Positions 1-64,000 of a stretch of DNA of 64,000 nt are shown here, in pieces. Source of the stretch: OCS116 cluster bacterium AG-435-F03 (lineage in GTDB: Bacteria; Pseudomonadota; Alphaproteobacteria; MED-G09); the NCBI GenBank assembly GCA_003212795.1, contig QCOV01000001.1, positions 91,321 to 155,320 of the forward strand, given 5' to 3'. How positions within the stretch are numbered: position 1 is the first letter of the stretch; each line of letters begins with the position of its first letter. The position numbers and the translations under genes were made by a program. The notes beneath the pieces are model-generated. The model did no database searches. It was not told where the DNA came from and saw only the letters and a list, made by a program, of their open reading frames with translations.

Positions 1-1301
1 GATTTTCTTCCAGCAAACAAAACATCTTTACCATCTATATTTGCAAGTACAACCGAAGCTCCAAAGTCCCAATCTGGCCCATCTTCTTCAGGACAATTTG
101 CATCAGCCTCAACAAAACAACCCATGTTCCAGGCATCACCGCTTTCTGCTTGGTATACCCACTCAATATCTCCATTTACTTTGTTTATAGCTATTATAGA
201 GTCACTTGTATCGGCAGCTGGTGAGGAATAAGATTCACCTGTTCCATAATAAATAAGATTTCTTACGTTATCAAATGTTGGCGAATTCCAAACAGGAACT
301 CCAGAAGGTGCTAGAATTTCTATTCCCATATTATTGAGTTCTCCAGTTGCTTTAGGTGGTAATGGTATAGAGTAAGATGTCCATAATTCACTTCCATTAT
401 TGGCACTTAACGCCATAATTCCACCTCTAAAAGAACAGCATTGATATTCTGGATCTGCCCCATCTGCCCATTCCCTGGATGATAGTGGTACATAAACAAC
501 CCCATTATCAACCCTTACTGAACCTGTCAGAATGACTCTTGGGTGATAACGAAGAGATTTAACCCATATCTTATTTCCATTATAAGGATCAATTTTGTAT
601 AGATTCCCTTCATAGTCACCTACAAATATAAAGTTACCCTCATCAGAAAAATTTATTGCCGGCGCAGATCTTATCTCACCATCGACTTTTGTTCTCCATT
701 TAACACAACCCGTTTCACGATCTAACGCATATAAATAAAGATTTTGACCACCAACAAAGATGGTATTACCTGAAACTGAAGGTTGTGAGCGTGCTCTAGT
801 AGCTGAAGGGTATGCAAATACCCATTTTAATTTTAAATTTTTTGCATTCTTAGAATTTAAATTTGATTTAGCATATCTTGAATTTTCTTTATCATAGCCC
901 CATTCCATATATGAATTTTTTTGGCTTAATTTTATTGGTTTGTTACCTGATTTACAGAAATTTGGATCTGGTAAGCTTGCAGAAACTTTTCCTCCAGTAA
1001 TGTATTCGGAAATACCTACTTTTTCTTCTTCACTAAGACCTTCTGCTTGCGAAGACATTACTCCATTTAATGTACTTAAAATATAATCTGCAGACATCAC
1101 CTGAAAAGTTGTTAAATGAGGAGCCCTAGGAACACCACCACTATGACAACTCACGCAATTATTATTAAATATTTCTGCATATTTTGATTCATTTGTACTG
1201 CTTAGTAATATTGATCTATCATTTTCTGAGCTTGGTGCGCCCGTTAAATTAATGCTAATAATAGCGCATATAATTAGAAGATTAATTTTTCTAAATATCA
1301 T
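1..1301 (-). CDS. Cytochrome c / PQQ-dependent dehydrogenase (polyvinyl-alcohol-dehydrogenase-like), 3' end outside window
   Basis: About 433 codons are readable from the ATG at 1301; the frame is open at the window edge, so the C-terminus is missing. A signal peptide (residues 1-22) is followed by a cytochrome c domain with heme motif CVSCH (49-53), then beta-propeller repeats with PQQ-type motifs such as LYALDRETGCVKW. An adjacent cysteine pair (C288-C289, YQCCSFRGG) matches the vicinal disulfide characteristic of PQQ dehydrogenases, although its position in the fold was not checked. The family oxidises alcohols in the periplasm and passes electrons through the fused heme. It is last in a tight operon behind the ABM, SnoaL-like and MAPEG genes (21-nt gap). 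The substrate is unknown; family assignment is firm. Confidence 0.85.
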   Translation of the reverse strand, partial: MIFRKINLLIICAIISINLTGAPSSENDRSILLSSTNESKYAEIFNNNCVSCHSGGVPRAPHLTTFQVMSADYILSTLNGVMSSQAEGLSEEEKVGISEYITGGKVSASLPDPNFCKSGNKPIKLSQKNSYMEWGYDKENSRYAKSNLNSKNAKNLKLKWVFAYPSATRARSQPSVSGNTIFVGGQNLYLYALDRETGCVKWRTKVDGEIRSAPAINFSDEGNFIFVGDYEGNLYKIDPYNGNKIWVKSLRYHPRVILTGSVRVDNGVVYVPLSSREWADGADPEYQCCSFRGGIMALSANNGSELWTSYSIPLPPKATGELNNMGIEILAPSGVPVWNSPTFDNVRNLIYYGTGESYSSPAADTSDSIIAINKVNGDIEWVYQAESGDAWNMGCFVEADANCPEEDGPDWDFGASVVLANIDGKDVLFAGRK

Positions 1302-1322
1302 AATATTTCTCAAAATTTTTTA

Positions 1323-1736
1323 TTAAGCTTTTCTTAAGGCCAACCACCAATCTTGAATTATCGCAGCATGAGTTTCCCCATACTCTTTTGCTAGATCAGA
1401 TGCATCATCAGGAACTTCTTGCATTTCAGTATTCCCTAATTTAGATGCTCCTTCCACTGGATCAACCCACTCAAGATCAATGTCCTCGATAATATCACCA
1501 TAATTACCAGCAGCTGCCTCATGATGATCACTTATTTGATGCGTTATTAAGAAATCTAAATATGTCGGATATGCTAGAAGAGTATAGTAAGACCCTTTTT
1601 CTCTACCTCTCCAATAATCATAATGAATTACTGAATCCTCATTAGAATGTGTTTTTTCATAAAGTTCTCTAGAAATATTTTCAAATTTCTCTTCATGACC
1701 TTCTACAATCTTTATATGCGCAAGAAGTGTGGACAT
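1323..1736 (-). CDS. Antibiotic biosynthesis monooxygenase (ABM)-domain protein
   Basis: This 137-residue protein has the small ABM/YgiN-like dimeric alpha-beta barrel pattern: an N-terminal strand (LLAHIKIVEGHEEKFE), then RELYEKTHSNEDSVIHYDYWRG and a strand with YYTLLAYPTYLDFL. The tail after residue 95 is longer than the usual ~100 residues. Members act as cofactor-free oxygenases or unknown small-molecule enzymes. A clear Shine-Dalgarno (AGGAGA) precedes the ATG. It lies 17 nt after the SnoaL-like gene and 21 nt before the PQQ dehydrogenase, suggesting one transcript and a shared oxidative pathway. Its reaction cannot be assigned. Confidence 0.7.
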   Translation of the reverse strand: MSTLLAHIKIVEGHEEKFENISRELYEKTHSNEDSVIHYDYWRGREKGSYYTLLAYPTYLDFLITHQISDHHEAAAGNYGDIIEDIDLEWVDPVEGASKLGNTEMQEVPDDASDLAKEYGETHAAIIQDWWLALRKA

Positions 1737-1753
1737 TTTTATCTCCTATTTTA

Positions 1754-2266
1754 TTAATATAATTTCCTATATTTATCGTTATTTGTTCTAAGATCAACAC
1801 CTGAAAAAAGACCTTGTAATGCTTCGTTTATATCTCCTGAGCTTGCAGGAAAATTTGCATCAAGTATATAAAGGCGACGACTTATTTTCCAACCTTCAGA
1901 TGTTTTGGTAAATTCATCATGATATCTCCCACAATAGACATTTACATTAGGTAGGTGTCCATTATCAACATCACCACCTACAGTTAAACCGTAACTCTCT
2001 ACCTCAGCTGTATCACCATTAAGTTCTATTGCCACGGTACCAAGAAAATGCCAACTATGACCATTTCTTTCTACTTCCATTACAACAGGAATAAATCCCT
2101 TTGCGTCACCAGCATAAAAACCGTAATCGATATAACCATCTTCAACAAAGCAGGTTTTTAATAAATCTTCGTCAACCCAATCTAAGGCACGACAATATCG
2201 AGTTAAACAAGATTTTATTTCATCATGAGCTTCAAGTTTTTCTAATCTTTTTTCTAGTTCAGACAT
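1754..2266 (-). CDS. SnoaL-like / NTF2-fold protein
   Basis: The 170-residue protein opens with a helix (LEKRLEKLEAHDEIKSCLTRYCRALDW) followed by FVEDGYIDYG, the usual start of SnoaL_4-type NTF2 cone proteins, and later has the strand YCGRYHDEFTKTSEGWKISRR. Such proteins are dehydratases, isomerases or small oxygenases, and are common beside ring-hydroxylating dioxygenases. AGGAGATAGCC precedes the ATG. It sits 15 nt behind the MAPEG gene and 17 nt before the ABM gene in the same operon. The specific reaction is unknown. Confidence 0.75.
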   Translation of the reverse strand: MSELEKRLEKLEAHDEIKSCLTRYCRALDWVDEDLLKTCFVEDGYIDYGFYAGDAKGFIPVVMEVERNGHSWHFLGTVAIELNGDTAEVESYGLTVGGDVDNGHLPNVNVYCGRYHDEFTKTSEGWKISRRLYILDANFPASSGDINEALQGLFSGVDLRTNNDKYRKLY

Positions 2267-2281
2267 TGGCTATCTCCTTTG

Positions 2282-2713
2282 TTATATAAATACATTAAAG
2301 CTAAGTCTAAAAATCATCAATGCCAATATAAGCCAACTAAACATAAATAAACCGAATCTTACCCAGACTAGATTTAAAGTTGCCTGGAATATTGAATGAA
2401 TCAAGCGGATGAGGAAATATAACCAGGCACAGGTTAAATAAAAACTATCTGTCATATTTAATGCCCATATTATAAAAGATATTGCATAAAATACGGTTGG
2501 TTGTTCAAAAAGATGGTTATAATTATCAGCAACTCTCTCTACTTTACTTGGAAAAACTCCTCCTAGTTTAGAGGGATGAGATAAGTCCTCAAGGTTTACT
2601 CCTTGATCTTCGAGAGTTTTAGAAGCCGGGATGCGTGTAGCATACATCCAAATCATCATAAAAAAAGTAAGAATAGCCATACAGATCACAGGCTCTAATA
2701 TTTCATTATTCAT
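2282..2713 (-). CDS. MAPEG-family membrane protein
   Basis: A 143-residue protein with about four hydrophobic segments (around residues 7-24, 68-88, 92-112 and 120-142). A polar loop after TM1 carries ATRIPASKTLEDQGVNLEDLSHPSKLGGVFPSKV, and TM2 is preceded by VADNYNHLFEQPTVFYA, the conserved NxxxxxxQP-type signature of MAPEG proteins (membrane-associated eicosanoid/glutathione metabolism family). The function in bacteria is usually unknown; some members are glutathione transferases. It is the first gene of the minus-strand operon ending in the PQQ dehydrogenase, divergent from the VOC gene. Confidence 0.8.
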   Translation of the reverse strand: MNNEILEPVICMAILTFFMMIWMYATRIPASKTLEDQGVNLEDLSHPSKLGGVFPSKVERVADNYNHLFEQPTVFYAISFIIWALNMTDSFYLTCAWLYFLIRLIHSIFQATLNLVWVRFGLFMFSWLILALMIFRLSFNVFI

Positions 2714-2792
2714 TTTTTATCCTTTCCAATTTTGTTTTTAACCGACTCTGTAGTAAATTTTAATTTAGTCAAATTATTTGAGGGGACTAATT

Positions 2793-3254
2793 ATGACAAT
2801 TAATGGCCTGCACCATGCAGCAATATCGACGCCAGATATTGAAAGGCTTATGGCATGGTATACAAAAAATTTTGGGTTTGAAGAGGTAGCTAGAACAGAA
2901 TGGCCTAAAGGTTCAAAAGAAATTGACGATGTTGTTGGATTAAAGGATAGCTCAGCTAAGCAGGGATTCTTAAAATGTGGAAATATTATGATAGAATTTT
3001 TTGAGTATTCTTCACCTCAATCTCAGCCAATGGATAAAAATAGACCTGTTAATAATCATGGCCATACACATGTTTGTGTTGATGTTACCAATATCGAAGA
3101 TGAATATAAGAGATTGCTCCAAAATGGTGTCGAATTTCATGCTCCTCCTCAGGACTTTGGTCAAGTTAAAGCAACATATGGAAGAGATTGTGATGGAAAT
3201 GTATTTGAGATTCAAGAAATTATTGATCAAAACCATCCTGCCAAAGTATTTTAG
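2793..3254 (+). CDS. VOC / glyoxalase-like metalloprotein
   Basis: 153 residues from the ATG at 2793, chosen because AGGGGA ends seven nt upstream; a longer TTG reading would swallow that ribosome site. The pattern is vicinal-oxygen-chelate: LHHAAISTPDIERLMAWYTKNFGFEEV at the N-terminus and a second betaalphabeta half (HTHVCVDVTNIEDEYKRLLQNGVEFHAPP) ending in GRDCDGNVFEIQE. Candidate metal ligands are the early His (HHAAI), H in GHTHVCVDV and E in FEIQE. The family includes glyoxalase I, epimerases and extradiol dioxygenases. It heads a three-gene plus-strand group with an SDR and a SnoaL-like gene. Confidence 0.8.
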   Translation: MTINGLHHAAISTPDIERLMAWYTKNFGFEEVARTEWPKGSKEIDDVVGLKDSSAKQGFLKCGNIMIEFFEYSSPQSQPMDKNRPVNNHGHTHVCVDVTNIEDEYKRLLQNGVEFHAPPQDFGQVKATYGRDCDGNVFEIQEIIDQNHPAKVF

Positions 3255-3306
3255 TTAGTTGTGATTTTAAAAATACTTTAAAATTATAATTTGAGGAGTT
3301 ATTATT

Positions 3307-4059
3307 ATGGACAGTGTAGCAGTATTTGGTGGAAGTGGTGGTTTAGGTTCTGCAGTTGCTCAAAGTTTAGTCAAAGATTATAAAATAATCATTGGATACA
3401 ATAATAATAAAAAAAAGGCCAAAAATATATCCGATAGTTTTAACAAAAAAGGATTTGATACAAAAATATCTCAAGTAGATGTATGTGATATTAATTCTAT
3501 TAAAAAATTTCTTAAATTATCTGATGAAGGTAAAAAAAATAATCTCGTTGGCGTTGTAAATGCTGTTGGACCTGCAATACCCTTAAAGCCTTTGGCGGAA
3601 GTATCAGAGGATGAGTTCAAATCAATTCTTTCAATTGATGTATTTGGATCTTTTAATGTATTAAAAGAATCTTTTTCAGTTTTAAGTCAAAAAGGAGGAG
3701 GATCAATAGTTCAGTTTTTAACAACTGCCGTTTTAAGAACATTAGAAAACGATGGTATGTCAGGAATCCCAAAGACAGCTATAATGGCTATTGTCCGACA
3801 ACTTGCGAGAGAAGTTAAGGATACGAATGTTAGAATAAATGCAGTTGCACCAGGAGTAATTGATGCCGGCATAGTTCACTCATCCTTCACTGTCGATAAG
3901 ATTGCTCAAGAAGTTATTGAAATGTGTCTCGATAGAACACCTATGCCGCGTATGGGCGAGCCAAGCGAAGTTTCTGAATTAGTAAAATTTTTGATTGGTA
4001 AAAATTCTGGATATATAAACGGTCAAATTATTGGAGTTGATGGAGGCTATAGTGCCTAA
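3307..4059 (+). CDS. SDR-family protein lacking the catalytic tyrosine
   Basis: A 250-residue Rossmann protein with the nucleotide motif GGSGGLGS (8-15), a VVNAVG segment in place of NNAG (83-88), and a C-terminus ending in GQIIGVDGGYSA. At the catalytic YxxxK position the sequence is S152-G-I-P-K156, so the tyrosine is replaced while the lysine stays. The upstream serine region reads FLTTA. Family members are NAD(P)-dependent oxidoreductases; without Tyr the usual hydride transfer is doubtful. The ATG has a good GAGGAG site, and the stop overlaps the GTG start of the next gene. Confidence 0.8.
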   Translation: MDSVAVFGGSGGLGSAVAQSLVKDYKIIIGYNNNKKKAKNISDSFNKKGFDTKISQVDVCDINSIKKFLKLSDEGKKNNLVGVVNAVGPAIPLKPLAEVSEDEFKSILSIDVFGSFNVLKESFSVLSQKGGGSIVQFLTTAVLRTLENDGMSGIPKTAIMAIVRQLAREVKDTNVRINAVAPGVIDAGIVHSSFTVDKIAQEVIEMCLDRTPMPRMGEPSEVSELVKFLIGKNSGYINGQIIGVDGGYSA

Positions 4060-4447
4060 TAAAAATTATGAAAATCATCTTATGTATCTTTTGCAAGATA
4101 TTTATTTTGATAATATAGATACAGCTAAGGCAGATGAGGCTTCAGAAGCAATGCATAATGATGTTAGATGGGTTCATAACCAAGTATGGGAACATGATGC
4201 GCATAAGAGTAATATCAGAGATGCTTTCAACGGACGAAAAGAAGTAAGAGAATTTTTACGTAAAAGAATTGTCGAGATGCAGATTGAAGGTATTATTCAT
4301 AAGGTAGAAAACGTTGTATCTGACGGAAAATTAGGTGCCTTTAAAGCCAATGTTATTGGAAAAGATAAGTCTAAAAAACCTTTTTTTGGTTTAGTGGAAT
4401 TAAAGGACGATAAAATAATTTACTATAGAGTATTGCCTTTGGAATAG
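4052..4447 (+). CDS. SnoaL-like / NTF2-fold protein (GTG start)
   Basis: About 131 residues. I place the start at GTG 4052, because GGAGG at 4042-4046 sits at correct spacing and the upstream in-frame TTG and ATG codons lie in or before that site. This start overlaps the SDR stop by 8 nt, a translational-coupling arrangement. The sequence (VRWVHNQVWEHDAHKSNIRDAFNGRKEVREFLRKRI..., then IIHKVENVVSDGKLGAFKANVIG and FFGLVELKDDKIIYYRVL) follows the SnoaL/NTF2 pattern, with a ring of strands after two helices. Reaction unknown; it probably works with the SDR and VOC proteins. Confidence 0.65.
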   Translation: MPNKNYENHLMYLLQDIYFDNIDTAKADEASEAMHNDVRWVHNQVWEHDAHKSNIRDAFNGRKEVREFLRKRIVEMQIEGIIHKVENVVSDGKLGAFKANVIGKDKSKKPFFGLVELKDDKIIYYRVLPLE

Positions 4448-4453
4448 AATAAA

Positions 4454-6040
4454 TTATCCAAAAACCTTTTTACCTAAATCATATTCTTTTAATTTGAATT
4501 TTTGTACTTTCGTTGATGACATAGGCCAATCATCAACAAAAACAACATATCGTGGAATTTTAAAATTAGATATTTTTCCTTTTGCAGATTCTATGAGCTC
4601 TTCAGCAGTTATATTTGCTCCCTCTTTTTTTTCAATAAAAAGAGCTGGAACTTCACCTAATCTTTCATCATCAACCCCGATTACTTGGCTAATCATGACT
4701 CCTTCATAATTATTATAAAAAGACTCAATTTCTAAAGCAGCAACATTTTCACCACCAACTTTTAACATATCCTTCAATCTTCCGTGATAACTAATAAATC
4801 CATCTTCACTCAATGAGCCAAAATCTCCTGTTGATAGCCATCCATCAGAAGATATAGTTTCTTTAGTTTTAGTTGGATCATTTAAATAACCTTTAAATAC
4901 TGTTGGTCCACTTATTTCAATTAGACCCTTTTCTCCTGAAGGCATTTCTTCCCCTGTTTCAGGGTGAATAATTCTAATTTTAACGCCATTAAATGGTCTT
5001 CCGCTAGTTGTAATTCTTTTTTCAAGAGGATCATCTGGTGAACCATATGCGCAAACACCACTAGCTTCAGTTAAACCATATGCCGAAACTTGTTTTGCGT
5101 CAGGTAATGCTTCTTGGAATGATCTTAATGTATCAACTGGCGCAACATTATTAATAATTCTTAGTTTAGGTAATTTTGAAGAGCTAAATTCAGGGTGATT
5201 AACAAGAGCTAGCATAACAGCAGGAAATGCAGGAAAGGCAATTGAAACTTCAGACTCTTCAAGAACTTTTAATGATTTATCGGGATCAAAATGGACTGTG
5301 GAAATAAATTCTGATTTAGCCATTAAACATGCTGAAAAAGGAAGTATTGAAGACATATGAAACATTGGTAAAGGATCCCAAAAAACATCACTGCTAGATA
5401 TATTCCATCTTTCCATCATTGCCTCTGTCGCATGCATCATATTATTATGGCTCAAAGGACATCCTTTTGGATTTGATGTGGTGCCGGATGTATACATAAT
5501 GAATGCAGTATCCTCTCCTTCACTTTGAGGTTCATCAAGATTCTCTGATGATATATCTAAGTTTAAAAAATCATCAAAATTAAGCAATCTGTCATCTTCA
5601 GTACCTCCTATGACATAGGTATTGATAAGTGAGTCAATGTTTTGATCATTTGTATCTAAAACTGACAATATGAGATCAGAGAAATTAGTTATTTCATCTG
5701 ACTCTGAAGAGATGAATAAATATTTGCATCCGCTGTCTTTTAAAACATAATCTAATTCATGTGTTTTGTATCTCGCGTTTATACATACAGGCGATAACCC
5801 CGCATACATTGCTCCATACATTAATTCTAAATATTCAATTGAATTGAAAAGTAGTATTCCTATTTTATCCCCTTTGTTTAAACCAAGAGTTATAAATCTT
5901 TTTGCGTGAAGCAAAATATTTTCAGAAAATTCAAAATTACTTCTTTTAATATCGTCAACGATTAGACAGTTTTCTTCTTTATTATTATCATTATAGTTTG
6001 TTGCAAGTGCAGCAATATTTCTAAATTCTTTTGAAGCCAC
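4454..6040 (-). CDS. Acyl-CoA synthetase (AMP-dependent ligase)
   Basis: 528 residues from GTG 6040, chosen because GGGAGG lies 7 nt upstream; an ATG nine codons earlier would overlap that site. ANL-superfamily motifs are present: P-loop-like YTSGTTSNPKG, A5 YGLTEASG, A7 STGDFG, and A8 GRLKDMLKVGGENV. The C-terminal lysine region reads SSTKVQKFKLKEY rather than the usual PTGK(I/V). The enzyme should adenylate a carboxylic acid and form its CoA thioester. It is monocistronic, converging on the SnoaL-like gene and divergent from the ABM-synthetase pair. Confidence 0.88.
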   Translation of the reverse strand: MASKEFRNIAALATNYNDNNKEENCLIVDDIKRSNFEFSENILLHAKRFITLGLNKGDKIGILLFNSIEYLELMYGAMYAGLSPVCINARYKTHELDYVLKDSGCKYLFISSESDEITNFSDLILSVLDTNDQNIDSLINTYVIGGTEDDRLLNFDDFLNLDISSENLDEPQSEGEDTAFIMYTSGTTSNPKGCPLSHNNMMHATEAMMERWNISSSDVFWDPLPMFHMSSILPFSACLMAKSEFISTVHFDPDKSLKVLEESEVSIAFPAFPAVMLALVNHPEFSSSKLPKLRIINNVAPVDTLRSFQEALPDAKQVSAYGLTEASGVCAYGSPDDPLEKRITTSGRPFNGVKIRIIHPETGEEMPSGEKGLIEISGPTVFKGYLNDPTKTKETISSDGWLSTGDFGSLSEDGFISYHGRLKDMLKVGGENVAALEIESFYNNYEGVMISQVIGVDDERLGEVPALFIEKKEGANITAEELIESAKGKISNFKIPRYVVFVDDWPMSSTKVQKFKLKEYDLGKKVFG

Positions 6041-6132
6041 TTCATTTCCTCCCTCAACCAAAATCATATTGGAAATATAATGTTAATATGCAAATATTAA
6101 TGAAGAAAAACAACTAATAAATGAGGATAATG

Positions 6133-6423
6133 ATGGCTTTCACTTTTATAGCTAGGATGAAAATTTTCCCTGAAAAAAAAGATCAGTTTATAAAGGTTTG
6201 TGAAAAACTTGAAAAAGCTGTGGAAGAGAATGAAGAGGGTTGCTTGTATTACAAATTTTATAAATTAAGAGAAGAAAATACTTATGCAGTTATTGAATCA
6301 TTTGAAACTGAGGAGATGGATGAAGAGCATCAGCAAACTCAACATTTTAAAGATATAGTACCTGATCTTTTAGAATGCCTTGATGGTACTTATACACGCG
6401 AATTTTTAGATCCTTTGAGATAG
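6133..6423 (+). CDS. ABM-domain putative quinol monooxygenase
   Basis: 96 residues from ATG 6133; GAGG at 6123-6126 gives the best spacing to this start, while ATG 6121 and 6130 are too close or inside it. The sequence follows the YgiN/ABM fold: FTFIARMKIFPEKKDQFIKVCEKL, then EENEEGCLYYKFYKLREENTYAVIESFE and HQQTQHFKDIVPDLLECLDG. The conserved family His is likely H of TQHFKD. It lies 4 nt before an acyl-CoA synthetase and probably acts in the same route. It is shorter and more typical than the ABM protein at 1323-1736. Confidence 0.78.
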   Translation: MAFTFIARMKIFPEKKDQFIKVCEKLEKAVEENEEGCLYYKFYKLREENTYAVIESFETEEMDEEHQQTQHFKDIVPDLLECLDGTYTREFLDPLR

Positions 6424-6427
6424 ATTA

Positions 6428-7990
6428 ATGATTAATATAGGTTTAATAACTTCAAAACAGGCCAAAAGACAACCTAATGCATGGGCTGTCTATGATAATA
6501 CATCTCAAAGAAGAATAACATTTAAAGAACTTGATGATTTTGTAAAAAAAATTGCGAATGGTCTTCTGTCACTTGGTTTAGAAAAAGGGGATAGGGTATC
6601 TATCCTTTCACAGAATTCTATTGAATATTTGGCTTTATTTTTTGCTTGTGGGCAGGCTGGTTTAGTTGCACATGCATTGAATTGGCGTTTGGCAAAAACT
6701 GAGATTGCTAAAATTATTGAAAATGGTGAACCAAAAGTTTTCATCTGCGAGGCGCAATTTAAAGATATAAAGTCTGAGCTTCAGAAGGAAATTAATTTTG
6801 TAGATCACTGGATAGAATATGGAGCTGGAGGCGATAATACATTTGAAAAGTTAATCGAGTCTTCTTCGAGCGAAGAGGTTATGCAAGCTCAAACTGTGGG
6901 TGATGAAGATCCGTTTTTCATTCTTTATACTGGTGGAACCACCGGGGAATCGAAAGGAGCTTTACATACACACAAATCTGCTTATTTCGGAATGCTCAAC
7001 CAAACAGTTGCTGAGAGAATAGTGCCCTCTGATGTTTATATGTTGACCGGGCAGATGTTTCATATCCCAGTCTTATTAGCTATGAACTATACGGCGCATG
7101 GCTGTCCAATAGTTCTCATGAATTTTGATGCAAAATTAGCTCTAGATTTAATTCAACAAGAAAAAGTTTCAGGTTTTTTAGGTATAACAACAATGTTGAA
7201 CTGGATGATGGCAGTAGAAAATTTTAATAAATATGATCTTAGTAGTCTTAGATGCGTTCAATACGGTGGAGGCCCAATGCCTTCAACAGTTATAAAAGAG
7301 GTTCTCAGTAAATTACCATGTCAAATCATTCAAGGTTATGGACAAACTGAAGGCACAACAATGACTTTCCTATCCCAAGAAGATCATATAAAGGCAGCTA
7401 TTGAGGGTGTTAATGAAGAGAGATTAAAATCTTGCGGAAGAGAGGGTTTTGTAACATCGGTTAAGGTTGTTGATAAAGATGGAAACCCAGTTCCAAATGA
7501 TAGTGAAACACCTGGTGAAATTATTGTTCGATCTGACGCTAACATGGTTGGATATTTTAGGAGACCTGATTTAACGGAAAAAACTATTCGTGATGGTTGG
7601 ATGTGGACAGGTGATATAGCTACTTGGGATCAAGATAATTATATTTTTATTAAAGATAGAGCAAAAGATATGATTATTTCTGGTGGAGAAAATATATATT
7701 CTGTCCAGGTTGAAGAAGCAATTTGTAAACATGAGGCAGTATTAGAAACTGCTGTTTTTGGAATTCCTGATGATGAATGGGGTGAGTCAGTAAAGGCCTA
7801 TGTAGTTTTAAAACCCGATATGCATGCTAGTGAAGATGATATTATAAATACTGCAAAAAAACATCTTGCATCATACCAAAAACCAAAATCTGTTAAATTT
7901 ATTGATGAACTACCAAAGGCTCCAACCGGAAAAATTCTAAAAAGGAATTTAAGAGATCCTTATTGGGAAGATTCAGATAAAGAAATTTAG
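6428..7990 (+). CDS. Acyl-CoA synthetase (fatty-acid/aryl-CoA ligase type)
   Basis: 520 residues with all ANL landmarks: YTGGTTGESKGALHTH (adenylation loop), GYGQTEGTT, WTGDIATWD, DRAKDMIISGGENIYS and the C-terminal catalytic lysine in APTGKILKRNLRDPYW. FHIPVLLAMNY lies in the acyl-substrate region. It catalyses ATP + acid + CoA to acyl-CoA + AMP. Unlike the synthetase at 4454-6040 it keeps the standard PTGK motif. It follows the ABM gene by 4 nt and its end overlaps the convergent E2 gene by 4 nt. The substrate acid is not deducible. Confidence 0.9.
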   Translation: MINIGLITSKQAKRQPNAWAVYDNTSQRRITFKELDDFVKKIANGLLSLGLEKGDRVSILSQNSIEYLALFFACGQAGLVAHALNWRLAKTEIAKIIENGEPKVFICEAQFKDIKSELQKEINFVDHWIEYGAGGDNTFEKLIESSSSEEVMQAQTVGDEDPFFILYTGGTTGESKGALHTHKSAYFGMLNQTVAERIVPSDVYMLTGQMFHIPVLLAMNYTAHGCPIVLMNFDAKLALDLIQQEKVSGFLGITTMLNWMMAVENFNKYDLSSLRCVQYGGGPMPSTVIKEVLSKLPCQIIQGYGQTEGTTMTFLSQEDHIKAAIEGVNEERLKSCGREGFVTSVKVVDKDGNPVPNDSETPGEIIVRSDANMVGYFRRPDLTEKTIRDGWMWTGDIATWDQDNYIFIKDRAKDMIISGGENIYSVQVEEAICKHEAVLETAVFGIPDDEWGESVKAYVVLKPDMHASEDDIINTAKKHLASYQKPKSVKFIDELPKAPTGKILKRNLRDPYWEDSDKEI

Positions 7991-9231
7991 ATATCAGCTT
8001 TAGCCACTATATCAGATAAAGTTTGAAGGAATCTTGCTCCAACAGCTCCATCAATCCCTCTGTGATCACAAGACATAGTTACTGAAATTTTATCATCTTC
8101 AAGTTTTCCAACAGCCAGTATTCCACATTGCGGTGGATTAATAACTGCTGTAAAAGATTTAATACCAAGCATACCGAGATTTGATATTGAAAAAGTACCC
8201 CCCTGATAATCTTCGGGCATTAGCTTATTATTATGAGCTAGATCAGATAATCTTTTTGTATCTGCAGAGATTTCCTCAACGGATTTCTCGTTAGCTTTTT
8301 TTACAATCGGTGTAATTAATCCTGCATCAGTAGCTACTGCAATTGAGATATCAGCATTTTTAAATTGTAAAATTCCTTCGTCGGACCAATTAATATTTAC
8401 TTCAGGATGTTTTGTTAATGCTGAAGCAACACACTTAATTAGTAGATCATTTATTGAAATTTTTTCTTTTTTGTCTTTGCCTTTATTTAGTTTTTCTCTT
8501 TTAGCAGATAGTTTTTTAGCATCGAGATCCACATTAAGATAAAAATGTGGAGCAGTATTTTTTGAAGCTGTTGTTCTCTCGGCAATAACTTTTCTCATTC
8601 CACTATGTGGTATAAGTTCTGAAGGATTGTCAGCAGATGAAACTGAACCAGTATCACCGCCTTCTTCACCTTTATAGGCCGCAAGCTTAGCTGGATCAGC
8701 TGCTTGTTCAACATCTTGTACAGATATTCTTCCTCTTCTTCCTGAAGGTGTTATTGTTGAAACATCTACATCAAGCTCAAGTGCAACTTCCCAAGCTTTG
8801 GGAGAAATATTAACATTTTCAGGAGGTGCATCAGGTAAATCACCACTTGATTTTGGCTTCTCTTGAGGAGTAGTTGGTTCAGTTGGCTCAGGTTTTTTTT
8901 CTGATACCGCACTTTCAGGTTGAAATGAAGAATCAACAGGCACAAAATCATTAATGAATTGATCTACTTCATCGTCAGTTATTTCTTCTGATGCAAAAAC
9001 AGCTAATAACGCTCCAACAGGGTATGTTCCATCGACATCAACTAATTTTTTTCGGCATAAACCATCAAATTCAGCTTCAATTTCATTAGATATTTTATCT
9101 GTTTCAACTACCAGTAAAGCATCACCTTTTGCAAAAGAAGATCCTTCTTCAATTAACCATTCCGTAAGTTTACCTTCCTCCATTTCGATACCCCATTTAG
9201 GCATCGTAAGAGCTTCAATCTTCTTACTCAT
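7987..9231 (-). CDS. 2-oxo acid dehydrogenase E2 (dihydrolipoamide acyltransferase, acetoin-type)
   Basis: 414 residues in the order lipoyl domain (1-77, lipoyl lysine K46 in VVETDKIS), acidic/proline linker (90-135), E3-binding domain (about 139-172, NISPKAWEVALELDV...GRRGRISVQDV) and catalytic acyltransferase domain with DHRGIDG near the C-terminus holding the active-site His. It transfers the acyl group from the lipoyl arm to CoA. It is third in the operon E1-alpha, E1-beta, E2 with 9-nt spacing. No E3 gene is nearby, so a shared dihydrolipoamide dehydrogenase must come from elsewhere. Acetoin versus pyruvate specificity is unresolved. Confidence 0.9.
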   Translation of the reverse strand: MSKKIEALTMPKWGIEMEEGKLTEWLIEEGSSFAKGDALLVVETDKISNEIEAEFDGLCRKKLVDVDGTYPVGALLAVFASEEITDDEVDQFINDFVPVDSSFQPESAVSEKKPEPTEPTTPQEKPKSSGDLPDAPPENVNISPKAWEVALELDVDVSTITPSGRRGRISVQDVEQAADPAKLAAYKGEEGGDTGSVSSADNPSELIPHSGMRKVIAERTTASKNTAPHFYLNVDLDAKKLSAKREKLNKGKDKKEKISINDLLIKCVASALTKHPEVNINWSDEGILQFKNADISIAVATDAGLITPIVKKANEKSVEEISADTKRLSDLAHNNKLMPEDYQGGTFSISNLGMLGIKSFTAVINPPQCGILAVGKLEDDKISVTMSCDHRGIDGAVGARFLQTLSDIVAKADI

Positions 9232-9240
9232 ATTTTTTTC

Positions 9241-10254
9241 CTATTTAAAGTTTACAACTTCAGCGACAGCATCCCTAATTTTCGTTGGAGATGGTACAAA
9301 TTCACTTTCAAGCTCTTTAGCAAATGGGACTGGAGAATGAGGACCAGTTATTTGTTTAATAGGAGCTTTTAATGATGAAAAGACTTCACCAGCTGCTAAA
9401 GCTGCAATATCTGAAGCAAATGAACATCTTGGAGGTGTTTCATCAACCACAACTAGTCTGCCTGTTTTTTCGACACTATCTAGGATTGCATCCTCATCTA
9501 GAGGGCTTGTTGTTCTTGGGTCAATAATGTCACAAGTAATGCCATCATCAGCTAGTGCTTGAGCAGCATTTTCACAAAAAGAAATCATTCTTCCTGTTGC
9601 TACTAATGTGCAATCATCTCCTTCAGAGACCATTCTAGCTTTTCCAAACGGAACAAGGTATTCACCATCAGGTACATCACCGGAAATTGTGTACAATGTT
9701 TTATGTTCGAAAAATATAACTGGGTCATCATCTCTGATAGCAGTGGATAAAAGACCCTTCGCATCTGCGGGCGTTGACGGCATTGCAACTTTTAATCCCG
9801 GTATAGCTGTAACCAATGGATGCAATGATTGACTATGCTGTGAAGCGGCATTCATTCCTGCGCCATAAGTAGTTCTTAGAACCATTGGGCAAGTAGCTTT
9901 ACCACCAAACATATATCTAAATTTTGCAGCCTGGTTCATTAACTGATCTAAACAAAGACCCATAAAGTCACAGAACATAATTTCTGCAACAGGTCTTTTA
10001 CCTGCAAGGGCTGCTCCCGCAGCTGTCCCCGCAATACCAGCCTCGGAAATAGGCATATCAATACATCTATCAAGACCAAATTCTTCGTGTAAACCACCTG
10101 TCACACCAAAAACACCGCCAACAAAACCTGGCTCTGCGTGAGGACTGCCTGTTCCTCCAACGACATCTTCACCCATTACAAATACATTCTCATCTCTTCT
10201 CATTTCAAGAAAAAGCGCGTCTGTTAAGGCTTCTCTATAAGTTTTTTCTGTCAT
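9241..10254 (-). CDS. 2-oxo acid dehydrogenase E1 beta subunit
   Basis: 337 residues beginning TYREALTDALFLEMRRDENVFVMGEDV, the standard E1-beta N-terminus. PISEAGIAGTAAGAALAGKRPVAEIMFCDFM carries the conserved glutamate that activates the thiamine diphosphate ring. The C-terminal transketolase domain includes LVVVDETPPRC. There is no N-terminal lipoyl domain, unlike the pyruvate dehydrogenase E1-beta of many Alphaproteobacteria, which favours an AcoB-like acetoin or alternative 2-oxo acid complex. AGGAGAATAGAT precedes the ATG, and the gene follows E1-alpha by 18 nt. Confidence 0.9.
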   Translation of the reverse strand: MTEKTYREALTDALFLEMRRDENVFVMGEDVVGGTGSPHAEPGFVGGVFGVTGGLHEEFGLDRCIDMPISEAGIAGTAAGAALAGKRPVAEIMFCDFMGLCLDQLMNQAAKFRYMFGGKATCPMVLRTTYGAGMNAASQHSQSLHPLVTAIPGLKVAMPSTPADAKGLLSTAIRDDDPVIFFEHKTLYTISGDVPDGEYLVPFGKARMVSEGDDCTLVATGRMISFCENAAQALADDGITCDIIDPRTTSPLDEDAILDSVEKTGRLVVVDETPPRCSFASDIAALAAGEVFSSLKAPIKQITGPHSPVPFAKELESEFVPSPTKIRDAVAEVVNFK

Positions 10255-10272
10255 ATCTATTCTCCTTAATAC

Positions 10273-11241
10273 CTAGTAAGACACATATACATCTGTAGTT
10301 ACATCTTCAGGATTAGGCAGAGGCGATTTCTTTGCCTGATCAACTGACTCTTCAATTAATGAATTCACTTCTTCATCTAATTTATTAATATCGTCATCAG
10401 AAAGAAGCCCAGCTTCAGTAACTTTATCTTTAAAAATAGTTATACAATCATTATTTTCGCGATCATCTTTTAGTTCATCTTTAGCGCGGTAATTTTGAGG
10501 GTCGCCCTCAAAGTGACCATAAAACCTTGTGGTTTCAAATTCAACAGCACATGGACCATTTCCTTCACGAGCTTTTGTTATCAATTCTTTCATAACTTCA
10601 TGTACTTCAAAGAAATCAAATCCATTAGCCTTAACCGTGTGAATACCAAAACCTTCAACACGACTTGCAATACTTTCAGATGCAATGACATAATCACAAT
10701 GTGTATGTTCAGAATAACGATTATTTTCATATACAAATATACTTGGTAAATTAAGTATTGCTGCAATATTCATTGATTCAAAAACAGGACCCTGGTTACA
10801 AGATCCATCGCCACCAAAAGATACAGCAACAGAACCTTTTCCATCTAATTTTGCAGCTAATGCAGCACCTGTTGCTAGAGGTGGACCTCCACCTACTATT
10901 CCATTTGCACCAAGCATACCTACATCCATATCAGCAACATGCATAGATCCACCTTTACCTTTACAAAGGCCATCAGCTTTTCCATAGAGCTCTTTCATCA
11001 TACCAATCACATCACATCCTTTAGCGATACAGTGACCATGGCCCCTATGAGTTGATGTAATAAAATCGGCTTCAGTTAAATTTTCACAAACACCAACAGC
11101 TACTGCCTCTTGACCAGCATATAGGTGTGTAAAACCAGGAATTGATCCTGTCATTATTTCTCTATGAAGGTGTTCCTCGAATTCCCTAATCGTTTTCATT
11201 TGCTTATAGGCTTGTTCAAGTTCTTCTCTAGCTAATTGCAT
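10273..11241 (-). CDS. 2-oxo acid dehydrogenase E1 alpha subunit
   Basis: 322 residues from ATG 11241, set by AGGAGG directly upstream; an in-frame upstream codon at 11274 would include that site in coding. The thiamine diphosphate motif GDGSCNQGPVFESMN...YENN is intact, as are the phosphorylation-loop-like region YSEHTHCDYV and GHGHCIAKGCDV. Its length matches AcoA and short PdhA proteins. With E1-beta it decarboxylates a 2-oxo acid or cleaves acetoin, passing the acyl unit to E2. First gene of a three-gene minus-strand operon; a 105-nt leader separates it from the ThuA-like gene upstream. Confidence 0.9.
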   Translation of the reverse strand: MQLAREELEQAYKQMKTIREFEEHLHREIMTGSIPGFTHLYAGQEAVAVGVCENLTEADFITSTHRGHGHCIAKGCDVIGMMKELYGKADGLCKGKGGSMHVADMDVGMLGANGIVGGGPPLATGAALAAKLDGKGSVAVSFGGDGSCNQGPVFESMNIAAILNLPSIFVYENNRYSEHTHCDYVIASESIASRVEGFGIHTVKANGFDFFEVHEVMKELITKAREGNGPCAVEFETTRFYGHFEGDPQNYRAKDELKDDRENNDCITIFKDKVTEAGLLSDDDINKLDEEVNSLIEESVDQAKKSPLPNPEDVTTDVYVSY

Positions 11242-11346
11242 TATATCCTCCTCATAATATATATGGATGCACAAATAGGATTAAAAGTTTTAATCGTAAT
11301 ATTCAATAAAAATTTCACTACGATATTAAATATTTTTACTTATTAA

Positions 11347-12186
11347 TCAACCTGTCTCTTTTATAACCCAATTAATGGATTGTTTAATAAGCTTTCTAAA
11401 GTTTTCATTATTGTATGATGATGGTCCATCACCGAATTGTAAATACGCTATTGAGCTATTTTCATATTTTTTTGTCCATCCTACAATATTGCTTCCCTCT
11501 TGATGAGACCAATCTCTATTAGAAAACATTTCTCCTTCAAGAGCGCGAGCAGCTGAATAAAAGTTTTTATCTATAAATTCGTAATTACTTCTTAAAATTG
11601 GATTAATGTCATCCTCAAAAAACTCTGCCAGATATAATTCATCAGTAATCTCAAAGTCTTCAATACCCTCAGTTATAGGATGTTTTCCATCTTTTATAAC
11701 TTTATATTTAATATCATGACGATATCCTGAATCTGATTTTTTAACCCCTCTAACATTCCCTTCTTGATACAAAAATCTTCCACCAATAATATTTCCGTAT
11801 TCCTCCCAATTTGGCCAACCAGCAATTGCATGATGAATAAATACACATCCGATACCCTTTTTTAATAAGCTAAGGAAACCTTCCTTAAATTCTTTGCTTG
11901 GATCAATAAATGTTGGTTTTGGAGGGGCTGTTTCGAAGTTAATTCCTGGCATATCATAAAAAACTATGGCTTTATAATTTTTTACAGATCCTGAACTTAT
12001 ATATTCTTGAGCTGCAGGGTGTTCAATATGTGACCATGGATAACCTGTTGAATCGATCATTTCAAAAAATGGATCTCGTTCAAATGGATGACCACGGGTT
12101 ATAACAATAATGTTATCTTTTTGTTGATCAAGAAATGTTCTATTTTGCATTTCAACTTCAGCAGTATTTTTTTCCTCACCATTCAT
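11347..12186 (-). CDS. ThuA-like domain protein
   Basis: About 279 residues from ATG 12186; no strong ribosome site decides between this and a GTG one codon earlier. The class-I glutamine-amidotransferase-like ThuA fold is seen in NIIVITRGHPFERDPFFEM, IGCVFIHHAIAGWPNWEEYGNIIGGRF and ITEGIEDFEITDELYLAEFFED. The DELYL segment is shared with the second ThuA-like protein at 14972-15742. ThuA proteins are linked to sugar utilisation, but the family is broad and mostly uncharacterised. Divergent from the Rieske oxygenase gene. No signal peptide is visible. Confidence 0.75.
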   Translation of the reverse strand: MNGEEKNTAEVEMQNRTFLDQQKDNIIVITRGHPFERDPFFEMIDSTGYPWSHIEHPAAQEYISSGSVKNYKAIVFYDMPGINFETAPPKPTFIDPSKEFKEGFLSLLKKGIGCVFIHHAIAGWPNWEEYGNIIGGRFLYQEGNVRGVKKSDSGYRHDIKYKVIKDGKHPITEGIEDFEITDELYLAEFFEDDINPILRSNYEFIDKNFYSAARALEGEMFSNRDWSHQEGSNIVGWTKKYENSSIAYLQFGDGPSSYNNENFRKLIKQSINWVIKETG

Positions 12187-12311
12187 CACATTATAGAAGA
12201 TTAACTTTTTCTTATGGTCAATCGATAAATGATTAAAAACTGGTTATTATTTTTACTGGACACAAAGAGTTATCACATAATATTATAAGGCGATTTTGTT
12301 AGGAGATTGCA

Positions 12312-13751
12312 ATGGCGTTAATAAGATATGCTCAACCAGGTTTGCATGGCGATAAAGAGCCGGAACCAAATTTATCTTATGAATATATACCCAAGGAAAG
12401 ATATACTTCTAAAGAGTTTATGAAGTTAGAATGGGATCATATATGGACAAAAATATGGCTAAGAGGAGGTTTATCCCAAGACCTTAAAGAAGCAAATGAT
12501 TACATCACCACTGAAATTGGAAATTATTCAATTTTAATAACTCGTGGTGAAGATATGAAAGCCAGAGCTTTTTATAATGTGTGTAAACACAGAGGAAATA
12601 CCCTCGCTCAACAAAAAATGGGAAAAATCGATAAAACTTTTAAATGCTCTTATCACAGATGGCAGTATGATGCAGCTGGTCAACTAGTTGACGCTCCTGA
12701 TCCTCATACTTTTCCGCAGGGCGTTTGTGATCCTTCATTACACTTAACTGAGCTTCCATGTGAAGAGTGGAATGGTTGGATTATGTATTCATTAAATCCT
12801 GATGTTAGACCACTTGATGAGTGGCTTGGTCCTGTTAAAGATCATCTTGAAGCTTATAACTTCGACAAAATGGATTTAGTGATGGATATGACTGTTGAGT
12901 GGAATTGTAATTGGAAAGCATCTGTTGATGCTTTTAATGAAACTTACCATGTTTGGGGAACTCATCCGCAATTAATGGATTGGTTAGATGATCAAAATGT
13001 ACAAATTGATCTTTATGATATTCACAATAGATATCTAGTTCCTTTTGGAGTACCAAGTCCTAGACCTCATATTGATCAAGAAGTGATCGGACCAAATCTA
13101 GAGGTTTACATGGAGCAGAATGGCGTAGATCCTAAAGACTTTAAAGGAAATGCTCAAGAAGCTCGTAGAGCTATTCAATTAGCTCAAAGAGAGCGTGCAG
13201 ATGAAATGGGTTGGGATTTCTCAAGTTTAAATGATGACCAGTTATCAGATGATTATCACTATTGCGTTTTTCCAAATGTTACTTTGAATACTCATGCTAC
13301 GAATTATATGATGTTTACTCAAAGACCTCACACAGAAGATCCAAATAAATGTCTTTATGATTTACAAATGTTCTCTCTTCCTACAGATACAAATAACAAA
13401 AGAACTAAGCAAGCCACAGAAGCAGCTGAATCAAGCGCTCCATCATATATGACTGTTGAAGGTGATGAGGCGCCAAGAGTAAATCCAGGTATGGATGAAG
13501 CTGTACAAGGTGAAGCAGATGCGTCTGGTCGTCCAGAGCATATTTATATTAAAGATGGTGAAGAGCATACCCTTGGAGAAGTTCTTGATCAAGATGCTCA
13601 TAATCTTCCTTTTGTTCAAAAGGGCATGAATAGTCCTGCATATAGAGGATTGTGGTGTGGTGAACAAGAAAGAAGAATTATTCACTTTCATCAGGTAGTA
13701 GATAGATTAATTATGGAAGGTGGCGGACAAGTCCCTAACTATAAAGAATAA
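12312..13751 (+). CDS. Rieske non-heme iron oxygenase, large (alpha) subunit
   Basis: 479 residues. The Rieske cluster ligands are C91-x-H93 (NVCKHRG) and C112-x2-H115 (KCSYHRWQYD). The catalytic mononuclear iron site appears as FNETYHVWGTHP, with histidines at 213 and 218; E210 takes the place of the bridging acid that carries electrons between subunits. The long C-terminal domain fits ring-hydroxylating dioxygenases and related demethylases. AGGAG lies 6 nt before the ATG. It starts a five-gene plus-strand group and has its own ferredoxin next door; no reductase gene is in the window. Confidence 0.9.
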   Translation: MALIRYAQPGLHGDKEPEPNLSYEYIPKERYTSKEFMKLEWDHIWTKIWLRGGLSQDLKEANDYITTEIGNYSILITRGEDMKARAFYNVCKHRGNTLAQQKMGKIDKTFKCSYHRWQYDAAGQLVDAPDPHTFPQGVCDPSLHLTELPCEEWNGWIMYSLNPDVRPLDEWLGPVKDHLEAYNFDKMDLVMDMTVEWNCNWKASVDAFNETYHVWGTHPQLMDWLDDQNVQIDLYDIHNRYLVPFGVPSPRPHIDQEVIGPNLEVYMEQNGVDPKDFKGNAQEARRAIQLAQRERADEMGWDFSSLNDDQLSDDYHYCVFPNVTLNTHATNYMMFTQRPHTEDPNKCLYDLQMFSLPTDTNNKRTKQATEAAESSAPSYMTVEGDEAPRVNPGMDEAVQGEADASGRPEHIYIKDGEEHTLGEVLDQDAHNLPFVQKGMNSPAYRGLWCGEQERRIIHFHQVVDRLIMEGGGQVPNYKE

Positions 13752-13777
13752 TCATCTAATCTTTTTTTGGTAATATT

Positions 13778-14158
13778 ATGAGCGAGCAAGGAACCTATGT
13801 TTTTGTCTGTGATTCAACTAATGTTGAAAATGGATCTGAGGCAGTCTTTGAGATAAATGATAGAGAAGTTTTGGTTGTGCGTTCTAGTGAGGGAGAGTTA
13901 TTTGCGGTCGAAGATAATTGCCCACATGCAAATGAATGTATTTCTGGAGGAAGATTTAGAAATGGATTTTATGCATGCCCCCATCATGGTGCAAGATTTG
14001 AGTTATCAACAGGAAAATCGATGACAAATCTATCCACAAAGCCATTAATGTGCTTTGATGTAAGGGAAGTAGACGGAAAAATTGAGGCTATAGTGCCTAA
14101 GAAAGAAAAAAAGAAATTTATTCCTGGAGGAGCACCTCCAGGATTTGGACCAATGTAA
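13778..14158 (+). CDS. Rieske [2Fe-2S] ferredoxin
   Basis: 126 residues with the Rieske signature CPHANE...CPHHGARFE (C-x-H and C-x2-H), preceded by LFAVEDN. The segment GKSMTNLSTKPLMCFDVREVDGKIEAIVP is the usual beta-strand end. A lysine-rich tail and a glycine/proline end (PGGAPPGFGPM) are extra to the family core. It is the likely electron donor to the oxygenase encoded 26 nt upstream; the two genes share one transcript. Its own reductase is not in the window. Confidence 0.9.
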   Translation: MSEQGTYVFVCDSTNVENGSEAVFEINDREVLVVRSSEGELFAVEDNCPHANECISGGRFRNGFYACPHHGARFELSTGKSMTNLSTKPLMCFDVREVDGKIEAIVPKKEKKKFIPGGAPPGFGPM

Positions 14159-14176
14159 TTTTAAAAGGAGGAAGTT

Positions 14177-14935
14177 ATGGATTTAGGTTTAAAAGGAAAG
14201 AAAGCAATCATTACAGGCGGAAGTAAAGGTATAGGTTTAGCTTCTGCACACGCATTAGCTGATGAAGGAGCAGATGTTGCAATTTGCTCTCGAAATATTG
14301 ATGATGTGAATTCAGCTCTAGAAGCATTAAAAGGTAAAGGTGTTAATGCTATCGGTGGAGCTGTTGATGTAGCTGATGGTGACGCATTAAAAACATGGAT
14401 AGCATCAGCTATCGGTGATTTAGGTGGTTTAGATATTCTTGTTCCACAAGTAAGTGCTGGTGGAGGTAACCCAAGTGAAGATGGTTGGGCTGCTAATTTC
14501 CAAACAGATATTATGGGAACTGTCAGATCTGTAGAAGCTTCATTAGAAGCTTTAAGGGAATCTAATGGTTCAATTGTAATAATATCAACTACAACAGCTA
14601 TTGAACAAGGACCTGGAAGCGGACCTTATGGTGCAGTTAAGGCAGGATTATTGAATTACTCAAACCATATTGCGCAAACTGAAGGACCAAACGGAGTTAG
14701 ATCTAATGTAATATGTCCTGGCCCTATTTATATTGAAGGCGGTCCATGGAATTATATAAAAGATAATATGGAAGATTTCTATAACGCTACTTTAAAAGGA
14801 ATTCCTCTAGGTAAATATGGTTCCGGAGAAGATATTGCTAAAACTGTAGCTTTTTTAGCGAGTCCTGCTAGCGGTCATACCACAGGCACAAATGTTGTCA
14901 TTGATGGTGGATTTACTAAGGGAGTCCAATTCTAA
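14177..14935 (+). CDS. SDR-family oxidoreductase (intact catalytic site)
   Basis: 252 residues with glycine motif TGGSKGIG (13-20) and catalytic S137 and Y151-GAV-K155. The usual NNAG is replaced by PQVSAGG (90-96). It ends GTNVVIDGGFTKGVQF, as NAD(P)-dependent classical SDRs do. It sits 18 nt after the ferredoxin and before the ThuA-like gene, so it may oxidise the diol or alcohol made by the Rieske system; this is inference from order. AAAGGAGGAA gives a strong ribosome site. Confidence 0.87.
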   Translation: MDLGLKGKKAIITGGSKGIGLASAHALADEGADVAICSRNIDDVNSALEALKGKGVNAIGGAVDVADGDALKTWIASAIGDLGGLDILVPQVSAGGGNPSEDGWAANFQTDIMGTVRSVEASLEALRESNGSIVIISTTTAIEQGPGSGPYGAVKAGLLNYSNHIAQTEGPNGVRSNVICPGPIYIEGGPWNYIKDNMEDFYNATLKGIPLGKYGSGEDIAKTVAFLASPASGHTTGTNVVIDGGFTKGVQF

Positions 14936-14971
14936 TTTTATTTAAATTTTAATTATTAGGAAGGTGTATTA

Positions 14972-15742
14972 ATGACGGATGATATAAAAAAGAAAATTGA
15001 TGTTGTATTTGTTGTAAGCGGTAAATGGCACGATATTGATTTTGCTAGATTAGAAATTTTAAAATTACTAGCAGAAGATGAAAGAATAAGAACACGAGTT
15101 TTTGAAGATTATTCAAATCTTCATGCCATAGAAAATGCAGATTTCTTGATTACTTATACATGTGATGTTTGCCCAACACTTGAGCAGCAAAAGGTTTTAA
15201 GGAATTATGTTGAATCTGGTAAAAGGTGGTTTGCGCTTCATGGAACTAATTCAATTTTAAATTTTGAACCTGATGGAAAAGTGGATAGTCCAAGAATAGC
15301 ACCTATAATGATGGAAACCTTAGGTTCTCAGTTCATAGCCCACCCACCGATAGAGCCTTATAAAGTAGAGGTATCTCAACCTAATCATCCTCTTGTAGAG
15401 GGCTTCGAAGAATTCGAAACTACAGATGAACTTTATTTAATGGACTTACATGGGGATTTAGATGTTTATCTTGAAGCTAATTATGGTGGAAAGGCTGAGG
15501 GGTTTGTAGAGGATGATTGGCCTCAGAAATCTTGGCCTGTATTCTATTCAAAAAAAGTAGAAAAAGGTGAGGTTTTATATTTAACACTAGGCCATGCCAG
15601 AGGTCATTATGACATGCATGATTTACCTAATCCTGTGGAGTACTATCCAGCTGTTGAAAGGTGTGCCTGGGATTTTCCTCAATTTTACACTCTTCTTAGA
15701 AGAGGAATTGATTGGGCAAAAGAGCTCTCACTAAAAAATTAA
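14972..15742 (+). CDS. ThuA-like domain protein
   Basis: 256 residues with the ThuA pattern: VVFVVSGKWHDIDFARLEIL, DFLITYTCDVCPTLEQQKVLRNYVESGKRWFALHG, VEGFEEFETTDELYLMDLHGD and VLYLTLGHARGH. The last segment (GHARGH) is the conserved His-rich C-terminal strand of the family. Its reaction is unknown. It is embedded between two SDR genes of the Rieske group and is a second, divergent copy of the fold found at 11347-12186. It ends 1 nt before the next SDR starts, implying coupled translation. Confidence 0.78.
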   Translation: MTDDIKKKIDVVFVVSGKWHDIDFARLEILKLLAEDERIRTRVFEDYSNLHAIENADFLITYTCDVCPTLEQQKVLRNYVESGKRWFALHGTNSILNFEPDGKVDSPRIAPIMMETLGSQFIAHPPIEPYKVEVSQPNHPLVEGFEEFETTDELYLMDLHGDLDVYLEANYGGKAEGFVEDDWPQKSWPVFYSKKVEKGEVLYLTLGHARGHYDMHDLPNPVEYYPAVERCAWDFPQFYTLLRRGIDWAKELSLKN

Positions 15743-15743
15743 A

Positions 15744-16445
15744 ATGTCAAAAAAAGTAGCTCTTGTTACTGGAGTTGGACCGGGAACAGGTTCATCTATA
15801 GCTCGTCGTTTCTCTGATGGCGGTTATAAAGTAGCTATGATTGCTCGCGATAAAAAGAGACTAAAGTCACTTGAGAACGAACTAGAGGATAGTAAGGGTT
15901 ATTCTTGTGAGCTAAGGAATCAAGAATATCTTAACAGTACAGTTGACAATATTATAAAAGATTTCGGTTATCCTGATGTTTTTATTCATAATGCTGTTAG
16001 AGGAACTAGAGGTAATTTTTTGGAATTTACTTCTGAAGAATTACAATCGAATTTTGATATAAATGTTCTAGCTCTGCATAGAATAGCTCAAAAAGTTGCT
16101 CCCGAAATGATTAAAAAAAATAAAGGCGCTATAATCGTAACAGGTAATACATCAGCACATAGGGGTAAAGCAAATTTTGGAGGAACAGCTTCAACAAAGG
16201 CGGCTCAGAAAATATTAACTGAATCTTTCGCTCGTTATCTTAACCCCAAAGGAATACATGTTGCATACATAACTATTGATGCAGCTATTGATTTAGAGTG
16301 GACAAGAAAAGCTTGGCCAGATAAACCTGATGATTTTTTTATTCAACCAGATGATATAGCTTCTGAGGTTTGGCACATTGCGCATCAGTCAAAATCAGCC
16401 TGGACATTTGATCATTGGTTAAGACCTTTTGGTGAAAATTGGTAA
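15744..16445 (+). CDS. SDR-family protein with altered active site
   Basis: 233 residues with the nucleotide motif TGVGPGTGSS (9-18) and HNAVRG in place of NNAG. At the YxxxK site the sequence is T148-A-S-T-K152, so the tyrosine is absent while the lysine is retained. A subset of SDRs with an FxASxK-type site is known, so this may be a natural variant. The C-terminus (TFDHWLRPFGENW) lacks the classical DGG end. It is last in the Rieske group, starting 1 nt after the ThuA-like stop. Confidence 0.8.
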   Translation: MSKKVALVTGVGPGTGSSIARRFSDGGYKVAMIARDKKRLKSLENELEDSKGYSCELRNQEYLNSTVDNIIKDFGYPDVFIHNAVRGTRGNFLEFTSEELQSNFDINVLALHRIAQKVAPEMIKKNKGAIIVTGNTSAHRGKANFGGTASTKAAQKILTESFARYLNPKGIHVAYITIDAAIDLEWTRKAWPDKPDDFFIQPDDIASEVWHIAHQSKSAWTFDHWLRPFGENW

Positions 16446-16468
16446 AAGATAAAGAATATTATACATGT

Positions 16469-16486
16469 TGTTGTAATTATGCAACA
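16469..16486. promoter_or_regulatory. Candidate operator: 18-bp palindrome upstream of a TonB receptor
   Basis: TGTTGTAATTATGCAACA forms an imperfect inverted repeat with 7-nt arms (one mismatch) and a 4-nt centre, 118 nt before the receptor start at 16605. It matches 16 of 18 bases of the site at 25425-25442, upstream of another receptor. Arms of TTGTA/TACAA type are bound by several one-component regulator families. The binding protein is not in this window. Confidence 0.5.
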
Positions 16487-16604
16487 TAATTCAGATATTT
16501 TAGTATAAATTCATACATAATATAAATTAATGATAATTTAGTTGGTCTTTTTTTATAATTTGTTATATCACACTCTTCTTACTATTAAATCTGGGGAGAT
16601 TTTT

Positions 16605-18854
16605 ATGAAATTAATTAAATATTTTTTAATATTCGCAATTACTTTTTCTTTTTTAACTCAAGAAAAAATAAGTGCGCAAACAGACAGCCCATCTGAATAT
16701 ACTGTCGAAGAAATTCTGGTCACAGCTAGAAAAAGAACAGAGTCTATTCAAGATGTTCCTGTTGCTGTTTCAGCTTTAAGTATTTCTCAAATTGAGAGAG
16801 GAAATATACAAAGAGTTCAAGATTTAGAAAAACTTGTACCTAATGTTGAAATGTCTGATATGGCTTTTGCAGGCGGCGCAATTAGTGCTGGTATTAGAGG
16901 TCTAACATTTGATGATTTAGAAAAAACATTTGAAACAACAGTTGGTGTTGTTATTGATGGTGTTTTTGCTGCTTCTAACTCTGGGGTTGACCTTGATCTT
17001 TTTGATCTTGAGTCAGTTGAGGTACTTCGTGGTCCACAAGGTACACTTTTTGGAAGAAATACAATTGGTGGCGTTATCAATATTAATAGATCAAAACCAA
17101 CTAGAGAGTTTGGAGCTAAAATTAAAGTTGATCTAGAAGAAGATAACACAAGCGATCTTAAGCTCATTCTTAATACACCTCTAGGGGATAAAGGCGGAAT
17201 GAAGATTGCCTTGAGAAAGCTTCAAAGTGACAGCTTTATGTTTAATGTAACACGAGATGAAAGAGAGAAAGCTCGTGACTTAGAATCAGCTTCTGTATCT
17301 ATAGATTTTGATCCTTCAGAAAATGTTAATGTAAACTTCATTTTTGATAACTATAATGATAATTCGCAACACAATCTTCTCGCAATCACTAAATTTTATG
17401 TAAACAATGTAGGCGCTCCTCAGGGGGTTTTTGCTCTTCTTGGCCAAGGTGCGGCTGGCTCTGGTGATCTATCAGCAGCTAATGATTATGAAACTGTTTA
17501 CTCTGCAGAACCTTTTTTAAGTGGTATTCAAGGAAATAACATGACTTTAAGAGTTCAATGGGAACTAGAAAACCATACTCTTAAATATATCGCTGGTAAT
17601 AATGACTTTAAGGAACTTATGGATATTTGTTCATGGGGATCACCTGGAGCTGTTGTTACTCCGAATTGTGTTTTCCCAGTAGTAAGAGATCAGAATTACG
17701 AACAAACCTCTCATGAGGTACAGTTAATATCTGACTCTGGTGGTCCATTAAATTATACATTAGGTCTTTTTTATATTGAGACTGAAGCAAATATGGATTC
17801 TGGACCTGCATCAAATTTCCAATCACAACAAGAAGCTGAAGCTCAAGCAATATTTGGAGATTTATCATATGATTTAAGTGAAGATTGGACATTAGGTTTA
17901 GGTCTGAGATACACTGAGGAAGAAAAAGATTTTGCAATCCAAACATATGGTGGAGTTGCACAAAAATTAGCTAAAGATCCTAAGATTCTTGATCTTTCTA
18001 GAAGCTTTAAAGATGATAATCTCCAGCATAGAGTTGTTATTCAAAGAAATACTGACTTTGGGATGATTTATCTTTCTCATTCAACTGGTTTTAGAAGCGG
18101 TGGTTTTAATGCTAGAGGATCGACACTTCAATCTGTTGGACCATATAATTCTGAAGAAGTTGAAACAATTGAACTTGGATTAAGAAGTGAATTATTTGAT
18201 AACAGAGTAGTTTTAAACTTAACTGCCTTTACTAATGATTATACAGATAAACAAGAAGTTATTGTAACAGCAGCAGATGGTTCTATTGTTGTCGAGGGAG
18301 TTCCACAGTTTTGTGGCACTACATGTACTTTCGTAAGAAATGCAGGTGAAGTTTCCATAGACGGTTTAGAAATTGAAGGTACATTTAGAGCAACTGAAGC
18401 TTTAACCCTTAGAACAGCTATTGGTGTACTTGATTCTGGTTATGATAAGTTTGAATATGACGGACAAAATGTTGCAGCTGCGGCACAACTAAACTTTGCC
18501 CCTGATTATACTGCGAGTTTAAGCTGGGAATATGTAACAGAATTTCTTAGTGGAGAACTTGTTTTTGCTGGTACTTTTTCTGCAAAAGATGAATTCTATG
18601 GTAGATTTGATCCAGCTGTATATAATTATGAATTAGGTGCTAATATGGCAGTTGATAAAACTGAAAAACTTGACCTAGCATTAACTTATACACAAGATAA
18701 TCCAAATGGAAGCACAATGACATTTACAATCTTTGGTAATGATATACTTGAGGAAGGTGGTTACATAGTTAGACCATTTGACGCTGGTGCATTTGCTTTC
18801 GCAACTCCTCAAAAGAGACAACATTTTGGAATATCTTTAGGACTTGAGTTTTAA
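16605..18854 (+). CDS. TonB-dependent outer-membrane receptor
   Basis: 749 residues from ATG 16605, placed by GGGGAG upstream; an earlier in-frame codon at 16542 has no ribosome site and would mask the signal peptide. A signal peptide ends near SAQ (residue 24), followed by the TonB-box-like EEILVTARK and SIQDVP. The plug contains VEVLRGPQGTLFGRNTIGG. The 22-stranded barrel ends with terminal F. This iron-complex-type subfamily often imports non-iron nutrients. It is flanked upstream by the shared palindrome and downstream by a terminator. The ligand is unknown. Confidence 0.92.
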   Translation: MKLIKYFLIFAITFSFLTQEKISAQTDSPSEYTVEEILVTARKRTESIQDVPVAVSALSISQIERGNIQRVQDLEKLVPNVEMSDMAFAGGAISAGIRGLTFDDLEKTFETTVGVVIDGVFAASNSGVDLDLFDLESVEVLRGPQGTLFGRNTIGGVININRSKPTREFGAKIKVDLEEDNTSDLKLILNTPLGDKGGMKIALRKLQSDSFMFNVTRDEREKARDLESASVSIDFDPSENVNVNFIFDNYNDNSQHNLLAITKFYVNNVGAPQGVFALLGQGAAGSGDLSAANDYETVYSAEPFLSGIQGNNMTLRVQWELENHTLKYIAGNNDFKELMDICSWGSPGAVVTPNCVFPVVRDQNYEQTSHEVQLISDSGGPLNYTLGLFYIETEANMDSGPASNFQSQQEAEAQAIFGDLSYDLSEDWTLGLGLRYTEEEKDFAIQTYGGVAQKLAKDPKILDLSRSFKDDNLQHRVVIQRNTDFGMIYLSHSTGFRSGGFNARGSTLQSVGPYNSEEVETIELGLRSELFDNRVVLNLTAFTNDYTDKQEVIVTAADGSIVVEGVPQFCGTTCTFVRNAGEVSIDGLEIEGTFRATEALTLRTAIGVLDSGYDKFEYDGQNVAAAAQLNFAPDYTASLSWEYVTEFLSGELVFAGTFSAKDEFYGRFDPAVYNYELGANMAVDKTEKLDLALTYTQDNPNGSTMTFTIFGNDILEEGGYIVRPFDAGAFAFATPQKRQHFGISLGLEF

Positions 18855-18872
18855 TTATTACAAAATACAATC

Positions 18873-18902
18873 AAAGGGCGCTTTTTGCGCCCTTTTTTTT
18901 TA
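18873..18902 (+). terminator. Rho-independent terminator after TonB receptor 1
   Basis: A perfect 9-bp stem, AAAGGGCGC (18873-18881) with GCGCCCTTT (18887-18895), and a five-T loop are followed by a run of T. It lies 18 nt after the receptor stop. Confidence 0.9.
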
Positions 18903-18986
18903 TAAAATATTTAATGATTTAATTTATTTTTAAAAGAATCACATTATTTTGTAGCCCATATAATTTAGTCTTGGGGAGGTTAACTT

Positions 18987-21215
18987 ATGAAAAACATTAG
19001 ATTATTTATTATCTTTTTTGCTTTAATTGGTTTGGTAATTAGCAAAGAAGGTTTAGCGCAATCAGAATCTTCAGAATCTTTTACAGGTATTGAAGAAATA
19101 ATTGTTACAGCACGTAAAAAAGAGGAGCCTTTACAGGAAACTCCAGTCACGATTACTGCTTTAACAGATGCAAAGATTCAGAAACTTTATGCTACGGATT
19201 TAAAAGACTTAGGTATGAGTGTTCCTAATCTAGTTATTAACCAAGCTGCAAGTGGAAGTTTTAGCAACTCCGCCGCAGTTTTTATGAGAGGTATTGGTAA
19301 TTCTGATATTGACTCTACGATTGATCCACCAATTGGTATCTTTATTGATGGTGTTTATGTCCCAAGATCTAGTAATAGTAATTTAGATCTTTTTGATGTT
19401 GAGCAAGTAGAAGTCTTAAGAGGACCACAAGGCACTCTTTTTGGAAGAAACACAACTGCCGGAGCAATTGTAGTTCGATCAAAAAGACCAACCGGTGAAT
19501 TTGGTGCTAAAGCTCGTCTTACTATGGGTGAATATGGTAGAAGAGATTTACGTGTAGCAGTTGAAGCCCCTTTATCAGATACTGTAAATGCTAAAATTTC
19601 AGTTTTACAACAAAAAAGCGATGGGTTTTATAAAGCTAGATATCTAACACATCCTGATTATTCGGTTCCAGCTCAAATGAGTTACGAATATGATGGAGAT
19701 TATCAAGATACTGGTGGCGATGATCTTTTTTCAATAAGACCAATGTTGGAATTTAATCCTAATGAAAATTTCACACTTACTCTTATAGGTGAATATTCTA
19801 AAGATAGAAGTGAACCAACTCCAGCTATAAATGCTGCAAAACCTAATATGGTTTTGAGCAGAGTCTACGGTCGGCCAGGTACTGGTTACTCTAATATAGG
19901 GACTTATAATTTTGGTCCCGGTTATATTCATGCAGATATAAAAGGTCTAACTGCTGAGGCTGTATGGGAATTAGAAGGCGGTACTCTAACATCAATTACA
20001 AATTACAGGGAAACCGAATATCAGTATAAAGGGGAAATAGATTGGACTGATGCCCCAATGTTTGGCATTGTTCGTACAGAACCTCATGAACAAAAATCTA
20101 CAGAGCTTAGATATAATACTGATTTAAGCGATAGACTTTCTCTGACTGCAGGTATTTATTACTTTGAACAAGAGTATGAATTAAGAAGGGATACATTTAT
20201 TAATACTTCTGGTGCATTTCTGGCACATATTATTGGTGTGACTTCTCAAACTCATGAACAACAATCTGTATTTGCTGACTTAACTTACGCTATAAGTGAT
20301 CGATTAAACTTTAGTTTTGGTGGCCGTTATACGAAAGAGGAAAAAAGCTTTATGCAAAAACCTTTCTCAGTTGGGAATGTGGCAGCAGAAATTTATAAGG
20401 ATGACGAATGGTCTAATTTTGGACCTAAGGTCGGTATTGATTATCAAATTGATGAAGATAAGTTGCTTTATGCTACACTTGCTAGAGGATTCAAAAGTGG
20501 TGGTTTTAACGGTAGAGGAGGTACTCCTACTACATTAGGCCCATTTGATGAAGAAAGTGTGGATGCTCTTGAAATTGGTTTAAAAGCTGATTGGGGATCA
20601 ACATTAAGGACAAATGTAGCTTTCTATCTTATGAGATTTGAAGATCTTCAAAGAACTGTTATTAGGCCTCTAATTAACTGTGGTTGTCCAAACCCACAAG
20701 AAACTATTACTGCTAATGCGGCTGAAGCTGAAATTAAAGGTATAGAGATTGAAATTGAATGGGTTCCAAACGATAACTTTAATTTAGGTGTAGCTTTAGC
20801 ATTTAATGATGCTGGATATGAAGAATATTTTGCTGATGTGTTTGGTACAGGCGCTCAAGATTACTCAGGTCTTCCATTACAAAATGCTCCTGATATAACT
20901 GCTGCTATTAATATGTCTTATAGTATTGATATGGCAAATAATGCTTCAACAGTTATTAATCTTGGGTGGCAGTATCACGATGATTTAAATGCTAGTGTTA
21001 CCGGCTATGCACCTGCTGATATTGATGCTAGGGGCTTATTAAATGCTAGTATTGATTATATACCAGCTGAAGGAAATTGGAGAATTTCTGCATATGGTAA
21101 GAATCTTGCTGATGATGTAGATAAAATAGCTGTTACTAATGTCTCTGTTTTATTTGACCTTGCGTTTTACAGCAATCCACGTGTTCTAGGTGTTGAGTTA
21201 GCCTGGGAATATTAA
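18987..21215 (+). CDS. TonB-dependent outer-membrane receptor
   Basis: 742 residues. A signal peptide ending around LAQ is followed by EEIIVTARKKEEPLQETPVTITAL. The plug contains VEVLRGPQGTLFGRNTTAGAIVVRSKRP and the barrel ends in WEY with a terminal aromatic residue. GGGGAGG lies upstream of the ATG. It is similar in architecture to the first receptor but clearly divergent, and lacks the TGTTGTA palindrome. It is bracketed by terminators, so it is transcribed alone. Ligand unknown; the region suggests a hydrophobic organic compound. Confidence 0.92.
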   Translation: MKNIRLFIIFFALIGLVISKEGLAQSESSESFTGIEEIIVTARKKEEPLQETPVTITALTDAKIQKLYATDLKDLGMSVPNLVINQAASGSFSNSAAVFMRGIGNSDIDSTIDPPIGIFIDGVYVPRSSNSNLDLFDVEQVEVLRGPQGTLFGRNTTAGAIVVRSKRPTGEFGAKARLTMGEYGRRDLRVAVEAPLSDTVNAKISVLQQKSDGFYKARYLTHPDYSVPAQMSYEYDGDYQDTGGDDLFSIRPMLEFNPNENFTLTLIGEYSKDRSEPTPAINAAKPNMVLSRVYGRPGTGYSNIGTYNFGPGYIHADIKGLTAEAVWELEGGTLTSITNYRETEYQYKGEIDWTDAPMFGIVRTEPHEQKSTELRYNTDLSDRLSLTAGIYYFEQEYELRRDTFINTSGAFLAHIIGVTSQTHEQQSVFADLTYAISDRLNFSFGGRYTKEEKSFMQKPFSVGNVAAEIYKDDEWSNFGPKVGIDYQIDEDKLLYATLARGFKSGGFNGRGGTPTTLGPFDEESVDALEIGLKADWGSTLRTNVAFYLMRFEDLQRTVIRPLINCGCPNPQETITANAAEAEIKGIEIEIEWVPNDNFNLGVALAFNDAGYEEYFADVFGTGAQDYSGLPLQNAPDITAAINMSYSIDMANNASTVINLGWQYHDDLNASVTGYAPADIDARGLLNASIDYIPAEGNWRISAYGKNLADDVDKIAVTNVSVLFDLAFYSNPRVLGVELAWEY

Positions 21216-21223
21216 AATATAAT

Positions 21224-21250
21224 AAAGCGACCAATTAATTTGGTCGCTTT
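21224..21250 (+). terminator. Hairpin terminator after TonB receptor 2
   Basis: A perfect 11-bp stem, AAAGCGACCAA (21224-21234) with TTGGTCGCTTT (21240-21250), and a 5-nt loop. The T-run after it is short (ACATTTCTTA), so termination may be weaker. Confidence 0.75.
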
Positions 21251-21310
21251 ACATTTCTTATTTCATCATGTTTATTTAATAATACTAACTCTTTGGAGGG
21301 GAGACAGATT

Positions 21311-23209
21311 ATGTTTGTGAGAAGTTTTTTTATATTTTTTGTATATTTACTATTAATTGCTAATTTACAGGCAAACGAATACTCTCCTGCAGTAGGAAAA
21401 AATTATCCTGATAAACTTTTATGGGGAGATACACATCTTCATACTAATGAATCAGCAGATGCTTGGTCAATAGGAAACCCAAATTTAACACCAAGTGACG
21501 CCTTTCGTTTTGCTAGAGGAGAAGAGGTAACTTCTGAAAGTGGAGTAAGGGCAAAATTAAGGGTACCACTTGATTTTTTTATGGTTTCAGATCATGCAAC
21601 TTATCTTGGTGTTTTTAAAAGAATTAAAGCTGGTGATGAAGATCTTATTAAAAGGCCTTTAGGTAAAAGATGGAAAGATTATATGGACAATGAAGATCCT
21701 AGACTCTTTACCGAATTTGTTGAAGGTCTTAACGGGAACCAGGAAGTATCTTTTAATAAAGAAATATATATCCCTATCTGGAAAGAAATTACTGAAAATG
21801 TTGATAGATTTAATCAACCAGGTGTTTTTACGGCTTTTATTGGCTATGAGTGGACTCCTGCACCAACAGGTGACAACCTTCATAGGGTTGTTATCTTTAA
21901 AGATGATGCAAAAAAGGCCCAAGAGATAATACCTTTTTCAGCACTGGATAGCGATAAACCTGAAGACCTTTGGAATTTCTTAGAAAATTATAATAAAAAT
22001 ACTGGTGGTGAGGCTATCTCTGTTTCACATAATAGTAATATAAGCGGTGGTCGAATGTTTCCTCTTAAAAATTCTTATGGAGAAGCCATTGATCGCGCTT
22101 ACGCAGATATGCGTAATAGATGGGAGCCTTTAGTAGAAGCAACACAAGTTAAAGGAGATAGCGAAACTCATCCAGCTGTATCACCTGATGATCCTTTTGC
22201 AGATTATGAGACATGGGAAGGCAACATAGGAAGAAATGAAACTGACAGGCTAGAAAGGTTGAGTAACACAGGAGAATGCGCCAATACAGAAAATTATAAA
22301 TGTTATAGATACAAAGAAAGTGAAACTGATCGATATAGAGGCAGCTATGTTCGGCCTGCATTAAGAAGAGGTTTAGAAATACAAAAGAAAATTGGTGTAA
22401 ATCCATTTAAATTTGGGGTAATAGGCAGTACTGACAACCATACAGCATTAGCCGCATCCGCTGAGGATAATTTCTTTGGAAAATTTGTTGATTCAGAGCC
22501 TGGACCAGGTCGAATGAGTAATTGTATGGCAGGTTGTGACAGACCTGATGGAGACGGTCAAGGAGATCTATGGCGTAATTGGTTAATTTCTGCATCAGGC
22601 TATGCAGCTGTTTGGGCAAGAGAAAATACGCGTGAGGAAATTTTCGATGCTATGAAACGAAAAGAAACATATGCAACTACTGGACCAAGAATGGCTGTAA
22701 GATTCTTTGGAGGTTGGAACTTTTCAAAAGAAGACTCCTATAAACCGAATTTTGTTGAAATTGGTTACACAGAAGGTGTTCCTATGGGCTCAGACTTGGG
22801 ACCAAGAGAGAGAGGTAAATCTCCAGGATTTTTAGTTATGGTTTCAAAAGATCCAAATGGTGCAAATATTGAACGAGTTCAGGTTATTAAAGGATGGATT
22901 GATTCATATGGTAGATCAAAAGAAAAGATATATGATATAGCGATTTCTGATGATGCAGGTGAAAATACTGTTGATGTAGAAAATGCTACTTATTCTAATT
23001 CAATTGGCGAAGCCTATATCTCTACTTTTTGGGAAGATCCAGACTTTAATCCAAATCAATCTGCATTTTATTATGTTAGAGTTTTAGAAATACCAACACC
23101 TCGCTGGACAACCTATGATAGTGCGGTATTTGGAATTGATATTCCATCATATGTCCCGAAAACGCATCAAGAAAGAGCTTACACATCATCAATATGGTAT
23201 AATCCATAG
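21311..23209 (+). CDS. DUF3604 family protein, exported
   Basis: 632 residues from ATG 21311 (GGAGGGGAGA upstream; an in-frame codon at 21293 lies before that site). The signal peptide ends near LQA. PHP/amidohydrolase-like metal motifs are visible: GDTHLHTNE (H42, H44), SDHATYLG, GYEWTP, SVSHNSN and GSTDNHTA. RKETYATTGPRM is a family hallmark. The reaction is not established; the motifs suggest a metal-dependent hydrolase in the periplasm. It overlaps the next PpiC gene by 1 nt. A second DUF3604-PpiC pair lies at 39505-42565. Confidence 0.85.
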   Translation: MFVRSFFIFFVYLLLIANLQANEYSPAVGKNYPDKLLWGDTHLHTNESADAWSIGNPNLTPSDAFRFARGEEVTSESGVRAKLRVPLDFFMVSDHATYLGVFKRIKAGDEDLIKRPLGKRWKDYMDNEDPRLFTEFVEGLNGNQEVSFNKEIYIPIWKEITENVDRFNQPGVFTAFIGYEWTPAPTGDNLHRVVIFKDDAKKAQEIIPFSALDSDKPEDLWNFLENYNKNTGGEAISVSHNSNISGGRMFPLKNSYGEAIDRAYADMRNRWEPLVEATQVKGDSETHPAVSPDDPFADYETWEGNIGRNETDRLERLSNTGECANTENYKCYRYKESETDRYRGSYVRPALRRGLEIQKKIGVNPFKFGVIGSTDNHTALAASAEDNFFGKFVDSEPGPGRMSNCMAGCDRPDGDGQGDLWRNWLISASGYAAVWARENTREEIFDAMKRKETYATTGPRMAVRFFGGWNFSKEDSYKPNFVEIGYTEGVPMGSDLGPRERGKSPGFLVMVSKDPNGANIERVQVIKGWIDSYGRSKEKIYDIAISDDAGENTVDVENATYSNSIGEAYISTFWEDPDFNPNQSAFYYVRVLEIPTPRWTTYDSAVFGIDIPSYVPKTHQERAYTSSIWYNP

Positions 23210-24057
23210 TGAGAAAAAAAATTGTTGTAATTGTTGGTTTGATAATTGGATTGTCAATAATAGCTCTAAGTACAATCCAATCTACCTCAGATATTAATGA
23301 AGATGTAATTATCGTAAATAATAAAAACTTAGAGATTTTTTATTTTAATAACCTTGATCCTGAGAATCCATATAACCAAGATTTTAGTATTTTATCTGAT
23401 AAACAAATAAATCAATTAAAAAAAGAATTTATTCAAAGGGAAGTTTTAGTAAGGGAAGCTAAAAGACTTGGTCTAGATAAAATTGATTCAATTATATCAG
23501 CTCGCCTTGCTCAATTAGGACAGCAAGCTCTTGTTGGTGAAATTATCGAATTTGAGGATATTGAATTAAGTGAAATAAATGATTTCTTTGAAACAAACAA
23601 ATCACAATATATCGAATCTGAAACCATATCTTTCTCCCATATTTTCTTTGATACAGAGGAAAGTGCTAAATCTTATTTATTAAAATTACAAAAAGAATCT
23701 GATGTTGAAAAATTGAAAAGGCTAATAAATATTGGTGGTATTGTTTTCCCTTATCAAAAGAATTATTCAAAGAAACCCTTTTCTTTTGTTGTTGGTCATT
23801 TTGGTGAAATAGGTGCAACGAATCTTTTTTCATTACAAAAAGATATAAAGAATTGGCAGGGCCCAATAAGATCATCTCTTGGATATCATCTTGTTAATGT
23901 ATTTAATAGAACACCAATGAAACAAATGGCTTTGGAAGATATTTTACCTGCGGTAAAGAGAGATTATTATGATCAATTAAGAAAGAAAGATTCGAAAAAT
24001 ATTATATCTAATAAAATTTTAGAATATGAAATAATTGATGAAACAAAAGTTAATTAA
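23209..24057 (+). CDS. PpiC-type peptidyl-prolyl isomerase, membrane-anchored
   Basis: 282 residues from GTG 23209, which shares one base with the DUF3604 stop. An N-terminal membrane segment (about 4-22) is followed by an N-domain helix region (LSDKQINQLKKEFIQREVLVREAKRLGLD) and a parvulin-like domain (SEIN...ETISFSHIFFDTEESAKSYLLKL; later IGATNLFSLQKDIKNWQGPIRSSLGYHLVNV). The segment GPIRSSLGYHLVNV matches the C-terminal parvulin strand. It probably assists folding of an exported partner, most likely the co-translated DUF3604 protein (inference). Convergent with the P450, overlapping it by 4 nt. Confidence 0.85.
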   Translation: MRKKIVVIVGLIIGLSIIALSTIQSTSDINEDVIIVNNKNLEIFYFNNLDPENPYNQDFSILSDKQINQLKKEFIQREVLVREAKRLGLDKIDSIISARLAQLGQQALVGEIIEFEDIELSEINDFFETNKSQYIESETISFSHIFFDTEESAKSYLLKLQKESDVEKLKRLINIGGIVFPYQKNYSKKPFSFVVGHFGEIGATNLFSLQKDIKNWQGPIRSSLGYHLVNVFNRTPMKQMALEDILPAVKRDYYDQLRKKDSKNIISNKILEYEIIDETKVN

Positions 24058-25328
24058 ACTTGATCAAATTCAATATAAAGGTTGTCTAAGCCTCTTAATA
24101 AAACATTAGGACTATAAACAAAATTATTTCCTTCTGAAAATCTCATATTTTTAAGTCTATCTAATATGATTGGAAAAGCTGTATACATTTCTTTTCTTGC
24201 TAAATTCATACCTAAGCAAACATGAATACCTTGCCCAAAAGCTATATGTCTTCTAGCATTTTTTCTAGTAACATCAAATTTATCAGGATTTTCAAATAAG
24301 TCTTCATCTCTATTTCCTGAGCCATATCGAATTAAAATTACTGAACCTTTAGGTATATCTACGCCACCTAGCTCAGTATCCTCAGTCGCAATTCTCCACA
24401 TGTTATTAGTAGGGGTTAATAATCTTAGCGCTTCTTCAACCATATTAGGGATTAAACTGTGATCATTTACAACTAATTCCATTTGATCAGGGTTTGAAAT
24501 TAACAAATAGAAAGCCTCAGTAATTGTATGTGCTGTTGTAGCGTTACCAGCAACCAATAATTGTTGTAGAATAGATAATTGTTCAGCTGTTTCTAATTTT
24601 CTATTTTTACCATTCTCATCTTCGAAATCAAGATTTGCTAAGTCTGAAATTATATCATCGGTTGAATTATTTTCTTTCTCTTTTAATTTATTTGCAAAAT
24701 ATTGCTGAAATTGAACTAGTTGTTTTGCAATCGCGATGTGTTCTTCTGGAGAACTTGTTCCAGAAAGCTGTTGAACAAACGCATCTGACCATCCACAAAA
24801 ATTATCATAATCTTCTAGAGGAACTCCAAGTTGTTCAGCTATTACTCTAACGGGTAATTGTTGAGCTATATCTATACTAACATCACACTTACCTTGATCA
24901 TAGAATTGATCGATTATAAAATTTATTTTATCTTCGATTTCTGGTCCCATATCTGAAACTCTTGCTGGTGAAAAAGCTTTGTCAACTAAACTTCTATAGC
25001 TTGTATGTCTTGGCGGATCTGCAGTAAGCATTGTATCAACAGGAGGGTATCCATCGGAAGCCATAATATCAGCAGCTTCTTGAGGATAATCACCACCTCC
25101 GCTTCTTTGAATTGTTCCAAATTGGTTAGAAAAAAGCTTAGCATCTCTTGCAACTTTACAAATTAGTTCATGCTTTGAAACTTGAAAAATTCCTGTATTT
25201 GGATCCTGATATACGGGCGCCTCATCACGAAGTTTTTTAAAAAAAGCATGAGGGCAAGCCATAAGCTCAGGGTCAAAAATATTAATCTTTTCAAGATCTT
25301 CATCTAAGGGTTTTATAGCTTCGCTCAT
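24054..25328 (-). CDS. Cytochrome P450
   Basis: 424 residues. The heme-binding loop is FGQGIHVCLG with Cys371, the ExxR motif is E299-ALR-R302, and the heme-propionate region reads TADPPRHTSYR. The I-helix reads A260-G-N-A-T-T265, so the acid of the usual AG(x)D/E-T pair is replaced by Ala263. Bacterial class I P450s need ferredoxin and reductase, neither adjacent here. Family members hydroxylate terpenoids, steroids or fatty acids. It is monocistronic and divergent from TonB receptor 3, which may share regulation. Confidence 0.92.
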   Translation of the reverse strand: MSEAIKPLDEDLEKINIFDPELMACPHAFFKKLRDEAPVYQDPNTGIFQVSKHELICKVARDAKLFSNQFGTIQRSGGGDYPQEAADIMASDGYPPVDTMLTADPPRHTSYRSLVDKAFSPARVSDMGPEIEDKINFIIDQFYDQGKCDVSIDIAQQLPVRVIAEQLGVPLEDYDNFCGWSDAFVQQLSGTSSPEEHIAIAKQLVQFQQYFANKLKEKENNSTDDIISDLANLDFEDENGKNRKLETAEQLSILQQLLVAGNATTAHTITEAFYLLISNPDQMELVVNDHSLIPNMVEEALRLLTPTNNMWRIATEDTELGGVDIPKGSVILIRYGSGNRDEDLFENPDKFDVTRKNARRHIAFGQGIHVCLGMNLARKEMYTAFPIILDRLKNMRFSEGNNFVYSPNVLLRGLDNLYIEFDQV

Positions 25329-25424
25329 TAAAATAGCTCCAATTTTTTGACTAGTAATTATAATATATAAGGCTTTTCAATATTTAATTACAAGAAATAA
25401 TTAATATCATAAAATAAATTAAAA

Positions 25425-25442
25425 TGTTGTAATAATACAACA
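25425..25442. promoter_or_regulatory. Candidate operator: 18-bp perfect-arm palindrome between P450 and TonB receptor 3
   Basis: TGTTGTA (25425-25431) and TACAACA (25436-25442) are exact inverted repeats around ATAA. The site lies in the 253-nt divergent gap, 97 nt from the P450 start and 140 nt from the receptor start, so it could control either gene. It matches the site at 16469-16486 in 16 of 18 bases. The rest of the gap is AT-rich with no other clear element. Confidence 0.55.
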
Positions 25443-25581
25443 AAACATGTGAAATTTTATATCTTTATAAATAAATTATATATTTATTCTTGACGAAATA
25501 TATACAAATTGAGATGCTAAATAGTAAAAATTATTAGTTTAAAATACTGATATATATACATTTTTTAAATGGGGAGACATT

Positions 25582-28050
25582 ATGAAAAAATTAGTTTCGT
25601 TTGTCATGGTTGGCTTATTTTCTGCTGTTTTTATTTCAGAAGATGTTTTTTCTCAAGATAGTCCGGCTGTTTCAAATCGTCAAATAGACGAAATTATTGT
25701 TACATCAAGAAAAACTGAAGAAAATATTCAGGATGTTCCAGTGGCTGTTTATGCTGTTGATGAAAAAGCTCTTGATGACTTTAGACCAACTACTATGCGA
25801 GATCTAGATAGTATGGCACCAAACTTACAAATAGGCATGAATACTGCTTCAGGAAACCAAGGTGCGATTTTTGTTAGGGGTTGCGGTTATGCTGAAGTTG
25901 AGAAAACACAAAACCCTCCTGTAGGTTTGATTGTTGATGGCCTATTTTTGGGAACAAATACTGGTACATTAATGGATGCATTTGATTGGTCAAAAATACA
26001 AGTCAATTCAGGACCTCAAGGTGTTGTATATGGTAAGAATACATCATGCGGTAATGTTGTTGTTGAAAGAAATAGACCTTCAGATGAGTTTGAGTTTGAT
26101 ACTGAAATTTCAGCAGGTAACTATGAAGCCTATGAGTTGGGTATAATTTTAAATATCCCGATCACAGAAAATGTTTCTTCACGTTGGAATTTTAGAAAAT
26201 TAGCACACCAAGGTTATTATGATAACCTTGCCACAGGTCAAGACTCTGGGCAATTAGATATTGCTGCTGCAAGTGCGAGATTTCTAATTGATGCAAATGA
26301 AAACACTGAAATTTATATTGTTACTGATTGGTATTATGACAGGGGAGATACTGCTCCTGTAGCATATTCCGGTAATCCATTTGGACCTGGTTGCGTACCA
26401 AATTTTGGTGCTGGTTTAGGTCTTGTTGGTGCACCTGATAATGGATGTACACCAGGTTTAGGCGGTGTTACAGCTACTGAATTAAGCACTGCAGGCGCTG
26501 CAATTGGTATAACTCCATTTGCTGGATTTGCTGGATTAGAGCCTTTCTTCTCTCAAACAGAAGCATATCCACCTCATGTCGTTAATCTTGATAACCCTGA
26601 ACAATCTGATATGGATTTTGTAAGAGCAAGTATGGAGGTTGTTTCTGACACTGAACTTGGTGAGCTTACTTATGCCGTGTCTTATTTACAATTAGATGAT
26701 AATGTTCTTCAAGACTTTGATGCTTTGCCAGGTATTGCTGGTGGACAAGGTAATCCTGCAACGCTAGGTGGAGCTCTTCATACAGCAAGAAACCAACACT
26801 TTAGTCAGTATTCACAAGAAATAAGGATAACAAATGATATTACAGATCAGCTAAATTTAACTGCTGGCCTTTTCTTATGGAAGGACTCTATTTTTTTACA
26901 ACAGCATTCTGGTGGTGTTGTTCAAACCTCTGGTCAGGACACTGAATCATATGCAATTTTTGCTTTAGCTAGGTTTGATGTAACTGATACTGTATCAGTT
27001 TCAGGTGGTATTCGTTATATTGATGAAAAGAAAACCTTTCATACACAATATAATCAAATAGTTGGACCGGGCACTTATGGAACTGTTGCTTGGTCAGAAG
27101 CGCCTGTTGTTCTTCCTAGATTTTCTAAATCAAATTCTTGGGATGACTATATGGGCGAGGCTACTGTAGATTGGCAAGTAAATGAGGATAGTCTTCTTTA
27201 TGCTCGTTGGTCTAGGGGCTTCAGATCAGGTGGCTATTCAATGAGACAAGCTGCTTCAGAGTCTCTTACACCTACAAAAGTTGCAGCGTTAAATGCTCAA
27301 GGTTTTGGTCTAATTCCTCAAGCTCATGCATGCGATACATGTGATTACGGTACTTTTGAACCTGAGTTAACTGAATTATTTGAAATTGGCTCAAAAAATG
27401 TTCTTATGGATGGAGCCTTACAAATTAATGGTGCGATTTTTCAAACCACTACTGAAAATTTCCAAGCAGCTAGTATTTTAACTACTCAAGGAGCTTATCG
27501 TCAGACCGATACTTACATAAATAACTATGGGGAAACTGAAATTAGCGGTGCTGAAGTATCAATAATTTGGCTTCCGCCAGTTGATGGTTTAACTCTAAGA
27601 CTTCATTATGGAATATTAGATCCAAAAGTTAATGAAGCAGTAGTTGATTCTGGTAGGTTAGGAGTTGGTGGCGCACCTACAGCTTCAGGAATTATGGTTG
27701 ATCTTGTTGGTGGTGGTAATCCTCCTCAATTAGGAAGAGTTCCAGAGTATAGTTTTGCGTTTACTGCTCTTTATGAGTATGAATTGTCAAATGGTGCTTC
27801 ATTAAACACTAATATTACATATAGAGGTGTTGATGATCAAAACCTAACTGTTTCATCATTTCCAGATGTTGAGTTAGGTTATGAACTTCTAGACGCAACA
27901 ATTACATATGATGCAGGTGACTGGTCATTAGCTCTTATTGGAAGGAATTTAACTGATGAGGCATATAGAACTCATTCACTTACTTCTGTTAGGTTCCAAG
28001 GCTGGGGCGATCCTGCAACTTGGATGCTAGAATTAAGAAATTCTTGGTAA
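25582..28050 (+). CDS. TonB-dependent outer-membrane receptor (divergent plug)
   Basis: 822 residues. The signal peptide ends near FSQ, followed by IDEIIVTSRKTEENIQDVPVAVYAV. The plug carries FVRGCGYAEVEKTQNPPVGLIVDGLF and then VNSGPQGVVYGKNTSCGN in place of the canonical VLRGPQGTLFGRNTxGG, introducing two plug cysteines. The barrel ends in LRNSW. GGGGAG precedes the ATG. It is longer than receptors 1 and 2 by about 75 residues. The ligand is unknown; divergent placement from a P450 suggests uptake of the P450 substrate. Confidence 0.9.
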   Translation: MKKLVSFVMVGLFSAVFISEDVFSQDSPAVSNRQIDEIIVTSRKTEENIQDVPVAVYAVDEKALDDFRPTTMRDLDSMAPNLQIGMNTASGNQGAIFVRGCGYAEVEKTQNPPVGLIVDGLFLGTNTGTLMDAFDWSKIQVNSGPQGVVYGKNTSCGNVVVERNRPSDEFEFDTEISAGNYEAYELGIILNIPITENVSSRWNFRKLAHQGYYDNLATGQDSGQLDIAAASARFLIDANENTEIYIVTDWYYDRGDTAPVAYSGNPFGPGCVPNFGAGLGLVGAPDNGCTPGLGGVTATELSTAGAAIGITPFAGFAGLEPFFSQTEAYPPHVVNLDNPEQSDMDFVRASMEVVSDTELGELTYAVSYLQLDDNVLQDFDALPGIAGGQGNPATLGGALHTARNQHFSQYSQEIRITNDITDQLNLTAGLFLWKDSIFLQQHSGGVVQTSGQDTESYAIFALARFDVTDTVSVSGGIRYIDEKKTFHTQYNQIVGPGTYGTVAWSEAPVVLPRFSKSNSWDDYMGEATVDWQVNEDSLLYARWSRGFRSGGYSMRQAASESLTPTKVAALNAQGFGLIPQAHACDTCDYGTFEPELTELFEIGSKNVLMDGALQINGAIFQTTTENFQAASILTTQGAYRQTDTYINNYGETEISGAEVSIIWLPPVDGLTLRLHYGILDPKVNEAVVDSGRLGVGGAPTASGIMVDLVGGGNPPQLGRVPEYSFAFTALYEYELSNGASLNTNITYRGVDDQNLTVSSFPDVELGYELLDATITYDAGDWSLALIGRNLTDEAYRTHSLTSVRFQGWGDPATWMLELRNSW

Positions 28051-28068
28051 AAATTTTCTAAAAAAAAT

Positions 28069-28095
28069 TGGGGCGAAATAAAAAATTTCGCCCCA
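28069..28095 (+). terminator. Hairpin terminator after TonB receptor 3
   Basis: A perfect 11-bp stem, TGGGGCGAAAT (28069-28079) with ATTTCGCCCCA (28085-28095), encloses five A. It lies 18 nt after the stop, with TTACTTATATATAA downstream but no long T-run. Confidence 0.75.
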
Positions 28096-28127
28096 TTACT
28101 TATATATAAAAATTCAAATTAAAATTT

Positions 28128-28904
28128 ATGGAAAGTCTTAAAGATAAAACAGTTATTGTTACTGGTGGAGGTAGAGGTATAGGAGCTGCTGCCTGTAGAC
28201 TGTTAGCATCTGAAGGAGCCAATATAGTTATTACTTGCAGAACTATTGAAGAAGGTCTTTCCATAGAAAAAGATATATTATCAAAAAATGGATCAGCAAA
28301 ATTTATTCCACATGATGTAACTAAAGAGGAGAGCTGGCAGAAAGTTATTGAGGAAACTTTACAAAATTTTCCGCAAATAGACGCTGTTGTAAATAATGCT
28401 GGAAGTTACAATTATCAATCTATTTTAGATTGCTCTCACGAAAGTTTTAAATCACTTATTAATACTAGTCTTGATGGATGTTTTTTAGGTTTAAAATATG
28501 GAACTGAAGCTATTCGTAAACATGGCGAAGGTGGTTCCATAGTAATGATGTCTTCTGTTCTAGCAAAAATAGGGGCAACTAATATGTCAGCTTTAAGCGC
28601 TGCACATGGTGGTGTTAAATTATTAGCTAAAGCCGGAGCCTGTGAGTTAGGTCCGGAGAAAATAAGAGTAAATTCAATACACCCTGGTTTGGTTGATACA
28701 TATACAGAAGAAGAATTCAAAAAAAACTATCCTGACTCTATAGACTCTCTTAAGAACGAAAAAGATAGTATCGCTATGATCCCATTTGAAAGAAAAGGAT
28801 CATCTGATGAAATAGCTGAAGCTATTAGATTTTTAGTTTCAGACGAGTCAGTGTTTATGACAGGCGCAGAAATAACAATCGATGGAGGGCTGATTGCTCA
28901 GTAA
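28128..28904 (+). CDS. SDR-family protein, predicted catalytically dead
   Basis: 258 residues with intact TGGGRGIG (12-19), NNAG (89-92), serine region MSS (141-143) and DGG end. The YxxxK site reads L156-S-A-A-H160: both catalytic Tyr and Lys are replaced. The frame is otherwise undamaged, so this looks like a maintained pseudoenzyme rather than decay. It lies 8 nt before an SDR with an intact site, suggesting a heteromeric pair. Nucleotide binding is probably retained. Confidence in the family is high; loss of activity is inference from the motif. Confidence 0.87.
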   Translation: MESLKDKTVIVTGGGRGIGAAACRLLASEGANIVITCRTIEEGLSIEKDILSKNGSAKFIPHDVTKEESWQKVIEETLQNFPQIDAVVNNAGSYNYQSILDCSHESFKSLINTSLDGCFLGLKYGTEAIRKHGEGGSIVMMSSVLAKIGATNMSALSAAHGGVKLLAKAGACELGPEKIRVNSIHPGLVDTYTEEEFKKNYPDSIDSLKNEKDSIAMIPFERKGSSDEIAEAIRFLVSDESVFMTGAEITIDGGLIAQ

Positions 28905-28912
28905 AAGTTTTA

Positions 28913-29683
28913 ATGAATAGATTAAAGGATAAAGTAGCTATTATAACTGGTGCAACCTCCGTAGGAATTGGTCGAGAGACAGCTTTGAGGTTATCTTCTG
29001 AAGGCGCTTTTCTAACAATAACTGGAAGAAATGAAGAAGAAGGGCAAAAAACTTCTGACATGGTAATAAATGAGGGTGGTAAATGCATATATATTAAACA
29101 TGATGTTTCAAGTGAAAAAAATTGGAAAGAGGTTATTCAGGAAACTATAAATGTATATGGATCAATTGATTATTTAGTTAATAATGCTGGGCAATTTTGG
29201 ATCAAACCTATTGCCGAAACTTCTTTAGATGATTTTAAACAAATATGTTCAGTAAATATAGATGGCACATGGTTGGGCATGAAACATTGTTTAGACAGAA
29301 TGAATGATGGTGGTGCAATTGTTAATGTTTCCTCTTTAATGGGCCAAATGGGGTTACCACAAGGAGCGGGTTATTGCGCTTCAAAAGGGGCTGTAACATC
29401 AATGACAAAATCAGTTGCTTTAGAGGCTGCTAAAAGAAAAATAAGAGTTAATGCCCTTCATCCCGGCGTAATTTGGACAACTATGGTTGGCGGAGGAGAA
29501 GGTGGAGATGAGAATCTCAAAAATTTCTTCATTCAAGAAACTCCAATAAGAATGATTGGGTTACCAGAGCATATGGCAGATGCAATTCTATTTCTTTGTG
29601 CTAGTAATTATATTACTGGTGCAGATATTAATGTTGATGGCGGAAGGCTAGCTGATGGATCAATGGGAAGTCACGCTGGATAA
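28913..29683 (+). CDS. SDR-family oxidoreductase (intact partner)
   Basis: 256 residues with the nucleotide motif TGATSVGIG (12-20), NNAG (90-93), serine VSS (139-141), Y154-CAS-K158, and an end of ADINVDGGRLADGSMG. It is a classical NAD(P)-dependent alcohol/ketone oxidoreductase by family. It is encoded 8 nt after the catalytically altered SDR, to which it is similar along its length, consistent with tandem duplication followed by divergence. A 43-nt gap separates it from the MFS transporter. Confidence 0.9.
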   Translation: MNRLKDKVAIITGATSVGIGRETALRLSSEGAFLTITGRNEEEGQKTSDMVINEGGKCIYIKHDVSSEKNWKEVIQETINVYGSIDYLVNNAGQFWIKPIAETSLDDFKQICSVNIDGTWLGMKHCLDRMNDGGAIVNVSSLMGQMGLPQGAGYCASKGAVTSMTKSVALEAAKRKIRVNALHPGVIWTTMVGGGEGGDENLKNFFIQETPIRMIGLPEHMADAILFLCASNYITGADINVDGGRLADGSMGSHAG

Positions 29684-29726
29684 TTAGTTTATTGATCTTT
29701 GCTGCAACAGCATATAAACACACAGA

Positions 29727-30986
29727 ATGTCCACTTCAATTAGTACGACACCTCGGGAAAGAAAACTTGGCTTTAGAGTTTTATTTCTTGGTATGTTTGC
29801 CATTGGTACAGGGCAAACTTTATTTATAGCTGTATTACCTCCCTATGCTCGAGGCCTTGGTTTAAGCACAACTGAAATTGGGTTAATTTTTTCATTATCT
29901 GCATTAGGATGGATGTTTATGAGCCCTTTTTGGGGCAGAAAAAGTGATTATGTTGGTCGTAAATCAATAATTTTATTGGGGCTTTTTATTTACTCAATAA
30001 CAACAATTTTAATGGGTTTTGAATTTAAGCTTCATAATGATGGTTTTATAGGGCTGACTTTACTATTTATTTTGTTGATTATTACTAGAGGTTTTTTTGG
30101 TTTTTTAGGATCAGGTACTCACTCTGCTTCAATGGCATATGTTGCTGATAGAACGACTGAAAAGGAAAGATCAGGAGTCATGGCATTAATGGGTTCTGCT
30201 TTTGCGGTTAGTGGCATTATTGGACCTGCTATAGCTTCTCAAGCAATTCTATTAGGGCCATTAGTTCCTTATTTTCTTTTTGGTTCTATTACAGGTGTAA
30301 TTGGAATTTTAATTTGGATATTTCTTCCTGAGAAAACAAAACCTAATATTCCTGCAAAAGTACATGAAGTACGTTTAACTGTGCTCGACTCAAGAATTCT
30401 AACTTTTGTCGCAATGGGTTTTTTTATAAGTCAAACCCAAGCAATTATTATGCAGTTACTTGCTATGTATCTTCAGGATAAATTTAGTTACACGGTCATT
30501 GAGGCAACTTTTTATACTGGCAGAGTATTAATTTTAATGGGAGTTGCTACTTTTATAGTACAATTTTTTATTATAAGAAGAATATCACCTACTCCCGGTT
30601 CATTATTAAGAATTGGTAGTGTCTTTTCCATTTTATCTTTGTTTGCATTTATTTTTTCTAGCAATCTTTATTATATGAGCCTTGCTCTAGCGGTTTATGG
30701 TATAGGGGGAGCATTAATGGGACCAGGTTTGTTTACTGGGGTTTCTCTTGCAGTTGGAAAAGATGAACAAGGTGCAGCAGCAGGAATTCTAGTAAGTGCT
30801 TATGCTGCTGGATTTGTTATAAACCCATTAACTGGAATGAAATTGTTTGATTGGAATCCTGATTTTCCATATTTCTTAGGAATTATTCTTATGATTTTTT
30901 GTTTAATTATCTCAATTTTAGACAAAAGGTTAAATATAAAAGTAGACTTTGATGAAGATATAGGACACTCAGGACATACTGGCTAA
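29727..30986 (+). CDS. Major facilitator superfamily transporter
   Basis: 419 residues with about 12 hydrophobic segments. The MFS loop 2-3 signature is GRKSDYVGRKSI. N- and C-terminal halves are separated by a polar stretch around LPEKTKPNIPAKVHEVRLT. TM content and glycine-rich helices (MAYVADRTTEKERSGVMALMGSAFAVSGIIGPAIAS) match drug or metabolite MFS proteins. It probably exports or imports a small molecule across the inner membrane. It follows the SDR pair on the same strand and converges on the TonB receptor gene (3-nt gap). The substrate is unknown. Confidence 0.9.
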   Translation: MSTSISTTPRERKLGFRVLFLGMFAIGTGQTLFIAVLPPYARGLGLSTTEIGLIFSLSALGWMFMSPFWGRKSDYVGRKSIILLGLFIYSITTILMGFEFKLHNDGFIGLTLLFILLIITRGFFGFLGSGTHSASMAYVADRTTEKERSGVMALMGSAFAVSGIIGPAIASQAILLGPLVPYFLFGSITGVIGILIWIFLPEKTKPNIPAKVHEVRLTVLDSRILTFVAMGFFISQTQAIIMQLLAMYLQDKFSYTVIEATFYTGRVLILMGVATFIVQFFIIRRISPTPGSLLRIGSVFSILSLFAFIFSSNLYYMSLALAVYGIGGALMGPGLFTGVSLAVGKDEQGAAAGILVSAYAAGFVINPLTGMKLFDWNPDFPYFLGIILMIFCLIISILDKRLNIKVDFDEDIGHSGHTG

Positions 30987-30989
30987 TGT

Positions 30990-33083
30990 TTAAAAAGTTC
31001 CTTCAAGCTCAATTTTAAAAAAGTTATGTTCATTTACATCAAAATTTTCTTGAATAAGAAGATCGTTATTAGACTTGAAACCATTATAAATTAATTTTCT
31101 TCCAAAACCAATATTTGTGTCTAAAACCTTTTTCATCATAAAGTTTAAATTTAATTGCGGATTAATCTTAGCGGTAAAACCAAATCCTAAGGTTGGATCT
31201 TCTGCAAATCTTCCCCATAAATAAGGGTCATAAATGTTAAATTGTGATTGATATCTGTAGGTCATACCCCAACTATATTTACCTCCAGGAACATCTTGTC
31301 TTATACCAATCATTGTTTCCCATCTTTTATACCATGAGAAATCTCTTTTAATATTTGTAACAGGATCAGTAACTTTAGTGCTTTGAAGATAGCCCTTGAA
31401 TCTAAAAACTCCCCCTTCAAGAATTTCATTTATTCTAATACTTCCATCAATTGTTGCTTTAGTTCTCTCACCTGATCCTAAATTTCCTATACCAGCATAA
31501 CCATCTATCGGTAATCTATCTACTGGACCATCTATATCCCTTGCCGATCCTTTTAATGTTATAACTCCTCCATCATTAGGTAGTCTCCATTCGTGTTCTA
31601 GTTTTAATTTCCATTCTGTTTCAGGTCTTAAATCAGGATTTCCTGCTCTAATGCTTTCTTCAAATTGATCATAACTAGAAATAAAATTATCAAAATTAAT
31701 TTGACCAACATTTCTTTCAATATTTAATCTGATCTGTCTATTCTTTTTATAATCCCATTTAAGATCTATTCTTGGTTTCCAGTATTTAAATTCTCTTGAT
31801 AAATTTACATCACCAGATTGACTGATTTCTGACCATTCATAATTTAAAGCCAACTCCAATCTAATTTTATTTGATAAAGGAAGATTGTAGGATAAAAATC
31901 CCTCATACCTATCTTCTTCAACTTCTCCAGATGTATTTATTATACCCGCGTTAGTTTGTTTCGCATTACTATCAAAGTAAATAAGATTAAAAGTTCTATC
32001 TAGTTTATTGTAAGCACTTTCAACACCGTATTCGAGAGAACTACTTTTACCAATAGATTTGTTAAAGCTTAATCTTATTATTCTCTCATTTTCTTTTCTA
32101 TTATTTGTTTCAGAGCTATTTTTATAAGAATTTATAGTATCATTTAAGAACGAAATATCAGTTTGATCCTCATTTTCCTCTGTTAGAACAACTCTTAATT
32201 TAAATGAATTATTTTTATTGATTTGATGTTCCCAGTCACCTCCAAACTCCCATCCATCATTACTTTCTCTTCTATCCCAATTAATTTTTTTATAAAAATC
32301 CTTATATTCAATATCGGTCGGTAAAAAATATTCTTGAATTTGTGGTGCATTTTCTTTCCCATCAAACCAAACCAAAGCATTAACTCTTAATATATTTTTA
32401 TCATTAATTTTTGAATTTAAATCTAGGTTTACTCTATTGCTTGATTCATATTCAATTGTCTCACGTAATCTATAATAAAGTAGTGATTGTTCTTGATCGA
32501 CGGTAAATTCATTATATTTCCTACTTTGTAAGTCACCAATTCTTTCCAATCCTAAAACAAGATCAGTATTTTTTATTTTAGTTGCCCAAGATCCAGTTCC
32601 TCTCCAATTGCTATCGCCTGAGGTTAAATATCCAAGAGCAGCGCTCCATGTTCCAGAGCTTTTTGATAATGAAGAATCTACAATGATATTGACAATTACT
32701 CCATCTGATCGAACATCGAGTCCTGCCTCTGAGCCTCTTATAACCTCTATTCTAATTAATGAGTCAGCATTTATTCTTTCTAGAGTTTTTATAATACTAT
32801 TACTTTTTGAAGATTGTCTTTCTCCGTTAATTAATATTTGAGTTCCTGATGAACCAAAACCTCTCTTTTGATTGCCACCTGGTTCATAGCTTTCTGTATT
32901 ACGCGAGCCTATATTTTCTACGCCAGGTATTCTTTTAAGAGCATCATTTACGTTTGTAATATTAAATTGATTAAAATAGTCTTTTTCATAAATTATTTTA
33001 TTATCTTCATTCGCATTTAAATAATTGCCAGAATCTACTGTTAGCAATAAAGCTAATGAAAATAATAATGATCTATTAAGCAT
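30990..33083 (-). CDS. TonB-dependent receptor (fourth, distinct subfamily)
   Basis: 697 residues. The signal peptide ends near NYLNA. The plug is recognisable in VNDALKRIPGVENIG, QILINGERQ and RIEVIRGSEAGLDVRSDGVIVNIIV. The barrel has many alternating aromatic strands and ends in terminal F (IELEGTF). It lacks the VTARK/QDVP start and FGRNT motif of the other three, so it belongs to another subfamily. It starts 3 nt after the carotenoid-oxygenase stop on the same strand, so the two are probably co-translated. That pairing suggests uptake of an apolar polyene or stilbene-like substrate. Confidence 0.85.
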   Translation of the reverse strand: MLNRSLLFSLALLLTVDSGNYLNANEDNKIIYEKDYFNQFNITNVNDALKRIPGVENIGSRNTESYEPGGNQKRGFGSSGTQILINGERQSSKSNSIIKTLERINADSLIRIEVIRGSEAGLDVRSDGVIVNIIVDSSLSKSSGTWSAALGYLTSGDSNWRGTGSWATKIKNTDLVLGLERIGDLQSRKYNEFTVDQEQSLLYYRLRETIEYESSNRVNLDLNSKINDKNILRVNALVWFDGKENAPQIQEYFLPTDIEYKDFYKKINWDRRESNDGWEFGGDWEHQINKNNSFKLRVVLTEENEDQTDISFLNDTINSYKNSSETNNRKENERIIRLSFNKSIGKSSSLEYGVESAYNKLDRTFNLIYFDSNAKQTNAGIINTSGEVEEDRYEGFLSYNLPLSNKIRLELALNYEWSEISQSGDVNLSREFKYWKPRIDLKWDYKKNRQIRLNIERNVGQINFDNFISSYDQFEESIRAGNPDLRPETEWKLKLEHEWRLPNDGGVITLKGSARDIDGPVDRLPIDGYAGIGNLGSGERTKATIDGSIRINEILEGGVFRFKGYLQSTKVTDPVTNIKRDFSWYKRWETMIGIRQDVPGGKYSWGMTYRYQSQFNIYDPYLWGRFAEDPTLGFGFTAKINPQLNLNFMMKKVLDTNIGFGRKLIYNGFKSNNDLLIQENFDVNEHNFFKIELEGTF

Positions 33084-33086
33084 CTA

Positions 33087-34496
33087 TTATGCTCTATTTT
33101 CAAACCACCCATGAAAACCATATGGAACTCTATGAGGCAATTGTGCAACCGCAACTGGACCATCAGCAACATTCATAGCATCAAGAATAATAAGATTTGA
33201 TCTATTCTCGTTGGCATTATATTCGGTTGCAACTAACCAACCTTCACCATCATTACTATTATTAGATTTTGGAATAAAAACTGGTTCACCAACCGCTCCA
33301 CCATCTTTAGTTGTATAATGTTCTCTTTCTTCAGTTAAGAAATTGTAGTGAACAATTGTATTCAAAGACATACCTTTAGGATGTTTACCAATATTTCCAG
33401 CGTAATAACCATGAGAGTGTTTTTGTAATGCAAATCTATCATCTATTCTTGGAAATTCACCTGTAAGATCATCCATTATTGTCTTATCAATTTTTCCTTT
33501 ATTGAGGTCTATTTGCCATCTTACATGTCTTGCTTCAGCATCTTTTTGTTCAGGCATGCTTCCATCCGCATATGGAAATAGAGGTGGAACTCCAAATTCC
33601 ATCAAATCACAGTTAATTGAACCATTTTCATCATATGCATTCATATAATGAAAAACAAATGATGGGTCACATTCTATCCATTTAGCATCTTCAGCTGAAC
33701 CATCTCTAGGTAAAATACATACATGAGTTCCTTTTTCAGGTTCCCAAGCAAAAGGTGGTTTACCATTTAGCGCTCTTTCAAAATCACCAGTTAAAGGAAA
33801 CACAGGGAAGACAATATATTTTTGTGTAGCAAAAAAATCATGAACCATTGAAGGAAATGGAGCTTTAATTAATTCAGACTTTGTAATTTTTCCTTCCTTA
33901 GAAACAGCAGTATATCTAATGGTATCTGTGAAAAAACCATCCGCCATATAACCAAAAAATAATAATTCTCCAGTTACAGGGTCAATTTTAGGATGGGCAG
34001 TCACAGGTCCTTGAAGCTTATTATCGAAAGTATGAGAACCTTTTGACTCAAGCGTCATTTCATCAAATTCAAATGGTGCATGAGCTTCCTCTAAAGCAAA
34101 AATTTTACCAGCATGCGAAACAATAGCTGTATTTGCTAAACCATCTGTTTCAATATTAGATACTGAAGGATCATTGTTCATTACATCCATACCGCTAGAC
34201 CAAAGAGCTTTTTGTTCTTCATGTTCTTTTTTCCACTTTACAGTCTTCATCCATCTGTTCAGATAGGATACTTTTCCATCATTAATATGGAAGGCATGAA
34301 TCATTCCATCTCCACCAAACCAATGCGAACTATCACCTCTCGGAGGAAATTTTGGATCTGGTCCATTTCTATAGTAAGTACCGTTAATTTCTTTTGGAAT
34401 TTCACCTTCTATTATAACATCATCAATACTGCTCTCCATTCTTATTGGAGCAAAATTGCCTATCAAATGATCTTCTTTTGGATATGGTTTAGCCAT
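33087..34496 (-). CDS. Carotenoid-cleavage-type oxygenase (RPE65/lignostilbene dioxygenase family)
   Basis: 469 residues with the family start GTYYRNGPDPKFPP and FGGDGMIHAF. The four iron-ligand histidines are visible: H168 (VTAHPK), H219 (MVHDFF), H283 (FHYMNAYDE) and H462 (YGFHGWF). No signal peptide, so it acts in the cytoplasm. Members cleave carotenoids, apocarotenoids or stilbenes at a double bond. It is translationally coupled to the downstream TonB receptor and divergent from an aldehyde dehydrogenase, consistent with an aldehyde product then oxidised to an acid; the actual substrate is unproven. Confidence 0.92.
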   Translation of the reverse strand: MAKPYPKEDHLIGNFAPIRMESSIDDVIIEGEIPKEINGTYYRNGPDPKFPPRGDSSHWFGGDGMIHAFHINDGKVSYLNRWMKTVKWKKEHEEQKALWSSGMDVMNNDPSVSNIETDGLANTAIVSHAGKIFALEEAHAPFEFDEMTLESKGSHTFDNKLQGPVTAHPKIDPVTGELLFFGYMADGFFTDTIRYTAVSKEGKITKSELIKAPFPSMVHDFFATQKYIVFPVFPLTGDFERALNGKPPFAWEPEKGTHVCILPRDGSAEDAKWIECDPSFVFHYMNAYDENGSINCDLMEFGVPPLFPYADGSMPEQKDAEARHVRWQIDLNKGKIDKTIMDDLTGEFPRIDDRFALQKHSHGYYAGNIGKHPKGMSLNTIVHYNFLTEEREHYTTKDGGAVGEPVFIPKSNNSNDGEGWLVATEYNANENRSNLIILDAMNVADGPVAVAQLPHRVPYGFHGWFENRA

Positions 34497-34516
34497 GGTT
34501 TTTCCTCAAATTTAAT

Positions 34517-34554
34517 TTTTACAAACTATAAATAATTATTAAATATTTGTAAAA
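34517..34554. promoter_or_regulatory. Candidate operator: dyad between carotenoid-oxygenase and aldehyde-dehydrogenase genes
   Basis: TTTTACAAA (34517-34525) and TTTGTAAAA (34546-34554) are perfect 9-bp inverted arms, and their 20-nt spacer contains the palindrome AATAATTATT (34531-34540). It lies in the 118-nt divergent gap, 20 nt from the oxygenase start. AT-richness makes chance dyads common, so support is moderate. Confidence 0.4.
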
Positions 34555-34614
34555 GAGATTGTTCGTAAATTCTAATTATGCTGTAATATATTTAAGTTTT
34601 TTTAGGAGGACAAA

Positions 34615-36045
34615 ATGAAAGAATGTCTAAAGTTTTATATTAATGGGGAGTGGGTTGATCCTGTAAATCCTCAGCATTTTGATGTTATTAATCCAGCTAC
34701 AGAAGAGTCAATTGGTAAAATCGCTCTTGGTAATGAGGAGGATTTAAATAATGCTGTTTCCGCAGCTAAAAATGCATTTGATAGTTTCTCTCAAACAAGT
34801 AAGGAAGAAAGAATAGAGCTAATTGGTAAAATTCTAGAGGTTTACCAATCACGCTATGATGAAATTGCTGAAACTATTTCTTCTGAGATGGGGGCACCTC
34901 TTTGGTTGTCGAAAGCTGCTCAGGCAGCAACTGGCGCAGGTCATTTAGGTACATTTCTTGAGATACTTAAAAACTATGAATTTGAAGAAGATAGAGGGAA
35001 CACAAGAATCAGAAAAGAGGCTGTAGGTGTTTGCGGTTTTATTACTCCTTGGAATTGGCCCATTAATCAAATTACTTGTAAGGTTGCACCAGCTCTAGCT
35101 GCTGGTTGTACAATGGTTTTAAAGCCATCTGAAATTGCGCCATTGAACGCAATACTATTCGCAGAAATTTTAGATGAAGCAGGCGTTCCAGCAGGAGTAT
35201 TTAATTTAGTTAATGGTGATGGACCAACTGTTGGTGAGGCAATGTCTTCTCATAAAGACATTGATATGATGAGCTTTACAGGTTCGACTAGAGCAGGAAT
35301 CGCTGTTGCAAAAGCATCTGCTGATACTGTTAAACGAGTTGCACAGGAATTAGGCGGTAAATCAGCTAATATTATTCTTGATGATGCAGATTTTGGTTCT
35401 GCTATTGCAGGAGGTGTCACTAGCTGCTTTATGAATTCTGGTCAGTCATGTAATGCTCCAACGAGAATGTTAGTTCCTGCCGATAGGCAAGATGAAGCTA
35501 TAGCAATTGCCAAAGAAACTGCTGAAAATACTATTGTTGGGAATCCAGCTGAAGTTGGAGCTGGAGGAATAGGACCTGTGGTGAGTGAATTACAATATGA
35601 TAAAATACAAGCCTTAATTGAAAAAGGTATTGAGGAAGGTGCCACATTAGTTGCTGGAGGACCAGGTAAACCTGAAGGTCTAAATGCGGGCTATTTCGTT
35701 AAACCTACTGTTTTTGCCGATGTTAAAAATGACATGACAATAGCTCAAGAAGAAATATTTGGTCCTGTTTTATCAATCCTTCCATATAAAGATGATGAAG
35801 AGGCCATAGCAATTGCCAATGATACTGTGTATGGACTTTCTGGTTATGTCTCAGGTAGTCAAGAAAGAGCGCAAGGTGTAGCTAAAAGAATTAGATCTGG
35901 TAATGTTCATGTAAACGGCTCTGGACCTGATTTTTCTGCGCCATTTGGAGGTTTTAAGCAATCCGGTAATGGAAGAGAATGGGGTGACTTTGGTTTCGAA
36001 GAGTTTTTAGAAATTAAAGCTATTCTGGGTTTTACTGCCGCTTAA
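34615..36045 (+). CDS. NAD(P)-dependent aldehyde dehydrogenase
   Basis: 476 residues with the family motifs: FITPWNWPINQ, KPSEIAPLNA, FTGSTRAGIAVA, the general-base glutamate in QELGGKSANIIL and the nucleophile in NSGQSCNAPTR. The C-terminus carries PFGGFKQSGNGREWG. It oxidises an aldehyde to a carboxylate in the cytoplasm. AGGAGG lies upstream of the ATG. It is divergent from the carotenoid-cleavage-type oxygenase and followed by a terminator, so it is transcribed alone. Confidence 0.93.
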   Translation: MKECLKFYINGEWVDPVNPQHFDVINPATEESIGKIALGNEEDLNNAVSAAKNAFDSFSQTSKEERIELIGKILEVYQSRYDEIAETISSEMGAPLWLSKAAQAATGAGHLGTFLEILKNYEFEEDRGNTRIRKEAVGVCGFITPWNWPINQITCKVAPALAAGCTMVLKPSEIAPLNAILFAEILDEAGVPAGVFNLVNGDGPTVGEAMSSHKDIDMMSFTGSTRAGIAVAKASADTVKRVAQELGGKSANIILDDADFGSAIAGGVTSCFMNSGQSCNAPTRMLVPADRQDEAIAIAKETAENTIVGNPAEVGAGGIGPVVSELQYDKIQALIEKGIEEGATLVAGGPGKPEGLNAGYFVKPTVFADVKNDMTIAQEEIFGPVLSILPYKDDEEAIAIANDTVYGLSGYVSGSQERAQGVAKRIRSGNVHVNGSGPDFSAPFGGFKQSGNGREWGDFGFEEFLEIKAILGFTAA

Positions 36046-36068
36046 GCTAAAAATTCAGTAATTAATTT

Positions 36069-36102
36069 AAGGCTATGCACTTATATGGTGTGTAGCCTTT
36101 TT
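36069..36102. terminator. Hairpin terminator between aldehyde dehydrogenase and PCuAC gene
   Basis: A 12-bp stem with two G-T pairs, AAGGCTATGCAC (36069-36080) with GTGTGTAGCCTT (36088-36099), then T-run. It serves the plus-strand gene; the A-rich upstream side may also terminate the convergent minus operon. Confidence 0.75.
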
Positions 36103-36562
36103 ATTTATGTGTGTGCATTTTTGGAGGTCTTAACTTTGCAACAGGCATTATTTCTAAGGAATCATTTTTTTCAAAATTAAGAACAACCGAAATTTTATCA
36201 CCAAGTGACAAATTTTTATCGAGATTCATTAACATTATGTGATAATCACCCGGCTTAAGATCAACAGAACTATTACTAGGGATGGTGATGCCATCATGAA
36301 TATGAATCATTTTAGAAATATTTCCTTCTCTTATTGACCTATGTATCATAACCATACCTGCTTTATCTGAAGAGGCGGATATTAGTTTGTCATCACTGTT
36401 ACCAGTATTTATAATTTTCATATAAACAGAGCCTGCTCCACTCGGAGTTACGCGCGCCCATTCGTTATCTACTGAGATTTCAGCTTTGAGACTGTTTGAA
36501 AATAGTAAAAAGCTCAAAAAAGAAAAAATTAAAAAATATTTAACTGTTTTTTGGTAAAACAT
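36101..36562 (-). CDS. Periplasmic copper chaperone PCu(A)C
   Basis: 153 residues: signal peptide ending near LKA, then the cupredoxin-like domain ISVDNEWARVTPSGAGSVYMKIINTG. The copper site pattern is present as H-x10-M (IHRSIREGNISKM) and a later HIM (DYHIMLM). The C-terminus ends in His-rich KMHTHK, possibly an extra metal site. The family delivers Cu(I) to cytochrome oxidase. The start lies inside the end of the glutathione peroxidase gene (23-nt overlap), so both are co-translated. Confidence 0.9.
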   Translation of the reverse strand: MFYQKTVKYFLIFSFLSFLLFSNSLKAEISVDNEWARVTPSGAGSVYMKIINTGNSDDKLISASSDKAGMVMIHRSIREGNISKMIHIHDGITIPSNSSVDLKPGDYHIMLMNLDKNLSLGDKISVVLNFEKNDSLEIMPVAKLRPPKMHTHK

Positions 36563-37103
36563 TTTCTATCGCCTTTTTAACTTTATTTGATTGAGGTTTA
36601 GTTAATGATAGAAAAGAATTAGCAAGCGTCCCATCTGGAGTAATTAAATATTTATGGAAATTCCATTTTGGAGTTTTGCCGTATTCGGATTTAAGCCATT
36701 TATAAAAAGGATGAGCATTTTCACCTTTAACATCCTCTTTTGTTGTCATAGGAAAATTTATTCCAAATGTAGTTTCACAAAATTCTTTAACTTCACCTTC
36801 TTGACCTGGTTCTTGTGAACCAAAATTGTTTGAAGGTACGCCAATAACCATTAAACCTTTGTCTTTATATTCTTCCCAAACACTTTGGAGGCCTTCATAT
36901 TGTGGTGTAAAACCACATTGAGAAGCGGTGTTGACAACCAATAGGGCCTTACCTTGATATTCACTAAGAGGCATAGGATTGCCTTCTATTGATTCAAAAT
37001 TAAATGAAAAAGCGTTATCTTCCATCGCTTTACCCTCCGTTGAGTTGAATAATAAGAAAAATGCAATAAAAACGAAAACTAATTTGTGTAAATAATTTTT
37101 CAC
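36540..37103 (-). CDS. Glutathione peroxidase-like protein (Cys type), exported
   Basis: 187 residues from GTG 37103, chosen since AAGGA lies 7 nt upstream; a TTG two codons earlier overlaps that spacing. A signal peptide (about 1-25) precedes FNFESIEGNPMPLSEYQGKALLVVNTASQCGFTPQYEGL. Cys of QCGFT replaces selenocysteine; Gln of GSQEPGQ and Trp of PKWNFHKYL complete the catalytic site. It reduces peroxides, more likely with thioredoxin-like donors. Coupling with PCuAC suggests protection against copper-linked oxidative stress in the periplasm. Confidence 0.88.
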   Translation of the reverse strand: MKNYLHKLVFVFIAFFLLFNSTEGKAMEDNAFSFNFESIEGNPMPLSEYQGKALLVVNTASQCGFTPQYEGLQSVWEEYKDKGLMVIGVPSNNFGSQEPGQEGEVKEFCETTFGINFPMTTKEDVKGENAHPFYKWLKSEYGKTPKWNFHKYLITPDGTLANSFLSLTKPQSNKVKKAIENVLPKNS

Positions 37104-37204
37104 TACCAAATCCTTTTTTTTTGGAACATTATATATATAGTAATAATAGTCAAAAATACAATATGATCATGGAAATTTGATTAATTTAATATTTGGAGAA
37201 ATTA

Positions 37205-38407
37205 ATGGATCTCAAACCAAGCCCAGAATACATAGAATTTAGAAAAGAAGTTAAATCATTTTTAAAAGATAATATAGATATGGCTGGAAAAGCCAGAAAT
37301 CCAGCTAGACCAAATAAAAACGAATTAGATTGGCAGGACAAGCTTATTAAAAATGGTTATGCGGCCCGAACAATTCCAAAAGATTATGGTGGTTACGGAG
37401 CAGAGCCGGATGTACTTAAATCAAGAATAATAGCAGAAGAGTTTACTAATGCTCAAATCCCCCTTGGAATGGCTAATCAAGGTATTTCAATGTTTGTACC
37501 AACATTATTAGAGCTTGGAACAGAGGATCAAAAACAGTCTTGGATAGAGAAAACAATCAAAGGTGAGGTTATTTGGTGTCAGGGTTATTCAGAACCTGGA
37601 TCAGGTTCTGATCTAGCCTCTCTTCAAACTAAAGCTGTCGATGATGGTGATGATTTTATTATAAATGGACAAAAAATTTGGACCTCTAGCGCGCAATTTT
37701 CAGATATGATGTTTTGTTTAGTTCGAACAGAACCTGATGCACCTAAACATAAAGGGATTTCATATATTTTAATAGATATGAAAACCCCTGGCATAGATGT
37801 TAGACCACTTATGACAATGACAGGGCATGCAGAATTCAATGAAGTTTTTTTTACAGATGTGAGAGTGCCAAAATCTAATATTGTAGGAAAAAGAGGTGAA
37901 GGTTGGTTTGTTGCCAATGCAACTTTAACACATGAAAGAGGTATGTTAGGTGATCCAAATCAAGCATCAACAAGATTAAAAGAAATAATTGATCTTATGG
38001 AAAGCGAGACAATAAATGGTGATAAATTAATTGATAATCCTGTACATTTAGATCGCTTAATGCGTTTACAGGCTAGGGTTATGAGTATGTCCTTTAATAG
38101 CTTAAGATCTCTCACCGCATCACATAAAGGTTTAGATGCCAAAATGGCAAAACTAATAGTGAAATTAAACGGATGTCAGCTTAATCATGATTTAGCTGGA
38201 TTTGCTATCGATCTTCTTGGCGAGTTAGGAACAATATATGGAAAAAGTAACCATGATCATGATTCAGGTAGGTGGCAGTGGCGATATATGTTTGACTTGG
38301 GTCTTATTATTGGTGGAGGCACTGCACAAATTCAAAAAAACATTATCAGCGAAATTGGGTTAGGCATGCCCAGGGAACCCAAACCTATGCAAGAAGGAAA
38401 AAAATAA
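37205..38407 (+). CDS. Acyl-CoA dehydrogenase, first of a pair
   Basis: 400 residues from ATG 37205 (GGAG upstream). Family motifs include CQGYSEPGSGSDLASLQTKAV, FIINGQKIWTSSAQ and GGGTAQIQKNIISEIGLGMPREP, the last typical of FadE-type dehydrogenases. The position of the classical catalytic glutamate (YEGT) reads GGGT, so the base lies elsewhere or on the partner. It oxidises acyl-CoA to enoyl-CoA with FAD. The stop overlaps the start of the second dehydrogenase by 1 nt, indicating a heteromeric complex such as those of steroid side-chain degradation. Confidence 0.9.
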   Translation: MDLKPSPEYIEFRKEVKSFLKDNIDMAGKARNPARPNKNELDWQDKLIKNGYAARTIPKDYGGYGAEPDVLKSRIIAEEFTNAQIPLGMANQGISMFVPTLLELGTEDQKQSWIEKTIKGEVIWCQGYSEPGSGSDLASLQTKAVDDGDDFIINGQKIWTSSAQFSDMMFCLVRTEPDAPKHKGISYILIDMKTPGIDVRPLMTMTGHAEFNEVFFTDVRVPKSNIVGKRGEGWFVANATLTHERGMLGDPNQASTRLKEIIDLMESETINGDKLIDNPVHLDRLMRLQARVMSMSFNSLRSLTASHKGLDAKMAKLIVKLNGCQLNHDLAGFAIDLLGELGTIYGKSNHDHDSGRWQWRYMFDLGLIIGGGTAQIQKNIISEIGLGMPREPKPMQEGKK

Positions 38408-39492
38408 TGGAATTTGCGCTTTCAGAAGAGCAAGAATTATTAGTTGATAGTGTTTCTAAAATGCTCGCATCAGCCTGCAGTGTTGATGAGTTAAGATCAC
38501 AAGCATCAGGTGAGATAGCATTTAGTGATAAAATTAATAATGAGTTTATAGGTATGGGTCTAAATGGATTGTTAGTGCCTGAGGATTTAGGTGGATCTGG
38601 TTTAGGTATTCTTGAAGCCTCATTAATTTCAGAACAAATTGGAAAATTTGCTGCGCCAGCAATTTGGGTTGGTAATTCTGTAATGACACCAATGTGCTTA
38701 AGTAATGGGGATAATAAAGAATTAGCAGAGAAATGGCTTCCAAAAATATCCGATGGAAGTTCTACTTCAGGTATAGCTATTAATGAGTTTATAAGTAAAC
38801 GTGAAGATAATGGATTAAGCCTTGATGACGGTAAGATTTCAGGCATAAGTATATTTGCAATTGATGCTGAAAAAAATCCTGACATTATCATCACAGCTGT
38901 TGAAGATGAGCTCTATCTTATTGAAACAGCTAATGAAAAAATAGAAATATCAAATCTTCCAACAATAGATACAACAAGAGTTATGTCTGAAATTGTTTTT
39001 CATTCTTGCACAGCGCATAAAATTAATGGCGGTAAAGAATTGATTAAGAAAATTATTGATTCTGGAAGAGTTGTTTTATCTGCAGATTTGCTTGGGGCTT
39101 CTCAAAACATGTTAGATAAGGCTATTGAGTATTCCCTCGAAAGAAAACAGTTCAATAGAATTATTGGATCTTTTCAAGCTGTAAAACACATGTGTGCAGA
39201 AATGGCTGCAGACCTTGAACCATGCAGATCACTAGTTTGGTATGCGTCTTATGCACAAAATGATATTCCAGAAGAATCTCATTTAACAGCTTGCCATGCG
39301 AAAGCTCATTTATCTGAAGTCGCACACGATATAGCAAGAACAGCAACACAAGTTCATGGCGGGATGGGATTTACAGATTTATTGGGTCTTCATTATTGGT
39401 TTAAAAGAATAGGTTTAACAAGACAGATTTTTGGTGGTCCAGAGATTGTCAGAAAAGAAGCTGCGGCTTCTCAAGGTTTTTTAAATAATTAA
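38407..39492 (+). CDS. Acyl-CoA dehydrogenase, second of a pair
   Basis: 361 residues, shorter than typical (~380-400). N-terminal FALSEEQELLVDSVSKML and LLVPEDLGGSGLGILEASLISEQIGKFAAP match the alpha domain. The C-terminal FAD-domain signature is ERKQFNRIIGSFQAVKHMCAEMA, then ATQVHGGMGFTDLLGLHYWFKR. The middle segment after 125 is weakly conserved, as in non-catalytic or half-site subunits of two-gene dehydrogenases. It begins on the last base of the first gene's stop and precedes the second DUF3604 gene by 12 nt. Confidence 0.88.
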   Translation: MEFALSEEQELLVDSVSKMLASACSVDELRSQASGEIAFSDKINNEFIGMGLNGLLVPEDLGGSGLGILEASLISEQIGKFAAPAIWVGNSVMTPMCLSNGDNKELAEKWLPKISDGSSTSGIAINEFISKREDNGLSLDDGKISGISIFAIDAEKNPDIIITAVEDELYLIETANEKIEISNLPTIDTTRVMSEIVFHSCTAHKINGGKELIKKIIDSGRVVLSADLLGASQNMLDKAIEYSLERKQFNRIIGSFQAVKHMCAEMAADLEPCRSLVWYASYAQNDIPEESHLTACHAKAHLSEVAHDIARTATQVHGGMGFTDLLGLHYWFKRIGLTRQIFGGPEIVRKEAAASQGFLNN

Positions 39493-39504
39493 TTAGGAGA
39501 AAAA

Positions 39505-41733
39505 ATGAAAAAAGTAATTTTTCTAATTATAGCTTTTATTCTGTTTTTTTTAGTTTCAATTTATATGGGATGGCTTGGAAAAGCTCGTCATGTTGAAAAT
39601 GTGCAAAGTTTACCATTGGCTCAAGAGATTATTTCTGAAAGATCTAAAATCCAAACCAATGCCGCAAAAAAATTAAACCCTTATAACAATAAGCAAATTC
39701 TATTCGGTGATTTTCATGTACATACAACATTTTCAACAGATGCATTTTGGTGGTCATTACCAATTCTTGGTGGTGAGGGAGTTCACCCTATGGCGGATGC
39801 CTGTGATTATGCTCGTTATTGTTCATCGATAGATTTTTGGGCAATTACCGATCATGCAGAAGCCTCCACCCCAAGAAAATGGCAAGAAACAAAAGATTCC
39901 ATCAGACAATGTTCTTTTAGAAATGGTAAGGAGACAAATGATGTTATTCCTTTTGTTGGGTTTGAGTGGACTCAGGTAGGACCAACGCCTGAAGAGCATT
40001 ATGGACATAAAAATGTTATTTTTAAGGATCTTGAAGAGAGTAAATTATCAAAACGACCAATTGGCGCAGGAGGAACTGCCACTAATGCGCTAAGAAATAA
40101 TACTGGTGGCTTGATGCCTCCAATTGTAGGTGTTTTAGATATTTTAAATTTTCAAGATTATTCAGATTTCAATTATTTCATCAATGAAGTGAGAGATATA
40201 CCAACTTGTCCACAAAACAAATCATCCGCCGATCTTTCTGGTGACTGTTATGAATATGCTGATACACCAGGTGATTTAGTAAGAAGACTTGAGGAACAAA
40301 ATTTAGATCCATTAATTATTCCACATGGATCTACATGGGGTTTTTACACTCCACCTTCTAGCTCTTGGGATAAGCAGTTAAAGTCAGATATGAGACCTGA
40401 AAAAATGAAAATAATTGAAGTTATGTCCGGTCATGGCAATGCAGAAGAATATAGATCTTATCAACAAATTATTGGTGATCTCAATAATCCAGTTTGTCCA
40501 AAACCAACATCTGAATTTTTACCCTCGTGTTGGAGAGCTGGTCAAATAATTGAGGACAGATGCTTGCAAGAAGGCCTAAGTAAGGATGAATGTGTCAAAA
40601 GAGCAGAAAAAACAAGAGAATTTACTGCTAATCTAGGTTTAGGCGGTCATACTTTAATTACTGGGGAAACACCAGATGATTGGTTAGACTCTGGTCAATG
40701 CAAAGACTGTTTTCTTCCTGCTTTTAATCATAATCCACTTACCTCTGTACAATATGGTCTAGCAATTACTGATTTTTCATCTGAAAAACCACTAAATTTT
40801 AAATGGGGCTTTATAGCGGCTTCTGATAATCATAGGTCAAGACCTGGCACGGGATATAAACCTGTAGATAAATTAAAAACTACAGAAATGTTAAGGATAA
40901 AAAACAAATTTTGGAAAGAAAGAACATTCCCTATAAGCAAAGAGAAACCAGCATCAGTTCTAGAGCTAACTCGAGAGGAGGTTCTTAATAGTGGACTCTC
41001 TTTCCAGTTAACAGAGTTAGAGAGACAACAAAGTTTTTGGACACAAGGCGGTTTAGCAGCTGTCCATAGTGAGTCTAGAACTCGTGATGGAATTTGGGAT
41101 GCTTTAAATAGAAAGGAAATTTATGGAACTTCTGGACCTAGGATGCTTCTATGGTTTGATGAAGTATCTTCAAGTACGTCTATGCCAATGGGCTCAGAAA
41201 TCGTTACCTCGGTTAACCCTGTTTTTGTAGTAAAAGCAGTTGGATCTTTTAAACAATTACCTGGATGCCCTGAATTTACAATTGACGGAATGTCCGGTGA
41301 CAGAATAGAAAAATTATGTGCGGGTGAGTGCTATAATCCTTCATCGGAAAGACATAAGGTAACTAGAATAGAAATTATTAAAATAACCCCTCAAATAAAT
41401 TCATCTGAAAATGTAAGTGATTTAATTATTGATCCTTGGTTATCTCTTCCATGTGAAAATAATATAAATGGATGTGAGGTTAAGTTTGAAGATAAAGACT
41501 TTATTAATGATGATAGACCTGCCGTGTATTATGCTCGCGCAATTCAAGAACCTACCGAAACAATTAATGGTGATGCCCTTAGGTGTACTTATGATGACCA
41601 AGGAAACTGTTTAGAAGTAAATCTATGTTATGGTGATTACAGAATTGATGAAAAAGATCAATGCTTAACAAAAGTTGAACATAGAGCATGGTCTTCACCA
41701 ATTTTTATTTCTAAAGCCCAGAATGAACAATAA
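39505..41733 (+). CDS. DUF3604 family protein, Cys-rich, membrane-anchored or exported
   Basis: 742 residues. The N-terminal hydrophobic stretch (4-23) is a signal anchor or uncleaved signal. Metal-site motifs parallel the first copy: GDFHVHTTFS (H71, H73), ITDHAEAS, GFEWTQVG and ASDNHRSRPG. The hallmark KEIYGTSGPRML is present. It has 20 cysteines, against four in the other DUF3604, pointing to disulfide bonds in the periplasm. AGGAG precedes the ATG. Its stop overlaps the PpiC start. The reaction is unknown; the family has hydrolase-like metal motifs. Confidence 0.85.
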   Translation: MKKVIFLIIAFILFFLVSIYMGWLGKARHVENVQSLPLAQEIISERSKIQTNAAKKLNPYNNKQILFGDFHVHTTFSTDAFWWSLPILGGEGVHPMADACDYARYCSSIDFWAITDHAEASTPRKWQETKDSIRQCSFRNGKETNDVIPFVGFEWTQVGPTPEEHYGHKNVIFKDLEESKLSKRPIGAGGTATNALRNNTGGLMPPIVGVLDILNFQDYSDFNYFINEVRDIPTCPQNKSSADLSGDCYEYADTPGDLVRRLEEQNLDPLIIPHGSTWGFYTPPSSSWDKQLKSDMRPEKMKIIEVMSGHGNAEEYRSYQQIIGDLNNPVCPKPTSEFLPSCWRAGQIIEDRCLQEGLSKDECVKRAEKTREFTANLGLGGHTLITGETPDDWLDSGQCKDCFLPAFNHNPLTSVQYGLAITDFSSEKPLNFKWGFIAASDNHRSRPGTGYKPVDKLKTTEMLRIKNKFWKERTFPISKEKPASVLELTREEVLNSGLSFQLTELERQQSFWTQGGLAAVHSESRTRDGIWDALNRKEIYGTSGPRMLLWFDEVSSSTSMPMGSEIVTSVNPVFVVKAVGSFKQLPGCPEFTIDGMSGDRIEKLCAGECYNPSSERHKVTRIEIIKITPQINSSENVSDLIIDPWLSLPCENNINGCEVKFEDKDFINDDRPAVYYARAIQEPTETINGDALRCTYDDQGNCLEVNLCYGDYRIDEKDQCLTKVEHRAWSSPIFISKAQNEQ

Positions 41734-42565
41734 ATTAATCCTTTTTTTTGGTATTTTAATTGGATTATTTTTTGTCCTTTATGGGGTAATTGTTCCTAAT
41801 CAGAAACTTGAAGAACCTAATGCAATAGTTTCTGTTAATGGACATCCAATTTATCAAACAGATTTGGACCTAGCATTACAAGCCTTATCTATGAACAAAA
41901 GGAATGAGGTTAATGAAGATGACAAAAAGAATGTTCTTGAGCGTCTTATCGATGAACAGTTACTTTTACAAAGAGGATTAGAGATAGACTTACCTCAGAC
42001 AGAGGGAATGGTAAGAAAATCAATTGTTAATTCTATGATTGATAAAATAGTTGTTGAAGGGCAATTATTTTCAGTTCCTGAAAATACTTTAATAGAATTT
42101 TATGAAAGCAATAAAGATTTTTTCTCGGGTCATTCTGAAGTTCATATTAAAAAATTATTTCTAGAATATAGATCTCAATCTGAAGATGAAAAAAAATTGG
42201 ATGCTATTAGACAGCTCCTTATAGATGGAGAAGACTTTGATTTTGTAGAAGCAGAATATGGAGATTATATTCTTCCTGAAATACCAAATATGCTCTTACC
42301 AATAAAAAAACTAAGAGATTATATAGAACAAGATCTCGTAGAAATTATTTTAAATATGACTCCAGGTCAGATTACCTCAGAAATAGAAACAGAAAATGGG
42401 TATGTCTTTTTATATATGCTCTCAACTATTCGAGGCGAAGAGAAAAGTTTTGAGTCTGTTAAAAAAGAAGTTCTCGTTGAGTACAAGAGGAGGAATGACG
42501 AGCTTTCTTTGAAAAATTATATAGAATGGCTGAGAAAGAAATCGGAAATTATATATGTACAATAA
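41723..42565 (+). CDS. PpiC-type peptidyl-prolyl isomerase, membrane-anchored
   Basis: 280 residues from ATG 41723, inside the end of the DUF3604 gene (11-nt overlap); an upstream in-frame codon would force a much longer overlap without a ribosome site. TM segment about 5-22, then VSVNGHPIYQTDLDLALQ and ERLIDEQLLLQRGLEI, the SurA/PpiC N-domain pattern, then parvulin-like EVHIKKLFLEYRS. A second copy of the arrangement at 21311-24057. Overlap on both sides (the HupE gene starts 11 nt before its stop) implies one translational unit. Confidence 0.85.
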   Translation: MNNKLILFFGILIGLFFVLYGVIVPNQKLEEPNAIVSVNGHPIYQTDLDLALQALSMNKRNEVNEDDKKNVLERLIDEQLLLQRGLEIDLPQTEGMVRKSIVNSMIDKIVVEGQLFSVPENTLIEFYESNKDFFSGHSEVHIKKLFLEYRSQSEDEKKLDAIRQLLIDGEDFDFVEAEYGDYILPEIPNMLLPIKKLRDYIEQDLVEIILNMTPGQITSEIETENGYVFLYMLSTIRGEEKSFESVKKEVLVEYKRRNDELSLKNYIEWLRKKSEIIYVQ

Positions 42566-43778
42566 ATTTACACATACTTTTTTAGCTTTTTTCATTTTAT
42601 TGCTTATATCTTTTCCAATAAACGCACATCAGCTGAGTCGATCTTTTTCTAAATGGGAAATAAATGATAAAAATGTAGAGGTTTCCTTCACTGTTCCTGC
42701 TAGACAAGTAACTTTATTACCTGCTGTAGAGGGGCCATTATCTAGCTTAGACGGATTATTAGCTCGACATTTAGAAAAGCATTTAAAAATTTATAATTCA
42801 AATGATGAGTGTGTTAGGGACTCTGAAATTCAATCATCTTATGATGATAATGATTATGTCCGAGCACAGATAAATTTTATATGTGAGAATAATGGTGATG
42901 AAATCCTAATAAAGAATAGTTCTTTTTTTCCTGTATCTATTGGTCATGTTCATTTCGCTAGAATAAAAATCAATGATTCTGATTGGCAAGAAAGTATTTT
43001 TACTAGCTCAAGACAAGAGGCTACCTTTTCTTTATCAACAGGAAAAAGTGATCAAAGTAAATTTGAAATATTTGTTGATTATATTTATCTAGGCTTTGAT
43101 CATATTTTAGAGGGATATGATCATTTAGCTTTTTTGTTGGCTATTCTTTTAATAACTTTTCAATTTAGAAAAATGTTACTTTCCATTACCGGTTTTACTT
43201 TAGGGCATTCAATTACTCTTGCTTTGGCAAGTTTAGGTTATGTTCAACCATCAGGAGAAGCTATTGAAGCTTTAATTGGGTTTACAATTTTATTAGTTGC
43301 TTACGAAGCTTTAACAATTGAAGAAAAAAATAGATATTCTTTCGCATCTATTTTGACTTTACTCATTATTATTTTAGCTGCCATATCTCTTTTCATAGGT
43401 GGAACAATAAATATAATGACATGGATAGGTTTAATTATATTTACTTTCTTTTATAACATTCTTCTTGATGACAGAGAGCAAGCAGAAAGATTAAATCCTT
43501 TAATAACAATAATCTTTGGGTTAATACATGGATTTGGTTTTGCCGGCGTTCTCTCAGAGCTAGGATTACCCAAAGACGGCTTGATTGTCGGCTTATTAGG
43601 GTTCAACCTAGGGGTCGAATTGGGACAAATATTAGTAGTTTTAATAGCGCTCACTATTCTATTTTTACTAGGAAAAACTTATCTTTCTCGTTATAAGGGC
43701 TTTGTTTATGATTTAACAGGGATGTTGTTGATAGCTCTTGGTGTATACTGGTTTGTAGGGAGAGCTTTGGGAATTTAA
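42555..43778 (+). CDS. HupE/UreJ-family membrane protein
   Basis: 407 residues: signal peptide ending near INA, an exported N-terminal domain of about 150 residues (HQLSRSFSKWEINDKNVEVSFTVPARQ...), then about seven membrane segments. The transmembrane region has DHILEGYDHLAFLL, GHSITLALA, IHGFGFAGVLSELGLP and GFNLGVELGQI, the histidine-rich signatures of HupE/UreJ. The family is linked to nickel/cobalt transport, but these fusion proteins have not been shown to transport metal. It is third in the DUF3604-PpiC-HupE set, giving a metal-supply hypothesis for the DUF3604 enzyme. Confidence 0.85.
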   Translation: MYNKFTHTFLAFFILLLISFPINAHQLSRSFSKWEINDKNVEVSFTVPARQVTLLPAVEGPLSSLDGLLARHLEKHLKIYNSNDECVRDSEIQSSYDDNDYVRAQINFICENNGDEILIKNSSFFPVSIGHVHFARIKINDSDWQESIFTSSRQEATFSLSTGKSDQSKFEIFVDYIYLGFDHILEGYDHLAFLLAILLITFQFRKMLLSITGFTLGHSITLALASLGYVQPSGEAIEALIGFTILLVAYEALTIEEKNRYSFASILTLLIIILAAISLFIGGTINIMTWIGLIIFTFFYNILLDDREQAERLNPLITIIFGLIHGFGFAGVLSELGLPKDGLIVGLLGFNLGVELGQILVVLIALTILFLLGKTYLSRYKGFVYDLTGMLLIALGVYWFVGRALGI

Positions 43779-43780
43779 TT

Positions 43781-44641
43781 ATGGAAGCTAAAAAAATAAT
43801 ATTACAATTTATATGTCCTGATAAGGCAGGTGTTTTATCTGCTGCAACTCAGTTCTTATTTAAAAGAAATGCTTTTATGACAGAGGTTTCTTCATTCAGC
43901 GATAATGATACTAAAAAGTTTTTCAGTAGGATTGCTTTTGAGAATGAAGATGGTTCAAGTTTTAATATTAATGATTTGGAAAAAGAATTTTCTACAGAAT
44001 TAAAAGAATTTAATATTGATGGAAGATTTTTTGATGCTGAACAGCCATGTAAGGCAATTATTGCTGTAAGTAAGGTTGGTCATTGCTTAAATGATCTTCT
44101 TCATAGATGGAAAATTGGGTCTCTTCCTATAGATATTAAAGGTGTAATATCTAATCATGAAACTTCTAAAGATATTGTTGAATGGAACAATATTCCCTTT
44201 CATTATTTACCAATTTCACCGGATACCAAATCAGAACAAGAGCAGTCATTTAAAGAAATATATCAAAATAGTGGTTCAGAACTATTAGTTTTGGCGCGTT
44301 ATATGCAAATCTTATCTTCAGACTTCCTAAATGAATTGGATGGTCAGTGCATTAATATTCATCACTCCTTTTTACCTGGATTTAAAGGTGCAAAACCTTA
44401 TCACCAAGCACATGAACGAGGTGTTAAAATAATTGGGGCTACAGCTCATTATGTTACCGATGATCTAGATGAAGGTCCTATTATCGAGCAGGATATTCTT
44501 AGGGTAGATCATGGCGCGTCCCCGGAAAGCATGCAGGAAAGTGGATATGATATTGAATCTGCTGTTTTATTAAGAGCTGTAAGATTATATGCTGAAAGAA
44601 GAATTTTATTAAACGGCTTAAAGACAGTAGTATTTAATTAA
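43781..44641 (+). CDS. purU: Formyltetrahydrofolate deformylase
   Basis: 286 residues: N-terminal ACT domain (ILQFICPDKAGVLSAATQFLFKRNAFMTEV) and formyltransferase-like catalytic domain. Active-site motifs are INIHHSFLPGFKGAKPYHQAHERGVK and ATAHYVTDDLDEGPIIEQD. It releases formate from 10-formyl-THF, balancing one-carbon pools. Its place behind the HupE gene (2-nt gap) and before the metalloprotease (1-nt gap) is unusual and probably reflects genome compaction or a formaldehyde/formate link to demethylating oxygenases in the region. Confidence 0.93.
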   Translation: MEAKKIILQFICPDKAGVLSAATQFLFKRNAFMTEVSSFSDNDTKKFFSRIAFENEDGSSFNINDLEKEFSTELKEFNIDGRFFDAEQPCKAIIAVSKVGHCLNDLLHRWKIGSLPIDIKGVISNHETSKDIVEWNNIPFHYLPISPDTKSEQEQSFKEIYQNSGSELLVLARYMQILSSDFLNELDGQCINIHHSFLPGFKGAKPYHQAHERGVKIIGATAHYVTDDLDEGPIIEQDILRVDHGASPESMQESGYDIESAVLLRAVRLYAERRILLNGLKTVVFN

Positions 44642-44642
44642 T

Positions 44643-46838
44643 ATGACAAGTGATATCTATAGCAAAGGATCAATTATCACTGATGAGCAGTTTACGCCAT
44701 TTAATCGTTACATAGATGTCAATGGTTTACGTATGTTTGTCTTAGATAATGTCTCAGACGAATTTGTGTTGGATGTTGCGAATACTTTTGAAGCTATGTT
44801 TCCACAAAATAGTGATTCAATTGATTTAACTTCTCAACAATTACTTTTACAAAATATGAAAGATTATAAGCACTTTCAAAGAATAGGATATATAGGACCA
44901 CCTGAAGATGGAGAACCAGCAAGCGCTCCGTTAAGTGGTGATTGGGAATTTGCTCAAGATTATATATGGGAAAAACCTAATTCATCCACCGCATCGCAAA
45001 TAGGAGAGGTTGTTGAGCATCTTCTTCACACCATTTCTTCATTAAGCTTAAAATATACTTTTCCAGAAAAGTGGGATTGGGATGATACTTCCTCAGATGT
45101 TTATTTGGCTATGCAAGAAGCAATTGATAAGGGCATATATAATGTTTCGAGCTATTCAAGCCTTAAGGGTGATCCAGAGGGTTATAATAAAATTATTGTC
45201 CAAGAATTTGTGTATTGGTTTGTCGCAGCCGAATGGAATTATTTTGAAGTAATGGGCCTATCTGTAAATGGTTCTTGGGAAGGTGGCTCTAATGAGGAAT
45301 GGTCATTGTTAACTTCAGAGGATGTGGCAGAGCAACTTCCTCTTGCTCACAAACTTTATGAAGAGTCATTTAGTAAATTGATACAAAAACCCGATGGAAC
45401 AAAAGTAACGGAATGGTTTAGCACAGACTCTTCTGTAGCAGAGTCAACAGAAGATGATACAACATCAAACACTGTATCATTGGATGAAAGCGTTTATTTA
45501 AGAGAAGGAACTTTTCTTGGAAATAGCTATACAATTAAAATGCTTGGTGACAATGAAGAAGAAATATACGCACAAGGAACTGGTAATGCATTTGTAGTGG
45601 GAAGAGGTGTATTTTCTGAGGAGCAAGTTAAGGGTATTATGGATAATTATGAGTATGTAATTAAAACAATATCCAAAACCCTTACTTGGAAAGGTACTCT
45701 TGATTTTGTTGTCGTAGTTCAAGGTGACACAGGTCATCCAACAGGTTTATTACCATCAATGGCTTTTCAGCATGGTGAAGATTTAACCGGCGATGCAGGC
45801 GTTCTGCTAGGAACTAATGAGGATAGAGTTCATGTTGCAACATATGAGCAATTAACGGGCATAGATTTAAACGGTGATGAACCTGATTTAGGTTTTTATA
45901 TAAATATTACAGAGAATAATGAGTTTAAAAATTTTGGTGTTGATGTTTGGATAGACCCCGACCCTAACCTAACAAGTTACACAAATCTTCCAGAAGGACA
46001 GCATGATTTAATATCTATAATAACACATGAGATAGCACATGCGATGGGACTTGCGGGCACATTAGATCCTTATTGGAGTGTTAATCATTATAGCAAATCA
46101 TTAACGGAAAAAGATGGTCAATATTATTATTCCTCGGAAAGAATAACTAATCTAATAGGTAAGGATCTATATACAGAATATGAAGCAGGTCGTTCTGACG
46201 ATGATTCTCTTGACCATCATGTTTTAGATCCTGAAGGAGGAATTTCTGGAATAGCTTCTTTAATGTCAGGTGAAATGTATTCCCAAAGATGGAGTGAACC
46301 TGGTCCTATAGAATATGCAATTCTTTATGATTCAGGTTGGACAGAAAGAACAACAGGAAAACTTTCTGAAACGATCAGCTCTGACCATAATGTTTTACAA
46401 GCCCATAGTGAAAATACTCTTTCTGGAACTCTTAACTTCAATGCAGGTGATAACATTGTTATTCTTGATGGCCAAGGTAAAAATTATAGGGGCTTAAGCG
46501 GTGATGATACATACTTTGTGTCACAACTTATTCCAAAAAATACAAAATTATCTATAACAGATACAGATGGAACGAATATTATTCAAGTTCCAGCCAATAC
46601 TTATGTTGATAAATCTTTATTCACAAAAAATGCTGCGCGTCTTACCCTCGAAGATGGCCGTGAAATTACTATTAATAGTGCGGATAAGTTTTCATACAAT
46701 ATAGGGGGTAATATAACCAACGGTACAAAAGGAACGGATCTTACATTCTCAGAGTTTGCAGAAATCTTTGGTGTATATGATATTCTTGACTCATCCGGAG
46801 CTCAAACTGGAGCTCTCTCTGACTTATATATAATATAA
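44643..46838 (+). CDS. Metzincin-like protein with C-terminal shared module
   Basis: 731 residues without a signal peptide. The N-domain (1-260) has an E-x3-EHLLH motif (E121 or E122 with 125-129). A metzincin-like domain carries 462-HEIAHAMGLAG with a Met-turn-like SLMSGEM near 541; the third metal ligand expected after GxxG is missing. Residues about 595-712 form a module (YRGLSGDDTYFVS...LTLEDGREITINSADKFSYNI) repeated near the N-terminus of the protein at 48712-52386. It ends in LSDLYII, resembling type I secretion signals. It follows purU by 1 nt. Confidence 0.7.
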   Translation: MTSDIYSKGSIITDEQFTPFNRYIDVNGLRMFVLDNVSDEFVLDVANTFEAMFPQNSDSIDLTSQQLLLQNMKDYKHFQRIGYIGPPEDGEPASAPLSGDWEFAQDYIWEKPNSSTASQIGEVVEHLLHTISSLSLKYTFPEKWDWDDTSSDVYLAMQEAIDKGIYNVSSYSSLKGDPEGYNKIIVQEFVYWFVAAEWNYFEVMGLSVNGSWEGGSNEEWSLLTSEDVAEQLPLAHKLYEESFSKLIQKPDGTKVTEWFSTDSSVAESTEDDTTSNTVSLDESVYLREGTFLGNSYTIKMLGDNEEEIYAQGTGNAFVVGRGVFSEEQVKGIMDNYEYVIKTISKTLTWKGTLDFVVVVQGDTGHPTGLLPSMAFQHGEDLTGDAGVLLGTNEDRVHVATYEQLTGIDLNGDEPDLGFYINITENNEFKNFGVDVWIDPDPNLTSYTNLPEGQHDLISIITHEIAHAMGLAGTLDPYWSVNHYSKSLTEKDGQYYYSSERITNLIGKDLYTEYEAGRSDDDSLDHHVLDPEGGISGIASLMSGEMYSQRWSEPGPIEYAILYDSGWTERTTGKLSETISSDHNVLQAHSENTLSGTLNFNAGDNIVILDGQGKNYRGLSGDDTYFVSQLIPKNTKLSITDTDGTNIIQVPANTYVDKSLFTKNAARLTLEDGREITINSADKFSYNIGGNITNGTKGTDLTFSEFAEIFGVYDILDSSGAQTGALSDLYII
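46428..46790 (+). repeat. Shared protein module, copy A (C-terminal)
   Basis: This coding segment gives about 115 residues beginning TLNFNAGDN and ending TFSEFAEIFGV. It aligns over its length with the segment at 51895-52245 on the opposite strand, with about half the positions identical by eye. The conserved cores are YRGLSGDDTY, SLFT-NA-RLTL and EITIN-ADKF. It is a domain-level repeat, not a nucleotide duplication. Confidence 0.7.
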
Positions 46839-46901
46839 AGATAGTTTACTTTTTTTATGTAATGGTTTTTATTATGATTAGATTCTTAAATTGAGGTAAA
46901 A

Positions 46902-48131
46902 ATGGATAAACAAGTTCAAGAAACATATGCAAGTGATGATGTAAGAAATATTCCGCTTTTAGATAGAGTTCAAGAGCTAAAAGATGATATTTTAGCAGGT
47001 GGTGATGAAGCTCAAAATCTTAGAAGATTGCCCGATGAAACGGTTAAAACCCTTGTAGATAAAGGATTATTTCGATTTGCTCTTCCAAAAGAATTAGGTG
47101 GAGATGACGCAACTATTTGTGAGACTATTGAAGTATTAGAAGCTGTTGCAGCAATTGATGGCTCTGTTGCTTGGAATGTTATGATTGGTTCAGAAATTAA
47201 TGCAATGGTTGCAGGTGGTATGGATCCAGAACTAGCAAAAGAAGTTTATCTTGAGAATCCCGGTGTAATTATGTGTGGTGGTGGTGGTCCAGGAAGTACT
47301 CCACCAAAAGCTGTTAAGCAAGATGATGGAAGTTATAGAATTTGGGGTGAAACGACCTTTCAAAGTGGATGTCATCAGGCTGAATGGTGTTTAATGGCTG
47401 CGCCAATTTATGAAAATGATGAACCAGTTTTAGATGAGAATGGAATGCCTAATGTTCGTTTATGGTTTTTAAATAAAAGTGAATGGACAATTAGAGATAC
47501 TTGGGATGTTGCGGGTATGAGAGGTTCAGGAAGTCATAATGTAGTAGCTGAAGGCGCTCTTGTACCTGAGAGATTTGTTCCTGTTCAACTTTTAACAATG
47601 CCTGCCCATTATCCGAATCCTGTTTATAGAGTTCCTACTGCCTTGAGGTTGGCCTATAACAAAGCAGCTGTCGCAATAGGAGTTGCAAGAGGTGCAATTG
47701 ATACTTTTGTTGATTTAGCTCAAAATAAAATTCCAATGCTTTCTGTAACAACAACGCGTGAAAAACCAATCGCACAATATCGTATTGGTGAAGCAGAAGC
47801 TAAATTAAGAGCCGCAAGAGCTTTTCTAATGGAATCTATGAGAGCTGTTGAAGATGAGCTTGAAACAGGTCTAGAAAAACCTTCACCATCTGTAACCCAT
47901 ATAGGAAGACTTGCGTGTACTTATGCAGCAAACGCTTCAATGGAAGTTACTGATGCTATTCATATAACTGCTGGAACTAGCGGTATGCGTATGCATAGTC
48001 CTTTAGAGAGAAAATTAAGAGATTCACATGCATGTGCTACACATCGTTGGGTTGCGCATCCATTATATGAGGATCTTGGTAAGATTTTCTTGGGTGTTGA
48101 AGCTTCTCCTGAATTTACTGGTGAAGACTAA
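46902..48131 (+). CDS. Acyl-CoA dehydrogenase-fold flavin monooxygenase-like protein
   Basis: 409 residues. The N-terminal helical domain (LLDRVQELKDDILAGGDEAQNLRRLPDETVKTLVDKGLFRFALPKELGGDDATI), GETTFQSGCHQAEWCLMAAP and DTWDVAGMRGSGSHNVVAEGALVPERF match the group D hydroxylases (HsaA/HpaB/DszC type) rather than true dehydrogenases. ITAGTSGMRMHSPLERKLRDSHACATH carries the active-site loop. Such enzymes use reduced flavin and oxygen to hydroxylate phenols or similar; a partner flavin reductase is not in the window. AGG lies upstream of the ATG. It converges on the PPOX gene. Confidence 0.83.
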   Translation: MDKQVQETYASDDVRNIPLLDRVQELKDDILAGGDEAQNLRRLPDETVKTLVDKGLFRFALPKELGGDDATICETIEVLEAVAAIDGSVAWNVMIGSEINAMVAGGMDPELAKEVYLENPGVIMCGGGGPGSTPPKAVKQDDGSYRIWGETTFQSGCHQAEWCLMAAPIYENDEPVLDENGMPNVRLWFLNKSEWTIRDTWDVAGMRGSGSHNVVAEGALVPERFVPVQLLTMPAHYPNPVYRVPTALRLAYNKAAVAIGVARGAIDTFVDLAQNKIPMLSVTTTREKPIAQYRIGEAEAKLRAARAFLMESMRAVEDELETGLEKPSPSVTHIGRLACTYAANASMEVTDAIHITAGTSGMRMHSPLERKLRDSHACATHRWVAHPLYEDLGKIFLGVEASPEFTGED

Positions 48132-48147
48132 AAGTTAAATAACTAAC

Positions 48148-48702
48148 TTATTTACCTATATTTTTTTCGATTATGTTGGTTTTTAGACCATCTAGTGATT
48201 TTGTGTTGCTTGATTCCCAATATGATCTAATACCCTTTTCTCCTGCAACCTTATTGGATTTATCTAAGATATCTCTTTCCTTTTTAAATTCATATTCAGG
48301 AACAGCCCATCCACAGGATGTTTGGACAAGCTCTATTGAGAGATCAAAGATTTGCCTTGAACCCTCAGAGTATGGAAATAAATCAACAAATTCTTTCCAT
48401 TCTTCATCTAAATGGTGAATAACCTTTGCTTGTCCATAAATTCTAAGAATTAGTGGTTTACCTTCAAAAGCATTCATCATGAGTGTCATTCTAGGGTTTT
48501 CTTGAACATGTGCAGCCGTTTCGTTACCGCTACCTGTCAGGTTAATCCATAAAATTCTATTATTTTCAACAACTCTTAAGCTATCTAAACCTTTAGGTGA
48601 AAGATTTATAGTGCCTTCTGCAACCCCGGTAGCAACAAAGAATACCTTCTGATCTTTAATAAAATCTATGTGGTCTTCCGTTAATTGATCAAATAATTCC
48701 AT
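48148..48702 (-). CDS. Pyridoxamine 5'-phosphate oxidase-family (PPOX) protein
   Basis: 184 residues with the split-barrel flavin fold: FIKDQKVFFVATGVAEGTINLSPKGLDSLRVVENNRILWINLTGSGNETAAHVQENPRMTLMM. The C-terminus carries VQTSCGWAVPEYEF, which is typical of the sub-family of small PPOX proteins of unknown function. It may use FMN or F420; no specific substrate is evident. It lies 9 nt downstream of the large metalloprotease gene, on the same strand, and converges on the flavin-monooxygenase-like gene. Confidence 0.8.
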   Translation of the reverse strand: MELFDQLTEDHIDFIKDQKVFFVATGVAEGTINLSPKGLDSLRVVENNRILWINLTGSGNETAAHVQENPRMTLMMNAFEGKPLILRIYGQAKVIHHLDEEWKEFVDLFPYSEGSRQIFDLSIELVQTSCGWAVPEYEFKKERDILDKSNKVAGEKGIRSYWESSNTKSLDGLKTNIIEKNIGK

Positions 48703-48711
48703 AATTGTATT

Positions 48712-51700
48712 TTATATTATCATTAGATCTGTGGAAATACCAATTTCAACATCATTCAAAGTGTAATAAAGATAGAGATCATCAGAATTAGTTTGTACGG
48801 CATCTTGAGGCAAAGAAATTTCATCATTGCTATCGCCTTTAATCTTTAAGGTTTGAGAATTGACGGTAACAAAATCATCACTATCTAGAGTGATGGTTTG
48901 TTTTTCACCATCTGTAAAATCATATCCCTCAAAATTTACAAAGGCTGTTCGGCATAGGGTAAAATCTTTTTCAGAATTGGGCGCTAAATCACATATAATC
49001 CAATCAAAATCGGAGGTTTCTGAACCCCCATCAATACTCACTGTAATATTGGGATCAAGAGTAGTGTAAGAAATATAAACAGTATCGGAACCCGCTCCAG
49101 CATTAACGATATCAGTTGCGAGAACATTACGAATTACATCATCACCAGCTCCTGTATTGATAGTATTTACAACGGATGTATTTAATGTCACATCATCCGA
49201 TCCATTTGATCCAATATAGTTTTCTATAACAGTTGACCAGCTGAGAATAAAAACATCTCCAGTTTTTTTTATATCTTTTATTGGAGTTCCATCAAAATTT
49301 ATACGCTCTTGATTAATACCAACTTCAGAAACAGCTCCAGGATTGAGATCAATTTTCATATCCCAGTCATAATTGGAGAGATCAATGGTATCATTACCTC
49401 CCATATCATGAAGCGTTTCATAAATATTTGTATCTGCACTCCAATTATAAGTGTTATCACCAGCATTATAATTTTCTCTAAGTCCATATTTATATCCAAG
49501 AGTTAAAATATCATCTCGAGCCCAATTAGGTTGTCTTAAAGGGTGAGAATATAATGGTTCCCAATGCGGAGGATCATCTGGTGATACTTGTACCTGGTCA
49601 TTGAGCTTAAAATCATATTTCGTAACCAAAGAGAAAGCTGTAGAAGCATATTTTGGATCACCTTCTGCGTATTTGTCTTTATTTTTAGAAAAAAATTCTG
49701 CATAAGCCATATTCGTAAAAATCGCATTTGCATAATAATATTCCGGATAAAGTGCCTCATCTAATTCTTTACTTATTACAAAATGCTCAAATGGATGCTT
49801 CAATCCAAGAGCATGGCCTAATTCATGTCTTGTTGTCCAAGTCATAGTTCCTTGAGGACTGATTTCAAAATAAGATGGGTCATCAAATTGTTCTGGACGC
49901 TCAAGTGCTACCATTATATCAGTACGATCTATGCTTGGATAATACGCAAAACTAAGCTTACCACCAGTTGACTCATACCAATGGAACCTTATTTGAGCAT
50001 CATCGTAGTTATTTGAATCAACTTCTTTAAAAGTAATTTTGAACATTTCGGAGGTTCTAGCAAGAATTTCTCTTACCATATTTTTGGCGTTATCATTCGT
50101 TGGCCATAATGTATCTATGTTGTCATAAGGATTAAAATAACAAGTATCTAAAAATGTTGAATAAGAACGGATTGGAATATTATCTTTAGCAGGACTACAA
50201 AAAGCATAAGTAATTATAGTTTCATAATTATTCCATTCATCTTCTTTTAATGTAAGGCTATCAACTTCTGGATTTGAATGTGTAAATCTCGTAATATGAT
50301 TTAACGAATTAATGTATTTATTGTCTGTGATATTTGTTTCATAGGTTAAAACATGGTCTTGAGTAAGAAAATTTCCAGATTCTGTATTTTCGTAATCAAC
50401 AATTTTTAGTGTATGTTCAAAATCTTTGTCATTTGATTTATAGGTAAATGTTATTTCGAAGTCATTATCCCGAATATTGGAGGTTAAATTTGTCTTCAAA
50501 TAAGAGTATCCAACGGCATCTTTTGTATCATCATTAGCATCATTTCTTATGTGGTGTATAAAAAGAATTTTATCACTATCATAATCGTATAAGGCTCCTT
50601 CTGAGAATTTTAAAACATCTTCATCTATATAGAATATTTCTCCTAAATATGTTTCGAAAGTGCTTTTTTCAAAATAGTTGATTTTGACATCTTTAATTTT
50701 AGCTGATCCAGGATCAATATTAAAATCCTTCAGATCTAGGAGAATATCGCCAGGATTATCCTCGATTATAGATACGCTTGTTGAATTCGTAGTTGATTCA
50801 ATAACTTTAGAGGATTGAGTTCTTACATAATCATCATCTGTTATATTAAGAGTAACTATTATATCTTGATAATTATCTTCCTCATTCTCAAATGTGTAAC
50901 CATTACCATATTTAAAATATGCCCTAATATTAACTGTTACTAAAAGGGCATCAGCATCGTTTTCTCCGCCCTCAATAACAAGTTTTGATCCAACTAATTT
51001 AATCTGATCACGAGTTGCGAAAGGATAAGAATTATCCCTAATTTCATATTCTATAGTGTTGGGTGGTAAATCATTATATGAATTAATTTTTTCTTGAATA
51101 GAAGCAACTTCAGTTTCGTCGTCAAATACTGAATCGATTGTTATAATATAAGTCTTCCAATTATCATTACCATTATCTAGTTTACCGTCTTTCCACAATA
51201 ATTTAATTTTTGGATTGTTCTCGGTGCCAAAAAAAGTTTTTGTCTGTACAGAAATTGTATCTGTCCGTCTATCTTCGACGACAGGTTCCCATTCTTGATA
51301 AAAGGTCATATTATTGTGATAATACTCACCGTCACTTCCAAAATAAGTTTCGGGAGCAAGATAAATACCGTTAGGATCTACATCATAAATATCTTTGATA
51401 ACATCTAATAAATTACTTGATGTGGTTTCTTCATATAGAAAAAAAGCTTTTTCATCATCCTTCAGCCAATCAGCGTAATCTAAATAAGACCAATATTGAT
51501 AATTAAGATCCCACTCACCCCAATTATCAAGATCCCCAGGTTGTGGTTGAGCGTGATCTTGATTGATATTAAGAAAGCTCGTATCAAAAATTTTGATACC
51601 TTTTTTATCCGCTCGTATGGCTATTGTGGCTTTTTCATAATCTTGATACAACACTATCGTATCTAAACCTGAGAGATCATTTAAATCTGATAAATCTGTA

Positions 51701-52386
51701 ACACTTTCTGAAAAATCGGGAATTTCGGGATGCGTAAGATAATCATCTATTTCGACTTCCAAGATTTCTGCAGATTGTACTGTTCTTGTTTCCCCAGAGA
51801 GAAGGGTTTGTAAATCTGTCTTTGTCTTTGTTTTTAATTCGTTAATCGTAACATTTGTGTTACCGCTCTGGGATCCTCTCGTTGGCAGAGAATCTATACC
51901 CATATACTCAGCAAATTCTGCATAAGTTTTACTAACTCCCAAAGTTCCACTTGTCAGATTTGCAGACAACTCGAAAGTAAATTTATCTGCTCCATTAATG
52001 GTAATTTCTGCTCCATTTGAAAGGGTAAGGCGTGTAGCATTGGACGTGAAAAGGGATTCCGAAATTTTTAAACCATCTACTAACTGAACAGTATTTTTTC
52101 CTTCTGTATCAATAAGTTTAATTTCGGCATTTGCTTTGATCGTTTCTTCAGAAAGAATATAGGTATCATCACCTGAAAGCCCTCTATATGTAGTGCCATC
52201 TTCAGATGTTACAATAATATTATTGCCGGAATTAAAGTTTAAAGTTGTTTTTACTGAAGTATTGGTATCTTGTGTGCTTGGTCTATAACCTTGAGGTCCT
52301 GATCCTTCATCTGGTCCAAAATCATGATATTCTCTTGGGCTTATATGGAAGTGATCCCTTCCAGTCATGTCACACATTAAGCACAT
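48712..52386 (-). CDS. Large serralysin-like metalloprotease with N-terminal shared module
   Basis: 1224 residues without a classical signal peptide, starting MCLMCDMTGRDHFH. Residues 48-164 are the shared module. The middle (about 200-800) contains long beta-rich segments that may be cadherin- or VCBS-like. The metzincin motif is HELGHALGLKH at about 853-863, complete with the third His. Then come the M10 serralysin-type segment (ETLHDMGGNDTIDLSNY) and two RTX-like repeats (GAGDDVI, GAGSDTV, about 1075-1110). The tail STDLMII fits type I secretion. No T1SS genes are in the window. Target unknown. Confidence 0.83.
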   Translation of the reverse strand: MCLMCDMTGRDHFHISPREYHDFGPDEGSGPQGYRPSTQDTNTSVKTTLNFNSGNNIIVTSEDGTTYRGLSGDDTYILSEETIKANAEIKLIDTEGKNTVQLVDGLKISESLFTSNATRLTLSNGAEITINGADKFTFELSANLTSGTLGVSKTYAEFAEYMGIDSLPTRGSQSGNTNVTINELKTKTKTDLQTLLSGETRTVQSAEILEVEIDDYLTHPEIPDFSESVTDLSDLNDLSGLDTIVLYQDYEKATIAIRADKKGIKIFDTSFLNINQDHAQPQPGDLDNWGEWDLNYQYWSYLDYADWLKDDEKAFFLYEETTSSNLLDVIKDIYDVDPNGIYLAPETYFGSDGEYYHNNMTFYQEWEPVVEDRRTDTISVQTKTFFGTENNPKIKLLWKDGKLDNGNDNWKTYIITIDSVFDDETEVASIQEKINSYNDLPPNTIEYEIRDNSYPFATRDQIKLVGSKLVIEGGENDADALLVTVNIRAYFKYGNGYTFENEEDNYQDIIVTLNITDDDYVRTQSSKVIESTTNSTSVSIIEDNPGDILLDLKDFNIDPGSAKIKDVKINYFEKSTFETYLGEIFYIDEDVLKFSEGALYDYDSDKILFIHHIRNDANDDTKDAVGYSYLKTNLTSNIRDNDFEITFTYKSNDKDFEHTLKIVDYENTESGNFLTQDHVLTYETNITDNKYINSLNHITRFTHSNPEVDSLTLKEDEWNNYETIITYAFCSPAKDNIPIRSYSTFLDTCYFNPYDNIDTLWPTNDNAKNMVREILARTSEMFKITFKEVDSNNYDDAQIRFHWYESTGGKLSFAYYPSIDRTDIMVALERPEQFDDPSYFEISPQGTMTWTTRHELGHALGLKHPFEHFVISKELDEALYPEYYYANAIFTNMAYAEFFSKNKDKYAEGDPKYASTAFSLVTKYDFKLNDQVQVSPDDPPHWEPLYSHPLRQPNWARDDILTLGYKYGLRENYNAGDNTYNWSADTNIYETLHDMGGNDTIDLSNYDWDMKIDLNPGAVSEVGINQERINFDGTPIKDIKKTGDVFILSWSTVIENYIGSNGSDDVTLNTSVVNTINTGAGDDVIRNVLATDIVNAGAGSDTVYISYTTLDPNITVSIDGGSETSDFDWIICDLAPNSEKDFTLCRTAFVNFEGYDFTDGEKQTITLDSDDFVTVNSQTLKIKGDSNDEISLPQDAVQTNSDDLYLYYTLNDVEIGISTDLMII
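51895..52245 (-). repeat. Shared protein module, copy B (N-terminal)
   Basis: This codes residues 48-164 of the large protease: TLNFNSGNN, YRGLSGDDTYILS, SLFTSNATRLTLSNGAEITIN and TYAEFAEYMGI. It is the counterpart of the C-terminal module at 46428-46790, and here lies at the opposite end of its protein and on the other strand. Confidence 0.7.
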
Positions 52387-52425
52387 TATTATTATTTTCC
52401 CATGTGGTAATTGATATTATTATTT

Positions 52426-53907
52426 TTAATCTGGATAAGTATCAGGAGATTGAAATTTATAACCTTCTTGCTCCAATAGTTTTGCAAGCCCTATAGTCTT
52501 AAGATCACCGTATTGAGGGCCTATTATTTGAATTCCAATTGGCAGTCCTTTTTCACTTAAGCCAGTTGGAATAATCGTTGAAGGAAGGTAACTTGCGATA
52601 GCTAAACCTGCCCAGAAAATTTGCTCAAAATATGGTCTTTCATCATTATCTACCATTACTGTTCTATCACCGAAGGCACCGTGATCATGTTCTATGGCAT
52701 CTGTAGCCATTATAGGCGCAATAATTGCATCATATTCTTTGAAAAACTCATGCCAAGCCCATCTCAAATGCGTCCTTTTTTCATTGGCAATATTATAATC
52801 GCGAAGAGAAGAAAGCTGTTTTTTTAATGTATAGGCAGATTGACTATCATGGGTTGGATCTAAAGTTGTTGATTTATTATTGTCAGAAGAGTCTAGCGCT
52901 TCAAATTTATCTAGTAATTTTTGATAATCTTCTTCTGAGCTTCTTGAGGCCATAGTAGGGTGAAGAAGTGATGCATAAGTATCCATGGATTCTACAATAT
53001 CAAAATCAGGTTTGGCTTCAAAATCTACGATACCTTTATTAGATGTTATTGTTTCTGCTACATTAGTTACACGATTTTGAGTTTCTTGATTTACAGGAGC
53101 AAAATCTTCATTAACCCACGCTGCAATTTTATATTCTTTTAAAGATGTTTTATTTGGTTTCTCTAAATCCATTTTTAAGCCAGCTCCATCAATTTCATCT
53201 GGACCACCCATAACTAAAACGCCTGTTTCAAGATCTTGAGCGCCTCTACCCAAGGGGCCAATAACAGTTAAATCAGATTGAGCTAAAACATTTGGTGCCG
53301 CATGCCCCCTTGGCGGTAAGAGGCCCCATGTTGGCTTATGGCCAAAGACTCCACAAAAATGTGCAGGATTTCTTATTGATCCTCCAATATCAGAACCCGT
53401 CTCAAAACCCGTCATTCCTGATGCTAATGCAGCCGCAGATCCACCAGATGATCCTCCAGGGCTTCTAGTTAAATCCCAAGGGTTATTTGTGGTACCATAA
53501 ATTTCATTATAACTTTGAAAATCTGCAAGATTATAGGGAACATTTGTTTTTCCAAAAATAACTGCACCCGCATTTTTTAGTCTTTCTACAGATAGAGCAT
53601 CTTTGCTAGCAATATTATCTTTTAAGGCTGGATTACCTCTTGATGTAACTGTTCCTGCAAGATCATAAGAATCTTTAATTGTCATTGGAACACCATGTAA
53701 TGGACCTAAAATATTACCCTTACTTAGTTCTTCATCGGCTTTTAAAGCTGCTTTCTTAGCTTTCTCATAATCTTTGACAATAATAGCATTGATATCTGAA
53801 TTATATTTTTCAACTCGTGAAATATAATAATCCAATAACTCAACACTGCTTATTTCTTTATCTTTAATTAGCTTTGCTAACTGATCTGCTGATTTATACG
53901 CTATCAT
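52426..53907 (-). CDS. Amidase (amidase-signature family)
   Basis: 493 residues with the full Ser-cisSer-Lys triad: K78 (MTIKDSYD), S153 (SPGGSSGG) and S177 (GSDIGGSIRNP). Spacing of 24 between the serines matches the family. No signal peptide. It hydrolyses amides to acids and ammonia; specificity could be amide or ester, and the C-terminal part (KGLPIGIQIIGPQYGD) is typical. It lies between the RraA-like gene and the protease on the minus strand. Confidence in family is high. Confidence 0.92.
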   Translation of the reverse strand: MIAYKSADQLAKLIKDKEISSVELLDYYISRVEKYNSDINAIIVKDYEKAKKAALKADEELSKGNILGPLHGVPMTIKDSYDLAGTVTSRGNPALKDNIASKDALSVERLKNAGAVIFGKTNVPYNLADFQSYNEIYGTTNNPWDLTRSPGGSSGGSAAALASGMTGFETGSDIGGSIRNPAHFCGVFGHKPTWGLLPPRGHAAPNVLAQSDLTVIGPLGRGAQDLETGVLVMGGPDEIDGAGLKMDLEKPNKTSLKEYKIAAWVNEDFAPVNQETQNRVTNVAETITSNKGIVDFEAKPDFDIVESMDTYASLLHPTMASRSSEEDYQKLLDKFEALDSSDNNKSTTLDPTHDSQSAYTLKKQLSSLRDYNIANEKRTHLRWAWHEFFKEYDAIIAPIMATDAIEHDHGAFGDRTVMVDNDERPYFEQIFWAGLAIASYLPSTIIPTGLSEKGLPIGIQIIGPQYGDLKTIGLAKLLEQEGYKFQSPDTYPD

Positions 53908-53966
53908 AAAACTCTCCCGTAATTACTATAGTGAAAATAGTAAGCATCAGAAAGTAAATATTATGA

Positions 53967-54446
53967 TTAAATTTGAAGGTCTTCTTTAGATATAATTATT
54001 CCGTCTTCATCGGCATATATATAATCACCTTCAGATATATCCGTATCAGCGAAATTGAGATCAACACCGAATTCACCACCATCATTTTTATTTGATTTTT
54101 TTGGATTTGAGTTCAGGGCTTTTACACCAATTTTTTCTTCTTTAATTTCAAGTTGATCTCTAATGCAGCCGTTTACAATTATTCCTGACCAGTTATTCTG
54201 ACTAGCTAATGCTGCTAGGTTTCCACCCAGTAAAGCACAATTAAGAGATCCTTGACCATCAATAACCAGAACATCGCCATTGCCTTCAGATTCTAATGCT
54301 GATCTAACTTTAGTGTTATCGTCTAGGGTTTTAATAGTCTTTACTTTGCCACTAAAAGACTTAACACCGCCATAATCTCTAAAAAGAGGTTTTAGAATTC
54401 TTACTGAGTCAGAATATTTATCACTTATATCAGCTGTTTGTAGCAT
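53967..54446 (-). CDS. RraA-like protein (RNase E inhibitor A / aldolase-like fold)
   Basis: 159 residues: TADISDKYSDSVRILKPLFRDYGGVKSFSGKVKTIKTLDDNTKVRSALES, DVLVIDGQGSLNCALLGGNLAALASQNNWSGIIVNGCIRDQLEI, and the C-terminal GDYIYADEDGIIISKEDL. The motif GGNLAALA...NGCIRD matches RraA and HMG/CHA aldolases. Without the residues of a biochemically tested member checked, regulator and aldolase roles cannot be told apart. It sits 9 nt behind isocitrate lyase, pointing toward 2-oxo acid/glyoxylate metabolism or chance linkage. Confidence 0.85.
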   Translation of the reverse strand: MLQTADISDKYSDSVRILKPLFRDYGGVKSFSGKVKTIKTLDDNTKVRSALESEGNGDVLVIDGQGSLNCALLGGNLAALASQNNWSGIIVNGCIRDQLEIKEEKIGVKALNSNPKKSNKNDGGEFGVDLNFADTDISEGDYIYADEDGIIISKEDLQI

Positions 54447-54455
54447 AAATGCTAA

Positions 54456-55742
54456 TTATTCAGCTGCATCAAACTGATCTGCTTCTGTTGAGTCACCTAG
54501 TGCAGTTGTTGAAGACTCACCACCTGCTGAAGCTTCAGAAATAAGATCGAAATAACCTGTTCCAACTTCTCTTTGATGCCTTGTAGCTGTGTAGCCATCT
54601 TTTTCTGCAGCAAATTCAGCTTGTTGAAGCTCACTGTATGCGCCCATTCCTCTGTCTCTAAAGTTAGAAGCTAATTGGAACATCCCATAATTGAGTTGAT
54701 GGAATCCAGCTAAAGTAACAAACTGATACTTAAAGCCCATTTTTCCAATTTCTTCTCTGAATGTTTCAATAGTATCAAGATCAAGGTTAGCTTTCCAATT
54801 AAAGCTTGGAGAACAGTTATATGCTAACATTTGATTTGGAAATTCTTTTTTAACAGCATCAGAAAACTGTTTTGCTACTTCAAGACTCGGCACTGATGTC
54901 TCCATCCAAATTAAATCTGCATAAGGAGCGTAAGCAAGAGCTCTTTTAATACAATTATCAACCCCTGTGCCATCTTTTAATCTATAGAATCCTTCAGGTG
55001 TTCTATCGGATGTATCAATAAATTCATGATCTCTTTCATCTGCATCAGATGTGATAAGCTTAGCGCTTTCAGCATCAGTTCTAGCAACTATTAATGTTGG
55101 TACACCGCATACATCAGCTGCTAATCTAGCAGCATTTAAATTTCTAACATGCTGTTTGGTAGGTATAAGAACTTTACCACCCATGTGACCACATTTTTTT
55201 TCAGAGGCAAGTTGGTCTTCGTAATGAACACCTGAAGCACCTGCTTCAATATATGCTCTCATAATTTCATAGCAATTTAGTGGACCACCAAAACCTGCTT
55301 CCGCATCGGCAACAATTGGTGCAAACCATTCTCTTTGGGCACCGCCTTCAGAATGCTCAATTTGATCAGCTCTTTGTAAAGTTCTATTAATTTTTCTTGC
55401 AAGTTCTGGTCCTGAGTTAGCAGGATAAAGACTTTGATCAGGATATGTAGAACCAGCTGTATTATTATCAGCAGCGACTTGCCATCCAGATAGATAAATA
55501 GCTTTTAAGCCAGCTTTAACCATTTGCATAGCTTGGTTACCTGAGAGCGCACCTAAAGATGAGACTTGATCTTCAGAATGAAGTAAATCCCATAATCTAT
55601 TAGATCCTCTTGTAGCCAATGTATATTCAATAGGAAATGACCCTCTAAGTCTTTCAACTTCTTCAACTGAGTATGGTCTATCAATTCCATCATAGCGACC
55701 TTCAGGCGCCGAAGGAACTAAATCATAGAAACTTTTTGTCAT
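54456..55742 (-). CDS. aceA: Isocitrate lyase
   Basis: 428 residues, the usual length for the bacterial enzyme. The catalytic loop is KKCGHMGGK, with the active-site Cys. Other motifs: [46 protein letters not shown] and [11 protein letters not shown]. It splits isocitrate to glyoxylate and succinate. It is encoded 23 nt after malate synthase, so both glyoxylate-shunt genes form an operon. The shunt lets two-carbon units from beta-oxidation or the E1/E2 complex enter biosynthesis. Confidence 0.96.
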
Positions 55743-55765
55743 ACTTTATCCTTTCAAAAAAAATG

Positions 55766-57364
55766 CTAAGAAGACACTATTTCTTCATAAGCAGGAAGTG
55801 TCAAGAACTCTTCACAAACAGGAGATATAGACATTTTTTCAAATATTTCAACAGCTTTTTCATATTTGCCTTTTGCCCAAACTTCCTCACCTAGAACTTC
55901 TTTTAAATTAGCTATTTCACTGGTTAAAATATCTTTAAATAATTCCTCATTAACCGTTCTTCCGTCATCGAGTTTTGTTGAGTGCTTCAACCATTGCCAG
56001 ATTTGTGCTCTTGATATTTCTGCTGTCGCTGCGTCTTCCATTAAGTTATATAAAGGTACAGCCCCACGACCCGCCAACCACGCTTCGATATATTGAACGC
56101 CGACCTTAATACATTCGCGCATTCCTTCTTCAGTTCTTTGTCCTTCATGCACTTCTAGTAAATCGTCTTGAGTAATTGTTATATTATCTAAAGAAACATC
56201 TAGCTGATTATCACCAGACAACTGTTTATCAAAAATTTCCATCGCCACAGGTACTAACCCAGGATGTGCAACCCATGTCCCATCATGACCATTGTTAACT
56301 TCTCGTTCCTTGTCATTTCTTACTTTTTCAAATGCTTTATCATTTTCTTCATCATTATTCTTTACAGGAATTTGAGCAGCCATACCTCCCATAGCGAAAG
56401 CACCTCTTTTGTGACAAGTTTTTATTAGTAGTAACGAATAGGAGTTTAAAAAAGCATCTCCCATAATAACTTGTGAACGGTCTGGAAGAATATAGTTTGG
56501 GTTTAAAGCTAATCTCTTAATGTAGCTAAATATATAATCCCATCGACCACAGTTCAAACCAACAATATGATCTTTTAATTCATATAATATTTCATCCATT
56601 TGAAATGCTGCAGGTAGTGTCTCAATTAAAATTGTTGCTTTACATGTGCCATTTTCAATACCTAATTTTTCCTGAGCATATACAAATACTTCATTCCATA
56701 ATCTTGCTTCTAGATATGTTTCCATTTTTGGTAGATAGAAATAAGGACCTGTTCCATTCTCTTTTAATTTTTCATGATTATGAAAAAGGTAAACAGCAAA
56801 ATCAAATATACCGCCTGAAATTCTTAAGCCATCAATTTCAATATGAGCTTCCTCAAGATGCCAACCCCTTGGTCTGACAATTAATACAGCAGGATCTGGA
56901 TTCAATTTATATTCTTTTCCGTTATTTGGATCGAGAAAATCAATTTGATTTCTCCAAAGATCATACAGATTAATTTGGCCATTAATAACATTATTCCAAG
57001 TTGGCGACATAGAGTCTTCAAAATCAGTCATAAATGTCTTTGCGCCTGAGTTAAGAGCGTTAATAACCATTTTACGATCAACTGGTCCTGTAATTTCTAC
57101 TCTTCTATCCTGTAAATCCTTTGGTATTGGTGCTACTTTCCAATCTGAATTTCTTACTTCCTCAGTTTCAGAAGGAAAATCAGGTAATTTTCCAGCATCA
57201 TATTCTTTTTGTTTTTCGGCTCTTATTTTTAATAATTCTTTCCTTTTGTGACCAAAGTTTTTTTCTAAATCATAAATAAATTCAAGGCATTCTTCTGTAA
57301 GAACTTTTTCAATTCCAGGTACGCTGGTATCAAGAATTTCCATGCCTTCAGGTGTATTAATCAT
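55766..57364 (-). CDS. aceB: Malate synthase (A type)
   Basis: 532 residues, the length of malate synthase A rather than G (about 720). Motifs: DFEDSMSPTWNN, RPRGWHLEEAHIEIDG, GLNCGRWDYIFSYIK, NGHDGTWVAHPGLVPVA and GRGAVPLYNLMEDAATAEISRAQIWQW. It condenses acetyl-CoA and glyoxylate to malate. First of the minus-strand group that runs through isocitrate lyase to the RraA-like gene. An 85-nt gap separates it from hisS and holds a 9-bp inverted repeat. Confidence 0.95.
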   Translation of the reverse strand: MINTPEGMEILDTSVPGIEKVLTEECLEFIYDLEKNFGHKRKELLKIRAEKQKEYDAGKLPDFPSETEEVRNSDWKVAPIPKDLQDRRVEITGPVDRKMVINALNSGAKTFMTDFEDSMSPTWNNVINGQINLYDLWRNQIDFLDPNNGKEYKLNPDPAVLIVRPRGWHLEEAHIEIDGLRISGGIFDFAVYLFHNHEKLKENGTGPYFYLPKMETYLEARLWNEVFVYAQEKLGIENGTCKATILIETLPAAFQMDEILYELKDHIVGLNCGRWDYIFSYIKRLALNPNYILPDRSQVIMGDAFLNSYSLLLIKTCHKRGAFAMGGMAAQIPVKNNDEENDKAFEKVRNDKEREVNNGHDGTWVAHPGLVPVAMEIFDKQLSGDNQLDVSLDNITITQDDLLEVHEGQRTEEGMRECIKVGVQYIEAWLAGRGAVPLYNLMEDAATAEISRAQIWQWLKHSTKLDDGRTVNEELFKDILTSEIANLKEVLGEEVWAKGKYEKAVEIFEKMSISPVCEEFLTLPAYEEIVSS

Positions 57365-57393
57365 ATTCTTTTCCTTAATTTTTCCTATAGATT

Positions 57394-57424
57394 ATATAAC
57401 ATAGATAATTTGATGATGTTATAT
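57394..57424. promoter_or_regulatory. Candidate operator: inverted repeat between aceB and hisS
   Basis: ATATAACAT (57394-57402) and ATGTTATAT (57416-57424) are perfect 9-bp arms, 13 nt apart, in the divergent gap. It may control either gene; no regulator is encoded nearby. Confidence 0.35.
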
Positions 57425-57452
57425 TAATGAATCTATTTATAAAGGTATAGTG

Positions 57453-58940
57453 ATGACTTCAGATAATAAAAAAAAGATAAAAGCTGAACGTCCCAGAGGA
57501 TTTGAAGATCTTTCTGGAGAAGATCTTTTATTGCTAGAAAAAATCACATCGACAATTGAGAAAACATATAAATTTTATGGATTTGAAAAATTAGAAACTA
57601 GTATTGTTGAACTTTCAAATGTCATTGGCTCTTTTTTACCTGATCAGGATAGACCTAATGAAGGTGTTTTTTCTTTTGAGGATGATGATAGCAGATGGTT
57701 ATCACTAAGGTATGATTTAACATCTGGTTTAGCTCGCTATGTGGCTGAAAATTATGATGCCTTGCCTAAACCTTATAGAAGATATCAATCTGGCTGGGTT
57801 TTTAGAAATGAAAAACCAGGTCCAGGTAGATTTCGTCAATTCATGCAAGTGGATGCTGATACAGTAGGAAGTAAAAACCCATTAGCAGATGCTGAAATGT
57901 GCATGATGTTTTCAGATGTATTTGAAAATATAGGAATTGAAAGAAACGACTATCTAATAAGATTGAATAATAGAAACTTGTTGGATGCTCTATTAGATCA
58001 ACTTGGATTAAATTCTATAAATGACTCTGATCAGTATTTAACTGTTATGCGTTCTATAGATAAACTTGATAGATTAGGTTTTTCTGGTGTTACTGAGCTC
58101 CTTGGAAAAGGTAGAAAGGATAAATCAGGTGATTTCACAAAAGGCGCAGAGCTTAATACTGAACAAATAGATAAAATAATTAATTTCTTAAAGCAGGGCG
58201 ATAAGAGTCAAAAGACAGATAGAAAATCTGCACTAGAAAAATTAGAAAAGGATTTTTGTGATAGCGATAAATTCTCTGATGCAGTTATCGAGCTATTGGC
58301 TATTTCAGATATCTTAGATGGCGCAGGGTACAATGAAGATAGAGTTGCTATAGACCCATCAGTAGTAAGAGGATTAGGATATTACACAGGGCCAGTTTAT
58401 GAAGCAGATCTTATTTTCCCAAAAAATAATGATTTACAAAACTTTGGTTCTGTTGGAGGGGGAGGTCGTTACGACAGTCTTGTAGAAAGACTGAAAGGAG
58501 TAAAAGTTCCAGCTACAGGAATTTCAATAGGTGTGAGTAGATTAATGACAGCCCTAAAAATTTTGGATCAAAAAGTTAATAACAAAAGTGATATTGATGT
58601 TGTTGTTTTGTTAATGAACAAAGATGATCAAGTTTATTATTTTAACTTAGCATCAAAACTTAGAGATGAAGGTTTATTAGCGGATTTATATGTTGGCGAT
58701 GGAAGTATGAAAGCCCAATTAAAATATGCTGATAAAAGAAATGCCAAAATTGCTTTAATTATAGGTGATGATGAAATAGAGAATAACACCGTAACAATTA
58801 AAGATTTAAATAAAGGTGCAGAATTATCTAAAGATATTAGTAAAAATGAAGAATGGCGATCAAGCAAAGACACTCAAGTGAATGTCCCTCAATCTGAAAT
58901 GATTAAGATGATAAAATCTATTTTATCTAAAAGTTCATAA
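57453..58940 (+). CDS. hisS: Histidyl-tRNA synthetase
   Basis: 495 residues from ATG 57453 (AAAGG upstream; a GTG one codon earlier is less likely). Motif 2 is VFRNEKPGPGRFRQFMQVDADTVG, HisA-type RGLGYYTGPVYEADL follows, then motif 3 GGGGRYDSL. The C-terminal domain (about 385-480) is the anticodon-binding Rossmann-like fold. Long HisRS of this type is seen in Alphaproteobacteria, where the histidine tRNA may lack the extra G-1. It is linked to the hisZ and hisG genes. Its stop codon lies inside the first TTCATA palindrome. Confidence 0.94.
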   Translation: MTSDNKKKIKAERPRGFEDLSGEDLLLLEKITSTIEKTYKFYGFEKLETSIVELSNVIGSFLPDQDRPNEGVFSFEDDDSRWLSLRYDLTSGLARYVAENYDALPKPYRRYQSGWVFRNEKPGPGRFRQFMQVDADTVGSKNPLADAEMCMMFSDVFENIGIERNDYLIRLNNRNLLDALLDQLGLNSINDSDQYLTVMRSIDKLDRLGFSGVTELLGKGRKDKSGDFTKGAELNTEQIDKIINFLKQGDKSQKTDRKSALEKLEKDFCDSDKFSDAVIELLAISDILDGAGYNEDRVAIDPSVVRGLGYYTGPVYEADLIFPKNNDLQNFGSVGGGGRYDSLVERLKGVKVPATGISIGVSRLMTALKILDQKVNNKSDIDVVVLLMNKDDQVYYFNLASKLRDEGLLADLYVGDGSMKAQLKYADKRNAKIALIIGDDEIENNTVTIKDLNKGAELSKDISKNEEWRSSKDTQVNVPQSEMIKMIKSILSKSS

Positions 58941-58948
58941 AATATGAA
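58934..58948. promoter_or_regulatory. Candidate HisZ operator 1 (TTCATA-AAA-TATGAA)
   Basis: Perfect 6-bp arms around three A. It overlaps the hisS stop codon (58938-58940). It is one of two copies of the same site in front of hisZ, with starts 39 nt apart. This lies in the hisS-hisZ gap of 55 nt. Confidence 0.6.
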
Positions 58949-58970
58949 ATAAAATATTGATTTAATAAAA

Positions 58971-58989
58971 TATTCATATTATATGAATA
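58971..58989. promoter_or_regulatory. Candidate HisZ operator 2 (TATTCATAT-T-ATATGAATA)
   Basis: A perfect 19-nt palindrome with 9-bp arms around one T, which contains TTCATA-TTA-TATGAA at 58973-58987. It ends 6 nt before the hisZ ATG, so a bound protein would block translation start or transcription. A further half-site TATGAA (58995-59000) overlaps the start codon. Confidence 0.65.
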
Positions 58990-58995
58990 ATTCTT

Positions 58996-60351
58996 ATGAA
59001 TAAGTCTGTAAATAACATAATTAATGCGCTTGGAGGAACTACCAAACTAGCGAATTTACTTGGAGTTAATCCATCTGCTGTCTCTAATTATAGGCAAAAA
59101 GGTTTTCCTGCTAGATTGCATCTTAAAATCATTGCTTTATGTGAAGAATTTTCTATACCGATTGATAATGATTTCATTGATAAGTCTAAGATACCTCTCA
59201 AAGTTATAAAATCTAATTCCAATGAATTTCTTACCCATAAGTCAAATTCAATTATGTCATCGCTTTCCTCAGATGGATATCAATTAATTGATCCACCTAT
59301 ATTGGTTCCTGCAGATAAAGTTATCGATAGGCTTGGTGAAACTATTGTTGATAGGTTGTTTATCTTTTCTCAAAAAGATGGAATTAGATTATGCTTGCGG
59401 CCTGATTTAACGATACCTACTTGTCTGTATTATTTGGATCAAGGTTTTGACGGGGAAAAAAAACTATACTCATACTTTGGTAAAGTATTTCAATTTTACG
59501 ATGAAGAAGAAAATGAACCTACTGAATTTACCCAAACAGGAATTGAGTCTATTGGTGATCAAGATTCGCTAAATGCTGATGTTGAAGTTTTTGTTAAAAT
59601 TTATAATGCTTTAAAGAAAGAGGGTATAAATAATTTTAAAACATACTTTGGAGATGTTTCACTATTTCAAGAATTTATAAATGTTTTGGACATTCCTGAA
59701 TTATGGAAAAAAAGCTTATTAGAAAAGTTCTGGAATGAAGATGAATTTAAAATTTTATTAGATGAGATAAGTAAAAAGAATATCAATAACGATAAATTTG
59801 CTGAAAGAGTATACTCCCTTGATATAGAGTCCGCATTAGAGTTGGTGAGAGGCACTATTAATTCATCAGATGGAAGTTTTTTTGCGGGACGAAGTTTAGA
59901 GGAAATAACAGATCGGTTAAGGAAAAAAGGTGAGTCATATTCTCTCAAACCTCTCTCAGATTCAACAAAGAAATTAATAACTGAATTTCTCTCAATAAAA
60001 GATACACCTTCATTGGCAATTAGTGGATTAAGAAAATTATGTAAGTCTCTAGATAGATCATTATTAAATAAGATTGATGAAGTAGAAAAAAGATTTGAAA
60101 TAATCAACAGTAATGGAGTTGATTTTAATAATGCTATTTTTGGTGCTGAAAAGGGTCGAGATGTAGAATATTATTCCGGATTTTTATATGATTTTGCTTG
60201 GAATAATAATAATGAGAGCATCTATATTGGAGGAGGCGGAAGGTATGATGACTTAATAAAGTTATTAGGGTCAGAAAATAGAATTCCGGCAGTTGGTGCA
60301 GCCCTAAATCTAAAAAAAGTTGAACGAATTTCACAAATCGAGAGTTTATAA
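58996..60351 (+). CDS. hisZ: HisZ fused to an N-terminal helix-turn-helix domain
   Basis: 451 residues. Residues about 1-60 read VNNIINALGGTTKLANLLGVNPSAVSNYRQKGFPARLHLKIIALCEEF, a Cro/YdaS-like HTH. From about 80 it is HisZ: the class II synthetase-like regulatory subunit (LIDPPILVPADKVIDRLGE, RLCLRPDLTIPTCLYYLD, EFTQTGIESIG, EYYSGFLYDFAW, GGGGRYDDLI). HisZ usually has no DNA-binding domain and is about 80 residues shorter. It activates HisG; the HTH suggests it also binds the two palindromes upstream. There is no clear ribosome site. It shares one base with hisG. Confidence 0.85.
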   Translation: MNKSVNNIINALGGTTKLANLLGVNPSAVSNYRQKGFPARLHLKIIALCEEFSIPIDNDFIDKSKIPLKVIKSNSNEFLTHKSNSIMSSLSSDGYQLIDPPILVPADKVIDRLGETIVDRLFIFSQKDGIRLCLRPDLTIPTCLYYLDQGFDGEKKLYSYFGKVFQFYDEEENEPTEFTQTGIESIGDQDSLNADVEVFVKIYNALKKEGINNFKTYFGDVSLFQEFINVLDIPELWKKSLLEKFWNEDEFKILLDEISKKNINNDKFAERVYSLDIESALELVRGTINSSDGSFFAGRSLEEITDRLRKKGESYSLKPLSDSTKKLITEFLSIKDTPSLAISGLRKLCKSLDRSLLNKIDEVEKRFEIINSNGVDFNNAIFGAEKGRDVEYYSGFLYDFAWNNNNESIYIGGGGRYDDLIKLLGSENRIPAVGAALNLKKVERISQIESL

Positions 60352-61322
60352 TGTCTAAAATCAAAGTTGGCTTACCATCAAAAGGAAGAATACAGGAAGA
60401 AATGAATAATTTTCTTACCTCTGCCGGTATTGATGTTAAGAAAGATGGAGGTCAAAGGACATATGTGGGTAGTTTTAGTAATTTTGAAGGCTTTGAAATA
60501 AGGTTTCTATCGGCAAATGAAATAGCAAAAGAGTTAAATAGTGGTAATCTTCATCTTGGTTTAACCGGCTTAGATCTCATAAGAGAATTAGATAGTAAAG
60601 ATTCTAGTAATGTAATACCTCTTCTTGAATTAGGGTTTAGTAGAGCTGATGTCATTGCAGCAGTTCCTAATTCATGGATTGATGTATCAAATATGAAGGA
60701 TCTTGCTGATGTATCTAGGGATTTTGTAAGGCTTCATGACAGAAGATTGAGAGTGGCTACAAAATTTCAAAATTTAACGAGAAACTTCTTTATTAAGAAT
60801 AATGTAAATAACTTTAGAATAGTAGAAAGCATTGGATCAACAGAAGGGTCACCATCTGCAGGAACTGCGGAAATGATTACCGATATTACCTCAAGCGGAA
60901 AGACCCTTGAGGAAAATAATTTAAAAATACTGGATGATGGAATTATCCTTAAAAGCGAAGCATGCATATTTGCTTCCATAAATGAAAAATGGAATGAAAT
61001 AGAATTAGAAAATATTCAAAAATTCTTGCGAGTTTTATCAGCAAAATCTATGGCGATTTCTCATATAGAGCTAACTTTTAATTGTCATAAAAAAATTGAT
61101 AATCTTGAATTAAATATCTTTCGAGAATATGAAGGGTTTTTTCTTAACAACTTTTTTGAAGCTGGTGATAATGTATCTTTAATAGTTCCTAATAATAACT
61201 CTTCATTGTGTTCTGAGTATTTAATATCACTTGGGTATGGACCTATTAAGATCAATAAGCCTGAATTCATCTATCAAAATAATAATGATGCTTGGAACAG
61301 ACTTGCTTCAGTAATTTTTTAA
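60351..61322 (+). CDS. hisG: ATP phosphoribosyltransferase catalytic subunit
   Basis: 323 residues. LPSKGRIQEEMNNFLTSAG is the N-terminal motif, and ESIGSTEGSPSAGTAEMITDITSSGKTLEENNLKIL is the phosphoribosyl-binding region. This is longer than the short HisG (about 210-230 residues) that needs HisZ, yet a HisZ is encoded just upstream. The C-terminal 80 residues (FREYEGFFLNNFFEAGDNVSLIVPNNN...) need comparison with the ACT domain of long HisG. It performs the first step of histidine synthesis. Its start shares a base with the hisZ stop. Confidence 0.92.
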   Translation: MSKIKVGLPSKGRIQEEMNNFLTSAGIDVKKDGGQRTYVGSFSNFEGFEIRFLSANEIAKELNSGNLHLGLTGLDLIRELDSKDSSNVIPLLELGFSRADVIAAVPNSWIDVSNMKDLADVSRDFVRLHDRRLRVATKFQNLTRNFFIKNNVNNFRIVESIGSTEGSPSAGTAEMITDITSSGKTLEENNLKILDDGIILKSEACIFASINEKWNEIELENIQKFLRVLSAKSMAISHIELTFNCHKKIDNLELNIFREYEGFFLNNFFEAGDNVSLIVPNNNSSLCSEYLISLGYGPIKINKPEFIYQNNNDAWNRLASVIF

Positions 61323-61329
61323 TCAAAAA

Positions 61330-61355
61330 AAAGGCCACCAAAAATGGCGGCCTTT
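61330..61355. terminator. Bidirectional terminator between hisG and groEL
   Basis: AAAGGCC (61330-61336) pairs with GGCCTTT (61349-61355); after one mismatch ACC-type bases pair CCA/TGG around AAAA. Flanking A- and T-rich sequence on both sides suits both convergent genes. Confidence 0.8.
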
Positions 61356-61377
61356 AATTATAATATTAGTTATTTAA

Positions 61378-63060
<1,683 letters not shown>

Positions 63061-63348
63061 TTAGCCGATTATTCCTAAAATATCGGACTCTTTCATGATT
63101 ATTAAATCGTCACCATCAACTGTAACTTCAGTTCCTGACCATTTACCAAATAGAATTTTATCACCTTTCTTTACATCAAGAGCAGTTACCTTGCCATCTT
63201 CAGATTTAGTTCCACTGCCAACAGCAACAACTTTTCCTTCAGAAGGTTTTTCTTTTGCAGTATCAGGTATAATAATACCTCCAGGTGATTTCTCATCTTC
63301 ATCTAATCTCTTAACTAATACACGATCGTGTAATGGACGAAATTTCAT
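63061..63348 (-). CDS. groS: Co-chaperonin GroES
   Basis: 95 residues with the family pattern: [44 protein letters not shown] (mobile loop) and [36 protein letters not shown]. It caps GroEL. AGGAG lies upstream of the ATG. It is the first gene of the operon, and the heat-shock-type promoter is about 90 nt upstream. The long upstream region contains no CIRCE element. Confidence 0.97.
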
Positions 63349-63435
63349 ATTTTTTCTCCTAAATAAAAATAATTAAGTTTAAAACTCCCCCCAATCTTTT
63401 TTCAAAACTTTATTAGGTTTAAATTGGGTATAGCT

Positions 63436-63465
63436 TAGATAGTTATGATGATAACAAGTGTCAAG
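63436..63465 (-). promoter_or_regulatory. Candidate groES promoter (sigma-32 or sigma-70 type)
   Basis: On the minus strand CTTGACA (63465-63459) is separated by 16 nt from CTATCTA (63442-63436). The CTTG...CTAT pattern resembles alphaproteobacterial RpoH promoters; TTGACA is also a perfect -35 box. It stands 88-117 nt upstream of the groES ATG. A transcription-start mapping is needed to choose the sigma factor. Confidence 0.55.
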
Positions 63466-63637
63466 TACTCATATAAGAAAAACGCAAATTTTTGATGTTT
63501 TTTGATAAAATTTGGTAAAAACTACATAATTTTTATAGAATTTGCATAAAATATAGTAAAAAATCGATAAAATTTGTGAAATTTTGTATAAAATAGAAAA
63601 ATATAGACGAATATACTAATACTTGTTAGTTATTCTT
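63466..63637. other. AT-rich intergenic region with repeated GATAAAATTTG
   Basis: This stretch between the groES promoter and the antiporter gene is almost wholly A/T. GATAAAATTTG occurs at 63504-63514 and 63566-63576, 62 nt apart, with related AATTTG segments. No ORF, hairpin terminator or tRNA is seen. It may hold the antiporter promoter or a curved DNA segment. Confidence 0.5.
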
Positions 63638-64000
63638 ATGTTCTTTTACATTTCAATAATTATAGGGATTATTTTGCTTTCTTTTGGAGGTGATTACCTA
63701 GTCAAAGGTTCTAGTGGCTTAGCAAGAAAGCTTAATATCTCTCCTATGATAATTGGAATAGTAATAATAGGTTTTGGGACTTCAGTCCCTGAAATCTTTG
63801 TTGCATCTAATGCTGTAATAAATAATTCATCGGATATAGCTCTTGGCAGTGTAGTGGGATCAAATATTGCTAATATACTTTTAGTTTTTAGTTTTGGTCT
63901 TCTTATAGCAAAGGACAATATACTAAAAGTTGTTTCGATAGGTGATATGTTTGTTATGTTGGGAGTAACTTTATTGCTTTCAATATTTTTAATCATAGGC
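63638..64000 (+). CDS. Calcium/sodium antiporter (CaCA family), truncated by window edge
   Basis: 121 codons from ATG 63638 and open at the window end. Four hydrophobic segments are seen; the alpha-1 repeat includes GFGTSVPEIFVASNAV, with the conserved Glu of the ion site, and SVVGSNIANILLVF follows. This matches the K+-independent YrbG-type exchanger. It probably exports Ca2+ or exchanges Na+. It is divergent from groES with 289 nt between the starts. No good ribosome site is evident, so the start could differ. Confidence 0.8.
   Translation, partial: MFFYISIIIGIILLSFGGDYLVKGSSGLARKLNISPMIIGIVIIGFGTSVPEIFVASNAVINNSSDIALGSVVGSNIANILLVFSFGLLIAKDNILKVVSIGDMFVMLGVTLLLSIFLIIG

Follow-up and report, generated by a model that had tools for sequence, protein, structure and literature searches.

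The window, by which we mean the whole stretch of 64,000 nucleotides analyzed here, carries two TonB-dependent receptor genes with an 18-bp palindrome upstream of each (Table 1). A sequence-only reading of this DNA had noted the two palindromes, alike in 16 of 18 positions, and had suggested a single common regulator for part of the uptake genes. The two 18-mers are indeed present and differ in 2 of 18 positions: Site 1 is a near-palindrome and site 2 a complete palindrome in its arms. Site 1 lies 118 bp from the likely ATG of receptor 1 and site 2 lies 139 bp from the ATG of receptor 2. Site 2 also stands upstream of the divergent P450 gene, as that reading had said, at a distance of 96 bp. 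Both receptors gave sequence matches to general TonB families only.

Table 1. Positions of the palindromes, neighboring genes and predicted promoters in the window, and of related elements elsewhere in the genome
Feature	Position	Strand	Details
Palindromic site 1	16469..16486	.	TGTTGTAATTATGCAACA = TGTTGT-N6-GCAACA
Palindromic site 2	25425..25442	.	TGTTGTAATAATACAACA
ThuA-domain and SDR genes, just 5' of site 1	14972..16445	+	retained with the site in relatives
Predicted promoter, receptor 1	16542..16569	+	-35 TTGGTC (16542-16547), N16, -10 TATATC (16564-16569)
TonB-dependent receptor 1	16605..18854	+	Pfam Plug and beta-barrel; likely ATG 16605 after GGGGAG
Cytochrome P450, divergent from receptor 2	24054..25328	-	Pfam PF00067
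Predicted promoter, receptor 2	25490..25518	+	-35 TTGACG (25490-25495), N17, -10 GATGCT (25513-25518)
TonB-dependent receptor 2	25582..28050	+	Pfam Plug and beta-barrel
mini-NtrX, 71 aa	G000:C1:399463-399675, outside window		Pfam HTH_8
Core copy before mini-ntrX	C1 399427
Core copy near the PII gene	C2 218473
RHH-PII	G000:C2:217772-218263	-	RHH call from a sequence pattern and a low-confidence model
Palindrome copy before gltB	C3:4742		one arm base changed; gltB confirmed by Pfam
NtrC, full-length	C1:386228-387664

Within the window, sites 1 and 2 were the sole places matching TGTTGTA-N4-TRCAACA with at most 2 mismatches. The strand matches numbered 4 against 1.12 expected, and 5 of 100 shuffles were equally high. 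The evidence for a shared palindrome from the window alone is modest. The genome (1.44 Mb, 32% G+C, 95.8% complete) was not judged by loose matches: at 2 mismatches, its full scan gave 20+21 matches against 18+18 in the reversed control, which is background, so that only near-perfect copies are informative. We scored it with a matrix built from 40 sites of other genomes, with the sites of the scored genome excluded. In the whole genome, the site at 25425 ranked first (24.9) and the site at 16469 second (23.8), followed by scores of 22.2, 21.3 and 19.7 and thereafter by an in-gene match at 18.3. The other two receptors of the window, at 18987 and 30990, had no good site (best scores -2.3 and 7.4), which bears out the remark that no copy could be seen there. 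Overall, a strong site was found at only 2 of the 19 TonB-like receptors of the genome, leaving 17 without one, the receptors being crudely identified. The consensus of the palindrome is [TA]GTTGY-N6-RCAAC[AT], with the half-site TGTTGY and its variant TGTGGY.

The strict core, GTTGYW-N4-WRCAAC, occurs in 4 copies in the genome (the two window sites, one copy before mini-ntrX and one near the PII gene), none of them within a real gene; no called ORF covers 3 of the 4, and the fourth touches one only in the over-long 5' end that its mis-called start gives it. The copy before gltB departs from the core. Another receptor, at C4:87174, has a degenerate copy in the source genome and a perfect core in two relatives (L038 and L221). 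In the family (PS1/MED-G09 clade, Alphaproteobacteria), 18 genomes yielded 53 core sites, 46 of them intergenic: 20 at TonB receptor promoters, 15 at mini-ntrX, 8 at gltB and 3 near the RHH-PII gene. The remaining 7 were in-gene matches and were discounted, 6 in one VOC-family gene (L141, L144, L145, L149, L225 and L231) and one at G003:C7 (L220). Also discounted were weaker matches, one in mnmG (C2:200317) and one at C4:126544. Frequent random occurrence in coding DNA, which would have refuted the sequence-only reading, does not hold.

Both sites are conserved in related genomes, across genera. The arrangement of ThuA and SDR genes, site and receptor was retained for site 1 in 5 g1 genomes including the source (the others being G002-G005) and in 2 g2 genomes (G011 and G017). 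Site 2 was retained before the corresponding receptor in 2 g1 genomes including the source (the other being G004), 1 g3 genome (G008) and 2 g2 genomes (G009 and G011), and the divergent P450/receptor pair with the site between them persists in g1 and g2. In the alignments of these relatives, GTTG...CAAC is constant and the flanks have diverged. The genomes compared are MAGs and single cells, and their relatedness inflates the counts. With sites at orthologous promoters across species and genera and none at most receptors, the idea of one regulator for a subset of uptake genes is supported; the target set is wider than the uptake genes of the window, including gltB, mini-ntrX and receptors elsewhere.

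The mini-ntrX gene lies about 283 kb away. The only significant curated domain of its product is a Fis-family HTH, and the domain search found neither a receiver domain nor a central AAA+ domain in the 71 aa. Its best NCBIfam match was NtrX (NF051870), at positions 404-451 of 452, scoring 70 bits where the family cut-off is 600, and it matched the DNA-binding domain of B. abortus NtrX (5m7n, residues 405-453) with E 3e-15. An AF2 model had a pLDDT of about 90 over the HTH and contained no strands; its fold matched NtrX first (rmsd 0.4 to B. abortus NtrX 5m7n), then NtrC4 and then Fis. As judged from these matches and the predicted fold, mini-NtrX is a stand-alone C-terminal Fis-type DNA-binding domain of NtrX. 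Its conserved N-terminus, MDKFLVIDLDMDIR in g2, resembles the start of the NtrX receiver (M..ILIVDDEADIR). This hints at an in-frame internal deletion, but is suggestive only.

The gene order here is holB-metG-mini-ntrX-trkA-hfq, compared with holB-metG-ntrY-ntrX in L255, so that mini-ntrX occupies the ntrY-ntrX place of relatives (metG-[ntrY-ntrX]-trkA). The comparison with L255 shows what was lost, namely ntrY and most of ntrX. No ntrY stands beside mini-ntrX, metG being directly upstream, and the best matches to an NtrY query on the genome were only NtrB and other kinases, with low scores. NtrBC and RpoN are still in the genome. We found mini-ntrX as an open frame of 72-97 codons in 15 of the 18 family genomes, as well as at 13 named loci from the PS1/OCS116/MED-G09 group, some of which may be the same genomes. 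Every mini-ntrX promoter found carries the site (15/15 and 13/13, respectively); in g2 its outer pair is changed symmetrically (AGTTG..CAACT). In the class as a whole, 202 of 240 genomes gave a match, and nearly all of the matches listed were frames of about 450-550 codons, i.e. full-length NtrX. A few short matching frames occur outside the family, for example in G044 and G048. One genome, G015, has a full NtrX in the canonical order ntrY-ntrX-trkA (L130, L235), which looks like contamination.

If mini-NtrX retained the specificity of NtrX, its half-site would be expected at the ntrY promoters of other Alphaproteobacteria. We examined 30 ntrC-ntrY spacers from such genomes; the 30 do not count as independent, L247 and L250 being closely related, and G at position 4 was admitted as a half-site variant partly on the strength of the data under test. 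The top pentamer was GTTGC/GCAAC (20/30). The top hexamer was TGTTGC/GCAACA (15/30), compared with a mean of 3.4 loci and a maximum of 9 in dinucleotide shuffles, in which the best of all hexamers reached at most 14. The second hexamer, TGTGGC/GCCACA (12/30), is akin to the variant half of the gltB site of the source genome (TGTGGT). Inverted half-sites favored a 6-bp gap, with 6 loci against a shuffle mean of 0.13 and a maximum of 2, and this spacing is the 18-bp geometry of the window sites. Altogether, 11 of the 30 spacers contained a significant 18-bp site, and in the syntenic relative L255 we found TGTGGTATTTATGCAACG between metG and ntrY. The palindrome CGCA-N6-TGCG, top of the first ranking, proved to be the coding end of ntrC and was set aside. 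Loci in which ntrY does not follow ntrC showed no overall enrichment, so the rule is not universal.

Published NtrX motifs are CAAN3-5TTG in S. meliloti (PMC9223101) and GCAN9TGC, proposed in work on R. sphaeroides (PMC7240162). The window sites fit neither: they read TTG-N8-CAA, in which the half-site is the same but turned the other way. Everted half-site pairs with a 1-bp gap numbered 8 in our spacers, and these would resemble CAAN3-5TTG (PMC9223101). The different arrangement of the published motifs (PMC9223101, PMC7240162) is a point against a mini-NtrX operator. Another is that the 18-bp site is even-centered, whereas NtrC sites, Fis sites and GCAN9TGC are odd-centered.

The position of the palindrome differs between mini-ntrX and the other promoters. 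At mini-ntrX, 15/15 genomes have a conserved -35 ([GA]TGACA) and, after a spacing of exactly 17 bp, a -10-like hexamer that forms the middle of the palindrome. At the target promoters, the palindrome lies 5' of the predicted -35. Its center is at -49/-50 in 9/9 gltB promoters and at about -71 in 5/5 g2 receptor promoters. For receptor 2, the promoter element is kept over three genera, and the center of the site is at about -92 in the window and at -92 (g1), -82 (g3) and -71 (g2) among relatives. Successive positions differ by 10-11 bp, one turn of the helix, which would suit an activator touching polymerase. Site 1, centered at about -100 in the window, fits such a series less exactly, with about -100, -89 and -71 among relatives. 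The predicted -35 of receptor 1 is common to the orthologs L027 and L029, where it is 44-45 bp from the site compared with 55 bp here. All promoter boxes are predictions, and several of the scanned sequences allow alternative choices.

We consider it probable that the palindrome is the operator of mini-NtrX, which would activate gltB and a few TonB receptors and repress its own gene, although there are no binding or expression data. Computation shows where the sites lie and that they are conserved, that a mini-NtrX gene exists and is akin to NtrX, that ntrY promoters of other Alphaproteobacteria share the half-site and the spacing, and how the sites are placed relative to predicted promoters. 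The role of mini-NtrX as binder, its activation of targets and its self-repression are inferences. In the proposed course of events, NtrX would have been reduced to its C-terminal Fis-type HTH after the loss of NtrY and of the receiver and AAA+ domains, and a dimer of the remaining protein would bind the 18-bp site. Since the palindrome precedes the -35 at gltB and the few receptors, two of them in the window, the bound dimer most likely activates their sigma-70 promoters, presumably in a Fis-like mode from sites centered near -50, -71, -82, -92 or -100. At mini-ntrX, the -10 box in the palindrome center points to self-repression, where binding should block RNA polymerase. Lacking a receiver domain, mini-NtrX may work simply by how much of it is present.

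Chance resemblance among AT-rich spacers would be conceivable in an AT-rich genome, and two copies in one window are weak evidence by themselves. However, the two sites rank first and second genome-wide, copies are placed between genes, orthologous promoters across genera keep the site despite diverged flanks, and the geometry is fixed at gltB (9/9) and mini-ntrX (15/15); chance is thereby excluded for practical purposes. Full-length NtrC, kept with NtrB and RpoN, is another conceivable reader of the palindrome, gltB being a nitrogen gene. The known NtrC site is TGCACC-N5-GGTGCA, odd-centered, from which the palindrome differs. Moreover, the target promoters are sigma-70-like and not of the -24/-12 type, the half-site was enriched at ntrY and not shown at NtrC targets, and a putative autoregulatory site stands at mini-ntrX, so we hold this reading to be very unlikely.

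A somewhat less remote candidate, still quite improbable, is RHH-PII, a PII protein extended at its N-terminus by a ribbon-helix-helix-like part, which might control the same genes as a direct nitrogen-sensing transcription factor. It is full length in 14 of the 18 family genomes, three g1 genomes have a core site 188-194 bp from its gene, and gltB would again suit a nitrogen sensor. In E. coli PutA, GTTGCA is recognized by the RHH domain; PutA itself, considered as the regulator, had no match in the genome. Against RHH-PII, the g2 and g3 genomes checked have no site near its gene, and in g1 a tRNA-Gly gene separates the two, the site lying across the tRNA gene without a clear promoter. The TGTTGC-N6-GCAACA signal also appears at ntrY promoters of genomes without RHH-PII, and the RHH assignment has only the weak basis given in Table 1. 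The sequence-only reading had looked to a TetR/GntR-type regulator, for which we found no support; the evidence favors an NtrX-type (Fis-family) DNA-binding domain. Even so, an unidentified regulator of another family (e.g. TetR, GntR, MarR or Rrf2), with mini-NtrX merely a target, remains possible, if unlikely: such families often have even-centered palindromes of 18 bp, and our survey of transcription factors by single-sequence queries can miss divergent ones. Those queries gave 0 matches for CRP/FNR, GntR and MarR and one weak match for TetR, a protein of unusual size; a CRP/FNR-type regulator, whose site TTG-N8-CAA resembles, was rejected on this ground. An unidentified regulator would leave unexplained why ntrY promoters in other Alphaproteobacteria carry the half-site with its spacing and why every mini-ntrX gene has the site. 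Neither RHH-PII nor NtrC nor an unknown regulator accounts at once for the motif at ntrY promoters and for the placement at mini-ntrX.

Compared with known systems, mini-NtrX has the same DNA-binding domain as NtrX of NtrYX (B. abortus 5m7n; S. meliloti PMC9223101; R. sphaeroides PMC7240162), and the two share the gene place before trkA, the GTTGC/GCAAC half-site, found at ntrY promoters, and probable autoregulation. Unlike NtrX, with about 450-470 aa, mini-NtrX has 71 aa and no receiver, AAA+ domain or NtrY, and a regulon of TonB receptors and gltB is undescribed in the NtrX literature examined (PMC9223101, PMC7240162). NinH of phage lambda, a dimer, is likewise a short stand-alone Fis/NtrC-like HTH, but it is a phage protein, and PMC7166090 reports no regulon or NtrX gene context for it. 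E. coli Fis is also a free-standing NtrC-family HTH, with a matching fold. Fis acts from upstream as an activator of sigma-70 promoters and is its own repressor. By contrast, mini-NtrX derives from NtrX and not from NtrC, has no evident N-terminal arm, and has few, symmetric, 18-bp sites where Fis has many, degenerate, 15-bp ones. The NtrC operator is a palindrome as well, read by a related HTH in nitrogen regulation, with another half-site, spacing and center.

The finding exceeds a palindrome common to two receptors, yet the regulator belongs, as a variant, to a type already known. In its fullest form, mini-NtrX would be an unphosphorylatable, Fis-like, self-limiting activator, a cut-down two-component regulator whose small regulon ties outer-membrane organic-matter uptake to glutamate synthesis, with nitrogen sensing, at the extreme, moved to RHH-PII acting with or on it; we offer this as speculation that is rather unlikely to hold as a whole. 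The ntrY promoters suggest a cleaner NtrX operator, TGTTGC-N6-GCAACA with everted neighbors, which could help to reconcile the conflicting published motifs. That Fis arose from NtrC was put forward by Morett and Bork in 1998 (cited in PMC7166090). If our reading is true, mini-NtrX would be an independent case of the DNA-binding domain of a response regulator turned into a free-standing regulator, one in which the gene order reveals the lost parts. For the marine clade itself, represented here only by MAGs and single-cell genomes, some of the TonB receptors thereby gain a predicted regulator and operator and a place in a predicted regulon.

One genome of the family, G015, which also has mini-NtrX, bears the full ntrY-ntrX-trkA order on its contig C34 (L235), and this contig is probably contamination from another alphaproteobacterium. 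A variant form of the NtrX operator may be present in a small AT-rich genome (L245), where the palindrome before ntrY has a spacing one base shorter than that of the PS1 site.

In the source genome, a strong copy of the palindrome lies 194 bp from the gene for RHH-PII, a rival candidate reader of the site, and is conserved in three genomes of genus g1. No clear promoter was found downstream of this copy. YRG motifs recur in small reading frames adjoining the RHH-PII region (L024, about 4490-4900, minus strand), one of which matches DUF4278 barely over the cut-off. The BtuB-like TonB receptor at G000:C2:219145 stands immediately 3' of a cobalamin riboswitch, which is its expected B12 control and separate from the palindrome.

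Coordinates of the features
Feature	Position	Strand	Remarks
RHH-PII gene	G000:C2:217772-218263	-	L150; relatives L151-L163
Strong palindrome copy	G000:C2:218472-218489 = L024 4473-4490		Flanked by DUF4278-like small reading frame and tRNA-Gly gene
Cobalamin riboswitch	L024 4898-5073		Rfam RF00174, 95 bits
GTTG-N7-CAAC palindrome	L245 3108-3122		GTTGTTAGTTACAAC; 5' of ntrY

RHH-PII is full length in 14 of the 18 family genomes, alongside a second, ordinary PII. This PII signalling protein is extended at its N-terminus by a conserved stretch of about 50 residues (pattern RIQLVAS..SHSESIRRLVKIAL), and stand-alone domains similar to the extension occur elsewhere in the class (L379). Judged from its sequence, the extension looks like a ribbon-helix-helix DNA-binding domain; DNA binding is only inferred, and confidence in the AF2 model is low (pLDDT 58). 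If RHH-PII does bind DNA, this would be unusual for a PII.
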